40,086 bases of DNA from a virus. Below the pieces are notes generated by a model, which had not been told where the DNA came from, ran no database searches, and was given only the letters and a program-made list of their open reading frames with translations. Positions within the stretch are counted from its first letter, which is position 1; the number at the start of each line of letters is the position of its first letter. This document shows positions 1 to 40,086 of this stretch, one piece after another. The stretch spans positions 1 to 40,086 of the IMG/VR virus record IMGVR_UViG_3300036770_005257; one strand, 5' to 3'. Both the position numbers and the translations under genes were made by a program.

Positions 1-127
1 ACCGCGCAGAGGGTTGCGCGTATCCAAAAACCCTTTCAGCCAGCCAGGCCCGCGCTTGCCACGACTTCTCGCCCGCCTGGTGAATGGATTCGAGTAGGGA
101 AGTCTCAAGCGCCCGCCTTGCCTTTTT
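1..127. repeat. Left copy of 127-bp terminal direct repeat
   Basis: These bases are identical to 39960-40086. They lie inside the terminase small-subunit reading frame, which continues across the join without a frameshift. The simplest reading is a circular assembly whose ends overlap by one k-mer (127 is a common maximum k-mer length) rather than a physical phage end. The true circular length is then 39,959 bp. Confidence 0.95.
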
Positions 128-370
128 TAGGTCTTCACTGAACCAACCGTGCTTAGATTGCCAGTTAGCAATCGTACCCGGCGCGATGCCCACCGCTTCG
201 CCCGCTTTCTCATAGGTAAGGCCCTTGGCAACGTAGGAAATAATTTTCGCGGCCGTTTCCTTCGTAAGCAATGGCGGGCGGCCGCCTTTATTCTTCGCGG
301 GGACGGCCAGCGCTTGCCCATTAGTTTCCCTTATGTCACCGGCTGCCGGCATAAGCGCTACTTCTAACAT
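1..370 (-). CDS. terS: Terminase small subunit, N-terminal part (gene split by window ends)
   Basis: This is the first 123 codons of a 248-residue protein. The frame runs off base 1 and continues at 39959 down to the stop at 39583; 370 + 377 = 747 nt is exactly 249 codons. Residues about 28-72 hold a basic GGRPP stretch followed by a helix-turn-helix (GLTYEKAGEAVGIAPGTIAN). Helical residues 80-115 (LKKARRALETSLLES) follow, as is common in small terminases and phage HTH proteins. Such proteins bind the packaging site and deliver DNA to TerL, whose gene lies directly downstream. The start is ATG at 370; an in-frame ATG at 352 is possible. No clear Shine-Dalgarno sequence is visible. Confidence 0.8.
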   Translation of the reverse strand, partial: MLEVALMPAAGDIRETNGQALAVPAKNKGGRPPLLTKETAAKIISYVAKGLTYEKAGEAVGIAPGTIANWQSKHGWFSEDLKKARRALETSLLESIHQAGEKSWQARAWLAERVFGYAQPSAR

Positions 371-420
371 ACTTTGAGCGAAAACCTAGCACTTGACTAT
401 TCAAGCGGGTTGATTACCTT
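371..420. promoter_or_regulatory. Divergent control region between terS and the ArdC operon
   Basis: This 50-bp gap separates the late operon (terS, leftward) from the early plus-strand operon. It contains the inverted repeat CTTGACTATTCAAG at 392-405 (arms CTTGA/TCAAG), which overlaps a TTGACT hexamer and could be an operator. No convincing -10 box at proper spacing was found, so promoter positions are unresolved. Confidence 0.4.
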
Positions 421-1326
421 GTGAGTATGAAAACCAAAACCGAAACGGGCGCGGGGAACTTTCCCGCCGCGCATATCGTCGAAAAAATAGTGGCCGCGCT
501 TGAGCAAGGCGACATTCCCTGGAAAAAACCGTGGAGAAGTTGCCGCGCTCATAATGCGGTAACGCGCCATGAGTACACGGGAGTGAATTCTCTGCTGCTG
601 AACCTGGCCGCGCATTATCCTGACCCGCGCTTTCTGACATATAAGCAAGCGCAAGCGATGGGCGCGCAAGTCAGGAAAGGCGAGAAGGGTTGGCCGGTTG
701 TGTTCTATTCAACCATTGTGAAGAAAGGCGAGGAGCAGAAAGACAACGGGGAGAAAGAAGCAACCGCCCGCCGTTTTCGCTTTATGCGATACTATACAGT
801 CTTCAACGCGTGCCAGGTTGACGGTTTGCCCGCGTTGGATGAATCCGCGCCGGTGGCAACGTTGACCGCGCCCGCTGACATTGTGCAACGCATGCCGCGC
901 CGCCCGCAGATTGCTGACGGTTCGCGCGCTTGTTACAACGTCCTGGCGGACCGCGTGGAGATGCCGCCGCGCACTGCCCACTGGAACAGTGCTGAAGAAT
1001 ATCACTCAACACTGTTTCATGAACTAGTGCATGCAACCGGCCATGAATCGCGTTTGAATCGCGATCTTTCCGGCCAGTTCTACGGGAAAGATGGGAAGTA
1101 TGCGCGGGAAGAGTTGGTAGCAGAGATAGGCGCCCAATTCCTATGTCAGGCGGCCGGGATCAATGTCCCGCAAGTTGAAGAAAACGCGGTGGCATATTGT
1201 CAGGGATGGGCGCGGGCGCTCAAAAGCGATCCGCAATCCGTCTTCTATGCCGCCGCCAAGGGCCAGGCAGCGCATGACTATATCCTAGGAGTGGCGCGAA
1301 ACGCTACAAGCGAGGGTGAATCGTGA
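421..1326 (+). CDS. ardC: ArdC-like antirestriction protein (ssDNA-binding domain plus zincin-like peptidase)
   Basis: This 301-residue protein has the two-part layout of the ArdC family. Residues about 15-105 match the N-terminal ssDNA-binding domain (IVEKIVAALEQGDIPWKKPW, NAVTRHEYTGVN, FLTYKQAQAMGAQVRKGEKG). The C-terminal half is a zincin-like metallopeptidase domain with H200-E201-x-x-H204 and H208, and a likely third ligand at E235 (LVAEIGAQF). ArdC homologues travel on plasmids and phages and shield incoming DNA from restriction. Being first in the early operon fits expression on entry. The frame opens at GTG 421 with an ATG two codons later (427). No Shine-Dalgarno is seen, so the message may be leaderless or start at 427. 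The next gene overlaps the stop by GTGA. Confidence 0.9.
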   Translation: MSMKTKTETGAGNFPAAHIVEKIVAALEQGDIPWKKPWRSCRAHNAVTRHEYTGVNSLLLNLAAHYPDPRFLTYKQAQAMGAQVRKGEKGWPVVFYSTIVKKGEEQKDNGEKEATARRFRFMRYYTVFNACQVDGLPALDESAPVATLTAPADIVQRMPRRPQIADGSRACYNVLADRVEMPPRTAHWNSAEEYHSTLFHELVHATGHESRLNRDLSGQFYGKDGKYAREELVAEIGAQFLCQAAGINVPQVEENAVAYCQGWARALKSDPQSVFYAAAKGQAAHDYILGVARNATSEGES

Positions 1327-1487
1327 AAACCTACCGTTTCGAGGTCTTCGACAAGCGGGATCAATACGGCCAAGGCATGCCGGCGCTTACATTCACCGCA
1401 ACGTCATGGCGGGAAGCGTTTGAAACGGTGTTAGAGCAATTCGATGCGCGCTTGGAATGCGCGGGAAAGGAGGAAGACCATGAATGA
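1323..1487 (+). CDS. Small hypothetical protein, 54 aa
   Basis: This gene starts with GTG overlapping the ArdC stop (GTGA), which implies translational coupling. The protein begins VKTYRFEVFDKRDQYGQG, continues through FTATSWREAFETVLEQF and ends in an acidic KEEDHE. It looks like a compact beta-alpha fold of the kind found in small phage and plasmid accessory proteins. I recognise no family. The next ORF overlaps its end by 8 nt. Confidence 0.6.
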   Translation: MKTYRFEVFDKRDQYGQGMPALTFTATSWREAFETVLEQFDARLECAGKEEDHE

Positions 1488-1572
1488 AGCAATCATCTTC
1501 GCGCACGGGCTTGGGCTTGGCGCGTTTTTAGCTTCTTTCTTTTGGGTTGTCGGCCGTTGGTGCGCGAAGTAG
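1480..1572 (+). CDS. 30-aa single-span membrane peptide
   Basis: The frame runs MNEAIIFAHGLGLGAFLASF and then FWVVGRWCAK to TAG. Nearly the whole chain is one hydrophobic glycine-rich helix with a basic C-terminus, consistent with an inner-membrane micropeptide. It overlaps the preceding gene by 8 nt. An AAAGGAGG sequence at 1466-1473 gives an excellent ribosome-binding site, which is the main reason to believe it is translated. Its function is unknown. Confidence 0.6.
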   Translation: MNEAIIFAHGLGLGAFLASFFWVVGRWCAK

Positions 1573-1581
1573 GCGCGGCCG

Positions 1582-1627
1582 TTCCCGCAACTGTCCCGGT
1601 GTTCGATCCGCCGGGATAGGACGGGAA
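1582..1627 (+). promoter_or_regulatory. Interrupted hairpin upstream of the clamp-like gene
   Basis: Two stacked arms, TTCCCG/CGGGAA (1582-1587 with 1622-1627) and TCCCGG/CCGGGA (1594-1599 with 1611-1616), enclose an 11-nt loop. No T-run follows, so it is not a classical terminator. It may act in attenuation, RNA stability or protein binding. Similar GC-rich hairpins follow in the next two gaps of the same operon. Confidence 0.45.
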
Positions 1628-1646
1628 TGGCGTTAGCCAGGCCCAT

Positions 1647-1700
1647 ATGAAAACCAAAAAGAAAGGGAAAGAAAAACATGAAAATAGACAACATCTATAA
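1647..1700 (+). other. Possible 17-aa basic leader ORF / A-rich leader
   Basis: ATG at 1647 (in CATATG) opens MKTKKKGKEKHENRQHL and stops at 1698-1700, overlapping the clamp gene start at 1678. The A-rich DNA also supplies GGGAAAG as a ribosome-binding site for that gene. A very similar leader occurs at 2313. It could be a regulatory leader peptide or simply a purine-rich initiation region. Confidence 0.3.
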
Positions 1701-2235
1701 AATTGAAGAGGCAGCGTCGGATGATTCTCGCCGGTTGGCGATCAATTCAGTCCACGTTTCCAAAGTTGACGGGAGCGCCAAAGCAGTTGCAACCGACGGG
1801 AGGATCATGGCGCTGGTCCCGGTTGAATTAGAAGAGGGAGACAGTGAAAACGTAAGCGTACGGCCGGATGCGTTCACCGTTGCCAGGAAAGAAGCGAAGA
1901 GCAGGAAAAACCTGCTTTCCCTTATTAAGTTAAACGGTAGCGCGACGGTAAAGTTGGAGGACGGCGAGAGGTCTTTCGCCTACGTTGACGTGAATTATCC
2001 CAACTTCCACCAGGTATTACCCAAGCCAGCGGAAAAGACGGTGCAGGTCGCACTGGATATTAAGTTACTTACGCGCTTGTGGAAGGCACTTGGAGGAGAG
2101 GCAGGAAAGGAAGCGGGAGTTATCCTTACAATCGCGCTTGGCGCGGATGGTAAGGCAGACACGTTCCGCCCGGTTGAAGTTAAAACCCGATGCGGTGAAG
2201 GCTACGGGATCATTATGCAGTTGCGAACTGCCTAA
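1678..2235 (+). CDS. Two-domain sliding-clamp-like protein (DnaN-related)
   Basis: This 185-residue protein carries two signatures of the bacterial DNA polymerase III beta clamp in the right order. VATDGRIMALVPV (about residues 38-50) matches the VATDGHRLAV...P strand-turn of clamp domain 2. YPNFHQVLPKP (about 103-113) matches FPDYRRVLPK at the domain 2-3 border. The C-terminus GYGIIMQLRTA resembles the final strand AYVVMPMRL. The usual beta clamp has about 366 residues and three domains; here domain 1 is absent and the third domain is shortened. Beta clamps form rings that hold polymerase on DNA. This version might form a ring of different stoichiometry, bind the host clamp, or act as a decoy. 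The start is ATG 1678, preceded by GGGAAAGAAAAAC. The clamp relationship rests on motifs seen by eye. Confidence 0.7.
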   Translation: MKIDNIYKIEEAASDDSRRLAINSVHVSKVDGSAKAVATDGRIMALVPVELEEGDSENVSVRPDAFTVARKEAKSRKNLLSLIKLNGSATVKLEDGERSFAYVDVNYPNFHQVLPKPAEKTVQVALDIKLLTRLWKALGGEAGKEAGVILTIALGADGKADTFRPVEVKTRCGEGYGIIMQLRTA

Positions 2236-2243
2236 TTAGGCCC

Positions 2244-2293
2244 GTCCCGCCTTATGCCCTATCGCCTCAAAAACGGTAGGGCATACACGGGAC
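2244..2293 (+). promoter_or_regulatory. Strong hairpin downstream of the clamp-like gene
   Basis: The inner arms TATGCCCTA (2253-2261) and TAGGGCATA (2277-2285) pair perfectly over 9 bp. Outer arms GTCCCG (2244-2249) and CGGGAC (2288-2293) extend the stem after a small internal loop. The 15-nt loop contains part of an AACGGTAG motif. No U-tract follows. It may be a processing or stability element or a factor-dependent pause site. Confidence 0.5.
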
Positions 2294-2312
2294 CGGCGGA
2301 CGCCGGGACCAT

Positions 2313-2363
2313 ATGAAACAGAAAACAGAAAGGAAACAGAGATATGAAAGAAAAGAAACTTAG
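2313..2363 (+). other. Possible 16-aa basic leader ORF / A-rich leader
   Basis: ATG at 2313 (again within CATATG) opens MKQKTERKQRYERKET and stops at 2361-2363, overlapping the next gene start at 2344. It parallels the leader at 1647 in position, composition and the CATATGAAA opening. Both follow a GC-rich hairpin. Whether the peptide or only the RNA matters cannot be told. Confidence 0.3.
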
Positions 2364-2532
2364 CGAGATGCTGCAAGAAGTAATCGAAGAACATAACAAG
2401 CGAACCGAAAAGAACCGGATGCACATGGTCAAACTTTCAGAGTTGGCCAAGGCGAGAAAGCAAACCTATACGCACACGGGCGTTGATCCGGTTGTGACGT
2501 TGGTGACGCGGGCGGGAGGTCAAAATGATTAA
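2344..2532 (+). CDS. Small helical hypothetical protein, 62 aa
   Basis: This charged, mostly helical protein (MKEKKLSEMLQEVIEEHNKR) has a short C-terminal tail, TGVDPVVTLVTRAGGQND. It is preceded by AAAGGAAACAGAG, a plausible ribosome-binding site. It shares 8 nt with the following gene. No family is recognised. The long amphipathic N-terminal helix suggests protein-protein contact. Confidence 0.55.
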   Translation: MKEKKLSEMLQEVIEEHNKRTEKNRMHMVKLSELAKARKQTYTHTGVDPVVTLVTRAGGQND

Positions 2533-2716
2533 GACAAGAACGGGAGCGCAAAGATATAACCGAAGAATGGAAAAAATATGGGAAAACGCCAGAAGACTAC
2601 AAAAAATTTATGGCGCTGACGTTATTATTGAAGTTAGGGGAGGCGTTGCCGAAATAACTAGGCAACCCGAAAACATAACGGTCTCAATTATAGACCACGA
2701 CAACTCCGAACGTTAA
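2525..2716 (+). CDS. Small hypothetical protein, 63 aa
   Basis: ATG overlaps the end of the preceding gene, with GGGAGG just upstream acting as a ribosome-binding site. The protein has a basic N-terminal helix (RTGAQRYNRRMEKIWENARR) and then alternating beta strands (ADVIIEVRGGVAEITRQ, ITVSIIDHD). The helix-plus-hairpin outline is compatible with a small nucleic-acid-binding protein, but no family is recognised. A hairpin terminator follows. Confidence 0.55.
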   Translation: MIKTRTGAQRYNRRMEKIWENARRLQKIYGADVIIEVRGGVAEITRQPENITVSIIDHDNSER

Positions 2717-2723
2717 CAAGCTG

Positions 2724-2755
2724 CCCGCGCCAAGTTCCAACCCTGGCGCGGGTTT
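2724..2755 (+). terminator. Rho-independent-like terminator
   Basis: CCCGCGCCA (2724-2732) and TGGCGCGGG (2744-2752) form a perfect 9-bp GC-rich stem with an 11-nt loop. It is followed by TTTGCCTT. The short T-stretch makes it weaker than canonical. It lies directly after the 63-aa gene, so the next gene may have its own promoter. Confidence 0.55.
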
Positions 2756-2758
2756 GCC

Positions 2759-2793
2759 TTGCCTACATTCAAACCGCTTGCATAAACGGTAGC
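2759..2793 (+). promoter_or_regulatory. Weak promoter-like sequence before the 59-aa gene
   Basis: TTGCCT (2759-2764) and CATAAA (2781-2786) are separated by 16 bp, and an AACGGTAGC motif (2785-2793) abuts the -10-like box. It sits just after a terminator-like hairpin and before an AGCGGAGGCAC ribosome-binding region. The hexamers match consensus only partly. Confidence 0.3.
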
Positions 2794-2801
2794 GGAGGCA
2801 C

Positions 2802-2981
2802 ATGGACGAAAACATAAAAGAGTATCTGGCTTTTATCGGCAGCAAGGGCGGCCGGAAAACGGGAGCATCAAAGCGAAGGTCGCGGGAGCATTACGCCAAG
2901 ATTGCTGAGATTCAACGGGAGCGCTGGAAACGGTACCGCAAGGCCAAGGAAGCCTCTATAAGGAGCGGGAGCGTTAAGTAA
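2802..2981 (+). CDS. Small basic protein, 59 aa
   Basis: ATG at 2802 follows a GGAGG ribosome-binding site with good spacing. The protein starts MDENIKEYLAFIGSKGGRKT and continues as a highly basic helix (KIAEIQRERWKRYRKAKE). The SKGG...K...R...RW pattern resembles small basic proteins often found on phages and plasmids, likely nucleic-acid associated. The specific role is unknown. It is the last plus-strand gene before a convergent junction. Confidence 0.6.
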   Translation: MDENIKEYLAFIGSKGGRKTGASKRRSREHYAKIAEIQRERWKRYRKAKEASIRSGSVK

Positions 2982-3159
2982 CGGTAGCACAGCTACTTGC
3001 CGATACGGCAGCAGCAGGCTCGGTTTTCTAGGGGGCGTCTATAAGGAACGGTAGCCCCGCTGTCGCTTACCTGTGAGGCAGGGATACCCCCCTTAAAACC
3101 GATCCTGGAGCGATTGCGATGGGTTGTCGTAGCTTTTTTGGCGACAGGTGTGGGCTTTC
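2982..3159. other. Non-coding convergent junction
   Basis: Plus-strand genes end at 2981 and minus-strand genes end at 3160. No plausible gene is seen here. Two AACGGTAGC motifs (2980 and 3047) lie in this region. An inverted CTGTCGC (about 3060) / GCGACAG (about 3141) pair brackets its right half. It is a candidate for transcription termination or a replication origin. No DnaA-box cluster was seen. Confidence 0.4.
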
Positions 3160-3390
3160 TCACCACTTCCTACATGACCAGTACCTAGCCGTCAGCTTGC
3201 TAGGCGGTGCAGAGTCGCACCGATGCCTTGCCCGAAAGCTGCGCCTGCGCCCCGGCTCGCTCTTTCTGATGCGCATACTGCGGTCCCCGAAGCGGATGGT
3301 CTTGCTCCTGCCGTTGGCGCAAGCCCGCACCACGAACTTCTTGGGGCCGGTGCTGGCTCTGCGCGGGCTGTTGCACGGTAGCTTGTTCAT
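3160..3390 (-). CDS. Conserved small phage protein with RRSFRARH...RYWSCRxW tail
   Basis: This 76-residue protein has a middle segment KKFVVRACANGRSKTIRFGD and then RRRSFRARHRCD, ending TARYWSCRKW. The combination of SFRARHxCD and RYWSCxxW is one I recall from many small phage proteins of unknown function; this is from memory and unchecked. Conserved Cys and His residues could bind metal. Its ATG overlaps the stop of the upstream gene (ATGA). It is the last gene of the replication operon. Confidence 0.7.
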   Translation of the reverse strand: MNKLPCNSPRRASTGPKKFVVRACANGRSKTIRFGDRSMRIRKSEPGRRRSFRARHRCDSAPPSKLTARYWSCRKW

Positions 3391-3641
3391 GGTGTCCTGT
3401 CGGCCAGTGCCTTGATCTTGGGTGCGTGGGCTATCAGAAAGTCCCCCAGGTCGCCCAAGTCCTCGATGAGACGGTCAAGGTTGGTCTGGTAAACCTCATG
3501 GCTACAGTTAGCCAACACGTCCCCGAACAAACGGTCCACCAGCCCCAGCGTGGTGTGCAGCCGCCTGTTCTCTGTGATGAGGAGGGCAATCCACTCGTGG
3601 GCCAGCTCAAGGCGGGCATCCTTACTGAGCTGCGAATCCAC
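3387..3641 (-). CDS. Helical hypothetical protein, 84 aa
   Basis: The translation is almost entirely helical and acidic (LELAHEWIALLITENRRLHT, TNLDRLIEDLGDLGDFLIAH). The start is taken as GTG 3641, which overlaps the 44-residue gene upstream by 20 nt. AAGAAGG lies immediately before it, so initiation slightly downstream is possible. The stop overlaps the next ATG. No family is recognised. Confidence 0.6.
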   Translation of the reverse strand: MDSQLSKDARLELAHEWIALLITENRRLHTTLGLVDRLFGDVLANCSHEVYQTNLDRLIEDLGDLGDFLIAHAPKIKALADRTP

Positions 3642-3756
3642 CCTTCTTGGCTTTCATCATGCGCCAGACCCTCTTGCTGACGGTGCTTTTGCTTTTGGGC
3701 CGAGAGATGCCCAGCCGCTTGCGGCGGTTCATGTTGGCGTAGAGTCCTTGTTTCAC
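3622..3756 (-). CDS. Small basic phage protein, 44 aa (KQGLYANM... type)
   Basis: A GTG start at 3756 gives VKQGLYANMNRRKRLGISRP, ending in a basic KAKKGGFAAQ. The opening KQGLYAN followed by a run of basic residues is a pattern I recall from very small phage-encoded proteins (KGLYANIHAKRKR...). It is probably nucleic-acid or capsid associated, but its function is unknown. A longer alternative frame covers the same bases, but its composition looks like out-of-frame translation. Confidence 0.65.
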   Translation of the reverse strand: MKQGLYANMNRRKRLGISRPKSKSTVSKRVWRMMKAKKGGFAAQ

Positions 3757-3765
3757 CCGCGTAGT

Positions 3766-4080
3766 TTAACACCTACTTGGGAAGCGCAAAGAGCTACGCC
3801 GTTTAGCCAAAACTTCCTTTAGGGTTTCCCGCTTCCTGGCAAAGGGCTTCTCCTTGGGTGCCGCCCTGCGCTTCAGAATAAGGTCATGAATCTCGCCGTG
3901 CCCCATCTTCTCTGACTCCACAAGCGGTCCCTGCAACACCTCGATTGCGGTCTTTATCTTTTCGTCATCCCGGCCTTCGGCAATCATTCTGCACACCGCC
4001 CCAAAAATCATACCGCGTATGACCCTTGGCGCATTTTGCGCAAAGTCAGCCCACGGGTCGTAGTCCTGAACCATCTTCAC
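3766..4080 (-). CDS. Hypothetical protein, 104 aa
   Basis: The ATG overlaps the stop of the zinc-ribbon gene (ATGA). The protein is helical, with a PWADFAQNAPRVIRGMIFGA segment, a charged middle and a strongly basic tail (KRRAAPKEKPFARKRETLKE). The basic tail suggests nucleic-acid contact. It sits between replication genes and the small basic proteins. No family is recognised. Confidence 0.6.
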   Translation of the reverse strand: MKMVQDYDPWADFAQNAPRVIRGMIFGAVCRMIAEGRDDEKIKTAIEVLQGPLVESEKMGHGEIHDLILKRRAAPKEKPFARKRETLKEVLAKRRSSLRFPSRC

Positions 4081-4688
4081 TTGGCCTCACTCCAATCCCC
4101 AACCGTGACCTCCCCGTCGCTGGCCGCCACAATCCTGCCGTTGCAGGCTTTTTTGGCCATATCCAGTTGATGCACAAAGTCTTCATCCACACAAAGGGCG
4201 ACCTGCCTTGGTTGTCTCGGTCCTCGCCTTTTTACCCTTTTGTTGATTGATAGCGACTTGTGTTGTTTTGGGACAGATGGGACGGGTTTTTCCAAGTCCA
4301 TTGCACACACGGTGCGCTTATTAGCGGTGTCCTTATATGTATGTTTAGATTCTCTCGTGTGTGCGCGTAGGTTAGAAAAAGGTGTCCCATCTGTCCCAAA
4401 ATACCCTTTTGGGCTATGTTTTTGGGGTTTGAACGGCTTTATGACGATCCGAATGGGTTGTTTGCCACCCCTGCCAGCCCCCTTGCGGTCCCCGGCCAGC
4501 TTGGCGATGAGCGACCTGTGAGCCTTGTTCTTGGGGTACTTGGCGCAGCCGAACTTGCCGTCCGCCCGGATGTAGAGGTGTTGCCCCTGCCTGTCCTCGC
4601 CCTTGCTGGCGCAGGCCGGGCACCTTGCCCGCTGACCCCCGCCCGGCCCCTTCTTGACCTTCTCCAGTTTATTGAGGTCCAGAGCCAT
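4077..4688 (-). CDS. Zinc-ribbon protein, primase-associated
   Basis: This 203-residue protein has an N-terminal zinc-ribbon-like domain. RCPACASKGEDRQGQHLYI, then GKFGCAKYPKNKAHR (about residues 22-58), resembles the zinc-binding module of CHC2/DnaG-type primases. The middle (about 75-165) is basic and low in complexity, more AT-rich than its surroundings. The C-terminus (ALCVDEDFVHQL, GRIVAASDGEVTVGDW) is a short beta-rich unit. The gene overlaps the PrimPol-helicase gene by 20 nt. It may supply template recognition for primer synthesis in trans, because the PrimPol lacks a zinc ribbon. That role is inferred. Confidence 0.65.
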   Translation of the reverse strand: MALDLNKLEKVKKGPGGGQRARCPACASKGEDRQGQHLYIRADGKFGCAKYPKNKAHRSLIAKLAGDRKGAGRGGKQPIRIVIKPFKPQKHSPKGYFGTDGTPFSNLRAHTRESKHTYKDTANKRTVCAMDLEKPVPSVPKQHKSLSINKRVKRRGPRQPRQVALCVDEDFVHQLDMAKKACNGRIVAASDGEVTVGDWSEAK

Positions 4689-6663
4689 AAAACTCCTCGG
4701 GTGCGGGCGGTTGCTGGCCGTCCACCCGGATGTTCCTGAACCCGCGCTTGCTCCTGCCCTTGCCCTCCAGGCTGTGGCTTTGCGTGACCTGCCGCAGCTC
4801 CAGCATCTTCTGGTTGATGACCCGCTGTAGCTTGGCCTGTTCCATGGCCACCCAGCCCCGCTCGGCGCAGTACTCGCCGTAGGCCGTGATAAACTCGTCG
4901 TTGGAGACGGTTGCGCCCGGATCCTTGTGAACCCGCTCCATGATGAAGTGGGTTACACTGTCCGACTCGGCCAGAAGGTTCTCCACCTTGCGCCGCTGCG
5001 CCTCCCCGATTCGGATGTCGCCCGTCTCCCTGACGTCCTGGAGCAATGCTTGGAAGCCTCTTAAAAACCACGCCAGGATCGCCGGCCCCTCCTCCTCGAC
5101 CAACTTCTCGGCAAAGCGGTCGATCTTCTTGGCGGGGGGAGGTTGGTTAAACTCAATGAGCAAAAGCCTCCGCCCCCACGCATCCACGTCGCCCTCCAGC
5201 GCCACCTTCAGCCTTTCGTTGGCGGTGATGACGATGTTGAAGTTGCCGTGCAGGACCACCCCGTCGTTCAGCCCCTTGCCCTCCGCCTCGATGGTGTCCC
5301 CGCCCGTCAGCGCCTTGATGACCTTGGCTCCCGGCGTGGACAGGAAGTTGCCCGGAACGTCGGTGCCGGAAAGCAGGGTCTTGGCGCGGAAGCGGAACAG
5401 CTCGAACTGGTTGTTGAGGTGGCCGGTTCGCAGGCTGGCCATGTTGTGCTTTCCGACCAGAAGCATCTTGACGCTGACCAGCGTGGACTTGCCGCCCCCG
5501 GCTTGGCCAAACAGCACCATCAGCCTTTGGATGATGTTGCGCCCAAACAGGCACATCCCGCCATACTTCTGGAGCAGCTCGACATCCTCCGTGCTGGCCA
5601 GCGTGGGCAAAACCAGCTCCTTCAAAAACCTCTTAGGCTCCAGGTCGATGCCCTGAAACTCGATGGGGGATTGGTTTCGGGAGAAGAAGTCCGGGCTGAA
5701 CTCCTGCTCGTGCAGGGTGCCGTCCTCGTCAAAGGTCAGGTACACGTTGGCGCAGTGGACGCCGTGGGCCGCCTTCTCGGTGAAGGCATCCCGCACCTCG
5801 GCCATGCCGCGCAGTTGCCGGGTGATGCCCGACAGCACGCGGTCCGACCTCATGTGCTGGGCGGAGGGCTGGTTGTTGTTGCGCCCCTGCTCAAGAATGT
5901 TGCGGCTGATCTCCTGCTTGATGACATCCTCGCTTTTGATCTCCCAAAGCCCGGTGTCGGGGTCGTAGCAGTAAAACCGCTTCTCCGAAGGCTCGTAGAG
6001 GATCTTGTTTTCCGTGCAGTACATCGCCGCCCAGAAGCCCTCGTTGACCCCGATGACCACCAAATCGTCGCCGGCCATCTTGGTCTTGAACGGGTCGCCG
6101 TGCCGCTTGACCAACTCCTCGTATTTCTTCTTTGACTCCTCCGCCTCCCACGGGCGGTCGCAGTCCTTGGGCCACTGGATGTCGGTGAAGGCAATCTCGA
6201 TGGCCGACTTCCCCTGGTTGGGGTAGCTGTAATTGGCTCCGTTGGGGTGTTTGCCATACACCACCGTCTGCCCACCCGTCCCGCGCCACTCGCCCCACGG
6301 CTCCGTTCCGGCGCTGATCTTGTGCAGGTCGGGGTACTCGCCCCTGACGATGACCCAGAAGTTCTTGCCCCGCGCACCCTTGGTCTGGAAGGTTTCGGCC
6401 AGGAAGGGGTTGAGTTTGACAAACTCCTCGGCGCGGATGTCGGAGTCCACGTCGATGGCGCACAGGTTCCCCGACGGCGCGCCCATCAGCACGCCGATGT
6501 TGCCGCTGTGCAGGCGCTCGATGTACTCCGGCCGCTGCGTGTCCTCGTAGGTCGTGTTCTGCCAGCCCGTGGCCACGGGATACTTCTGCATGGAGGGGAT
6601 GTGCAGGAACACGGGCCTGCCCCCCAGCCTGTCCTTCAGCTCGTTAAGCCAGCCCGGTTTCAT
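4669..6663 (-). CDS. Primase-polymerase / SF3 (D5-type) helicase
   Basis: This is a 664-residue fused replication protein. The N-terminal primase-polymerase domain shows GVLMGAPSGNLCAIDVDSD with the catalytic D71-x-D73 pair, and GEWRGTGGQTVVYGKHPNG (124-142), which matches the nucleotide-binding motif of bifunctional PrimPols. A linker leads to a D5-type SF3 helicase with Walker A GQAGGGKST (386-394), a KALTGGDTIEAEGKG segment, ITANERL and WGRRLLLIEF, the family's sensor and arginine-finger region. The protein should open the origin, prime and perhaps extend DNA. No separate DNA polymerase gene exists in the genome. The ATG at 6663 overlaps the stop of the 43-residue gene. Confidence 0.93.
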   Translation of the reverse strand: MKPGWLNELKDRLGGRPVFLHIPSMQKYPVATGWQNTTYEDTQRPEYIERLHSGNIGVLMGAPSGNLCAIDVDSDIRAEEFVKLNPFLAETFQTKGARGKNFWVIVRGEYPDLHKISAGTEPWGEWRGTGGQTVVYGKHPNGANYSYPNQGKSAIEIAFTDIQWPKDCDRPWEAEESKKKYEELVKRHGDPFKTKMAGDDLVVIGVNEGFWAAMYCTENKILYEPSEKRFYCYDPDTGLWEIKSEDVIKQEISRNILEQGRNNNQPSAQHMRSDRVLSGITRQLRGMAEVRDAFTEKAAHGVHCANVYLTFDEDGTLHEQEFSPDFFSRNQSPIEFQGIDLEPKRFLKELVLPTLASTEDVELLQKYGGMCLFGRNIIQRLMVLFGQAGGGKSTLVSVKMLLVGKHNMASLRTGHLNNQFELFRFRAKTLLSGTDVPGNFLSTPGAKVIKALTGGDTIEAEGKGLNDGVVLHGNFNIVITANERLKVALEGDVDAWGRRLLLIEFNQPPPAKKIDRFAEKLVEEEGPAILAWFLRGFQALLQDVRETGDIRIGEAQRRKVENLLAESDSVTHFIMERVHKDPGATVSNDEFITAYGEYCAERGWVAMEQAKLQRVINQKMLELRQVTQSHSLEGKGRSKRGFRNIRVDGQQPPAPEEFYGSGPQ

Positions 6664-6791
6664 CTGGAAACTTCCGGCTTTGTTTCATGGGCGGGAACAA
6701 GCCCAGGGGCGGAGAAACCTCCACGCCACAAGGGAAACAAACCCACCGTCGCAGGTTCTCCCTGCGCACCATTCGCCGGTTTGAAAGTCAC
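6660..6791 (-). CDS. Small hypothetical protein, 43 aa
   Basis: GTG at 6791 overlaps the stop of the glycosyltransferase gene (GTGA), and the TGA at 6660 overlaps the PrimPol ATG. It begins VTFKPANGAQGEPATVGLFP and ends ETKPEVSR. The coupled position on both sides and the exact filling of the gap are the evidence for translation. No family is recognised. Confidence 0.5.
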   Translation of the reverse strand: MTFKPANGAQGEPATVGLFPLWRGGFSAPGLVPAHETKPEVSR

Positions 6792-7903
6792 TCCCTCTGC
6801 GCCTCCATCGCTTCCTTCGCCCTGCCCACAATCATCTCCGCCGTCACCGCCCGGATGGCGTTGCAATGTAGTTGCGTCCCCTTGGTGCGGTTGGTGGCGT
6901 CCTTGCACTTGGCCTGGGGCAGCCCCATCTGCGGGTGGCAGGGTGCGTGCGGGCAGACCGATGGCGCGTAGCAGGGGAAGGAGAGGGGATAGTAAGAGCA
7001 GCGGTCCTCGGGCGCGTAGCTGCCCCAGATCGACACCGTGGCCGTGCCTACCCCCGCGCTGGCGTGAAGCACTGCGCTGTCAGGGCAGACCACAAAGTCG
7101 GCCCCTTGTAAAACAGGAAGCAGCGTCCTGAACTGCGCAGTTGAGTTGTAAAGGTCAAACACCCGCTTGTGGTCGAGCCGAAAGTCCACCGACGGGCTGG
7201 CACCGACAATGACAGCGCGGTGGCCGGGAAACTCCTCTAACAGCGCCAGCACCGCCACCTTGCCCTGCTCGACAGGGTAGGACCGCGTCGGGCCGGAAGC
7301 GTTGACGTGGTACACAAAGTACGGCTCTGGGATCGGCCACTTGTTCTGCTTCTTTAGCTCATCCATGTCCGTCGCGATCACCGTCAGCGTCGGCCGCTTG
7401 TAGATGGCATCCACCTTGACCTCGTCCGTCTCCGCCCCCATCCACCTGTAAATCCTGTCCCAGAAGCATCCCGGCCCCGTGCCAAGCTCTGACCCCATGA
7501 CTTTCCCGCTAAACAAATCGTCGAGAGGCACGTGCGCGTCCACCGCGTCCCACGCCTCTGCGACCGCTGGCAGCGGTATCAGCCTTGCCCCCAGCCCTCC
7601 GTACAATGTCAGGTTGCGGGCAGGTGCGTACACGTCCACCGTGCCACCACTCTTCTCGACCAGGTAACGCACGATGCCCGTTGCCATGATGGCATCGCCA
7701 AGGGCGCCCGACCGATAGACTGCCGTGATCCCGCCCGTGGCGCGGCCGGGGAAGTAGGGCTTGATCTTGTGCGGGCAGGGGAAGAAGTCTTGGTTGAATG
7801 GATGGCCGGTCAGCTCGTCGGGCAGGACATACGTGACCAAGGGCCAGCAATGGTTGTCGTCGATCTTGTGGGTGCCCGGCGTGCGGTTGGTCCAGAGCTT
7901 CAT
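6788..7903 (-). CDS. Glycosyltransferase family 9 (heptosyltransferase-like)
   Basis: With the start at ATG 7903 (overlapping the upstream stop) the product has 371 residues. YRSGALGDAIMATGIVRYL is the N-terminal GT9 signature loop. GADFVVCPDSAVLHASAGVG, then VSIWGSYAPEDRCSYYP, matches the C-terminal GT-B sugar-nucleotide-binding region (D-S/T-x-x-x-H-A...G). The C-terminus is rich in Cys and His (PCYAPSVCPHAPCHP), suggesting a small metal site. GT9 enzymes normally add heptose to lipopolysaccharide core. In a phage replication operon the enzyme could modify host surface glycans or phage DNA; the sequence does not say which. Confidence 0.85.
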   Translation of the reverse strand: MKLWTNRTPGTHKIDDNHCWPLVTYVLPDELTGHPFNQDFFPCPHKIKPYFPGRATGGITAVYRSGALGDAIMATGIVRYLVEKSGGTVDVYAPARNLTLYGGLGARLIPLPAVAEAWDAVDAHVPLDDLFSGKVMGSELGTGPGCFWDRIYRWMGAETDEVKVDAIYKRPTLTVIATDMDELKKQNKWPIPEPYFVYHVNASGPTRSYPVEQGKVAVLALLEEFPGHRAVIVGASPSVDFRLDHKRVFDLYNSTAQFRTLLPVLQGADFVVCPDSAVLHASAGVGTATVSIWGSYAPEDRCSYYPLSFPCYAPSVCPHAPCHPQMGLPQAKCKDATNRTKGTQLHCNAIRAVTAEMIVGRAKEAMEAQRE

Positions 7904-8364
7904 TTGCGTTTGCCCTTCATGCGCTTGGCGTAGGGGCTGAATCCCTGCATGGCGGCGTGGACGACGGCGGTGTGGTTGCATCCCCACGCCCGCGCAATCT
8001 GCTGGAAGGTGTAGCCCTGCTCGCGCTGCACCTTCCAAAGCGTCCACCGCTTGGCCGTGACCTGGCTGGTGCGGTTGCCGCCGCCCGACCTGCGCTCGCC
8101 CCGTTTGACCTTGGCTGGTTTGATCCGCAGCTCCTTGGGGACGACGATGTCGCGCTCATCCAATACGCCCGCCAGCGCGGCCGAGGCTTGGCGCTGGTTA
8201 TCCTCGCGGATGGTGACGCGGTTGGCGGCCAGCTCCTGGCGCAGTTGGCGAAGACTCTCCGCCGTCTGTTTGCAGAGCAGTTCCAGCTCCTCGTTCCTTC
8301 TTTCCGTCTGGCTGACGCGGTAGGTCAGGGCCGAGATGGCGGGGTCAATCAGGGTGTCTTTCAT
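7900..8364 (-). CDS. Coiled-coil protein with DnaA-domain-IV-like HTH
   Basis: In this 154-residue protein, residues about 15-50 form a heptad-like coiled coil (RRNEELELLCKQTAESLRQL). A basic linker follows (KVKRGERRSGGGNRTSQ), then a C-terminal helix-turn-helix, YTFQQIARAWGCNHTAVVHA. The last part resembles the DnaA signature (G-R-D-H-T-T-V-x-x-A) used to read DnaA boxes, with N in place of D. It could bind an origin or act as a regulator. The coiled coil suggests a dimer. The ATG at 8364 follows the upstream stop with no gap. Confidence 0.65.
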   Translation of the reverse strand: MKDTLIDPAISALTYRVSQTERRNEELELLCKQTAESLRQLRQELAANRVTIREDNQRQASAALAGVLDERDIVVPKELRIKPAKVKRGERRSGGGNRTSQVTAKRWTLWKVQREQGYTFQQIARAWGCNHTAVVHAAMQGFSPYAKRMKGKRK

Positions 8365-8553
8365 TTATTTCTCCTTGGTTGTTTTTGTTGTTGAAGTCGC
8401 TACTTCCTTGGCAATCAACCTCGCCGCATCCACGTCGGCCAGGAGCGCCCGGAAGCGCGGGGCCACGGTGCGTTCGGCCCGGTCGCGCTCCTTGGTGAGC
8501 TTGCGTTTGACGCGGTCGAGGATTTCCAAAAGCCACTTGGCGTTGTCACTCAC
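8365..8553 (-). CDS. Helical hypothetical protein, 62 aa
   Basis: The GTG start at 8553 is chosen because GGGAGGG precedes it at good spacing; a TTG at 8559 is too close. The protein is fully helical and basic (WLLEILDRVKRKLTKERDRA) with a Lys/Thr-rich tail (VATSTTKTTKEK). It lies between coupled small genes. No family is recognised. Confidence 0.55.
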   Translation of the reverse strand: MSDNAKWLLEILDRVKRKLTKERDRAERTVAPRFRALLADVDAARLIAKEVATSTTKTTKEK

Positions 8554-8752
8554 GCTCAAACCCTCCCGTCAAAAGGTTCAGCTTCCAGCCCTTGCCGTGG
8601 AAGGTGTCGTAGAGAAGCTGGTTGATCAGCATGGCCCGCCAGCCAAGCCCAAGGGGAAAGAGCAGGCCGGGCTGGACCGCACCCGACTCCAGCATCATCT
8701 TGAAGAAGCCAAAGTCCTCCTGGCTGATCTTGGCGCGGATGACCATGTTCAC
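8546..8752 (-). CDS. Hypothetical protein, 68 aa
   Basis: GTG at 8752 overlaps the upstream stop (GTGA). The protein starts MNMVIRAKISQEDFGFFKMM and contains LFPLGLGWRAMLINQLLYDT. It is compact with mixed helix and strand, and neither a signal peptide nor an obvious membrane span. No family is recognised. It is part of the run of short, coupled genes. Confidence 0.55.
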   Translation of the reverse strand: MNMVIRAKISQEDFGFFKMMLESGAVQPGLLFPLGLGWRAMLINQLLYDTFHGKGWKLNLLTGGFERE

Positions 8753-9345
8753 GCCGAGTCCTCCCCGACCACATCGTCAAAGGGCGCTTCCTCGCAGGCG
8801 TGTATGTCGGTCTGCACCTTGAGCCAGGCGGGCTTCTGGCAGTTGGTCTTGGTGAAGCTGATCTCATGCCAGAGGATGTTGTTTCCGGGGTAACAACCGA
8901 TGCGGCCGTTGGACAGCTCGATGAAGTGGTGTGCCTTGGTCTGGCTTGGTTCCATCGAGTAGCTGTCCCCAAAAAACTCAGCGGTAAAAAGGTAGCTGCC
9001 GCCCATCCAGTGCTGGCGGGTGGGCAGCCACACCGACACATCCAGCTCCTCCAGCGCGGGGTAGATGAGGGTTGTAAAATTGATCCCGAAGCAGTCCCAC
9101 CTCTGCGCGTCTGCCGTTTTCCACTTCTGCTCAAAGCCGACCTCGCCCACCGCCAGGGCCGACAGCGGCAGTCCCCGGTAGAGCGCCCCGCACTGGAGCA
9201 GCACCGTGCAACCGAAGGCGCGGTGCGGGATGGCGTTTAGCCCGATCCACGCGCACGGCTCCCAGCCCTGCTCCTGGCCCTGCGACATGGCGGCCTTGTC
9301 CGCATGGACATAGAGGTGGCGGGGCAGGGGGGCGGCGTGTTCCAT
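8749..9345 (-). CDS. Hypothetical protein, 198 aa
   Basis: The protein is rich in aromatic residues, Gly and Cys (CAWIGLNAIPHRAFGCTVLL, GEVGFEQKWKTADAQRWDCF, EFFGDSYSMEPSQTKAHHFI), giving a beta-rich globular impression. The ATG at 9345 lies 3 nt after the stop of a 28-residue membrane peptide. I do not recognise a family. It sits among small genes between the two glycosyltransferases. Confidence 0.6.
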   Translation of the reverse strand: MEHAAPLPRHLYVHADKAAMSQGQEQGWEPCAWIGLNAIPHRAFGCTVLLQCGALYRGLPLSALAVGEVGFEQKWKTADAQRWDCFGINFTTLIYPALEELDVSVWLPTRQHWMGGSYLFTAEFFGDSYSMEPSQTKAHHFIELSNGRIGCYPGNNILWHEISFTKTNCQKPAWLKVQTDIHACEEAPFDDVVGEDSA

Positions 9346-9348
9346 GGC

Positions 9349-9435
9349 CTAGTCGCGGTCCCGGTTGACGTAAATCATCCAGAGCGCAATGCAGCACCCG
9401 GCCAGCGAGGCCAGCATGATGAGCAGGTCCCTCAC
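9349..9435 (-). CDS. 28-aa membrane peptide
   Basis: GTG at 9435 overlaps the upstream stop (GTGA). The product VRDLLIMLASLAGCCIALWM plus IYVNRDRD is a single hydrophobic helix with charged ends. The exact coupling on both sides supports translation. The family is unknown. A second membrane peptide lies two genes upstream. Confidence 0.45.
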   Translation of the reverse strand: MRDLLIMLASLAGCCIALWMIYVNRDRD

Positions 9436-9641
9436 TGCTTTTTGGCCTTCATCGCCCCGGCTTCCAGTGCCAGCCGAAAGCCGTAGGCAAACATCTCGTC
9501 CCGGTCCCAGAGGATTTTCTTTCGGCCAAACTTGACCAGCTCGGCGTAGGTCTTGTCGTCGCAGTCCACCTGCAACAGCACATAGTTGACGTCTTTAACG
9601 TGCTTGACGGTGAGGGTGGGCAGTTCCTTGGTGCGTCTCAT
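9432..9641 (-). CDS. Hypothetical protein, 69 aa
   Basis: The ATG at 9641 overlaps the upstream stop (ATGA). The start MRRTKELPTLTVKHVKDVNY is followed by a beta strand and a helix (YVLLQVDCDDKTYAELVKFG), ending in an Ala/Lys-rich tail. An upstream in-frame extension looks out of frame in composition and was not used. No family is recognised. Confidence 0.55.
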   Translation of the reverse strand: MRRTKELPTLTVKHVKDVNYVLLQVDCDDKTYAELVKFGRKKILWDRDEMFAYGFRLALEAGAMKAKKQ

Positions 9642-9772
9642 TTTAGTCTCCTTATCGTCTCGATCAGCCAGCCCAGCGCGAAACACAGCAAGAGAAACAG
9701 ACCCGCCAACGTGCCAAAGATCAGCGCGAGCTGAAACGTGACGAACACAACGGCCAGGAGGAAGTCGGTCAT
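9638..9772 (-). CDS. 44-aa hydrophobic membrane protein
   Basis: The sequence starts MTDFLLAVVFVTFQLALIFG, continues TLAGLFLLLCFALGWL and ends in a basic IETIRRLK. It could span the inner membrane once as a long helix or twice as a hairpin. The ATG and stop overlap the neighbours (ATGA on both sides). Its function is unknown; a membrane anchor or accessory holin is conceivable. Confidence 0.55.
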   Translation of the reverse strand: MTDFLLAVVFVTFQLALIFGTLAGLFLLLCFALGWLIETIRRLK

Positions 9773-10077
9773 TGGACATATCTTCCTATGACGTGCCGGT
9801 TGAGGGCCTTCTGGTCCACCGAAGCCCCGGCAAGGCGACACCAGAACAGAATCGTCCCGTCCTTGAAATCTTTGACCAGTCGTTTGACTGCCGATATTTT
9901 GCGATAACAAAGACAGTCGGAGAGCCTGTGACCCGGGGTGCCGACGACCTTGAGGCCCTTAAGAATCTTCCTGCGGTTGAGCAGATGGATGTCCAGAATC
10001 GCGCGAGTGGCGATCTCGCCCGCCAACTGCTGGTAGCGCTCGTTCTCATCGCCCTTAACTAACCTTTCCGAGTCCAC
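9769..10077 (-). CDS. Hypothetical protein, 102 aa
   Basis: The start is taken at GTG 10077, which overlaps the upstream gene by 19 nt; an ATG at 10134 would give a longer overlap. The protein is basic (LLNRRKILKGLKVVGTPGHR, ISAVKRLVKDFKDGT) with a Cys pair in CLCYRK. It may bind nucleic acid, but no family is recognised. Confidence 0.5.
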   Translation of the reverse strand: MDSERLVKGDENERYQQLAGEIATRAILDIHLLNRRKILKGLKVVGTPGHRLSDCLCYRKISAVKRLVKDFKDGTILFWCRLAGASVDQKALNRHVIGRYVQ

Positions 10078-10298
10078 CGCTTTGCTTTCTTTTTGCCGCT
10101 TCTGTCCCGGCACCAGACGGCGTAGGTGTTCCACTGGTAGGCCGCGTCCTGGGCGGCCTGCTTGTCCTCAAACAGATCGGTCAGCGGCGGCAGGCCGTCG
10201 GGCGGCTCGGCTCCCCACAGGCGGGGGCCGATTGGGTTCCCGCTGGTGGTGTGCAACCGCCACCGCCCGCACTCCTCGACCACCTTCACAAACGTCAT
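10059..10298 (-). CDS. Hypothetical protein, 79 aa
   Basis: The ATG at 10298 overlaps the stop of the GT8-like gene. The protein is tryptophan-rich with a strand-rich N-terminus (MTFVKVVEECGRWRLHTTSG), a helix (EDKQAAQDAAYQWNTYAVWC) and a basic tail (KKKAKRWTRKG). This resembles small beta-beta-alpha domains, but no family can be named. Confidence 0.55.
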   Translation of the reverse strand: MTFVKVVEECGRWRLHTTSGNPIGPRLWGAEPPDGLPPLTDLFEDKQAAQDAAYQWNTYAVWCRDRSGKKKAKRWTRKG

Positions 10299-10960
10299 CG
10301 CCCCAGCTCCTTCAGCTTCTCGTCATCCGCCTTGATCGTCTCAATCAGCTTGTCCATGTCTGCCGACTGCCCGGCGTAATGAATAATCTTGGCGTCGGCG
10401 TGACGGTTCAGCCCAAAGTGTTCCTCCACCGAAGTCATGCAGTTGTAGGCCGGGTCCAGGTCCTCCAGCGTGATCCCCCACAAATGCGCCATGATGTTGA
10501 GCCACGTCTGCTCACCAAAGTGGTTGGGGTGGACGGCAAGGGGTGGCATCGACAGGATGCCCATAACGCGGTTCGTTATGACAAAGACGCCCGTGTTGAC
10601 ATAGAAGCGCGGCTCGATGTGTCCGCCAAAGGAGGAGGCCAGCGCCACCATGCCGGGCTTGCGGTCAAGAAACGCCCCCTCGTCAAAAGCCTTAAACGAT
10701 CCGCAACTCTCCCCGATGTCCTCACAGTCCTTGGCAATCAGCACGTCGGCGTCAAAGAAGGTGATCTGCTCGTAGCCTTTCAGCGCCATGAAGTTTGCAA
10801 TCACGCTCTTGGTGTACTGCATCGGCTCCGTCAACGGCTTGGCGATGGCCAGGAAGTCCTGCCCCGTCCGCTTGGCGTAGTCCTCCATGCGGGGGCCGGT
10901 GACTTTGAGCAGCCGTTCCCACGGCTCGCCAAAGGCCGTTGTCACCACCCCGCGCTTCAC
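10295..10960 (-). CDS. GT8-like nucleotide-sugar glycosyltransferase
   Basis: The start at GTG 10960 overlaps the upstream stop and has GGGAG 9 nt before it, giving 221 residues. The chain follows a GT-A fold: VVTTAFGEPWERLL at the N-terminus, the metal-binding FFDADVLI (D-A-D), FYVNTGVFVITN, EQTWLN, and a C-terminal HYAG that could give the third metal ligand, as in GT8 enzymes. It should move a sugar from a nucleotide donor to an unknown acceptor. It is the second glycosyltransferase of this operon, after the GT9 enzyme. Confidence 0.7.
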   Translation of the reverse strand: MKRGVVTTAFGEPWERLLKVTGPRMEDYAKRTGQDFLAIAKPLTEPMQYTKSVIANFMALKGYEQITFFDADVLIAKDCEDIGESCGSFKAFDEGAFLDRKPGMVALASSFGGHIEPRFYVNTGVFVITNRVMGILSMPPLAVHPNHFGEQTWLNIMAHLWGITLEDLDPAYNCMTSVEEHFGLNRHADAKIIHYAGQSADMDKLIETIKADDEKLKELGR

Positions 10961-11235
10961 GCCGGTAACTCCCACGTCTGGCGGCAGGCCAGGTCTTCAA
11001 GCTCATTTGTGGCGCATTGGACGATAGCCGGGTCAATCGTGGTCAGCCGGTTGCCGCTAGAGTCATAGATCCGCAGGTTCTCCACCACGGCCTCAACTGG
11101 AACTTGCGCAAAGACGTGCTGCCGAAAGCCCTCCGGCCCGATGTCCTTCTCCTCGGTCAAGACATCCACGTCGGCACTGGCTCCATACGAAACCCCTTCG
11201 TATTCAAAGTCACACTCCAGCTCGCGCCATCTCAT
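10957..11235 (-). CDS. Hypothetical protein, 92 aa
   Basis: This is an acidic beta-rich protein. It starts MRWRELECDFEYEGVSYGAS and has a central ADVDVLTEEKDIGPEG. The ATG overlaps the upstream stop, and the downstream GTG overlaps its own stop. No family is recognised. The position suggests a small replication or recombination accessory. Confidence 0.55.
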   Translation of the reverse strand: MRWRELECDFEYEGVSYGASADVDVLTEEKDIGPEGFRQHVFAQVPVEAVVENLRIYDSSGNRLTTIDPAIVQCATNELEDLACRQTWELPA

Positions 11236-11528
11236 AGCCGGGGTAGCTCCTTCTTTAACTGCGCCCAGGCAAACAAAGACCGCACAATCGCCCGCTCCAG
11301 GTGATCCAAGGCCGTCTCTCCGTTCTCGTCTGGCTGCGGGGTATTCAAGTGAATCTGCATCTGCGCCGTGGCGTTGTGCCGGATCGCCCGCTGAATGTGA
11401 TAATCGTAGGTCGGCCTATCCTTTTGAAACCACTCGCCGTAAGCCGACTTGGCAGACCCCTTGCCCATGACCCGCCAGACAATCTCTGCGGCCGCCTCGC
11501 CTAGTTCGCCGATGGTGGGAGGCGTCAT
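11232..11528 (-). CDS. Helical protein, possibly a dNTP-pyrophosphohydrolase-like (DUF5664-type) fold
   Basis: The ATG at 11528 overlaps the exonuclease stop (ATGA), giving 98 residues. The chain is helical with KSAYGEWFQKDRPTYDYHIQ, RAIRHNATAQMQIHL and ENGETALDHLERAIVRSLFA. This His/Glu/Asp layout loosely recalls all-alpha phage dNTP-pyrophosphohydrolase-like families. The resemblance is weak and unverified. It may otherwise be a structural partner of the neighbouring exonuclease. Confidence 0.45.
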   Translation of the reverse strand: MTPPTIGELGEAAAEIVWRVMGKGSAKSAYGEWFQKDRPTYDYHIQRAIRHNATAQMQIHLNTPQPDENGETALDHLERAIVRSLFAWAQLKKELPRL

Positions 11529-12352
11529 AGTTCCATCCCCGGCGGGGTGTAGCCCTTTAGCCAAGACCAGATTTTTAGGAGGTTCTTGAAAGCCTCAAAC
11601 GACTCAACCAACTCCTCCTCATCCCACTGCTTTGTCAGGATGCGGGTCGGGTCGTTGCTGGGCAGCACCACCGAGACGCACGCCAGCTCCGGCTTCTCCT
11701 CCTTGCAGATTTCCCGGTAAGCCGAAAGTTGTGGGCAGTCGCTCTCTGAATAAAAAGGCTCATACTTGGGATTATATTTTCGGTTCTTCAAATCAATCAC
11801 CGCCGTGCCGATGTCCCTTAGTTCCACCAAGGCATCGCACCGTCCGGCGTAGCCCTTGCCCACCAGCGCCTTCTCGCACCAATAAGTTTTGACCACGTTC
11901 TCCTTGGCCCACTTCTTGAACGTCTCAATGTAGGGTTGAAGCGTTGGCTCCTTGGAATGTTCCCGGCCAAGCAGGATGTTCTCGGCTTCCAGGTGCATAT
12001 CGGTGCCGTGCTGCGCCGCCTTGGTCGTGGACTCCTTGCTGTCGGCCACGCACCGCTTGGCGTAGTCGGTCAGATCCTCGCCGTCGTTGCGGGGCAGGGT
12101 GAGGGAGGAGAGGATCGCCTGCTCCACCTTCCATGCCGTGAGGTTGGGTTTCTCAAGGATGCCCAACACGCTGGTGACGGACGGAAGAAGTTTGAGCTTC
12201 CTCGCGTCCGCCACCGTGGTGTTCCTCTCCTTGCCGTTGGCACCGATAATCACGTGGGCGGATTTTCCGTCCTCCGTGTACCAGTGGCCCGACTCCTCCG
12301 TCTTGACCAGACGGGAGGTGCTGGGTTCCTTGGAAGTGAGGGTCAGCGCCAT
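11525..12352 (-). CDS. PD-(D/E)XK exonuclease (RecB/Cas4-like)
   Basis: This 275-residue nuclease has AQHGTDMHLEAENILLG (motif I His and Glu), GRCDALVELRDIGTAVIDLK (D...D-x-K core) and a later SDCPQLSAYREICKE with the Q-x-x-x-Y motif. Together these give the RecB/Cas4 type PD-(D/E)XK active site. It probably resects DNA ends for phage recombination or replication. It is coupled by TAATG to the SSB-like gene upstream. No Cas4-type C-terminal cysteine cluster is visible, so a phage RecB-like exonuclease is preferred over Cas4. Confidence 0.85.
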   Translation of the reverse strand: MALTLTSKEPSTSRLVKTEESGHWYTEDGKSAHVIIGANGKERNTTVADARKLKLLPSVTSVLGILEKPNLTAWKVEQAILSSLTLPRNDGEDLTDYAKRCVADSKESTTKAAQHGTDMHLEAENILLGREHSKEPTLQPYIETFKKWAKENVVKTYWCEKALVGKGYAGRCDALVELRDIGTAVIDLKNRKYNPKYEPFYSESDCPQLSAYREICKEEKPELACVSVVLPSNDPTRILTKQWDEEELVESFEAFKNLLKIWSWLKGYTPPGMEL

Positions 12353-13002
12353 TAGAACGGCACCTTGTCCGGGTCGGTCTCGTCAATGTCGTCGTCGCCG
12401 GCAGTCACCGCCGCCTTGGCTGGCTTGGCCTCGGCAAACTCCTTGCTGGCGCGGATCTTGTCCTGCAACCACTCGGGCAGGTGGCTGAACGCGCCCTTCT
12501 CGCCCTCTTCGATCTCGTAATAGACCGGCTCGTTGAACGGCTTGGCGGGCTTCATGCCTTTGGGCAACTTGCTCACGCCCGTGATGGCGGCGTAGGTGCG
12601 CCCTTGGTTGCTTGTCTTGTGGATGACGTTGATCAGCGCCGATTTGCCCAGGAGGTTCTTGAGGCTGAACTCCTTCAGCTCCGCCGAGGTGAAGGCTTGC
12701 CCCCGCCAGCTCTCCAGCAGTTGGCGAAGGCTGGATTTCTGGCCAAGGCTGCGGGTCTTCTCGGTCGAGACGACCAGCGGCTTCTCCACCTTCGTGGTCT
12801 TGCCGTTCTCGACGACCTCAAACTCGTCGGTCAGGTCGGGCAACTCAAAGGTCAGCCGGACCTTGGCCTGCCACTTTTCCTTGTCGTCCCAGTTGCTCTT
12901 CTGAGTGCCAAGGTCCACGAGGGAGTACAGCACCGCCCGGTGCGACCCCGCCTCAATGGGCTTCTTTTCGGCTCTGTCTGTTTCACTTAGGGTTAGACTC
13001 AC
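12352..13002 (-). CDS. SSB-like recombination protein with acidic VPF tail
   Basis: This 216-residue protein starts at a GTG with AAAGGA upstream. GSHRAVLYSLVDLGTQKSNW, WQAKVRLTFELPD, LRQLLESWRGQAF and KSALINVIHKTSNQGRTYAA form the strand pattern I recall from a widespread phage protein that accompanies RecB-like exonucleases. It ends DDDIDETDPDKVPF. This acidic tail closing in PF resembles the tip of bacterial SSB (DDDIPF), which recruits replication and repair partners. I infer a single-stranded DNA-binding role. It lies directly upstream of the exonuclease. Confidence 0.65.
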   Translation of the reverse strand: MSLTLSETDRAEKKPIEAGSHRAVLYSLVDLGTQKSNWDDKEKWQAKVRLTFELPDLTDEFEVVENGKTTKVEKPLVVSTEKTRSLGQKSSLRQLLESWRGQAFTSAELKEFSLKNLLGKSALINVIHKTSNQGRTYAAITGVSKLPKGMKPAKPFNEPVYYEIEEGEKGAFSHLPEWLQDKIRASKEFAEAKPAKAAVTAGDDDIDETDPDKVPF

Positions 13003-13021
13003 TGTTTTTGTTCCTTTCGGG

Positions 13022-13447
13022 TTATGGTTTGTTTGGGTTGGTTGAAATCATCTCGCCTTTGACGACAAGTGTGGGTGTTTGAGCTACACCTTGGACAACA
13101 GTTGGCCGCTCCAGAAGGGGAGGGGCCAACTCGCGTGCCAACTGGCAGACATCATCCGCGTTCATTATCACCATCCAGTTTTTTGATCCGTTACGCCGAA
13201 ACCAGACGCTTGGTATCTTTCCGCTTGGTGCGTCCGACATAGCCTGTTTGAGCCATATTTCGGGCTTTAACGCCTGGCACCGCTTGGCCTCGACGTGGAA
13301 GGGGAAGTTGCCGCAGACCACGTCCCCGGAGCCGCCCTCCGGGTTGCCCGCATACTGCTGGCTTCGCCTTGCCTTGACCCAGCCCTGATCCCGAAGGTAG
13401 CTGGCCAACTCCCTTTCTCCCCTTGCTCCCTTTTGACGGCTGTTCAT
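13022..13447 (-). CDS. Holliday-junction-resolvase-like PD-(D/E)XK endonuclease
   Basis: The 141-residue protein opens MNSRQKGARGERELASYLRD with the conserved glutamate region. SGDVVCGNFPFHVEAKRC follows, giving the D...E-x-K catalytic core of Hjc/VRR-type nucleases, then a helix LKPEIWLKQAM. These enzymes cleave branched DNA, resolving replication or recombination intermediates before packaging. The 3' end of the upstream gene overlaps this one by about 257 nt in another frame. Its own N-terminus is a good family match, so the start is secure. Confidence 0.8.
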   Translation of the reverse strand: MNSRQKGARGERELASYLRDQGWVKARRSQQYAGNPEGGSGDVVCGNFPFHVEAKRCQALKPEIWLKQAMSDAPSGKIPSVWFRRNGSKNWMVIMNADDVCQLARELAPPLLERPTVVQGVAQTPTLVVKGEMISTNPNKP

Positions 13448-13655
13448 CTATGCCCGGAAAGTCAAACCGCCCCGACCAGATGGTTACGTCCCGCCCTTTG
13501 TAAACCTGCTCCGCTATGATGTCCTCCCAATCCTCCGGCACCATTTGCCCGTTTAGCTGCTCTGCCATAAAGAAGGGCAGGCTGATGCCCAGCGTCAGGC
13601 TGTGGCCCTTGCTCTCGATTTTGATGGTTCCGAATGTCAGTCGTGTTGTGTCCAT
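13191..13655 (-). CDS. Hypothetical protein with long overlapping 3' end
   Basis: The start at ATG 13655 is chosen for AAGGAG six bases upstream. Residues 1 to about 68 look real (DTTRLTFGTIKIESKGHSLT, PEDWEDIIAEQVYKGRDVTI). The rest reads through the first 257 nt of the resolvase gene in another frame and has typical shadow composition (Gly, Arg, Pro). Either the genes truly overlap, or an ancestral stop near 13447 was lost or shifted. The function is unknown. Confidence 0.55.
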   Translation of the reverse strand: MDTTRLTFGTIKIESKGHSLTLGISLPFFMAEQLNGQMVPEDWEDIIAEQVYKGRDVTIWSGRFDFPGIDEQPSKGSKGRKGVGQLPSGSGLGQGKAKPAVCGQPGGRLRGRGLRQLPLPRRGQAVPGVKARNMAQTGYVGRTKRKDTKRLVSA

Positions 13656-13890
13656 TTTCATCTCCTTGTTTTTGGGTTTCATTTTGGTTCGTTATACGTT
13701 TGTATAATAAGGACCGTGGTACATTTGCCGTCCCAGACAGGCAATTAAAAATCTCGTTCTTGTTCACCATGCCGTGGGCGATGCGCACGCCCCGGCGATG
13801 GCACCAGCGGCGGGCGGCCAAAAGATTTTTCAGGCCGAAGTAGGAGCGGTGTTCTTCCAACGTCCACCATGTCTTGTTTTCCTGCTCCAT
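13462..13890 (-). CDS. Small HTH-like regulator or excisionase-like protein, first gene of the replication operon
   Basis: Residues 1 to about 75 appear genuine. TWWTLEEHRSYFGLKNLLAA, then RRWCHRRGVRIAHG, resembles the winged-helix start of phage excisionase or MerR-like adaptors. Beyond about residue 78 the frame overlaps the next gene and has shadow composition. The ATG at 13890 borders the divergent control region facing the integrase operon, which suits a regulatory role. The N-terminal part is more AT-rich than the genome. No Shine-Dalgarno is clear. Confidence 0.55.
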   Translation of the reverse strand: MEQENKTWWTLEEHRSYFGLKNLLAARRWCHRRGVRIAHGMVNKNEIFNCLSGTANVPRSLLYKRITNQNETQKQGDENGHNTTDIRNHQNREQGPQPDAGHQPALLYGRAAKRANGAGGLGGHHSGAGLQRAGRNHLVGAV

Positions 13891-14038
13891 GGGTGAGGTG
13901 ATTAGTTGCTTAAACTAAACATGGCAACAAAAATGTTTGTTTGGACAAAAATAGTTGTCAGCAGGGGTGTGAACAAAATGTTAATAAAAGTAGGTAAAAA
14001 TATATTGCCTGTAGCCCAAACAATGGCACAATGCAGGT
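13891..14038. promoter_or_regulatory. Divergent AT-rich control region (replication operon against integrase operon)
   Basis: This 148-bp gap is strikingly AT-rich in a GC-rich genome. It contains repeats ACAAAAAT (twice, about 13927-13950), the inverted TTTGT-ttgg-ACAAA (about 13937-13950) and AACAT...ATGTT. On the plus strand TATATT (14001-14006) and TTGCCT/ACAATG (14005-14010, 14028-14033, spacing 17) are promoter-like. A lysis-lysogeny or integration switch is likely here, with operators for the flanking small regulators. Exact promoters are not resolved. Confidence 0.55.
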
Positions 14039-14290
14039 ATGGCAAAAAAACAAGAGAATAGACCCATGTATTCCAGCATCATCTCGATCCGCCTGACCAA
14101 GGTGGAAAGGGAAGCGTGGCTGCGGTTCAGCGACAAGATGGGCATGAGCGGGAACAGGTTCTTCGCCCGCGCCATCAGCGAGTATATGAACCTGATTGAG
14201 CAGCCGCCCGGCCAGCCCATCAAGCTGCCTCCCTTCCTCCAGTACTGCCGAAACATCGTCCACGGCGGGGACAGCTACTTCAAGGAATAG
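14039..14290 (+). CDS. Ribbon-helix-helix-like DNA-binding protein
   Basis: This 83-residue protein contains SIISIRLTKVEREAWLRFSD, then MGMSGNRFFARAISEYM. A short strand with alternating residues is followed by two helices, the plan of Arc/MetJ/CopG ribbon-helix-helix regulators. It lies 2 nt upstream of the integrase gene on the same strand and probably controls it, the divergent promoter, or both. It could also act as a recombination directionality factor. Only an AGG directly abuts the ATG, so initiation may be leaderless. Confidence 0.65.
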   Translation: MAKKQENRPMYSSIISIRLTKVEREAWLRFSDKMGMSGNRFFARAISEYMNLIEQPPGQPIKLPPFLQYCRNIVHGGDSYFKE

Positions 14291-14292
14291 CC

Positions 14293-15399
14293 ATGGCCTG
14301 CGCCGTCAAGATCGGGCGGATGTGGCACGTTCAATGGCAGGACCGTGGCCGCACCCGCCGCATCACCACCAAGGTTTACCATGAGGGCAAGGCCCGCCCG
14401 CCCCGGCAGGTTGAGGACTTAATCACCCACTACCGCAACCTTGAAAGCGACCTCTACCACGGCCTGGAACGCCCCGGTGCGCCCGTCCGCGTGGACGACG
14501 CCGTCCGCGCCTATCTGGCCGACTTGGAGAATCGCCACAAGCTGGGGGCCGTCACGGCTCGCACCATCGGCAACGCCCGCCACCGGCTCCCCATGCTCCA
14601 GGTCATGCTGGCCGACCAGCGTATCTCCTTCCTGCACGACGCCACCTACGTGGCCTGTCAGCGGGCGATGGTTTGCTGGAAGGACAGCTACGCCCCCTCG
14701 ACGCTGGAACATTTTGCCCACCTATTATCCGCCGTGTGGAACTTTCAGAAAAAGACCCACAAGCTGAAATTGGACTGCCACTGGCACGGCAAGGGGGTGT
14801 TGCCCAAGGTGGCCAAGGTGGAGCGGGCGATACTATCAAATGAGGATTGGCAGATCCTAAAAGCAGAGCTTGAGAAGGCCCACCCCTTGGTGCGGTTCTG
14901 CGTGACGGTGAGCCACTACACCGGGGCGAGGCTGATGGCGGCCGCCAACCTGACCGAGTCGGACTTCAACGTGCAGACCCATGAGCTGACCTTGGCCGAA
15001 TCCAAGGGCAAGCGGCTGGTGCATCCCTGCTGCCAGCAGTTGGCCAAGTTACTCTTGGATTGGCCTGTCCAGAGCGACCACCGCTACCTGCCGCCCGTCA
15101 CCCAGGGCCAGTTGTCGGCAAGGATCAGCGCCTTCTTTTCGGTCCTCCGCCGCCGTTATCCGGGGGGCTTTGTCGGCATCAGCCACCACTCGCTCCGCCG
15201 CACCTATATCACCCGCGCCAACCAGCTCGGGCTGCCCAAGCAGTGGAGCATGGATCTGGTCGGCCACGTGCGCGAGCAGACCCATGACATCTACCGCCAG
15301 ATTATACCCGAAACCCTGCGGGTGGCTGACCAGAGGATTGCCGATAGCTGGGAAGACCATACACAAAACCATCAACTAAACTTGGGTCAGAATCCATAG
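14293..15399 (+). CDS. int: Tyrosine recombinase integrase
   Basis: This 368-residue enzyme has an N-terminal arm-binding and core-binding part (residues 1 to about 170). The C-terminal catalytic domain carries the full set R213 (TGARL), H299-x-x-R302 (HHSLRRT), H325 (LVGHV) and the nucleophile Y334 (THDIYRQ). It should integrate the phage at a host attB and, with a directionality factor, excise it. AAGGA sits at good spacing before ATG 14293. The non-coding stretch after its stop is the likely attP. A 17-bp sequence in its last codons recurs 216 bp downstream. Confidence 0.92.
   Translation: MACAVKIGRMWHVQWQDRGRTRRITTKVYHEGKARPPRQVEDLITHYRNLESDLYHGLERPGAPVRVDDAVRAYLADLENRHKLGAVTARTIGNARHRLPMLQVMLADQRISFLHDATYVACQRAMVCWKDSYAPSTLEHFAHLLSAVWNFQKKTHKLKLDCHWHGKGVLPKVAKVERAILSNEDWQILKAELEKAHPLVRFCVTVSHYTGARLMAAANLTESDFNVQTHELTLAESKGKRLVHPCCQQLAKLLLDWPVQSDHRYLPPVTQGQLSARISAFFSVLRRRYPGGFVGISHHSLRRTYITRANQLGLPKQWSMDLVGHVREQTHDIYRQIIPETLRVADQRIADSWEDHTQNHQLNLGQNP
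15358..15374 (+). repeat. 17-bp direct repeat, copy 1 (in int 3' end)
   Basis: CATACACAAAACCATCA here is identical to 15574-15590. This copy codes for part of the integrase C-terminus, after the catalytic domain. Possible origins are integrase arm-type sites or a recombination scar. Confidence 0.7.
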
Positions 15400-15427
15400 A
15401 ACCTGGTCGAAGTTGACTTTGGTTTGG

Positions 15428-15451
15428 TCGGTTTCTCCGAGTGAAAACCGA
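15428..15451 (+). promoter_or_regulatory. Inverted repeat after int
   Basis: TCGGTTT (15428-15434) and AAACCGA (15445-15451) are perfect 7-bp arms around a 10-nt spacer. It may be a binding site for integrase or a partner protein, or a weak RNA hairpin. No T-run follows. Confidence 0.4.
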
Positions 15452-15486
15452 TGTTTACACTTTTGGCTCTCTCTAGGCCTCTAGAC

Positions 15487-15516
15487 GACAGCGCCCCTAG
15501 TAGGCGGGGTGCTGTC
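15487..15516 (+). terminator. Strong hairpin after int (terminator or recombination site)
   Basis: GACAGCGCCCC (15487-15497) pairs with GGGGTGCTGTC (15506-15516) over 11 positions including one G-T pair, with an 8-nt loop. GTTTTAC follows a few bases later. It could stop integrase transcription, or form part of attP. Confidence 0.5.
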
Positions 15517-15573
15517 CTATATGGGTTTTACTCTGTTAGCAAGCGTGTATTACAGCGGTAGTTCAAGCACCAG

Positions 15574-15590
15574 CATACACAAAACCATCA
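15574..15590 (+). repeat. 17-bp direct repeat, copy 2
   Basis: This is identical to 15358-15374. Its last three bases form the stop codon (on the minus strand) of the 46-residue gene, so the repeat borders the endonuclease cassette. Confidence 0.7.
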
Positions 15591-15728
15591 CCAAGATTCC
15601 AGTATGCCCTCCGGCTTCAACGAGTTGGCCACCTCGGGATGGGCGTCCAGCCAGGCCACGGCCTCGTCGAAGTCGTAGATGTTGGCCAAGCCCTTTTCCA
15701 GCTCGGCTTGCGCCTCCTTGGGCGTCAC
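15588..15728 (-). CDS. Small acidic protein, 46 aa, coupled to the endonuclease
   Basis: GTG at 15728 overlaps the endonuclease stop (GTGA). The product opens VTPKEAQAELEKGLANIYDF and has EAVAWLDAHPEVANSLKPEG. It is acidic and helical. Translational coupling suggests it works with the endonuclease, perhaps as a partner or inhibitor, but nothing beyond position supports that. The stop codon lies in a 17-bp direct repeat. Confidence 0.5.
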   Translation of the reverse strand: MTPKEAQAELEKGLANIYDFDEAVAWLDAHPEVANSLKPEGILESW

Positions 15729-16105
15729 AGCTCGCTTAAAATGCGCCAGCTTGAGCCTGAGCGGGGGTAGAACTTCTTAGAGGATGCCCGGCACTGCTTG
15801 ACGGGTAACAGCCAGAACAGGTCCTCGGGTAGGGCGTGGCAGACCACGTAGTCCACGTGGGAGCCGTAGTACTGCGTCTTCTTCTTGCTGCCCTTGCAGG
15901 TGATAAATCTGTAGAAGGTCTTGCCCAGCTCCATCCCCGCCGTGGCCTTGACCTGGATCCTATGAAACTTGCCGTCCTTCTCGGCCACCAAGTCGTAGCC
16001 CGAGAAGTCCTCCATCGGGGTCAGGACGCTGTAGCCGTTGCGAAGGAGCGCGGCCGCCACCTTGGCCACCCCGACCGCTCCGATCTGGCGGTTGCCTAAT
16101 TTCAT
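15725..16105 (-). CDS. PD-(D/E)XK endonuclease of the group I intron-associated type
   Basis: The 126-residue protein contains GYDLVAEKDGKFHRIQVKAT, the D...(I)Q-x-K variant of the PD-(D/E)XK core. It starts LGNRQIGAVGVAKVAAALLR. Length and motif order resemble the I-Ssp6803I-like (group I intron-associated) endonucleases. No intron is apparent around it, so it is likely free-standing, acting as a mobile or restriction-like nuclease. It is divergent from the secreted-repeat gene and sits in the cargo region next to the integrase. Confidence 0.65.
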   Translation of the reverse strand: MKLGNRQIGAVGVAKVAAALLRNGYSVLTPMEDFSGYDLVAEKDGKFHRIQVKATAGMELGKTFYRFITCKGSKKKTQYYGSHVDYVVCHALPEDLFWLLPVKQCRASSKKFYPRSGSSWRILSEL

Positions 16106-16106
16106 G

Positions 16107-16137
16107 TTGACACCTGTGGTTGAATGGACGACATTTT
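16107..16137 (+). promoter_or_regulatory. Promoter-like sequence for the secreted-repeat gene
   Basis: A perfect -35 hexamer TTGACA (16107-16112) lies in the short gap between divergent genes. A weak -10 (CATTTT at 16132-16137, 19-bp spacing, or GACATT at 17 bp) follows just before ATG 16142. A private promoter is typical of phage cargo (moron) genes. Confidence 0.35.
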
Positions 16138-16141
16138 AGGC

Positions 16142-16501
16142 ATGAAGATAAAAACATTGATTATCGCCCTGACCCTCGCAGCCCTCCCCGCCTTGGCCGA
16201 CGATTTTGACGACTACGTGGCGGCCGTTTATGGCGGCAGGGGAGACTTCGTGCGGGCGGGCAGCACCTACATCGGCAGCAACGACATCATCACCAGGTGC
16301 GGCAGCTCCTACGTCTCCTCGCGGGGCATCGCCAACCGGGCCGGGCGCACCTACATTTCCGAGGACAACCGCACCGTCAACCGCGCGGGCAGTTCCTTTA
16401 TCAGGGACAACGACATCATCACCCGCGTGGGCAGTGCTTACGTCGGCAACGACGGCATCACCACCAGCGCGGGCGGGTATATGTCCAAGCCAGGGAAGTA
16501 G
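16142..16501 (+). CDS. Secreted protein with 14-residue repeats (cargo/moron gene)
   Basis: This 119-residue protein has a clear Sec signal peptide, MKIKTLIIALTLAALPALA, with cleavage expected after A19 (ALA-DD). From residue 38 it is built of five near-perfect 14/15-residue units starting at R38, R52, R66, R81 and R95, each of the form R-x-G-x-x-(Y/F)-(I/V)-x-x-x-x-(I)-x-(T/N). A partial sixth unit follows. The regular hydrophobic spacing suggests a small beta-solenoid in the periplasm or outside the cell. It is the only gene on this strand between the endonuclease and the late region, so it is probably expressed from the prophage. The function is unknown. ATG 16142 is preferred over 16124 because the signal peptide then begins MKIK. 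Confidence 0.7.
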   Translation: MKIKTLIIALTLAALPALADDFDDYVAAVYGGRGDFVRAGSTYIGSNDIITRCGSSYVSSRGIANRAGRTYISEDNRTVNRAGSSFIRDNDIITRVGSAYVGNDGITTSAGGYMSKPGK

Positions 16502-16503
16502 TA

Positions 16504-17406
16504 TCACCCGAAGGCGGCAAGCAGGTTTCTGGCCCTGTTTTCTAGTCCTGGCAGAAACTTCCTTCTTGCGGGGTTGGCTTCCGCTCTGGCCTGTTCGGTG
16601 TTCAAATAAGAAACAATCGCCCTCTTTTTGACTTCCCGAAGGTTGGCTTCATTTAGGGCGGCCAAGGTCTTGGGACCGATCACTCCGTCAGGGCGGATGG
16701 CAAAGCCCATGTCGGCCAGCCCTTGCTGGATGTGGCGGGTTGCCCCAGCCAGCCCACGGTGAAAAGCCAAGTCCTGCGCGAATCCCTGCATTTCCGCCGG
16801 TAGCTGGTTTACCAGCGGGGCGGTGTAGGCTCGGATATACTTGGCCGCAGCCAAAGCGCGTTGTTCTGGTGGCAGGGCGGCAATCTCCTTGGCGGCCTGC
16901 GGATGAAAGCGGTTATTGATCCCAGCCACCTCGTAAACCCCGCCCTCATCGCCTGCGGGCAGGTTATAGACCACCAGGTTGCCCTGCCGGTCCGTCCTGC
17001 CTTCCCACCTGACGGTGTTGTTGAGGGCCGTCTCGATGAGCGGGTCCTGGGTGGAGGTGGAGTCGATGCCCTGCATGGGTGAGGCGGGCAACGCATCCAG
17101 CTTCTCGTCCGCCTGCCGCTTGAGCAGGTCGAGCGAGGCGTCAGGCGTCATGGTGGGCTGTCCCGGCTCGTAGCCCGCGCTGGCGGGGTCAGCCGGAGTG
17201 GCCATCCCGCCGGGGAAATCGATCATCTTGCGCCGTGGCCTGCCCGCCACGGGCGGCTCCTCGACAGGCCGGGGCAGGGGGATGTCGGGTTGAATTTCGT
17301 CCTTGATGGCATCGTCTCTCATGCGGTTCTCCAGTTGGGCGTACATGGCCTCGCGCATCTGCGGGGTCAGCACGTCACGGCTAGGGTTGGTGCGGAAGAT
17401 GGCCAT
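16504..17406 (-). CDS. Virion lysozyme / endolysin, GH108-like with peptidoglycan-binding end
   Basis: Residues 1 to about 120 of this 300-residue protein are a Pro-rich, variable extension. Residues about 125-290 look like the GH108 (zliS-type muramidase) plus PG_binding_3 module. NNTVRWEGRTDRQGN places a likely catalytic glutamate at E135. GDEGGVYEVAGINNRFHP, FHRGLAGATRHIQQGLADMG, RPDGVIGPKTLAALN and FLPGLENRARNLL follow in family order. It should cut peptidoglycan. The extension and its position directly after the giant internal virion protein (TAATG coupling) suggest it is carried in the virion for entry, and it may also serve as the endolysin, as no other is seen. Confidence 0.75.
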   Translation of the reverse strand: MAIFRTNPSRDVLTPQMREAMYAQLENRMRDDAIKDEIQPDIPLPRPVEEPPVAGRPRRKMIDFPGGMATPADPASAGYEPGQPTMTPDASLDLLKRQADEKLDALPASPMQGIDSTSTQDPLIETALNNTVRWEGRTDRQGNLVVYNLPAGDEGGVYEVAGINNRFHPQAAKEIAALPPEQRALAAAKYIRAYTAPLVNQLPAEMQGFAQDLAFHRGLAGATRHIQQGLADMGFAIRPDGVIGPKTLAALNEANLREVKKRAIVSYLNTEQARAEANPARRKFLPGLENRARNLLAAFG

Positions 17407-20400
17407 TAGCGTTGGTTGATTCTCAGCTCCCGCGCAATAGCCTCGCGCTTGCGAAGCTCGTCGGGCTTGAGCGTTTCCTTCATGGTCTGGCGCAGATCCC
17501 TGGAAATCTGGTAGTCGGTGTACTTGTTGCGGCTGATGGCAATGGCGTTGTCCTCGGAGATGCCACCGGCCCGCATGGCCGAGATGGCCTCGGAGCGGGT
17601 CAGTCCCAGCAGCATGGCGGCGTGGTAGTCCTTGTTGGCCTCGTCGAAAAGCTCCTGCCGCCTTTCCCGCATCTTGCCCCCGGCGGCCACGATCCGTTCC
17701 CGGTCCGCCGTCCCGACCGCCCCGTAGGCTTCCGTGAACAGGCGGCTGACGTCCGACATCTGCGTGTTGAACCTCGACGCCTTGCCCTCCAGCGCCTTGC
17801 CGATGTTGACGCTCTGCGGGCGGATGCCTAGCAGGGCCGACAACTCCTCGGAGGGTTTGTAAACGCGGCCGTAGCGGGAGACGTTCTCGTCGGGTCGGTC
17901 GGTGATGGCGTAGAAGACGCGGCGAAGCTGGGAGGCCGTGGCAGGTTCGTTTTGGCGCAGCACGTAGGCCAGCGTGTCGAGGGTCTGGTCGAGGCGCGTG
18001 TCCTGCGGGTTACGCACCTCGCGCCCCTGCGGCGTCTTGCCGTAGTAGGCCGAGATGACGGAGTTAAGCAGGATGCTGGGGCCGACGTAGGTTTCCAGAA
18101 ACTCCTTGGTTGCGCCAAAGAAGCTGTCGTCCAGATCCCGCCCAGCCAGCACGGCGTTGGCCGGACCGCGCATGATCTCGTAGGGGTCGGTGTAGGAAAT
18201 GTCGATGTAGTTGATTTCGCCATCACCCTGCCCGGTGGGCATGAGCGTGGCGTTGACCTGGTAGCGGGGAACAAAACGGCGCAGCGCATCCACCTTGCGG
18301 TCGTTGATGCCCGTGGCCGCCATCGCCAGTCTGGCCACCGCCACGGCGGTAAACGCGGCCACCCCCACCCCCAGCGCCCGCTTCAGCCCGTAGCCGCGCA
18401 TCCCGGGCGTGGCCATGTCCTCAACCGCGTAACGCAAAGCCCAGTGGCCGTTACGCAGCATCTCCGACGGCCAGGAGATGAAGTTCCCGATGAAAGGCTG
18501 GAGCCGCAAGAGCTTGATGGCCTTCGGCACGCGGGAGTAGGTGGGGCGGGTGTTCTTGACGCGCTCGGCGGCGACCTTCTCCGCCTCCACGCGGGACAGC
18601 CCGCGCCCCTTCATCAGCATATTGGTCTCGCTTTCCCAGGCCATCAGCTTGAAGAAATTGTCGCCCGCCCGGTAGGTGCGGTTCCCAAACTCAATCAGCC
18701 CCCGCCCGGCTCTTGTGGCGGCGTTGCCCACCTTGCCCGAAACCTGCTCGGCAAACCTGACCGCATCGCCCTCGTAACGCTGGGCGTCCTTGAGCATACG
18801 AATAAACTCTTGGAACACCGAGTTGTCATAGACGCCAAGCTGGGTCGCACGTTTGAGGTAAGTTCTGCCCTCGGGCGTGTCCATCCGTGGCATCCCCCAC
18901 TCGGCCCAGATGGAGCGAAGCGCCTGCCCCCGCCCGGTGAAGGCGAAGTTGCCGTTGGCAATCTCGATCAGCACGTTGGCGATCGGGTTGCGAAACTGCG
19001 CCTGCACGCTGCCCACCGTCTTGCCCCACTTGACCGCCGCGTTGGCGATGGAGAACAGCTCAAAGACCGTGTTGCCCTGGATGATGGGGTCGTAAGATTC
19101 GATGGCCTTGACCAGCTCCGGCTCGGCGTAGAGGCCGTTGAGCGGGGAACGCGTCTCCGATCCCTCGGCGGCGATCAGCCGGGTGGCGTTGCCCGTGGGC
19201 TTGTCAAAGAACAGCCCGTTCTTCAGCCCGAAATCCCGCAGCTCCGTCAGCATCCGCTGGGTCTGGTAGAGGTGGATCATCTTGCCCGCCGACCTTGCGT
19301 AGTTGATGACGGGGTCGGTGTACTCGCCCATGAGGAAGCGGATCTCCGGGGGAATGTCCTTGCGCCGCTTGGTGATGCCCAGGTCCTTGCCGATGGTCGA
19401 GGCTCGCACCATGGAATCCACCGGGGTGTCCCTGCCCTCCTCGACGATCTCCCTGATTCTGCCGTCGATCTCGGCCTGCGTGGCCTTGGGGTTCGCGGCC
19501 ATGATCTCGTTTCTGACAAACTGCTCGGCCTGCGCGTACCGCTGTGGGTCGCGCTTCTTGAGCAGTTCGACCGTGAAGTTTTTGTTGTCAAACTTCTCGT
19601 AGGAGCGGGTCAGGTACTGCCCCTTGCGGGCGCTGACCACCTCGGCCTTCTCGCCGGTAAAGATGCCCGATTGGATCAGCCCATCCGACAGGTTATCCAA
19701 CTGGCGGCGCATCTGGACGGCGACGGGGCGCAGGGTTTCGGGTAGGGTGGTGGCCTCGGCCTCGCCGCGCAGATAGCTGTCAAGCTGGCCGGATTGTTCC
19801 GGGGTAAGTTGCGGTTTTCCGTTTAGCTTTCTGGCTTCGGTAGCTAGGTCACGCAGCGTGAAGTCCACCTGCTTGAGCATGGCCTGCGTCTGCGAGCCAC
19901 GGGCCTCCATGGCATCGAACATCTCCTTGGGCAGGTCGCCCTTGGTGGCGAGGTAACGCTTGGCCAGCTCGGCGGGCTTGGTGGCCAGCTTGGCGTCGAT
20001 GAACCCAGCTTCACCCTTTTTGCCGAAGGGGCGGGGGATAGGGGATGGTTTTGAAACTTGTTTTGCGTGACCATCCAAAAGCGTTCTTACTGCAATCGAT
20101 TTATCCTGTTTTTCACCCATCCCAACCATTAAGTCTTTATTTCTCCCCCTTAACTCTGCCTCGTATGTTTTCCCATCAAGTTGAAACGTAATTTTCTCTG
20201 TTTTTTGACCAGCTACATACGGGTAAAGCTTAACATTAGAAATTTTTTCAGATAAATTTCTTGCTGACTGTTGAGCAGTAGAAATCATTTCACCAACAAT
20301 CGGTGGCATACCAGAAGGTGATCTTTCAGGTGTTGTATCAGTTCCTGCTTTTCCGACTCCTAAATCTGCTGTCTGAACTTCTGGCTCCGCATCCGTCAAC

Positions 20401-21704
20401 GCCAGCCTCTCGGTGGTCGGCAACTGCCGCCTCGGCGTGATGGTCGGGCCTTCGCTTACCAGCTCGCCCTGCAAGCCGCGCGTGTCAGGGATGATGGCCT
20501 GGCGGTTGATGCCCTGCGATTCGGTGGTGAAGATGGCCCTTCTTGGCGCGGGCTGGTCGAGTTGGAGGCTCTGTTCCATCTCGGAGGTGATGCCGCGCCG
20601 CTGCAACTCGCCCGTGTCGTCTATGGTCCCCCGCGCACTCCCGCGCACGCCAGCCTCGGGCAACTCTGGGGTGCGTTGCACCACGGGGTCGGGACCGCTG
20701 CGGGGCGGCAGCAGGGGCGCCTCATCCGCCGGTGGGGTGCGGAAGGTGGGCTGCTCCAGCGTGGTCCTGTCCACCGCCCGTTTGCCCAGCACGTCCACGG
20801 TGGTGCGCTGTGCCCGGCCAAAGTCCTGCATCGGCATCCCTTCGGGCGATCCCTGCTTCATCTGGTTCAAGATGGCCAGCAGGTCGTCGGTGTCCCTGAG
20901 ACTGCCCTTGCCCTCCATCACCCGCTGGAACAGCCCGCGTGCCTCGTCTCTGGTGAAATTGGCCACCCGCGTGTTGGCGCCGTAGCCCGCAAACAGCGTG
21001 TTAAGGATTGCGCCTGTGGCCACGCTGCCGGGTGTGATTTCCTGTCCCGTGACGGCGCGAAAGCCGGTGTCCACGCCCGCCCCGATGGCGGCGGCTGGAG
21101 CCAGTAGTCTTGCGCCCTGCTGGACGGCGGCCTTGCCGCCCTCGGCCTTGGCAATCGTGCCCAGCGCCTGCGCGGTGCGTGCCACTGCCGGTCCTGCCGA
21201 TCCCGCAATGCCCGCAATCTGCCCGCCGCTGGCGTAGCCCGGTGCCAGCTCGGCCGCCTCGGTCAGGCCGGGGGCAAACTGCTCAATCCCTCGTCTGGCC
21301 AGCTCGTCCACGCCCACCTGTGCGGCGGCGGTGGCTCCCAGGCCGACAATGGCACGCGGGATGGGTGGCAGGGGCAGGGCGAAGGCGGCGCGGCCTGCCA
21401 AAGTGGCGGCGGTGCCCGACAACCCGCCACGGATGACACCCTCGGCGGCGGCCTTGGCCTTGGTCTCCAGGTCGGGCTGGACGGCGGAGGCGACAAAGTC
21501 ATCCACCTCCTTGGCGTCGGCCTCGGTGAACTCGCCCCGGTAAGACCCCTCGCGCTTGACGTCCTCGGCCCAGCTCAACGCCACACGGCGCTGTTCGGGG
21601 TAGGAAAGGTTTTGAAACTCTGGAAGCGAGCTGACCTCGCTCCAGGAGGGAACCTCGACCGCCGGTTCGTCCTGGTCGGTTATCTTAGCACTGAGCGTAG
21701 CCAT
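17406..21704 (-). CDS. Giant internal virion protein, 1432 aa
   Basis: This is the longest gene. It begins with a short acidic region and a hydrophobic Ala/Gly-rich part (about residues 80-210, ALPLPPIPRAIVGLGATAAA), which could insert in membranes. A long Pro/Arg-rich linker follows, then a helical central region and a second hydrophobic stretch near residues 1100-1130 (KRALGVGVAAFTAVAVARLA). It resembles podovirus ejection proteins such as T7 gp16 in size and genome position, and also phage polyvalent (LPD38-like) proteins. It would be injected to form a DNA channel through the envelope. Residues about 440-555 (bases about 20040-20390) are encoded by conspicuously AT-rich DNA, so a domain may have been acquired. 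The lysozyme is a separate downstream gene here. Confidence 0.7.
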   Translation of the reverse strand: MATLSAKITDQDEPAVEVPSWSEVSSLPEFQNLSYPEQRRVALSWAEDVKREGSYRGEFTEADAKEVDDFVASAVQPDLETKAKAAAEGVIRGGLSGTAATLAGRAAFALPLPPIPRAIVGLGATAAAQVGVDELARRGIEQFAPGLTEAAELAPGYASGGQIAGIAGSAGPAVARTAQALGTIAKAEGGKAAVQQGARLLAPAAAIGAGVDTGFRAVTGQEITPGSVATGAILNTLFAGYGANTRVANFTRDEARGLFQRVMEGKGSLRDTDDLLAILNQMKQGSPEGMPMQDFGRAQRTTVDVLGKRAVDRTTLEQPTFRTPPADEAPLLPPRSGPDPVVQRTPELPEAGVRGSARGTIDDTGELQRRGITSEMEQSLQLDQPAPRRAIFTTESQGINRQAIIPDTRGLQGELVSEGPTITPRRQLPTTERLALTDAEPEVQTADLGVGKAGTDTTPERSPSGMPPIVGEMISTAQQSARNLSEKISNVKLYPYVAGQKTEKITFQLDGKTYEAELRGRNKDLMVGMGEKQDKSIAVRTLLDGHAKQVSKPSPIPRPFGKKGEAGFIDAKLATKPAELAKRYLATKGDLPKEMFDAMEARGSQTQAMLKQVDFTLRDLATEARKLNGKPQLTPEQSGQLDSYLRGEAEATTLPETLRPVAVQMRRQLDNLSDGLIQSGIFTGEKAEVVSARKGQYLTRSYEKFDNKNFTVELLKKRDPQRYAQAEQFVRNEIMAANPKATQAEIDGRIREIVEEGRDTPVDSMVRASTIGKDLGITKRRKDIPPEIRFLMGEYTDPVINYARSAGKMIHLYQTQRMLTELRDFGLKNGLFFDKPTGNATRLIAAEGSETRSPLNGLYAEPELVKAIESYDPIIQGNTVFELFSIANAAVKWGKTVGSVQAQFRNPIANVLIEIANGNFAFTGRGQALRSIWAEWGMPRMDTPEGRTYLKRATQLGVYDNSVFQEFIRMLKDAQRYEGDAVRFAEQVSGKVGNAATRAGRGLIEFGNRTYRAGDNFFKLMAWESETNMLMKGRGLSRVEAEKVAAERVKNTRPTYSRVPKAIKLLRLQPFIGNFISWPSEMLRNGHWALRYAVEDMATPGMRGYGLKRALGVGVAAFTAVAVARLAMAATGINDRKVDALRRFVPRYQVNATLMPTGQGDGEINYIDISYTDPYEIMRGPANAVLAGRDLDDSFFGATKEFLETYVGPSILLNSVISAYYGKTPQGREVRNPQDTRLDQTLDTLAYVLRQNEPATASQLRRVFYAITDRPDENVSRYGRVYKPSEELSALLGIRPQSVNIGKALEGKASRFNTQMSDVSRLFTEAYGAVGTADRERIVAAGGKMRERRQELFDEANKDYHAAMLLGLTRSEAISAMRAGGISEDNAIAISRNKYTDYQISRDLRQTMKETLKPDELRKREAIARELRINQR

Positions 21705-22327
21705 GAAGATGCTGCGCCCGCTTGGGCTGCCGGTTGTGGTGTCGCTTCCTCTGGTTCGGAGCCGAGCGGGATGCCGTAGGTCTGGGATTGGTCGTCGATG
21801 ACCCGCTTCTGCTCCTCGATGACCTTCTGGTTGGGGCCGCCAAGGCCGAATATGCCTGCCCGCTTGGCCTGCTCCTGCTCGATCTTGGTCCGCGCCGTAG
21901 CAATCTTGGCCATGGCTTGCTCCATCTCGGCGTCATCCTTGGCTTTCTTGACTTGAGAATATCTGACGGCCACGTCCATTTCGCTGGCAAGCAGCCGATC
22001 AGCCAGTTGTGGGTTTTGTCTGGCCAACTCACGCAGGTTGATTTTTTTACCTTCCGCGTACTCGACCTCGATGTTGGGGTACTGGCGGTTGAATTTGTCC
22101 TCCTCCACCCTTGATTGAAGAAGATAGGCGTTGTTCATCTGGCTGGCCTGCCTTGCCCGCGCCTCCATCTCCATCTGCTGCATGGCCGCGTCCCTTGAGC
22201 GTTGTCTCTCCCCCGTCATCAGGCCAAACAGCCCGCGCACCGTGCCACGCATCGGATCGGCGGGGTCCCTGACGGTAGGCGTGTAGTTATACCTCTCGTC
22301 GATCTGCTGCTGGATGTCGTCTTCCAT
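21680..22327 (-). CDS. Internal virion protein (coiled-coil), 215 aa
   Basis: The start at ATG 22327 drops an out-of-frame-looking extension. The protein is mostly helical with strong coiled-coil character (EMEQAMAKIATARTKIEQEQ) and a Pro/Ala-rich tail. Its 3' end overlaps the giant protein gene by 25 nt. Size, composition and position suit an internal core or ejection protein of a podovirus, but there is no specific family match. Confidence 0.6.
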   Translation of the reverse strand: MEDDIQQQIDERYNYTPTVRDPADPMRGTVRGLFGLMTGERQRSRDAAMQQMEMEARARQASQMNNAYLLQSRVEEDKFNRQYPNIEVEYAEGKKINLRELARQNPQLADRLLASEMDVAVRYSQVKKAKDDAEMEQAMAKIATARTKIEQEQAKRAGIFGLGGPNQKVIEEQKRVIDDQSQTYGIPLGSEPEEATPQPAAQAGAASSWLRSVLR

Positions 22328-22328
22328 T

Positions 22329-23783
22329 TTAGAATCCGCCGGGGAACAAGCGCCCAAAGCCGCCGAAGATGTCTCCGATACCGCCCGCTATGGCGCCGAA
22401 GTTCTGCGCCGGGCTGCGATAACTACTCGCAATCGCCCCCACCTGGCTGCCGTACATGGACGCCTGCGCGTTCTGCATGGTGTTGTAGATCGACGCCGCC
22501 GTCTGGGTGAGATCGACGGGGATGTTCGGGCTGGTGGTCTGGTAAAAGGGAACTTGGTTGGCCTGCGGGTTGAACTGGCCGGGGTTGGCTTGGTTGGCGT
22601 TGATGTAGTTCTGGAACTGCGCCTGCTGCTGGCCGGTGCGGGCGTTGGCCAGGTTATAGAGGCTGGGACCAGCGGCCACAAAATCGGCCGCACGGCCAAG
22701 GCGGTTTTGCAGGAGGGTGTCGCGGAAGGCCAGGTTCTCACGTGCCGCATCGGTGCGGGTCTGGCCGGAGCCAAGGAACTGCGCGGCCGCACCATAGCGG
22801 GCGAGCTTCCTTTGCTCCCCGGCAAGGCCGGTCTGCATGGCTTCCTCGACCGCCGGGCCGACGCCGAAGATGTTGCCCCGCGCCGTCTGCGCCGCCCTGA
22901 CACCCTGCTCGACGTTGCGGCGCACTTCCTGGTCAAGCGTTGAACCAAGGCGGAGCTGGTTGATCGCCTCGTCCTCCAGCGCCCCACGAAGCTGTTCGGT
23001 GCGCGGGTCGGTCGTGTCGGGCAGCTCCTCGGTGGCCATCTGGCGGTAGCGTTGCCCAAGTCCCACGGCGGTCTGGTAGGCTTCCGGGTCGATTTGACGG
23101 AGCTGGTCGGAAGCCCGCTCCTCGGGCAGGCGGACAAATTCGCGGAAGGCGGTGATTTCCTTGAGGCCGTCCTCGCTGGCGGCGGTCAGGGGTGTGAAGT
23201 TGGTGATCTGCCCCTGCGCCGTGGCGACCGCGTCCTGCACGCTCTTTAGGTCGGCCTGAAGTTCCTTGATGTACGCCTCGCTGGAGGTGCGCCTGGGGTC
23301 GCCTGCGGGCAGGGAGGAAAGCAGCGTGTTGGCGGTGTTAATGCGCTCGCCAATGCCGGTGATCTGGGTGTTGCCGTCCTCGACGATGCGGTTGAGCCGG
23401 TCGCGCTTGGCGGTGTTGAAGTCGTCGATGATCTGCTGGTCACTGACCTGAAAGTTGAGGCGGCTGGAGAGGTCACTGGTGCCGTAGTTGCGCCCAGCGT
23501 TCAACCCCTGGACGGCGGCGTTGAAGGCCGCGCCGGTCCGCATCCCGCCCCCGGCGGTCAGGGCGGCAATCTGGTCGGCTAGGGTGGTGAATTTCCTATC
23601 GTCGGCCAACTGCTGCTCATAGCGGGCGGTCAAGGCCTTGATCTGCTCGTCTGCATACTGGCGGGCTTGGGCGGCTGCCGCCTCGGCTGCGGCTGCGCGT
23701 TGATTTGCTGCTGCTGCGGCAGAATTTGCGCCGGAAACAGCCTTCTTAATCATCCTATCAACCGCACCTCTTCCAACTGCCAT
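22329..23783 (-). CDS. Internal virion protein, 484 aa
   Basis: The N-terminal 50 residues are an Ala-rich helix (ANSAAAAANQRAAAAEAAAA). A long helical body of repeated Asn/Gln/Ala-rich segments follows, and the C-terminus is Gly/Pro-rich (FGAIAGGIGDIFGGFGRLFP). Such composition is typical of podovirus ejection proteins like T7 gp15 or P22 gp16/gp20. It lies between two other putative ejection proteins. The function is inferred from position and composition only. Confidence 0.6.
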   Translation of the reverse strand: MAVGRGAVDRMIKKAVSGANSAAAAANQRAAAAEAAAAQARQYADEQIKALTARYEQQLADDRKFTTLADQIAALTAGGGMRTGAAFNAAVQGLNAGRNYGTSDLSSRLNFQVSDQQIIDDFNTAKRDRLNRIVEDGNTQITGIGERINTANTLLSSLPAGDPRRTSSEAYIKELQADLKSVQDAVATAQGQITNFTPLTAASEDGLKEITAFREFVRLPEERASDQLRQIDPEAYQTAVGLGQRYRQMATEELPDTTDPRTEQLRGALEDEAINQLRLGSTLDQEVRRNVEQGVRAAQTARGNIFGVGPAVEEAMQTGLAGEQRKLARYGAAAQFLGSGQTRTDAARENLAFRDTLLQNRLGRAADFVAAGPSLYNLANARTGQQQAQFQNYINANQANPGQFNPQANQVPFYQTTSPNIPVDLTQTAASIYNTMQNAQASMYGSQVGAIASSYRSPAQNFGAIAGGIGDIFGGFGRLFPGGF

Positions 23784-23786
23784 ATA

Positions 23787-23885
23787 TTAAGCCTCCAATT
23801 TCGGCTGGGCTATGTTCGTGCCAATCGTCCCGATGTAGTCCACCGGCGGGCGGGCGGAGGCGAAGGCGATGTTGATAACTGCCAT
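23787..23885 (-). CDS. 32-aa peptide sharing the RPPVDYxG motif with its neighbour
   Basis: The frame encodes MAVINIAFASARPPVDYIGT plus IGTNIAQPKLEA. It fills the gap between two virion genes with 1 nt on its left and 3 nt on its right. The segment IAFASARPPVDYIGTI is clearly related to VAFAPTRPPVDYLGNI near the C-terminus of the upstream 184-residue protein. This supports a real coding sequence or a partial duplication. It may be a small virion peptide. Confidence 0.55.
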   Translation of the reverse strand: MAVINIAFASARPPVDYIGTIGTNIAQPKLEA

Positions 23886-23886
23886 G

Positions 23887-24441
23887 TCAGATTTCCCTCT
23901 TATTAAACTTTTCTGTCGTCACTTTCTTGGCCGCCTCGTTGCGGGCCAAGAGTCCGGCAAGGTCAAGGTCGTAGGTGGGAGAGAGAATCTGCGGCGGCTT
24001 GATGTTGCCCAGGTAATCCACCGGCGGGCGGGTGGGGGCAAAGGCCACCCGAGGTTCAACCGAGCCGTAGGGGTTCTGGCCGTAAAGCTGTTCAAACTGC
24101 CTGGTCATCTGGTCGCCCAGGCCACGGTTAAGGGCAAAAGCCGCAGGGCTGGCTTCATACTGACGCCTCAAGCCCTCCAGCGTCCGCTGGCCGCCGTATT
24201 CGCGTTCAAGCTGCAAGCCCGTCTGCACGGCCGCCCGCTGGTCGCCCGCCTGCAAATCGCGCTCAAGCTGGCGCTGTTCGGGCATATATTTGACCCGAAG
24301 TTTGTTTTCCATCTCCGCCAAGTCAGGGGACTTTTCGAGGTAGGTTTCAAGGCTAGAGCGGTAGAAAAGGGCATTGGCCCGCGCCGCCTCAAACGGATCG
24401 GGCGGGGGAGGGGGTGCGGGAATGGATGGTCCGCCGCCCAT
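23887..24441 (-). CDS. Probable internal virion protein, 184 aa
   Basis: It begins MGGGPSIPAPPPPPDPFEAA, a Gly/Pro-rich start common in small podovirus internal virion proteins. It continues as a helical Gln/Glu/Arg-rich body (MPEQRQLERDLQAGDQRAAV). Near the C-terminus it has AFAPTRPPVDYLGNIKPPQI, shared with the 32-residue peptide downstream. It is coupled to the acetyltransferase-like gene upstream. The role is inferred from position. Confidence 0.6.
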   Translation of the reverse strand: MGGGPSIPAPPPPPDPFEAARANALFYRSSLETYLEKSPDLAEMENKLRVKYMPEQRQLERDLQAGDQRAAVQTGLQLEREYGGQRTLEGLRRQYEASPAAFALNRGLGDQMTRQFEQLYGQNPYGSVEPRVAFAPTRPPVDYLGNIKPPQILSPTYDLDLAGLLARNEAAKKVTTEKFNKREI

Positions 24442-24842
24442 TAGCTTAAAGCCTTTCTCATAAATGTGTCGTAGTCGTAAGCCTTTCGTTTTCCGTTGCG
24501 GTTGAAGGTGAGCGTCCTGCGCCGCCCGAATCGGTCAAAAAGGATTACCAGCAGGCTCTTTAGGTAGTCTTTGCGACCACCTGTGTGTGTGGAGTCACTA
24601 CTACCACCGCAAACCGTCAAGTCAACAAACACGTCGTCCCCGCTCTCCTCATGGGTGTAATGGGCGGGTTCTGCTCCACTTGGCAGGCACCTGGCCAAGG
24701 CCACCCCCACCACCTCGTCGGAACCGTTCTTTCTGACCACCCCCACAAGACCCCTCTGGTCAAACCAGTTAAACCAAGCCCGAAAGTTCGGCCACCTGCT
24801 CTCCGGCACCCCGCTTTCCTCCAGATATTCCACCGCCGTCAC
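24441..24842 (-). CDS. GNAT-like small protein in the tail/ejection cluster
   Basis: This 133-residue protein has the strand-helix pattern of GNAT folds: ARCLPSGAEPAHYTHEESGD, DVFVDLTV, LKSLLVILFDRFG, TLTFNRNGKRKAYDY. The acetyl-CoA pyrophosphate-binding loop is not clear, so catalysis is doubtful. In T7 the similarly sized gp13 also precedes the internal virion proteins, so a structural role in assembling the ejection machinery is possible. The ATG overlaps the stop of the nozzle gene. Confidence 0.5.
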   Translation of the reverse strand: MTAVEYLEESGVPESRWPNFRAWFNWFDQRGLVGVVRKNGSDEVVGVALARCLPSGAEPAHYTHEESGDDVFVDLTVCGGSSDSTHTGGRKDYLKSLLVILFDRFGRRRTLTFNRNGKRKAYDYDTFMRKALS

Positions 24843-26653
24843 GAGATGTTCTTCTGGACCTCAATCGTGTCCGGGTTGGCCGCAAGCAGGATGGACCGCA
24901 AGGACAGCCTTTTGCTTGCCGCCTGCACCTTGAGCTTCATGTGCCGCCACTTCTGGTAGCTTCTCAGGCTGTCGGCCCGCCGCTTGACGGTGACGGCGGA
25001 GAGCGTGGCCGGAAGGGTGAGGGGCAGGGTCAGCGACCCGCCCGCCGAGGTGTCAAAGCCCGTCCCCAAGGTGACGTCGTTGGTGTCGGTGTCGCGCCGC
25101 ATGGAGATGTCGGCGGTCGAGGTGCTGTCGAAAAATTCCAGCTCATAGTGGCTGCCGTATTTGAGGGACAGCCTATCATCGAAGTCGTAGCTCTTGCTGA
25201 CCACGCGGGAGGTGTAGTCGGAGCCGTGGTCCTGGTAGTCGCTGTCCGCGTCCTCCTCCTCGTCCTTGTAGTCAAAGCTATGGCCCACCCGACCGCTGTT
25301 GTCCCCGATGGCCAGCTTGACGCCGTTGACGTTGAACCCGCTGGAAAAGTTGGTCTCCACCATCCGCGTGGCGGGGATGGTGTGCAGCCCCTCAAAGGCG
25401 TTGAAAAGCGCGTTATAGACGAGCAGGTTGTTGGGTGCGGTGGCCGAGTCCAGGGGCAGAGCCAGGAGGTAGCGGTTGTTGTGGAAGGTCGCGTTGATGG
25501 TCGAGTAGTAGTTCTTGTTGATCCTGGCAATGACGTCCTTGACCGGCTCGCTGACCGGCAGCCCCACGGTGGTGAAGTCGTCGGCCACGGAACGCGACAG
25601 GGTCCTGATCCCGTCGGCGGCCAGGAAGAACACGTCCTTGTTGACAAAGCTGACGCTTCTGCCCGCCACCGTGCCGATGCGGTCCGTGACGACCTGCACC
25701 GTCCAGCTTGCCGCCGTGGTGGCGGCCGGGTCGCACTCGACCAGGTAAATCTTGGTCGGCTTGAAGACAAGGATCTGGAAGCCGTAGTAGGGCTGAATTG
25801 CGGTGATGTCCTCGCCGTCGTCCCCGCCCACCACGATGGAGTTGGTCGCCTTCCACACCGCAGGATCAAGGATGTCGGAGGCGTAGAGGGTGTTGCGCTC
25901 CCCGCCCGTGCCGACGGCAAAGAGCCGGTTGGTGAAGTTTTTGATGAGCTTCAAGCCCTGTGGGGGCACATGGACGTTGGCCGTGGCGGTGGCTTGGTCG
26001 CCGCCCGAGCCGGTTGAAATCGTCACGGTGGGGGGGCTGGTGTAGCCGCTGCCGCCGTCCGTCACGGTGATGCCGGTGACGGCCCCGCCCGCCACGGTGG
26101 CAATGGCGGTGGCGGTCACGCCCCCCGCCAGCGAGGGCGCCCCGATGGTCACGGTGGGGGCGGCCGCATAGCCCGTGCCCGCCGTGGTCACGGTGACAGA
26201 CAGCACCTTGGCTCCCTGCCGTTTGGCATCCGTGCCGTCGGTGTAGTGGAGGTGGCTGGAGCCGTCCACGTAGTAGGCCAGGTCGTTAAGCTGCGCAAAC
26301 TCCACGTTGGCCCCGGCATTGCTGTGCGTCCCGCCGGTGGTGGCAAAGGTGGTGGCGTTGGTGTTCTTGTAAAGCGTCCCGTCGGAGCTGACCAAAAGCT
26401 GCTCGATGGTCGGCGTGTCAAAATAGAAAAGCCCCTGCACCTTGGCGGTCGAGCCGCTGACGTTGGTGGACATGGTCTCGATCCCGAAGCGCGTGGACAG
26501 GTTGCCCGTGGGCGAGATTGTCATGTTCAGCGCCTCGCTGACGGCGTTGTTGGCGATCAGGTTGGGGACGATGCCCGAAACCTGCCCGCCCTCAAAGCTG
26601 GCCGTCCCGGCCACGGTGAGCAGGTCGTCTAGGGAGGTGACGTAGTACGGCAC
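24839..26653 (-). CDS. Tail nozzle / stabilisation protein (P22 gp10 / T7 gp12-like)
   Basis: This 604-residue beta-rich protein carries propeller-like repeats (QLNDLAYYVDGSSHLHYTDG, LYASDILDPAVWKATNSIVV, FFLAADGIRTLSRSVADDFT, YLLALPLDSATAPNNLLVYN). This pattern is typical of podovirus tail nozzle proteins that close the DNA channel below the adaptor. Residues about 150-230 are an insert with two copies of a GTGYAAAPTVTI / GSGYTSPPTVTI repeat flanked by Ala/Thr-rich strands, a motif seen in many phage surface proteins. It follows the adaptor gene by 13 nt. The order adaptor-nozzle-ejection proteins is as in other podoviruses. Confidence 0.72.
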   Translation of the reverse strand: MPYYVTSLDDLLTVAGTASFEGGQVSGIVPNLIANNAVSEALNMTISPTGNLSTRFGIETMSTNVSGSTAKVQGLFYFDTPTIEQLLVSSDGTLYKNTNATTFATTGGTHSNAGANVEFAQLNDLAYYVDGSSHLHYTDGTDAKRQGAKVLSVTVTTAGTGYAAAPTVTIGAPSLAGGVTATAIATVAGGAVTGITVTDGGSGYTSPPTVTISTGSGGDQATATANVHVPPQGLKLIKNFTNRLFAVGTGGERNTLYASDILDPAVWKATNSIVVGGDDGEDITAIQPYYGFQILVFKPTKIYLVECDPAATTAASWTVQVVTDRIGTVAGRSVSFVNKDVFFLAADGIRTLSRSVADDFTTVGLPVSEPVKDVIARINKNYYSTINATFHNNRYLLALPLDSATAPNNLLVYNALFNAFEGLHTIPATRMVETNFSSGFNVNGVKLAIGDNSGRVGHSFDYKDEEEDADSDYQDHGSDYTSRVVSKSYDFDDRLSLKYGSHYELEFFDSTSTADISMRRDTDTNDVTLGTGFDTSAGGSLTLPLTLPATLSAVTVKRRADSLRSYQKWRHMKLKVQAASKRLSLRSILLAANPDTIEVQKNIS

Positions 26654-26666
26654 GCCTCGGCCCTCC

Positions 26667-27362
26667 CTATTCTATTTCTTCCCGGTGCAGTTCCCCGAGG
26701 CTAGAGGGCGTAATCACCTTTATGCTGCCCACCTGGGACAACTCAAAGTTGGCCATCAGGGCGAGGTCCGCGTTGGCACCTTGCGTCACGCTGGCGGCCT
26801 TCTCGTACTGCCGCTCGCGCTGGAGGGCATCGGCGTGGGTCAGATCCAGCACCACCTGGTGGCAGTGGGGAAGGCGCAGCTCGTCGTCCAAGGCGTTGGT
26901 CGAGGGCGGAAAGTCCACCACGTAGCTGTTGCGGGTCAGGCATTTTAGCTTTTCCACCACTTTCAAGCTGGTGGTTCCGCTGGTTTCCAGCAGGGGAAAG
27001 AGGTCAATCTCAGCCGTCCCGCCGGTGTTTCGGCCCTTAAATAGATAAGTCGTTGGGGTTCCCTTGCGATCTAGGTCCAGAAGGTCGGCGTCCTGGCTGA
27101 TGATGGTGGGCAGATCGGCCGCCATCAGCTCCTCGTCGCCGTAGGCCACGGCCAGGGGCGTCTCCACGTTGGAGCCGAGCGAGACGGTGCGGGTCGAGGT
27201 GGAGACGGAGTAGGTGGAGCTGGTGACGGTTTCCCGCCATGGGGCAAAGGCCCACACTCGGCGGTAGTTGAGCGAGGCCGATTTCTTGAGGAAAGTTACG
27301 GTGTCGGAATCGGTCTTTCCGACCTTCTCACCCGCGTAGGTGGCGATCTCGGAGAGGGTCAT
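26667..27362 (-). CDS. Tail tubular / head-tail adaptor protein (T7 gp11-like)
   Basis: With the start at ATG 27362 (overlapping the upstream stop) the product has 231 residues. LSEIATYAGEKVG and LKKSASLNYRRVWAFAPWRE at the N-terminus, a beta middle, and LPHCHQVVLDLTHADALQRE near the C-terminus follow the helix-strand-helix plan of gp11/gp4-type adaptors. The last conserved helix normally lines the channel. The position next to the nozzle gene supports this. The match is structural in outline, not a certain family hit. Confidence 0.6.
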   Translation of the reverse strand: MTLSEIATYAGEKVGKTDSDTVTFLKKSASLNYRRVWAFAPWRETVTSSTYSVSTSTRTVSLGSNVETPLAVAYGDEELMAADLPTIISQDADLLDLDRKGTPTTYLFKGRNTGGTAEIDLFPLLETSGTTSLKVVEKLKCLTRNSYVVDFPPSTNALDDELRLPHCHQVVLDLTHADALQRERQYEKAASVTQGANADLALMANFELSQVGSIKVITPSSLGELHREEIE

Positions 27363-27730
27363 ATTGTTATTTCCTTCCAACTGGTTGTTTCCTCATCCCA
27401 CAAATAATGCTTGCCGTCAGCGGGATATGGGACAGGAGCCATCCATCTGCAAGTTTGTTCGTCAAGAACCCAAGACGCAAAAGGCTGGAGAGGAATAAAC
27501 GCGTCCTTTTCCCGGTCAAACAAAAATCCCTTGCCTGCGTAGTTTTTCCTGAAACTTGAATTGTAGCTGGTTTGCCTCCATTCACCATCAAGGCGAAGGA
27601 CATGGTTTATGAAATTGGCCCCGATCTCCTCGGTGTCTGGAAATGTTTTTTCAGGTTCTCCGAGGACAGAATTGTTGACGGCAATCACCGTTGCAACCTT
27701 CCCTTCAATTATTTTTGCAAAATAGGCCAT
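27359..27730 (-). CDS. Small tail-fibre-associated protein (MAYFAK... type)
   Basis: The start at ATG 27730, with GGTGA upstream, gives 123 residues. MAYFAKIIEGKVATVIAVNN, LGEPEKTFPDTEEIG, GEWRQTSYN, FRKNYAGKGFLFD and YLWDEETTSWKEI form a pattern I recall from many marine phage tail-fibre-associated proteins of about 120 residues. Trp-rich beta repeats suggest a structural or fibre-cap role. The gene is visibly more AT-rich than its surroundings, suggesting recent acquisition together with the fibre module. Confidence 0.65.
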   Translation of the reverse strand: MAYFAKIIEGKVATVIAVNNSVLGEPEKTFPDTEEIGANFINHVLRLDGEWRQTSYNSSFRKNYAGKGFLFDREKDAFIPLQPFASWVLDEQTCRWMAPVPYPADGKHYLWDEETTSWKEITI

Positions 27731-27734
27731 AAAA

Positions 27735-28538
27735 TCACCATTGGATTGTCCCTGAATCGTTGAAAACATATATCTTGTACCCGCCCGAAACCGTGACGGT
27801 CGGGCTTCCGGTCGTGGTGGCCGTGGGATATGTGTCGGGATGCCTCACAATGACAACCCCCTTGCCGCCAGATCCTTCTCCAGATCCAGAACTGCCTCCC
27901 CCGCCGCCACCCGTGTTGATGCCCCCATTGGTGGCCGCCGCACCGCCTCCGCCGGAACCGCCGCTTCCGTTGCCGCCGGTGCCATAAGCGGCTCCGCCGC
28001 CAGCCCTTGCCACCGATGAACCGCTCACCGAGGACGACACCCCGTTGCCCCCGCTGCCGCCAGCACTGCCGGAGTTGGATGTGCCAACACCACCGGCTCC
28101 GCCACCCCCTCCTCCAGCTTGGTTGCTACTGGAGTCCCCGCCATTGTATCCTTGCCCGGAGGTTCCCGTGCCAAAGCCCGTGTTGCTATATCCGCCGCCA
28201 CCGGAACCACCATTACCCTGCGGGGCTGCCGTTGAGCTGCCACCGCCGCCGATGGAGGTTATGGTCGCAAGGGAGGAGTCGCTTCCGTTGTTTCCCGGGG
28301 CAACAATGCCAGACCCGCCGCCACCGACAGTTATCGTGTAAACCGTTGCGCCAAGGACGGGAAAAACAGATTCAGCGGATGCTCCGCCACCTGAATTTTC
28401 ACCAGCCACGGATGAGCGATAGCCACCAGCCCCGCCGCCACCGACAAACCCGCCGCCGCCCCCGGCCACGACCAGATATTCCAGTGAGGGCGGCGCTTTT
28501 CCGCCCATGTGGGAAAAAGCAAATACTGGCCAAGCCAT
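27735..28538 (-). CDS. Glycine-rich tail-fibre / receptor-binding protein
   Basis: This 267-residue protein starts at ATG 28538; a longer upstream frame overlaps the next gene out of frame and was dropped. LEYLVVAGGGGGFVGGGGAG begins a domain of many Gly-rich loops, like the polyglycine sandwich receptor-binding domains of phage adhesins. It closes with GKGVVIVRHPDTYPTATTTG, then GGYKIYVFNDSGTI, the common end of this family. It is probably the variable host-recognition tip, exposed on the virion. Confidence 0.7.
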   Translation of the reverse strand: MAWPVFAFSHMGGKAPPSLEYLVVAGGGGGFVGGGGAGGYRSSVAGENSGGGASAESVFPVLGATVYTITVGGGGSGIVAPGNNGSDSSLATITSIGGGGSSTAAPQGNGGSGGGGYSNTGFGTGTSGQGYNGGDSSSNQAGGGGGGAGGVGTSNSGSAGGSGGNGVSSSVSGSSVARAGGGAAYGTGGNGSGGSGGGGAAATNGGINTGGGGGGSSGSGEGSGGKGVVIVRHPDTYPTATTTGSPTVTVSGGYKIYVFNDSGTIQW

Positions 28539-28549
28539 GACCAGATCCC

Positions 28550-29494
28550 TTACGAGTAGTTCTGCGAGGCCACCCCGAACAGCGAGGTTCCGTTGGACAC
28601 AAAGGTGAAGATGTCGGTCTTGCCGGAGCCAGCCGTCAGGGTGGGAGCGGTGCCTCCCGGCCACTTGAAGGACGCGTTCCAGCCAAGGGTGTTGGTGCCG
28701 GTGCTTTGGGTGACGGACAAAATGTAGGTTGCCCCGTCCGTCTTATTGGATGGATCGGCCATGGTCCCGTTGGTGGCAAGGGAAAGCCTAGCCACTTGGT
28801 TTTCAGCAAGATTCCACGCGATTGAGGTTCCGCTTGTCAGCGTGGTGGCGTCGAAATTGTGGCAGCGCGTGTACTCTTGCGCCGTGTTGACCACCGCCAC
28901 GCGGGTGCTGACGGTTGCGGTGCCGGTGCTGATGGTTAGATCACCAGCCAGGGTCGTTGTCAGATTGGTGATAGTAGCCGTCGAGGAGGTCAGGCTTGTC
29001 ACCGTCCCGGCCGTGGCCGTGGTAGAGCCGATGGTGAGCGTCGGGATGGTTCCCGTCGTGATCGTCGCCGCCGTGGAGGTGGTTGTCCCGAACGTGCCGG
29101 TCGGGATGACGCCCGTGGTCAGCGTGCCATTGGTGAACGTGGCTGCCGTTCCAGTAGTCGTCCCCAGCGTGGCGGTGGGGATGGTGGCGTTGGTCAAAGT
29201 GGCCGTGGCAATCGTCCCGGTCGTGCTATTGAGCGTCGTCACCGTGCCGTTGGTGATGACGGCGGTGGGGAGGTTGTTGGCAAAGTTGGTGACGCTGACC
29301 TTCTTCAGGTTGTTGGAATCGGCGGAGTCGGACAACAGCACCAGGTCGGCCCCAACCACGCTGGTTTTGGCGGTGCGGTCCGTCACCAGCCCGGCCACGG
29401 GGGTGGCGGCGTCAACGAGCGCGTGAAGTTTGGCGGCGGTGACGTCACCCGTCACGCCGTCGGTAAAGCTGGTTCCCTTGCTGAAAGATGCCAT
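28550..29494 (-). CDS. Repetitive tail-fibre / structural protein, 314 aa
   Basis: The N-terminus (ASFSKGTSFTDGVTGDVTAA, KLHALVDAATPVAGLV) resembles the anchor region of phage fibre proteins. Residues about 80-200 are Thr/Gly-rich repeats such as GTVTTLNSTTGTIATATLTN, GTLTTGVIPTGTFGTTT and TIGSTTATAGTVTSL, with a period near 10-12, likely a beta-helical fibre shaft. The C-terminal 100 residues (LSLATNGTMADPSNKTDGAT, NASFKWPGGTAPTLTAGSGK) form a globular head with carbohydrate-binding character. A related repeat occurs in the 170-residue protein at 31259. Confidence 0.65.
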   Translation of the reverse strand: MASFSKGTSFTDGVTGDVTAAKLHALVDAATPVAGLVTDRTAKTSVVGADLVLLSDSADSNNLKKVSVTNFANNLPTAVITNGTVTTLNSTTGTIATATLTNATIPTATLGTTTGTAATFTNGTLTTGVIPTGTFGTTTSTAATITTGTIPTLTIGSTTATAGTVTSLTSSTATITNLTTTLAGDLTISTGTATVSTRVAVVNTAQEYTRCHNFDATTLTSGTSIAWNLAENQVARLSLATNGTMADPSNKTDGATYILSVTQSTGTNTLGWNASFKWPGGTAPTLTAGSGKTDIFTFVSNGTSLFGVASQNYS

Positions 29495-29743
29495 TTAGAC
29501 CCCCAATCTGGTTTTGACGAAATCCCAGGCGAAGCTCACGCCCGCGCCGATGGCAGAAGCTAAAACAATCAGCTTCGTGCGCAAGTGCTCCAGAGCCGTC
29601 ACCCGGTTGGCTAGGTCGCCAAAGCTGGAAAGGCTCTTTTCCACCATGCCGGAAAGCGTCGCAAGCCTCTCCTCGATCCGGGCCAGCCGCTCGCCGTTAG
29701 AAGACAGCTTGTCGCGGATGTCGCCCACCTCATCAGCGCTCAT
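29495..29743 (-). CDS. Coiled-coil protein with C-terminal membrane helix, 82 aa
   Basis: An N-terminal coiled coil (KLSSNGERLARIEERLATLS, KSLSSFGDLANRVTALEHL) leads to one hydrophobic helix (KLIVLASAIGAGVSFAWDFV) and a short basic end. This is a common layout for small phage membrane proteins annotated as holin-like or Rz-like. It may take part in lysis or membrane anchoring. It lies among fibre genes, far from the other lysis genes. Confidence 0.55.
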   Translation of the reverse strand: MSADEVGDIRDKLSSNGERLARIEERLATLSGMVEKSLSSFGDLANRVTALEHLRTKLIVLASAIGAGVSFAWDFVKTRLGV

Positions 29744-30035
29744 TGCGGGCCTCCAGAAATTTTAGCGCCACCGCCAAATGCACCACGGCGGCCTCGATTG
29801 AGTCCCGGTCCCGCCCGTCCAACACTAGCTGCTTTATGCTTCGGTTGACACTCAGCAGGTGCTTCACCTTGCCGATGTACTTTGTCTCCCTGGACATGGC
29901 GTTGGACTGTTCCGCGCACTTCTCGGCCTCGACAAAACAGGCGTAGTCGTTTGGCGTCAGCGAGAATCGCAAAGTCTGCCGGAGCAGCCAGCGGGCGAGC
30001 CGTTGGCGGTAGGGAAGGGGAAAGAGCCAGCTCAT
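29733..30035 (-). CDS. Helical hypothetical protein, 100 aa
   Basis: A basic N-terminus (PLPYRQRLARWLLRQTLRF) is followed by helical segments (YACFVEAEKCAEQSNAMSRE, DSIEAAVVHLAVALKFLEAR). There is no signal or membrane span. It overlaps the next gene by 11 nt. No family is recognised; a tail-assembly accessory role is conceivable from its neighbours. Confidence 0.5.
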   Translation of the reverse strand: MSWLFPLPYRQRLARWLLRQTLRFSLTPNDYACFVEAEKCAEQSNAMSRETKYIGKVKHLLSVNRSIKQLVLDGRDRDSIEAAVVHLAVALKFLEARNER

Positions 30036-30039
30036 TCAG

Positions 30040-30315
30040 CTAAATCCCCTCCGGCACGGGCGGGGCGAGGAACTGGACGGGGGGAGGCAAAGCCGCCTCG
30101 TACTGCTCTTGTGTTAGTTCCTCGCCCACTTCAGCCAGCCGATCTGCAATGGGCGGGATGGCGGCGATGAGGCAGTTGCCGTCAGCGTCCTTTTGGCAAT
30201 CGGCGGCAGGGGTGAACCAAGTCTCGGCCTGCTCGTTGGGATAGCCGCTTTCTGCGTCCATCTGGTTTCGGATGGATTCGTAGGCGGAGGGGGTGAGGAC
30301 AAAAAATCTATTCAT
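30040..30315 (-). CDS. Small tail-region protein, 91 aa
   Basis: The ATG at 30315 shares its last base with the LamG gene stop (TGATG), giving MNRFFVLTPSAYESIRNQMD at the start. YPNEQAETWFTPAADCQKDA, an acidic helix and a Pro-rich end (ALPPPVQFLAPPVPEGI) follow. The length and Pro-rich tail resemble small fibre chaperone or assembly proteins. The specific family is uncertain. Confidence 0.55.
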   Translation of the reverse strand: MNRFFVLTPSAYESIRNQMDAESGYPNEQAETWFTPAADCQKDADGNCLIAAIPPIADRLAEVGEELTQEQYEAALPPPVQFLAPPVPEGI

Positions 30316-31112
30316 CAGAAACCCCATTTATCCGCAAGGTAATCTTCTACGGATGTTATTTCAGAGGCTGAAAGAGACACATTGTAAATAATAAGCTCGG
30401 CAATATCTCCGTTGAATGCCCTGTCAGCGGCGGTTCTGTTCCCTATTTGATAGGTTGTATTTGCAACACTTGATGTTGTTCCAGTTCCCGTCAGTCCACG
30501 AGTGCTGTCGGCTTCGTTTATTCTTTGAGACATATTAGTAGCACGATCTGTTCCGCCATCCCATTTTGCAGAACTAAGATACCAGTTTCCAGTTGTGATT
30601 GATCCAGTGGCGGTATCGTGAAAAAAAGTCGTATTGATGGTAAAGAGTCTGTTTGTTTGTTCGTTTTGGTTTACAGACCACGCTCTATTTATTGATCCCC
30701 TTTCAAAATATCTGCCAAAGGTTCCACCGCCATAACCGGCCACATACGCCACGACGAAGCAGGTCATTGCCGATAGATTGTCGCTGGCGATACTTGCAGA
30801 AACCAAGAGATCATTACTCCCATCAAATCGGATAATGTTTTTTGAATTTCTAATTGATGTTTTGAGAATGGGCCTGTTATTGGATGTGCCTTGCGTAACA
30901 TGATAACCACTCCCGCTCTGATCCTCCCACCTTGCCACGGCTGATCCATCCGTGGTCACGGCACTTCCTCCGCTAGTGGCATCGAATAAACCTGTCGTTG
31001 CATCGAGCCAAAGCTGAAGGCCAGAGATGTCGGATGGGGAAAAAGGAGCCGCAGTCGTTCCTCCAAAAAAACCCCTGCGGTTGAGGATTCCGCTACTGGC
31101 AAAAAATCCCAT
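30315..31112 (-). CDS. LamG / concanavalin A-like lectin-fold virion protein
   Basis: This 265-residue protein begins MGFFASSGILNRRGFFGGTT, and then SDISGLQLWLDATTGLFDAT opens a LamG-like jelly roll. VARWEDQSGSGYHVTQG, NIIRFDGSNDLLVSASI, GNWYLSSAKWDGGTDRATNM and FNGDIAELIIYNVSLSASEI follow in the typical order. Such domains bind glycans and decorate phage heads or fibres. The gene is strikingly AT-rich against GC-rich neighbours, so it was probably acquired recently. Two micro-ORFs lie just upstream. Confidence 0.75.
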   Translation of the reverse strand: MGFFASSGILNRRGFFGGTTAAPFSPSDISGLQLWLDATTGLFDATSGGSAVTTDGSAVARWEDQSGSGYHVTQGTSNNRPILKTSIRNSKNIIRFDGSNDLLVSASIASDNLSAMTCFVVAYVAGYGGGTFGRYFERGSINRAWSVNQNEQTNRLFTINTTFFHDTATGSITTGNWYLSSAKWDGGTDRATNMSQRINEADSTRGLTGTGTTSSVANTTYQIGNRTAADRAFNGDIAELIIYNVSLSASEITSVEDYLADKWGF

Positions 31113-31113
31113 C

Positions 31114-31155
31114 TTACCCTCCCGCCGCTCCCCCGCCGCCGCCGAAGAAGCCCAT
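31114..31155 (-). other. Possible 13-aa glycine-rich micro-ORF (MGFFGGGGGAAGG)
   Basis: ATG at 31155 opens MGFFGGGGGAAGG, and TAA ends 1 nt before the LamG ATG. The first four residues equal those of the LamG protein (MGFF). This could be a decapitated remnant of a previous fibre gene replaced by the LamG cassette, or an initiation leader. Translation is unproven. Confidence 0.25.
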
Positions 31156-31160
31156 GGCTA

Positions 31161-31177
31161 GCGGCCCTCCGGGCCGC
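31161..31177 (-). promoter_or_regulatory. Perfect GC hairpin before the LamG gene
   Basis: GCGGCCC (31161-31167) and GGGCCGC (31171-31177) form a 7-bp stem with a 3-nt loop. The tandem hexanucleotide repeat lies beside it at 31182-31199. No T-run follows on the transcribed strand. It may be an RNA stability or attenuation element in the 146-bp gap 31113-31258. Confidence 0.45.
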
Positions 31178-31181
31178 AGTT

Positions 31182-31199
31182 TAAGTTTAAGTTTAAGTA
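31182..31199. repeat. Tandem TTTAAG repeat, three units
   Basis: TTTAAGTTTAAGTTTAAG is an AT-only-plus-G repeat that stands out in the GC-rich background. It lies between a fibre gene and the LamG gene, next to a GC hairpin. Confidence 0.7.
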
Positions 31200-31258
31200 A
31201 GTTTTCATCTTACAATGGTCAGCTTTCTTCAACTTCAACTTGCCCCTTAAACTGGCAG

Positions 31259-31771
31259 TCACGCCTGCCTCCCGATGAGTTGCGCCGTGCCGGTGCTGGT
31301 GATCGCTGCAATCGCGCCGGTGGGGACAAAGCTGCCCTCAAAGGTGATGCCTTGGCCGCTGGTAAGCTGGATGCCGTCGGTGGCTGTGGCGGTGCCATTG
31401 GTGTCGATGAACGCGGTGCCGCTGGTGCATTGGACAAGCAGGTAGTTGCGGCTGGCGTTACTGGCAAACAGCGTGCCGTTGGTCGTGCCAGCCGTCAGCG
31501 TGCCTGCCGTAGTGGTGCCACGGACGGGGTTGGCGGTGACGGTGCCGTTGGTCAGGGTGCCAGCGGTAAGCGTGGCGCTGGCCAGGGTGCCGGTCGTCAG
31601 CGTGCCACCGGTCAGAACGCCCGTGCCATTGGTGACAACCAGCCCGTCGGCAACGTCAGCCTGGAGCGTCGTCAACAACGCCTCGATGGCGTCGAGGTTG
31701 ACGTTGATCGTGGACGTCGCGCCAGTGACGGCGGACAGCCCGTCGATGATCGCGTTTAACTGCCTGCCCAT
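31259..31771 (-). CDS. Repetitive structural / fibre-like protein, 170 aa
   Basis: The N-terminus (MGRQLNAIIDGLSAVTGATS) is helical. Residues about 48-115 are GTLT-type repeats (GTGVLTGGTLTTGTLASATL, TAGTLTNGTVTANPVRG), and the C-terminus is a small beta domain (ITFEGSFVPTGAIAAITSTG). The repeats match the style of the 314-residue fibre protein at 28550, so both may be shafts or trimeric attachments. No ribosome-binding site is obvious. Confidence 0.55.
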   Translation of the reverse strand: MGRQLNAIIDGLSAVTGATSTINVNLDAIEALLTTLQADVADGLVVTNGTGVLTGGTLTTGTLASATLTAGTLTNGTVTANPVRGTTTAGTLTAGTTNGTLFASNASRNYLLVQCTSGTAFIDTNGTATATDGIQLTSGQGITFEGSFVPTGAIAAITSTGTAQLIGRQA

Positions 31772-31786
31772 GGTGGGTCGGCCCGG

Positions 31787-32035
31787 TTAAACGGCCCGCT
31801 TGTAAAGGGCGATGGTCGCCGAGCCGTTAGTGCTGGACCCGGCGGTGATGTTGCCGTGGATGATGGCACCCGCCCCCAGCGTCAGCGCGGTGTAGGCCGT
31901 GCCGTCCACGGTGATGGAATCCAGCGTGGAAGCCGCAAGCGCGGAGACCGCGTCAAAGCTGCCACTGAAGGTGCCGCCCGTGGAAAGGGTGGTCCCGGCA
32001 TCGCCCAGGGCTATGCGTGAGAGTACGCGGCCCAT
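31787..32035 (-). CDS. Small virion decoration-like protein, 82 aa
   Basis: The start at ATG 32035 is used; the longer upstream frame overlaps the next gene out of frame. The beta-rich sequence includes TTLSTGGTFSGSFDAVSALA, then LDSITVDGTAYTALTLGAGA and NITAGSSTNGSATIALYKR. TGGTFS...DGTAY is shared with the 66-residue protein directly upstream. It lies after the capsid gene, so head decoration or a cement role is likely but inferred. Confidence 0.55.
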   Translation of the reverse strand: MGRVLSRIALGDAGTTLSTGGTFSGSFDAVSALAASTLDSITVDGTAYTALTLGAGAIIHGNITAGSSTNGSATIALYKRAV

Positions 32036-32040
32036 GGCGA

Positions 32041-32241
32041 TTACGAGAAGACCGGGATCTTGTAGGCGGTGCCGTTGAGCGTGATCTTGATGGAGTTGGC
32101 CGAGGTGGCGACGGTGCTGAACGTGCCGCCCGTGGCAACCGTGGTCAAAGCCAACGCGGGGTCGGTTCCAGCGGTATCCACGCGGATGGAACGTCCCTTG
32201 GCCTTGGTCTTGGCACGCACGAAGCGATTTGAATTGGACAT
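32041..32241 (-). CDS. Small virion protein, 66 aa, paralogue of its neighbour
   Basis: A basic start (MSNSNRFVRAKTKAKGRSIR) is followed by a beta part, LTTVATGGTFSTVATSANSI and KITLNGTAYKIPVFS. The TGGTFS...NGTAY pattern matches the 82-residue protein downstream, so the pair probably arose by duplication. The position after the capsid gene suggests a virion accessory. Confidence 0.55.
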   Translation of the reverse strand: MSNSNRFVRAKTKAKGRSIRVDTAGTDPALALTTVATGGTFSTVATSANSIKITLNGTAYKIPVFS

Positions 32242-32247
32242 GATGTT

Positions 32248-32523
32248 TTACTCCTGACTCCATGCCCGCCTGACCTGGTCCGGCGAGTAGGAGCTTTTGA
32301 AACGAGAGCCATTGCGGCACTCGTACTTGTAGTATCCGCGCATGATGTTTTTTACATGGTCAGAGCCGGGTTCGGGCGCGGATTCACCGACCCCGACCAA
32401 GACCAGTTTTTGCGGCACCGAAAACCTTTTGAGGTTTGCGGGAACCTTGTCCCGCTCGTCCACACGCCGTTCCAGTTCCACAACGCCGCCATTGGCCGTG
32501 TCGTGGTACTGGTAAACAGGCAT
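32248..32523 (-). CDS. Conserved small phage protein, 91 aa
   Basis: It begins MPVYQYHDTANGGVVELERR and continues DKVPANLKRFSVPQKLVLVG. The start resembles zinc-ribbon MPxYxY proteins, but the usual cysteine pairs are absent. The C-terminus is aromatic and basic (IMRGYYKYECRNGSRFKSSY). Its ATG overlaps the upstream stop. The function is unknown; it is part of the head module. Confidence 0.55.
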   Translation of the reverse strand: MPVYQYHDTANGGVVELERRVDERDKVPANLKRFSVPQKLVLVGVGESAPEPGSDHVKNIMRGYYKYECRNGSRFKSSYSPDQVRRAWSQE

Positions 32524-32858
32524 TAGGCTCTTTCCTCGTCGGCCTTCTTTGCCATCTCCAACAGGCTGTCCTCCTCGGACATTTTCGGCTCGGTTTCCTC
32601 GGTTTCGGGTTCTGCATCCGCCACCGCATCGGAGATGCGGATGTGGACGATGTCACCGTCAACCTTCTCGACCGTGCCGGTCAGCTCCACCTCGTCCCCG
32701 GCTTCCGGCGCGGAAACGCCGTCCTCGCCTTCAATGGAAAGCAGGGAAGCGGGCAGTTTCACGACGTTGGACTCCTTGGACTTGGTGGAAGGGGCGGGGG
32801 AGGTTTCAGCCTCCCCCGCCTTCCGGGGACCCATACCAATCACTAGCATGGCTCCCAT
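32523..32858 (-). CDS. Acidic hypothetical protein next to capsid gene, 111 aa
   Basis: The ATG at 32858 is used (an ATG three codons later is possible). The middle has DEVELTGTVEKVDGDIVHIR, a small beta domain, followed by a very acidic tail (VADAEPETEETEPKMSEEDS). It follows the capsid gene by 5 nt. It may be a head-associated or assembly protein, but the family is not recognised. Confidence 0.55.
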   Translation of the reverse strand: MGAMLVIGMGPRKAGEAETSPAPSTKSKESNVVKLPASLLSIEGEDGVSAPEAGDEVELTGTVEKVDGDIVHIRISDAVADAEPETEETEPKMSEEDSLLEMAKKADEERA

Positions 32859-32863
32859 GATCT

Positions 32864-33904
32864 TTAGCTGTAGTTCGTCTTGCTGAAGATCACCCGGTAG
32901 AAGGCCGAGTTGAGGGCTTTAGCAGTGAACGCTGACTTGAATGCACACACCGTGCGTTGACCGTAGCGGTCAGATTTGTCCGGCGCATCCAGCACCGTGA
33001 CCTTCGGGGCGAACGGAGAACCGTTGGCCGCGATGGAGGTCAGGTGAGGCACGCCAAACGCCTGGCCGCCCAGCAGGATGGCCGCGTGGACGGGACCCGG
33101 GCCAGCCGTATCGGTATCGGCGCCGGCATCGGCAAGCGACCCGAAGGACAACGCGTTGGTTGTCTCGATGACGTTGACGCCGAACAGGCGGCCGACCTCG
33201 CCCTTGTAGATCGCCTCGGGCTTGCTGTAGGACGACACACGAAGGAAATCGTCGTCGTTCATCAGGTCGCGGGTGATCTGGGGCGGGGCCACCAGCACGT
33301 ATCCGTCGCGCAGTTTGGGTGCGCGGTTGATCTTGAGCGCCGTGGCCGCATCGAGCAGGTCAATGGCGGTCATGGAGGCATTCGCCGCCGTGGAGGTGGC
33401 GAAAGTTGTTCCATTCGTGCCATGCTGCGCGAAGCGGGTGTAAGCCGCCGTGTTGACGGCGGTGGTGCCTGCCGTGGAATCCGTGCTGTCCAGCACCAGA
33501 GCGCGGTGGCAGAGGGTGTCGGCAAAGAGAGCCGCATCCTCGCCGAGCTGCTTGGTGGCTTGGGCCAGGTGGTTGAAGAGTTCCACCGCTAGGAGCTGGT
33601 CCGACAAGACGATGCTGGAACCCCAGAATTGAAGCGTGGCTTCAACCGTGGAGAGGGTCAGATCACGCTCGCCGCCGGTCGGCGTGGTGCCGTCGGTCAG
33701 GGCAACGATGTTGCTGATGCTCGGGTTGTCGAAACGGAAGAAACGGATGGTTTTGTTACCACCGCTCTTCGTCGGGTAGGGGACTTTTTCGGCAAACTGC
33801 TCCATTTGCAGAAGCTGGATCTGCCGCTCCAAGAGTTGCCTGGAGAAGTGGGTTTGTAGCTGGGTAACCAGCCCGGCTGGTTGGGCCGTGTTTACTACTG
33901 CCAT
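32864..33904 (-). CDS. Major capsid protein, N4-gp56 / HK97-fold type
   Basis: This 346-residue protein has LQTHFSRQLLERQIQLLQME and FAEKVPYPTKSGGNKTIRFF near the N-terminus. LTDGTTPTGGERDLTLSTVE (E-loop region), IVLSDQLLAVELFNHLAQAT and PKLRDGYVLVAPPQITRDLM follow, and the C-terminal PKVTVLDAPDKSDRYGQRTV leads to an end domain. The order and wording match the N4-gp56 family of HK97-fold capsid proteins. It should form the head shell. The scaffold gene lies 35 nt upstream. Confidence 0.85.
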   Translation of the reverse strand: MAVVNTAQPAGLVTQLQTHFSRQLLERQIQLLQMEQFAEKVPYPTKSGGNKTIRFFRFDNPSISNIVALTDGTTPTGGERDLTLSTVEATLQFWGSSIVLSDQLLAVELFNHLAQATKQLGEDAALFADTLCHRALVLDSTDSTAGTTAVNTAAYTRFAQHGTNGTTFATSTAANASMTAIDLLDAATALKINRAPKLRDGYVLVAPPQITRDLMNDDDFLRVSSYSKPEAIYKGEVGRLFGVNVIETTNALSFGSLADAGADTDTAGPGPVHAAILLGGQAFGVPHLTSIAANGSPFAPKVTVLDAPDKSDRYGQRTVCAFKSAFTAKALNSAFYRVIFSKTNYS

Positions 33905-33939
33905 AAATTTAAGTTTCCTTTACTGCCACCGTCCCGTTG

Positions 33940-34905
33940 TCAGCTTCGGTCGGCTTCCATGGCCATGCGCAGTAGCTCTCGCCCCTGCTCCTCGGACGTC
34001 ATTTCGTCAAAGGTCTTGATCTTGGCCGGAGCCGACGGCTGGCTGGCCGCAGGCGTGGTGGCTTTTCTGAGACGCTGTAACTCGGTTTCAGCGTCTTTCA
34101 GTCGTTTCTCCAAATCGGATGCGGTCTCCGCTCTCATGTTCATCTTGGCCAATCCCACCGCGTCGCTGATGCCGGCGGGGTAGTTGCGAAGGATGGCGTG
34201 GGTCTGGAGGAGCTGGCTGACCATCTTGTAGAGCTTGGTCGAGCTGTCCTTCAGCTCCGGGTTGGCCTCGACCTCTTTTAAGAGGTTCTGGTCCCAGGCG
34301 CTCTTCAGCTCGGCCTGCGTCCGCTGCTCCGCTTCCTTGCGGTCCTCGGCCTCGATCTCCGCCGCTTTGCCTTCAGCAGCCTTCGCCATCTCGTCGTTGC
34401 CTTCATTGCGATAGCTCTTAGCTGCCTCTCGGTAGTCCTCCGCACTAAACTTTCGTCTGCCGTCTTTTGTGTTTGAATGAGATACTTCCTGACCAGCCGT
34501 GGAAGCCTTGGCTTGCAGGGCTTCCCTTTCGGCGGCGAGGCGGGCTTTTTCGGCCCGCAGGTCTTCCCATTCCTTTTCAAGACGCGACTTGGCCTTCTCG
34601 TAGCGGCTGGGCTTCTTCTCGGAAGCCGCATCCGACTTGGATTCTGACTGAGTTGTTAAAGAACTGGTCGAAGTGGTCTGGGTGGCTTTCGCCTCCTTTT
34701 CCACCGCCGCCTCACTCGAGGTGGTCTTGGTTTCGGTTTCCGTGGGCGTCGCGGGTTGCGCCTCGTTAGTCTCCGCTTGAGCCGTCTCCGCCTGGGTATC
34801 GGCCTTGGTTTCCTCCGCCACCGGGGGCTGCCATTCGCGTCCCTCGTCAGCGGCCGTTGCCATGGCCAACACGTCTGCTTCCGTCAGCTCCTTCACTTCC
34901 GCCAT
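33940..34905 (-). CDS. Scaffolding protein
   Basis: The 321-residue protein is highly charged and helical. It has an acidic N-terminus, a Thr/Glu-rich low-complexity part, a long coiled coil (KSRLEKEWEDLRAEKARLAA), a helical middle and a C-terminal EMTSEEQGRELLRMAMEADR. This, together with its place directly upstream of the capsid gene, is the usual profile of a phage scaffold that shapes the procapsid and is then lost. A protease domain is not seen. Confidence 0.75.
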   Translation of the reverse strand: MAEVKELTEADVLAMATAADEGREWQPPVAEETKADTQAETAQAETNEAQPATPTETETKTTSSEAAVEKEAKATQTTSTSSLTTQSESKSDAASEKKPSRYEKAKSRLEKEWEDLRAEKARLAAEREALQAKASTAGQEVSHSNTKDGRRKFSAEDYREAAKSYRNEGNDEMAKAAEGKAAEIEAEDRKEAEQRTQAELKSAWDQNLLKEVEANPELKDSSTKLYKMVSQLLQTHAILRNYPAGISDAVGLAKMNMRAETASDLEKRLKDAETELQRLRKATTPAASQPSAPAKIKTFDEMTSEEQGRELLRMAMEADRS

Positions 34906-34961
34906 TTTCGACCCTTTCTTACACCCACTCCATAAGCGGTCATTCTTTGGGGCAGGGTAGT

Positions 34962-35285
34962 TTAATCGACGATCTGCTCATCGGCTCCCTCGGCGTCGTC
35001 GGCCGCCAGGGGCGAGGTGGAGGATTGCGTCAGCGACTCGATGGTCGCCACCGCTCCTCGGAAACCCATAGCATACCCGCAAGCCTGTGCAAGTGCCTCG
35101 GGTTTTTTCTGCACGGCAGAGCTGTTTTGCCGCACCGTCAGGTTGAGTAAAATTTTGGAAAGTTTGCGCCCCGCCGGGCTGCCCAGAAAATCCGTCAGCG
35201 CACGGGCATCGCCCTCCAGCCACCTTGGTTCCTCCACCCACTCCTGATGGCGCAGAAACGATATAAGGGCGCGGAGGCGTCTCAT
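34962..35285 (-). CDS. Hypothetical head-module protein, 107 aa
   Basis: It overlaps the methyltransferase stop (ATGA). RRLRALISFLRHQEWVEEPR, then LEGDARALTDFLGSPAGRKL, are helical, and the tail is acidic (DDAEGADEQIVD). The position between portal/methyltransferase and scaffold suggests an assembly or adaptor role. I recognise no family. The 56 nt between it and the scaffold gene hold no gene. Confidence 0.55.
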   Translation of the reverse strand: MRRLRALISFLRHQEWVEEPRWLEGDARALTDFLGSPAGRKLSKILLNLTVRQNSSAVQKKPEALAQACGYAMGFRGAVATIESLTQSSTSPLAADDAEGADEQIVD

Positions 35286-35812
35286 ACCACCAGCCCCCAG
35301 CTATCGCCCTCAAAGACGGTGAACTCGGTCTTCTCGCCAAACACGTCCCGTAGCGCCATCTGGACGGAGTTGAATGACAGGTCATGGCCTGCCATCACCC
35401 CGCCTTTCTTTAGCTTGGGCAGGTAAAGGTTGAGGTCAGCCACCACGGCCTCATGGCGGTGGTCGCCGTCCACATAGACAAAGTCCAGACTGCCATCCTC
35501 AAAATGCACGGCCGCATCCTTGGAGGTGGTGCGGCTGCAACGGATGTTGGGGAACGCCTCGGTGCGCTTCTTCCAGGCGTTGAACACCCACTTCATCGGG
35601 GCTTGGAAGCTGGCCACGTCCCCGCCGTCATAGCCGTTGATCCACGGGTCCACCGATGTGACTTCCTTGAAATGATTGGCCAGAATGACGGTGCCTTCCC
35701 CGGCATACGCCCCGATCTCGACGGCCTTATCCTTGGCACCCTTCTGGTTGGCCCACACGCAAAGGTGCGTCAGCCCGCGTGCCTGCACGGCGTCGCGCAT
35801 GGGAGGCACCAT
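35282..35812 (-). CDS. Class I SAM-dependent methyltransferase
   Basis: This 176-residue protein has the SAM-binding loop KAVEIGAYAGEGTVILA, an acidic second motif (VTSVDPWINGYDGGD), SLDFVYVDGDHRHEAVVADL and PKLKKGGVMAGHDL. This is the order of small Rossmann methyltransferases of the Methyltransf_24 type. The substrate is unknown; DNA-specific target motifs such as DPPY are absent, so a glycan, protein or small-molecule target is more likely. It sits between the portal and scaffold genes with TGATG coupling to portal, an unusual place for a metabolic enzyme. Confidence 0.8.
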   Translation of the reverse strand: MVPPMRDAVQARGLTHLCVWANQKGAKDKAVEIGAYAGEGTVILANHFKEVTSVDPWINGYDGGDVASFQAPMKWVFNAWKKRTEAFPNIRCSRTTSKDAAVHFEDGSLDFVYVDGDHRHEAVVADLNLYLPKLKKGGVMAGHDLSFNSVQMALRDVFGEKTEFTVFEGDSWGLVV

Positions 35813-37668
35813 CAGGCGGGGACGGGCTGGGCTTGGGGTTCCATCGCCATGGCCTGCTCCTGCATTTTCGCCTGCTCTTTACCGGCGTCGCGAAGCTGTT
35901 TCTGGATGGCGCGGGATGTGTTTGGGTCGGTCTGTTCTAGGGCGGCCAGGTGTTGCTGGAGATGCTGGAGAAGCACCTGCACGGCGCTGGGATCGAGGGG
36001 CTGCTGGCGTAGCTGGGCGGCCTGCTGGAAGGCGAAAAGGACGCTGATATGGACCTTGTGGTCGTCGGCGGGCTTGACGTTGACGGGGAAGCCCGTGGCC
36101 AACATGGTGGCAATCTCGTTGGCCTGATCCTCGGCCTGGTCGCCGCTGCCAGCCTGCGGGTCTTGAAAGAGGCGGCGCACAAGGCTGGGGTCGTCCTGTT
36201 CCAGCACGCTTTTGACCAGCTCGGCTTGGTTGCAGAAAGGGTTGTTCTGGAACATCTGCATCCGCGCCACGGCCTTCTGGAGCGCAAACTGGCGGTTGAT
36301 GAAGTCCAGCCCGCCCTTCGGCTCAATCGAATACTCGTCGTGGATGCCCTCTGGCACCATCTGGCCGGTCTCATCCGCATAGCGGTACATGAGGTCGTCC
36401 TTGGCGTACTGCGTGTAAAGCCGCCACGCCTGCTTGAAGAGGCGGGCCAGGCTCATGCGGAAGATGCGGTTTCTTAAATCGCCCGACGCGGCGGCCTGCC
36501 CCTGGATGGCGGCAATCTCAGTCGCGGTCTTGCGATCTGCCACCTGGAACTGCGAGCCAACGCCGAAGTCGGGATTGCCCATGCGCTGCTCGGCCAAAAG
36601 CCGTTCCTCCAGCATGAGTTTCTGGAAATCAAACGGGGGCTGCTGGAACTGGACGGGCTTCAACCCCTGCGGAAGGATCTGCCCCGGCACCATCTTGAGG
36701 TTGGCGGTGTTGAGGCTGATCGGGTTCTGCGCTTCAAAGACGGGTCGGTTGGCGAGTTCCACATAGTCAGCGAGACTATTTTTTAATTTATTTAGTAGGT
36801 TCTCACTCGGCAGCAGAATCTCCGCCACTCCGCGAGGGGAGTACCAACCGCCCCCGGTGATCTCATAGGGGAAATCGACAAAGCACGGTTCGCCATGCTC
36901 GTAGGGCAGGGTGAACTTGGGGCGCACGTCGGTCTCGACGGCCAGGGGCGAATAGGTCTCGACCAGCCAGCCGTCCTTGCCGGGGGTGTACATCTCCCAC
37001 AACACAATGCGGTCCTTCTCGTTTTCCTCGGTGATGCCCTCGCGGCGGAAAATCTCGTCCTGCACCTCGGTGCTGATGCCTTGCGCCGAATCGGACCGGC
37101 CGCTGATTTTGTCAATCAGCGCCTTGTCCTGCTTGTAGGCGGCGTTGGCCTTGTAGGCGTCCACGCTCAGGCGAAGCACGTGGACGATGTAGTCCGCCTT
37201 GGCCAGGTCCTTGGTGTAGTAGGGGACGATCAGGTGGAAGGGGTCGATGGCCTCGAAGCTGACCCGCTTGTTTTCCTCGTCCCAGACGGCCTTGCAGATC
37301 CCCCGCCCGTAGAGAAGGGTGTGGTCGATGACGCTGACGATCTCGTTCTGGAAATTGCTTTTCTCGCGCATCTGGTGGTCGAACCACCGCTCGGCGGACA
37401 CGGTGATGGGGGCAAGCTGCTGGCGCATGGGAACGAAGCTCGAAAGGATGTCGTTGCCGATGGCGCTGTTGACGAAGCTGGGCTTCAGCTTCTCAATGGC
37501 CGTGTCGATGAGCTGTACGTGAAGGTCGGCGGCAGTCGGCCACGGCTTTACCTTACGACGCACACCGAAGTAGCGGGCCTGGTAGAAAAGCCGCTGGCGG
37601 GTTTCCCAGGTGTCACGCTGGCGCAGGCTGTCCAGCACGCGCTGGTGGTAGTCGGTGCGGCGGCTCAT
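35812..37668 (-). CDS. Portal protein
   Basis: The start at ATG 37668 overlaps the upstream stop, giving 618 residues. ARYFGVRRKVKPWPTAADLH, FNHQM-type FDHQMREKSNFQNEIVSVID, LLYGRGICKAVWDEENKRVS, IDPFHLIVPYYTKDLAKADY, ADYVELANRPVFEAQNPISL and RNRIFRMSLARLFKQAWRLY follow the plan of podovirus portals, which form the dodecameric entry ring for DNA. The C-terminal 150 residues are Gln-rich and helical (QVLLQHLQQHLAALEQ), as in a portal barrel. The position after terminase and lysis genes supports the call. Confidence 0.82.
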   Translation of the reverse strand: MSRRTDYHQRVLDSLRQRDTWETRQRLFYQARYFGVRRKVKPWPTAADLHVQLIDTAIEKLKPSFVNSAIGNDILSSFVPMRQQLAPITVSAERWFDHQMREKSNFQNEIVSVIDHTLLYGRGICKAVWDEENKRVSFEAIDPFHLIVPYYTKDLAKADYIVHVLRLSVDAYKANAAYKQDKALIDKISGRSDSAQGISTEVQDEIFRREGITEENEKDRIVLWEMYTPGKDGWLVETYSPLAVETDVRPKFTLPYEHGEPCFVDFPYEITGGGWYSPRGVAEILLPSENLLNKLKNSLADYVELANRPVFEAQNPISLNTANLKMVPGQILPQGLKPVQFQQPPFDFQKLMLEERLLAEQRMGNPDFGVGSQFQVADRKTATEIAAIQGQAAASGDLRNRIFRMSLARLFKQAWRLYTQYAKDDLMYRYADETGQMVPEGIHDEYSIEPKGGLDFINRQFALQKAVARMQMFQNNPFCNQAELVKSVLEQDDPSLVRRLFQDPQAGSGDQAEDQANEIATMLATGFPVNVKPADDHKVHISVLFAFQQAAQLRQQPLDPSAVQVLLQHLQQHLAALEQTDPNTSRAIQKQLRDAGKEQAKMQEQAMAMEPQAQPVPA

Positions 37669-37928
37669 TCGTGGTTCCTTCTGCCCAGCTCCAGCGAAAG
37701 GTCGTTGACGTAGTGCAGCGCCCGCCTGGCCCACTCACGGACGGCAGGGGACGCGGTTCTCACCTCGGCGTAGGCGGGGTCCTTCATCAGGCTTTCAACG
37801 GCCCCGGTCGTATTCGTCACTGCGGGCTGAGTCGTGGCGCAGCCACCAAGGGCGAGGAGCCAGGTCAGCGTCAATGCTTTTGCGGTTCTCGCGCCAAGCC
37901 TGCTCAAGCTGGCCAATCTTGCGGTCAC
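37665..37928 (-). CDS. Spanin-like outer lipoprotein (Rz1-like), overlapping
   Basis: The frame read from GTG 37928 has a basic n-region, a hydrophobic stretch TLTWLLALGG and a lipobox cysteine (C30; LGGC), then a Pro/Thr/Ala-rich mature part and a helix ending LGRRNHE. It overlaps the 63-residue inner-membrane gene by 134 nt in another frame, as Rz/Rz1 pairs do. It should be an outer-membrane lipoprotein that links to the inner spanin at lysis. The exact start is uncertain: GTG 37979 or TTG 37916 are alternatives. Confidence 0.55.
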   Translation of the reverse strand: MTARLASLSRLGARTAKALTLTWLLALGGCATTQPAVTNTTGAVESLMKDPAYAEVRTASPAVREWARRALHYVNDLSLELGRRNHE

Positions 37929-37986
37929 GGAATCCAGGCACAAAGCGAAGCAACCCAGCCAGAATCTCCAAGATTGCACGAATCAC
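37795..37986 (-). CDS. Small inner-membrane protein (i-spanin-like), 63 aa
   Basis: GTG 37986 gives an N-terminal hydrophobic helix (IRAILEILAGLLRFVPGF), then a charged helix GQLEQAWRENRKSIDADLA and a tail RPWWLRHDSARSDEYDRGR. The layout (membrane anchor, short periplasmic helix) together with an embedded lipoprotein frame is spanin-like. At 63 residues it is shorter than classical Rz. It lies between the holin-like gene and portal. Confidence 0.6.
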   Translation of the reverse strand: MIRAILEILAGLLRFVPGFRDRKIGQLEQAWRENRKSIDADLAPRPWWLRHDSARSDEYDRGR

Positions 37987-38012
37987 TCTGCCAGCTTTGG
38001 TGGTTGAAAGAA

Positions 38013-38183
38013 CTACTTGATGTGCAGGCCAAGCGTCTTGAGGAAGTTGACGACCTTCTCCAGCACCGAGTCGTCGGCGGGGGTCGGGGTCAGCTTGACG
38101 ATGAGCCGGGCGGCGATGACAACCGCACCCACGGCGGCCACCACGGCTTCCCAGTTTTGTGTGATCCAGTTCCAGATTTGCAT
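38013..38183 (-). CDS. Holin-like small membrane protein, 56 aa
   Basis: ATG 38183 is preceded by AGGAGG at good spacing. MQIWNWITQNWEAVVAAVGA, then VVIAARLIVKLTPTPADDS, is one hydrophobic helix followed by a soluble tail (LEKVVNFLKTLGLHIK). It lies directly upstream of the spanin-like pair, so a holin role is plausible, but single-span membrane proteins of phages are not always holins. The TerL stop is 6 nt upstream. Confidence 0.6.
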   Translation of the reverse strand: MQIWNWITQNWEAVVAAVGAVVIAARLIVKLTPTPADDSVLEKVVNFLKTLGLHIK

Positions 38184-38189
38184 GGTTGT

Positions 38190-39641
38190 TTAACCTCCTG
38201 CGTCAAAACCCTGTAAGATCGGGTCGGGCGTGTGCATTTCAAGCAGTTGCCGAAAGCTCGGACGTTCCACGGGAAACACCACGTCCCAACGCTCACTACC
38301 ACCCTCCAGGGCCAGCGCAAGTGCGTCAGCCTTGTCGGGCGAGCTGATCCCACGGCTTTTCATGGCGTCCTTGGGTTCCACGCCCAGCTTGCCCTTGCTG
38401 GTCGTGATGCTGCGGCGGCAGGTCAACTGCGCGGTCAGTTCCTCGTCGTCGGGCAGGATGATCTCGGCCCCCTCGATCTTCTTGGCCATGCCGTACCAAA
38501 GCTCGGCCGCCCGGTTGGCGTAGGCGTCGGTGTCGTAGGCGGTTGAGCCGAAGTTGACGCGGTTGACCTCCCAGCCCGCCTCGGCCAGGGCGTCGCACAT
38601 GGGCAGGCCAAGGCCGCTTGCGTCGGCATAGATGTTGGAAGCCTCCAGCCCCGCCTTCTTGAACTCGACGATGAACCGCCCCACCGCGCTCATGGTGTCG
38701 CGCTCCTTCCAGGCGATGATGGGTAAAATCTTGTTGCCGTCCCTGACGGCCAGGACGTTGGAATCCCCACCGGCGGCAAAGTCCACCCCGGCCACCCGCG
38801 CCTGACCGGGCTTAAAGTCGGGCGGGTTGGTCTGGCAGTTCTGGAGCTGGTTAAAGCTGATGACCAGGCTTTCGTTGCCGATGTCCATGAACTCGCCAAA
38901 GATCATGGAGCGGGTAAACGGATGCTTCTCGCCGTACTTGGCATACGCCTCGTCGATGACCGTCTGCGGGATATGGGGACAGTCAAAGGCGGTGGCGGCG
39001 TGTTGTTTGTAGAGAGCGGCTTCCTTGGTGAAGGCGCGGTAGAAGGCTCCGCTGGTGCCACCGGGGCTACTGGCAATCAAAAGGCGGGTGGGCTGACAGC
39101 GGGAGATGGCTTCAAAGAGGGGATCGGCCACGCTCTTGGCCTCGTCCACCACCATCAGCAGCGGGTGCTTGGTATGGTCCTCGGCGTGCCAGCCTTCCGC
39201 CCGTCCTGGGTCGGTGGCCGAGTAGCCGATGATGCGGGAGGTGTTGTTGTTGTTGTGCAGGTAGCGGATCTCGCCCGAGGTGACTTCCCAGCCGGGGCCG
39301 AGCTTGGCAACGGCGGAGCGAAGGCTAGGCCAGAGCTGGGATTCGACCTGACGGAAGACGCCAGCCGTGGTTACGGCCACGCTGCGCTGGTAGCAGAAGG
39401 CGTGCCAGAGGAGGGCGGCGGTGATGACGGTGGAGGTTTTGCCAGAGCCGTTGGCGGCGCGAAGGGCAACGCGGGACTGAGGCTGTTCCAGGTCGCGAAG
39501 CACCTTTTCCTGCCAAGGATAGAGCTTCATCCCCAGCAAAATCTTCGCGAAGCCGACAGGGCGGCGAAGGGCGTTTAGCAGTTCAAGCTGCTTGTTGCGG
39601 GCTTTCTTGGGGTTTTTCGTTGGTGGCGGTACTGCTTGCAT
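38190..39641 (-). CDS. terL: Terminase large subunit
   Basis: The start at ATG 39641 (AAGG upstream) gives 483 residues; a TTG at 39668 is a less likely alternative. Walker A RAANGSGKTS (about 61-70), Walker B LLMVVDEA (161-168) and the coupling segment LLIASSPGGTSGAFYRAF form the packaging ATPase. The C-terminal RuvC-like nuclease shows VAGVDFAAGGDSNVLAV (D287), IYADASGLGLPMCDAL and a late acidic region. It cuts concatemers and pumps DNA into the head through the portal. It overlaps terS by about 59 nt. Confidence 0.93.
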   Translation of the reverse strand: MQAVPPPTKNPKKARNKQLELLNALRRPVGFAKILLGMKLYPWQEKVLRDLEQPQSRVALRAANGSGKTSTVITAALLWHAFCYQRSVAVTTAGVFRQVESQLWPSLRSAVAKLGPGWEVTSGEIRYLHNNNNTSRIIGYSATDPGRAEGWHAEDHTKHPLLMVVDEAKSVADPLFEAISRCQPTRLLIASSPGGTSGAFYRAFTKEAALYKQHAATAFDCPHIPQTVIDEAYAKYGEKHPFTRSMIFGEFMDIGNESLVISFNQLQNCQTNPPDFKPGQARVAGVDFAAGGDSNVLAVRDGNKILPIIAWKERDTMSAVGRFIVEFKKAGLEASNIYADASGLGLPMCDALAEAGWEVNRVNFGSTAYDTDAYANRAAELWYGMAKKIEGAEIILPDDEELTAQLTCRRSITTSKGKLGVEPKDAMKSRGISSPDKADALALALEGGSERWDVVFPVERPSFRQLLEMHTPDPILQGFDAGG

Positions 39642-40086
39642 CAGAACCCTTTTTATTTTTGGTCGCAATTTTCTGGGGGGTATTATGCGTGGCGGACGGC
39701 GCGGGGGGCTGGCCGGTAGGGGGTGTCGTGTCTCGCCTTGTTGGCCGCCTAGAATACCTTGGAACTCTCCTAGCTTTCTTCTGTTGCCCTATACTTTCAG
39801 AGTAAAGTTCCAAAGTTTTACTCTTATGATTAAGGAGTTGAGGCGCACCATCAACAATACCATCAACTGATTTGACCGCATTGCTATTCATTCCGGCGAG
39901 AAGTTGAGCCAGCGCGGGCGATGCCGCGTGCGCGTGCGCAACCGCGCCCGCAACTTCCAACCGCGCAGAGGGTTGCGCGTATCCAAAAACCCTTTCAGCC
40001 AGCCAGGCCCGCGCTTGCCACGACTTCTCGCCCGCCTGGTGAATGGATTCGAGTAGGGAAGTCTCAAGCGCCCGCCTTGCCTTTTT
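39583..40086 (-). CDS. terS: Terminase small subunit, C-terminal part (plus repeat copy)
   Basis: This is the continuation of the gene whose start lies at 370. Bases 39960-40086 duplicate 1-127, and the unique part is 39583-39959. After the helical core, this end encodes GYAQPSARLEVAGAVAHAHA and a long disordered Pro/Thr/Lys-rich tail (RRPTRRDTTPPTGQPPAPSA) that ends EKPQESPQQAA. The tail, about 70 residues longer than a compact HTH small terminase needs, overlaps the terL start. Confidence 0.8.
   Translation of the reverse strand, partial: KKARRALETSLLESIHQAGEKSWQARAWLAERVFGYAQPSARLEVAGAVAHAHAASPALAQLLAGMNSNAVKSVDGIVDGAPQLLNHKSKTLELYSESIGQQKKARRVPRYSRRPTRRDTTPPTGQPPAPSATHNTPQKIATKNKKGSDASSTATNEKPQESPQQAA
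39960..40086. repeat. Right copy of 127-bp terminal direct repeat
   Basis: This is identical to 1-127. It should be collapsed to obtain the circular genome. Confidence 0.95.

Follow-up and report, generated by a model that had tools for sequence, protein, structure and literature searches.

Cellular sliding clamps function as rings. Accordingly, a widespread phage family that retains the pocket for clamp partners without the ring would be well suited to inhibit these partners or to serve as their adaptor. The bacterial beta clamp, DnaN, is a protein of about 370 aa; PCNA and gp45 of phage T4 are shorter than DnaN and consist of two complete domains that form trimers. Each clamp domain, in turn, is built of two similar motifs. 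The clamp fold can also work without a ring, as in the herpesvirus protein UL42, which contains two complete domains. Short clamp-like proteins are annotated in hundreds of phages. Those that belong to the PHROG family phrog_3007, such as gp11 of Klebsiella phage VLCpiS13a (192 aa), gp07 of E. coli phage TheodorHerzl (172 aa) and a protein of Vibrio phage 1.250.O (192 aa), are variously annotated as 'DNA polymerase III beta subunit', 'RusA-like' or hypothetical. A search of the open-licence literature revealed no description of the function or the truncated plan of the short phage clamps, and P0001, the protein analyzed here, is a divergent branch of this known but seemingly unexplained group.

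P0001 is encoded close to one end of the window, that is, the entire stretch of 40,086 nucleotides that was analyzed. The window starts and ends with an exact 127-bp direct terminal repeat (1-127 and 39960-40086), and the terS gene runs across the ends. Thus, the record is a complete phage genome of approximately 39,959 bp, so that the absence of a polymerase gene from it is meaningful. The genes and elements that are pertinent to the comparison are:

421-1326, plus strand: ArdC-type anti-restriction gene (Pfam ArdcN, 1.8e-34; MPTase-PolyVal, 4.9e-34)
1621-1683, plus strand: 63-nt clamp-gene leader, which shares 71% identity with that of the following gene (2287-2349)
1678-2235, plus strand: short clamp gene (P0001), with an ATG start and a stop codon, encoding 185 aa that correspond to DnaN domain 2 and the C-terminal half of domain 3
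2802-2981, plus strand: conserved ORF of about 60 aa at the far edge of a variable slot, with a similar ORF in 13 of the 14 clamp-less ArdC relatives
4669-6663, minus strand: PrimPol-helicase (Prim-Pol and DUF5906), the only recognized DNA-synthesis gene of the phage

Both profile matches and an AlphaFold2 model indicate that P0001 is clearly derived from the bacterial beta clamp. The NCBIfam dnaN profile TIGR00663 was matched with an E-value of 3.2e-9 (residues 6-125 against positions 138-259), although at a score far under the family cut-off (36 vs 138 bits), and significant matches were obtained to two PHROG profiles, phrog_3007 (E-value 7.5e-9, positions 17-153 of 190, with the matches of the relatives of P0001 reaching positions 182-186) and phrog_947 (DNA polymerase processivity factor, 368 positions; E-value 1.1e-5). 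The Pfam domain-2 score of P0001 itself is below the threshold (20.6 vs 27 bits), whereas the relative encoded in locus L102 exceeds it, with 38.8 bits. A profile of 16 family members matched about 44 beta clamps of the PDB, with the best E-value of 5.7e-10. The model of P0001 (pLDDT 86, pTM 0.73) consists of three beta-alpha-beta-beta-beta motifs, and a Foldseek search with this model against the PDB retrieved beta clamps (best E-value 1.3e-6, query-normalized TM mostly 0.57-0.71); many short phage proteins named clamps or DNA polymerase III beta were matched by Foldseek as well. A second model, for the distant family member L119, shows the same fold, with a weaker match (TM of 0.61-0.66 to some clamps and loose matches to others). 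The sliding-clamp-like nature of the protein that had been proposed in the earlier note is thus borne out. The two clamp signatures and the clamp-like last strand that it had recognized within 185 residues are all located in the open reading frame at 1678-2235, as seen by inspection of the sequence, namely, VATDGRIMALVPV at residues 37-49, YPNFHQVLPKP at residues 107-117 and IIMQLR at residues 178-183.

The best PHROG match of P0001, phrog_3007, carries the label of a RusA-like Holliday junction resolvase, but the clamp homology refutes this assignment for P0001. No RusA match was detected for P0001 in Pfam, and its structural matches are clamps. The phrog_3007 model yields matches in 9 of the 14 control genomes, it also scores full-length DnaN of phages, and the members of phrog_3007 are themselves clamp-like by Pfam and NCBIfam, so the label is a misannotation. 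Furthermore, the PD-(D/E)XK nuclease encoded at 13022-13447 is a better candidate for a resolvase in this phage. In RefSeq, many phage records have come to carry this label on clamp-like proteins.

In contrast to the two-domain clamp envisaged in the earlier note, P0001 comprises about one and a half clamp domains, with DnaN domain 2 running straight into the C-terminal half of domain 3, as demonstrated by sequence profiles and supported by the structure prediction. The parts of the protein and the pocket motifs map as follows, all on the plus strand:

1678-2031: residues 1-118, which correspond to domain 2 and form two beta-alpha-beta-beta-beta motifs, with pLDDT exceeding 90 for the most part; region of the TIGR00663 match
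1792-1809: pocket motif TDGRIM, aligned with E. coli beta T172-L177
1996-2016: pocket motif YPNFHQV, aligned with E. coli beta P242, R246 and V247
2032-2232: residues 119-185, the C-terminal half of domain 3 with a single motif, corresponding approximately to E. coli beta 310-366
2209-2226: C-terminal pocket strand IIMQLR, aligned with E. coli beta V360-R365

Two regions of E. coli DnaN, 148-295 and 301-365, are matched by the family profile. Because clamp domains are internally repetitive, it had to be determined which half of domain 3 remains, and a profile was constructed for this purpose from the C-terminal segment alone; it matched E. coli DnaN at 316-365 (E-value 8e-5) and nowhere else in this protein. 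The distant member L119 matches TIGR00663 at positions 303-367, and a joint alignment shows the direct junction of domain 2 with the C-terminal half of domain 3, the latter being the part where the alignment is weakest (pLDDT 70-82 and low per-sequence scores). P0001 lacks domain 1 and the initial half of domain 3, and its model contains three of the six DnaN motifs. The monomer prediction that the earlier note had suggested yielded the clamp fold, with three motifs rather than two complete lobes. The phrog_3007 short clamps of known phages, which are better conserved, are plainly built on the same truncated plan: in VLCpiS13a gp11, the end of domain 2, YPDIDRVIPKK, is followed a few residues on by the C-terminal half of domain 3, IGFNAKYLADV...VIVMPMRI.

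The short-clamp gene is real, and the family evolves under purifying selection, with dN/dS values of 0.04-0.16 where these were measurable. The possibility that the gene is a longer clamp disrupted by a frameshift or truncated was rejected given that the complete family members end in stop codons at 173-201 aa and that neither domain 1 nor the missing half of domain 3 is found beside the gene. No promoters above the chance level were detected around the clamp gene. The 63-nt leader is duplicated ahead of two consecutive genes, the clamp gene and the one that follows it.

In the E. coli clamp, the domain-3 residues of the dimer interface are I272, L273, E298, E300, E301, E303 and E304 (PMC11139829), and none of these seven is present in any of the 16 family members or the 3 relatives from known phages; with domain 1 missing as well, P0001 retains no residue that makes up this interface in E. 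coli. We infer that P0001 forms no ring through the DnaN interface. The trimer modeled on PCNA and gp45 that had been considered in the earlier note is unsupported, given that the chain consists of domain 2 and half of domain 3: P0001 shares the fold class with PCNA and gp45 but has one and a half domains and three motifs, compared to two complete domains and four motifs. The hybrid with the host clamp, also entertained there, is likewise unsupported as far as the normal DnaN interface is concerned, because domain 1 and all interface residues of domain 3 are missing. A closed clamp of a new kind could still be assembled if the half-domains of at least two chains paired with each other or if the fragment joined the host DnaN. 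With domains made of two similar motifs, two half-domains could in principle pair, and at three motifs per chain, four chains would provide the usual twelve; nevertheless, with the canonical interface residues all missing and the family being patchy and accessory, such a composite ring seems improbable.

In contrast, the pocket between domains 2 and 3 that binds partner peptides is retained: all 18 pocket positions, taken from a review (PMC11139829), align in the short-clamp family. The equivalents of R152, T172, G174, P242 and M362 are invariant in 16 of the 16 members, and those of L155, L177, V247 and V360 are hydrophobic in most of them. The mean Jensen-Shannon divergence (JSD) is 0.704 for the pocket columns vs 0.558 for the remainder of the alignment, a difference reached by none of the 100,000 permutations, although the higher conservation of the pocket columns may partly serve the fold. 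Subsite I of the pocket is conserved, whereas subsite II is partly altered in the window branch: R176 is replaced by I or M, N320 by D (with N in two members), and Y323 by L in nearly all members, whereas the equivalent of R365 is retained in about two thirds of the branch. The pocket of the phrog_3007 short clamps is more canonical, with H175, N320, mostly Y323 and R365. The replacements of H175 by R or K and of R246 by Q in the family are partly common to DnaN of a Pedosphaera genome bin, whose residues at the E. coli positions 175 and 246 are R and Q, respectively. Considering the drift of subsite II in the window branch, canonical clamp-binding motifs may be bound weakly, judging by the alignment. 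Overall, P0001 shares with bacterial DnaN (E. coli beta, TIGR00663 and two verrucomicrobial DnaN) domain 2, the 18 pocket positions and the C-terminal strand of the MPxR type, and differs from it in the absence of domain 1, the first half of domain 3 and the dimer interface, with 185 vs about 370 aa.

The reading that we favor, tentatively and at somewhat less than even confidence, is that P0001 is an accessory mimic of the clamp pocket that captures the clamp-binding motifs of host proteins; of the options listed in the earlier note, this is the inhibitor that occupies clamp partners, and it is favored by the kept and conserved pocket, the lost ring parts and the accessory location of the gene. 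Under this scenario, the DnaN fragment encoded by the phage, with domain 2 directly followed by the second half of domain 3, would be unable to form the normal ring: the groove for clamp-binding peptides of the QLxLF type is kept, and the parts that form the dimer interface of DnaN, domain 1 and half of domain 3, are lost. Judging from the position of the gene in the accessory slot behind ardC, the fragment is most likely made early. The soluble fragment would then bind the clamp-binding motifs of host proteins, the candidate partners being Pol III alpha, the clamp-loader subunit delta, Hda, MutS/MutL and Pol IV, and these partners would be withdrawn or redirected during infection. A monomeric mutant of the E. 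coli clamp binds delta about 50 times tighter than the dimer and supports no processivity (PMC11139829), and by analogy, a monomeric clamp fragment is plausible as a trap. The clamp inhibitor Gp168 of a staphylococcal phage (PDB 7evp) binds the clamp itself, whereas P0001 resembles the clamp and is predicted to bind the clamp partners; both would be phage proteins aimed at the clamp system, in the case of P0001 by prediction.

The extension of this idea to the entire group is held more tentatively still. It posits that phages turned DnaN into ringless decoys that consist of the pocket only and titrate host clamp partners during the takeover, with P0001 representing a branch that diverged on its own, probably in verrucomicrobial phages, and in which the pocket was re-tuned, and with the role shared by several hundred phage genes that now go under the names 'DNA polymerase III beta subunit' or 'RusA-like resolvase'. 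If valid, this proposal would place the family alongside Gp168 and the drugs that target the clamp, as their counterpart, and would explain the hundreds of genes that are called polymerase beta subunits or, wrongly, RusA resolvases.

The consistent changes in subsite II (N320 to D, Y323 to L and R176 to I), which look as if the pocket had been re-tuned to a single ligand, are also compatible with P0001 being a regulator that binds one phage or host partner via the altered pocket, for example, a single repair or defense protein that uses the clamp, with replication at large unaffected. The adjacent ardC gene suggests a counter-defense setting for such a regulator, but PADLOC yielded no match for either the clamp or ArdC, and we consider this possibility rather unlikely.

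With respect to the genomic context, the clamp-pocket mimic is compatible with the behavior of the gene as accessory cargo rather than a core replication gene, a pattern indicated by the variability of the slot that it occupies and by its presence in only 1 of the 50 related records, many of which are fragments. The ardC gene lies upstream of the clamp gene, within one rightward block, whereas the PrimPol and structural genes are transcribed leftward; the gene order is the same in L102, and the genes upstream of the clamp differ in L101. In 14 relatives with ArdC proteins that are 65-66% identical to that of the window phage, the slot is filled by other small ORFs, with no clamp. In these relatives, the slot after ardC, which in the window spans positions 1327-2800, contains different small genes without known functions and is a candidate site for new anti-host genes.

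The earlier note had observed that the phage encodes a PrimPol-helicase but no polymerase, and this was confirmed in the complete genome: no polymerase of family A, B or C was recognized either by a genome search or in single-protein scans. The genome-wide search for PF09250 failed to detect the Prim-Pol domain of the window itself, so its polymerase negatives are not absolute, and the conclusion relies on the protein-by-protein scans, which gave the same answer. The other recognized genes include those for an integrase, an exonuclease and the PD-(D/E)XK nuclease. The presence of a PrimPol-helicase and no other recognized polymerase would fit a ringless processivity factor or adaptor that contacts DNA via a basic helix and, similarly to UL42, which does not encircle DNA, keeps the PrimPol-helicase or a host polymerase on the phage DNA. 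A near-invariant Arg-Lys pair (R70, K71) is located on a domain-2 helix, the net charge of the family is near zero (pI 5.9-8.8) compared to the acidic DnaN (pI 5.3), and another locus, L100, likewise carries both the clamp and a PrimPol-helicase. However, the distribution of the clamp is patchy, with few of the closely related phages possessing it; its gene belongs to the ardC block, on the strand opposite to PrimPol; clamp-binding motifs occur in the phage's own proteins at the chance level (2 observed, about 1 expected); and other family members adjoin polymerases of the PolA type. Such genes are found next to the short clamps in G057, G066 and E. coli phage TheodorHerzl, and in Sa179lw, a short clamp is accompanied, by annotation, by a primase/polymerase alone. 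On balance, a tethering function seems unlikely. The link between control of the clamp and the lack of a polymerase that the earlier note had drawn is weak, given that close relatives lack the clamp and other phages with short clamps have PolA-type polymerases.

Direct relatives of P0001 are elusive: with P0001 alone as the query, none was detected in plasmids, viral contigs or phages, the latter by a tblastn search against 50,697 phage records. The relatives were reached through the neighboring terL gene, with which 80 loci from related phages were collected, a clamp relative being encoded in one of them (L080/L101), and then by growing alignments; starting from the L080/L101 protein, these alignments identified 20 loci, the majority of which contain a complete ORF, of 173-201 aa. 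One locus belongs to a genome bin of Pedosphaera, a verrucomicrobial genus, and the nearest terL among isolated phages is that of Akkermansia phages. From these two observations, we infer verrucomicrobial hosts. The family profile scores the two verrucomicrobial DnaN with 60 and 53 bits, a Microcystis phage DnaN with 47 and E. coli DnaN with 39. The top scores of the verrucomicrobial proteins among the four DnaN compared hint that the short clamp could have been captured from the host lineage. Two different DnaN genes (G067, contigs C51 and C107; loci L130 and L131) are present in the Pedosphaera bin that includes the short clamp, perhaps because it is a mixture of strains.

A repeat, AACGGTAG, occurs six times, compared to 0.58 expected, and six copies were reached in none of 100 shuffles. 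Five copies, at 1933, 2272, 2785, 2980 and 3047 on the plus strand, lie in the vicinity of the clamp gene and downstream of it, and the sixth is at 1331 on the minus strand. In related phages, with or without the clamp, up to 4 copies of AACGGTAG are present at about 1 kb downstream of ardC, intermixed with the repeats CGGGAGCGTT and CCTATAAGG. These repeats could possibly represent an origin, regulator sites or RNA. Finally, the early/replication region encompasses two glycosyltransferase-like genes, of families 9 and 8 (6788-8047 and 10295-10975, respectively, on the minus strand), and a 198-aa protein encoded on the minus strand at 8749-9345 matches phrog_3704 'ferredoxin' with an E-value of 3.8e-25 and no support from Pfam.
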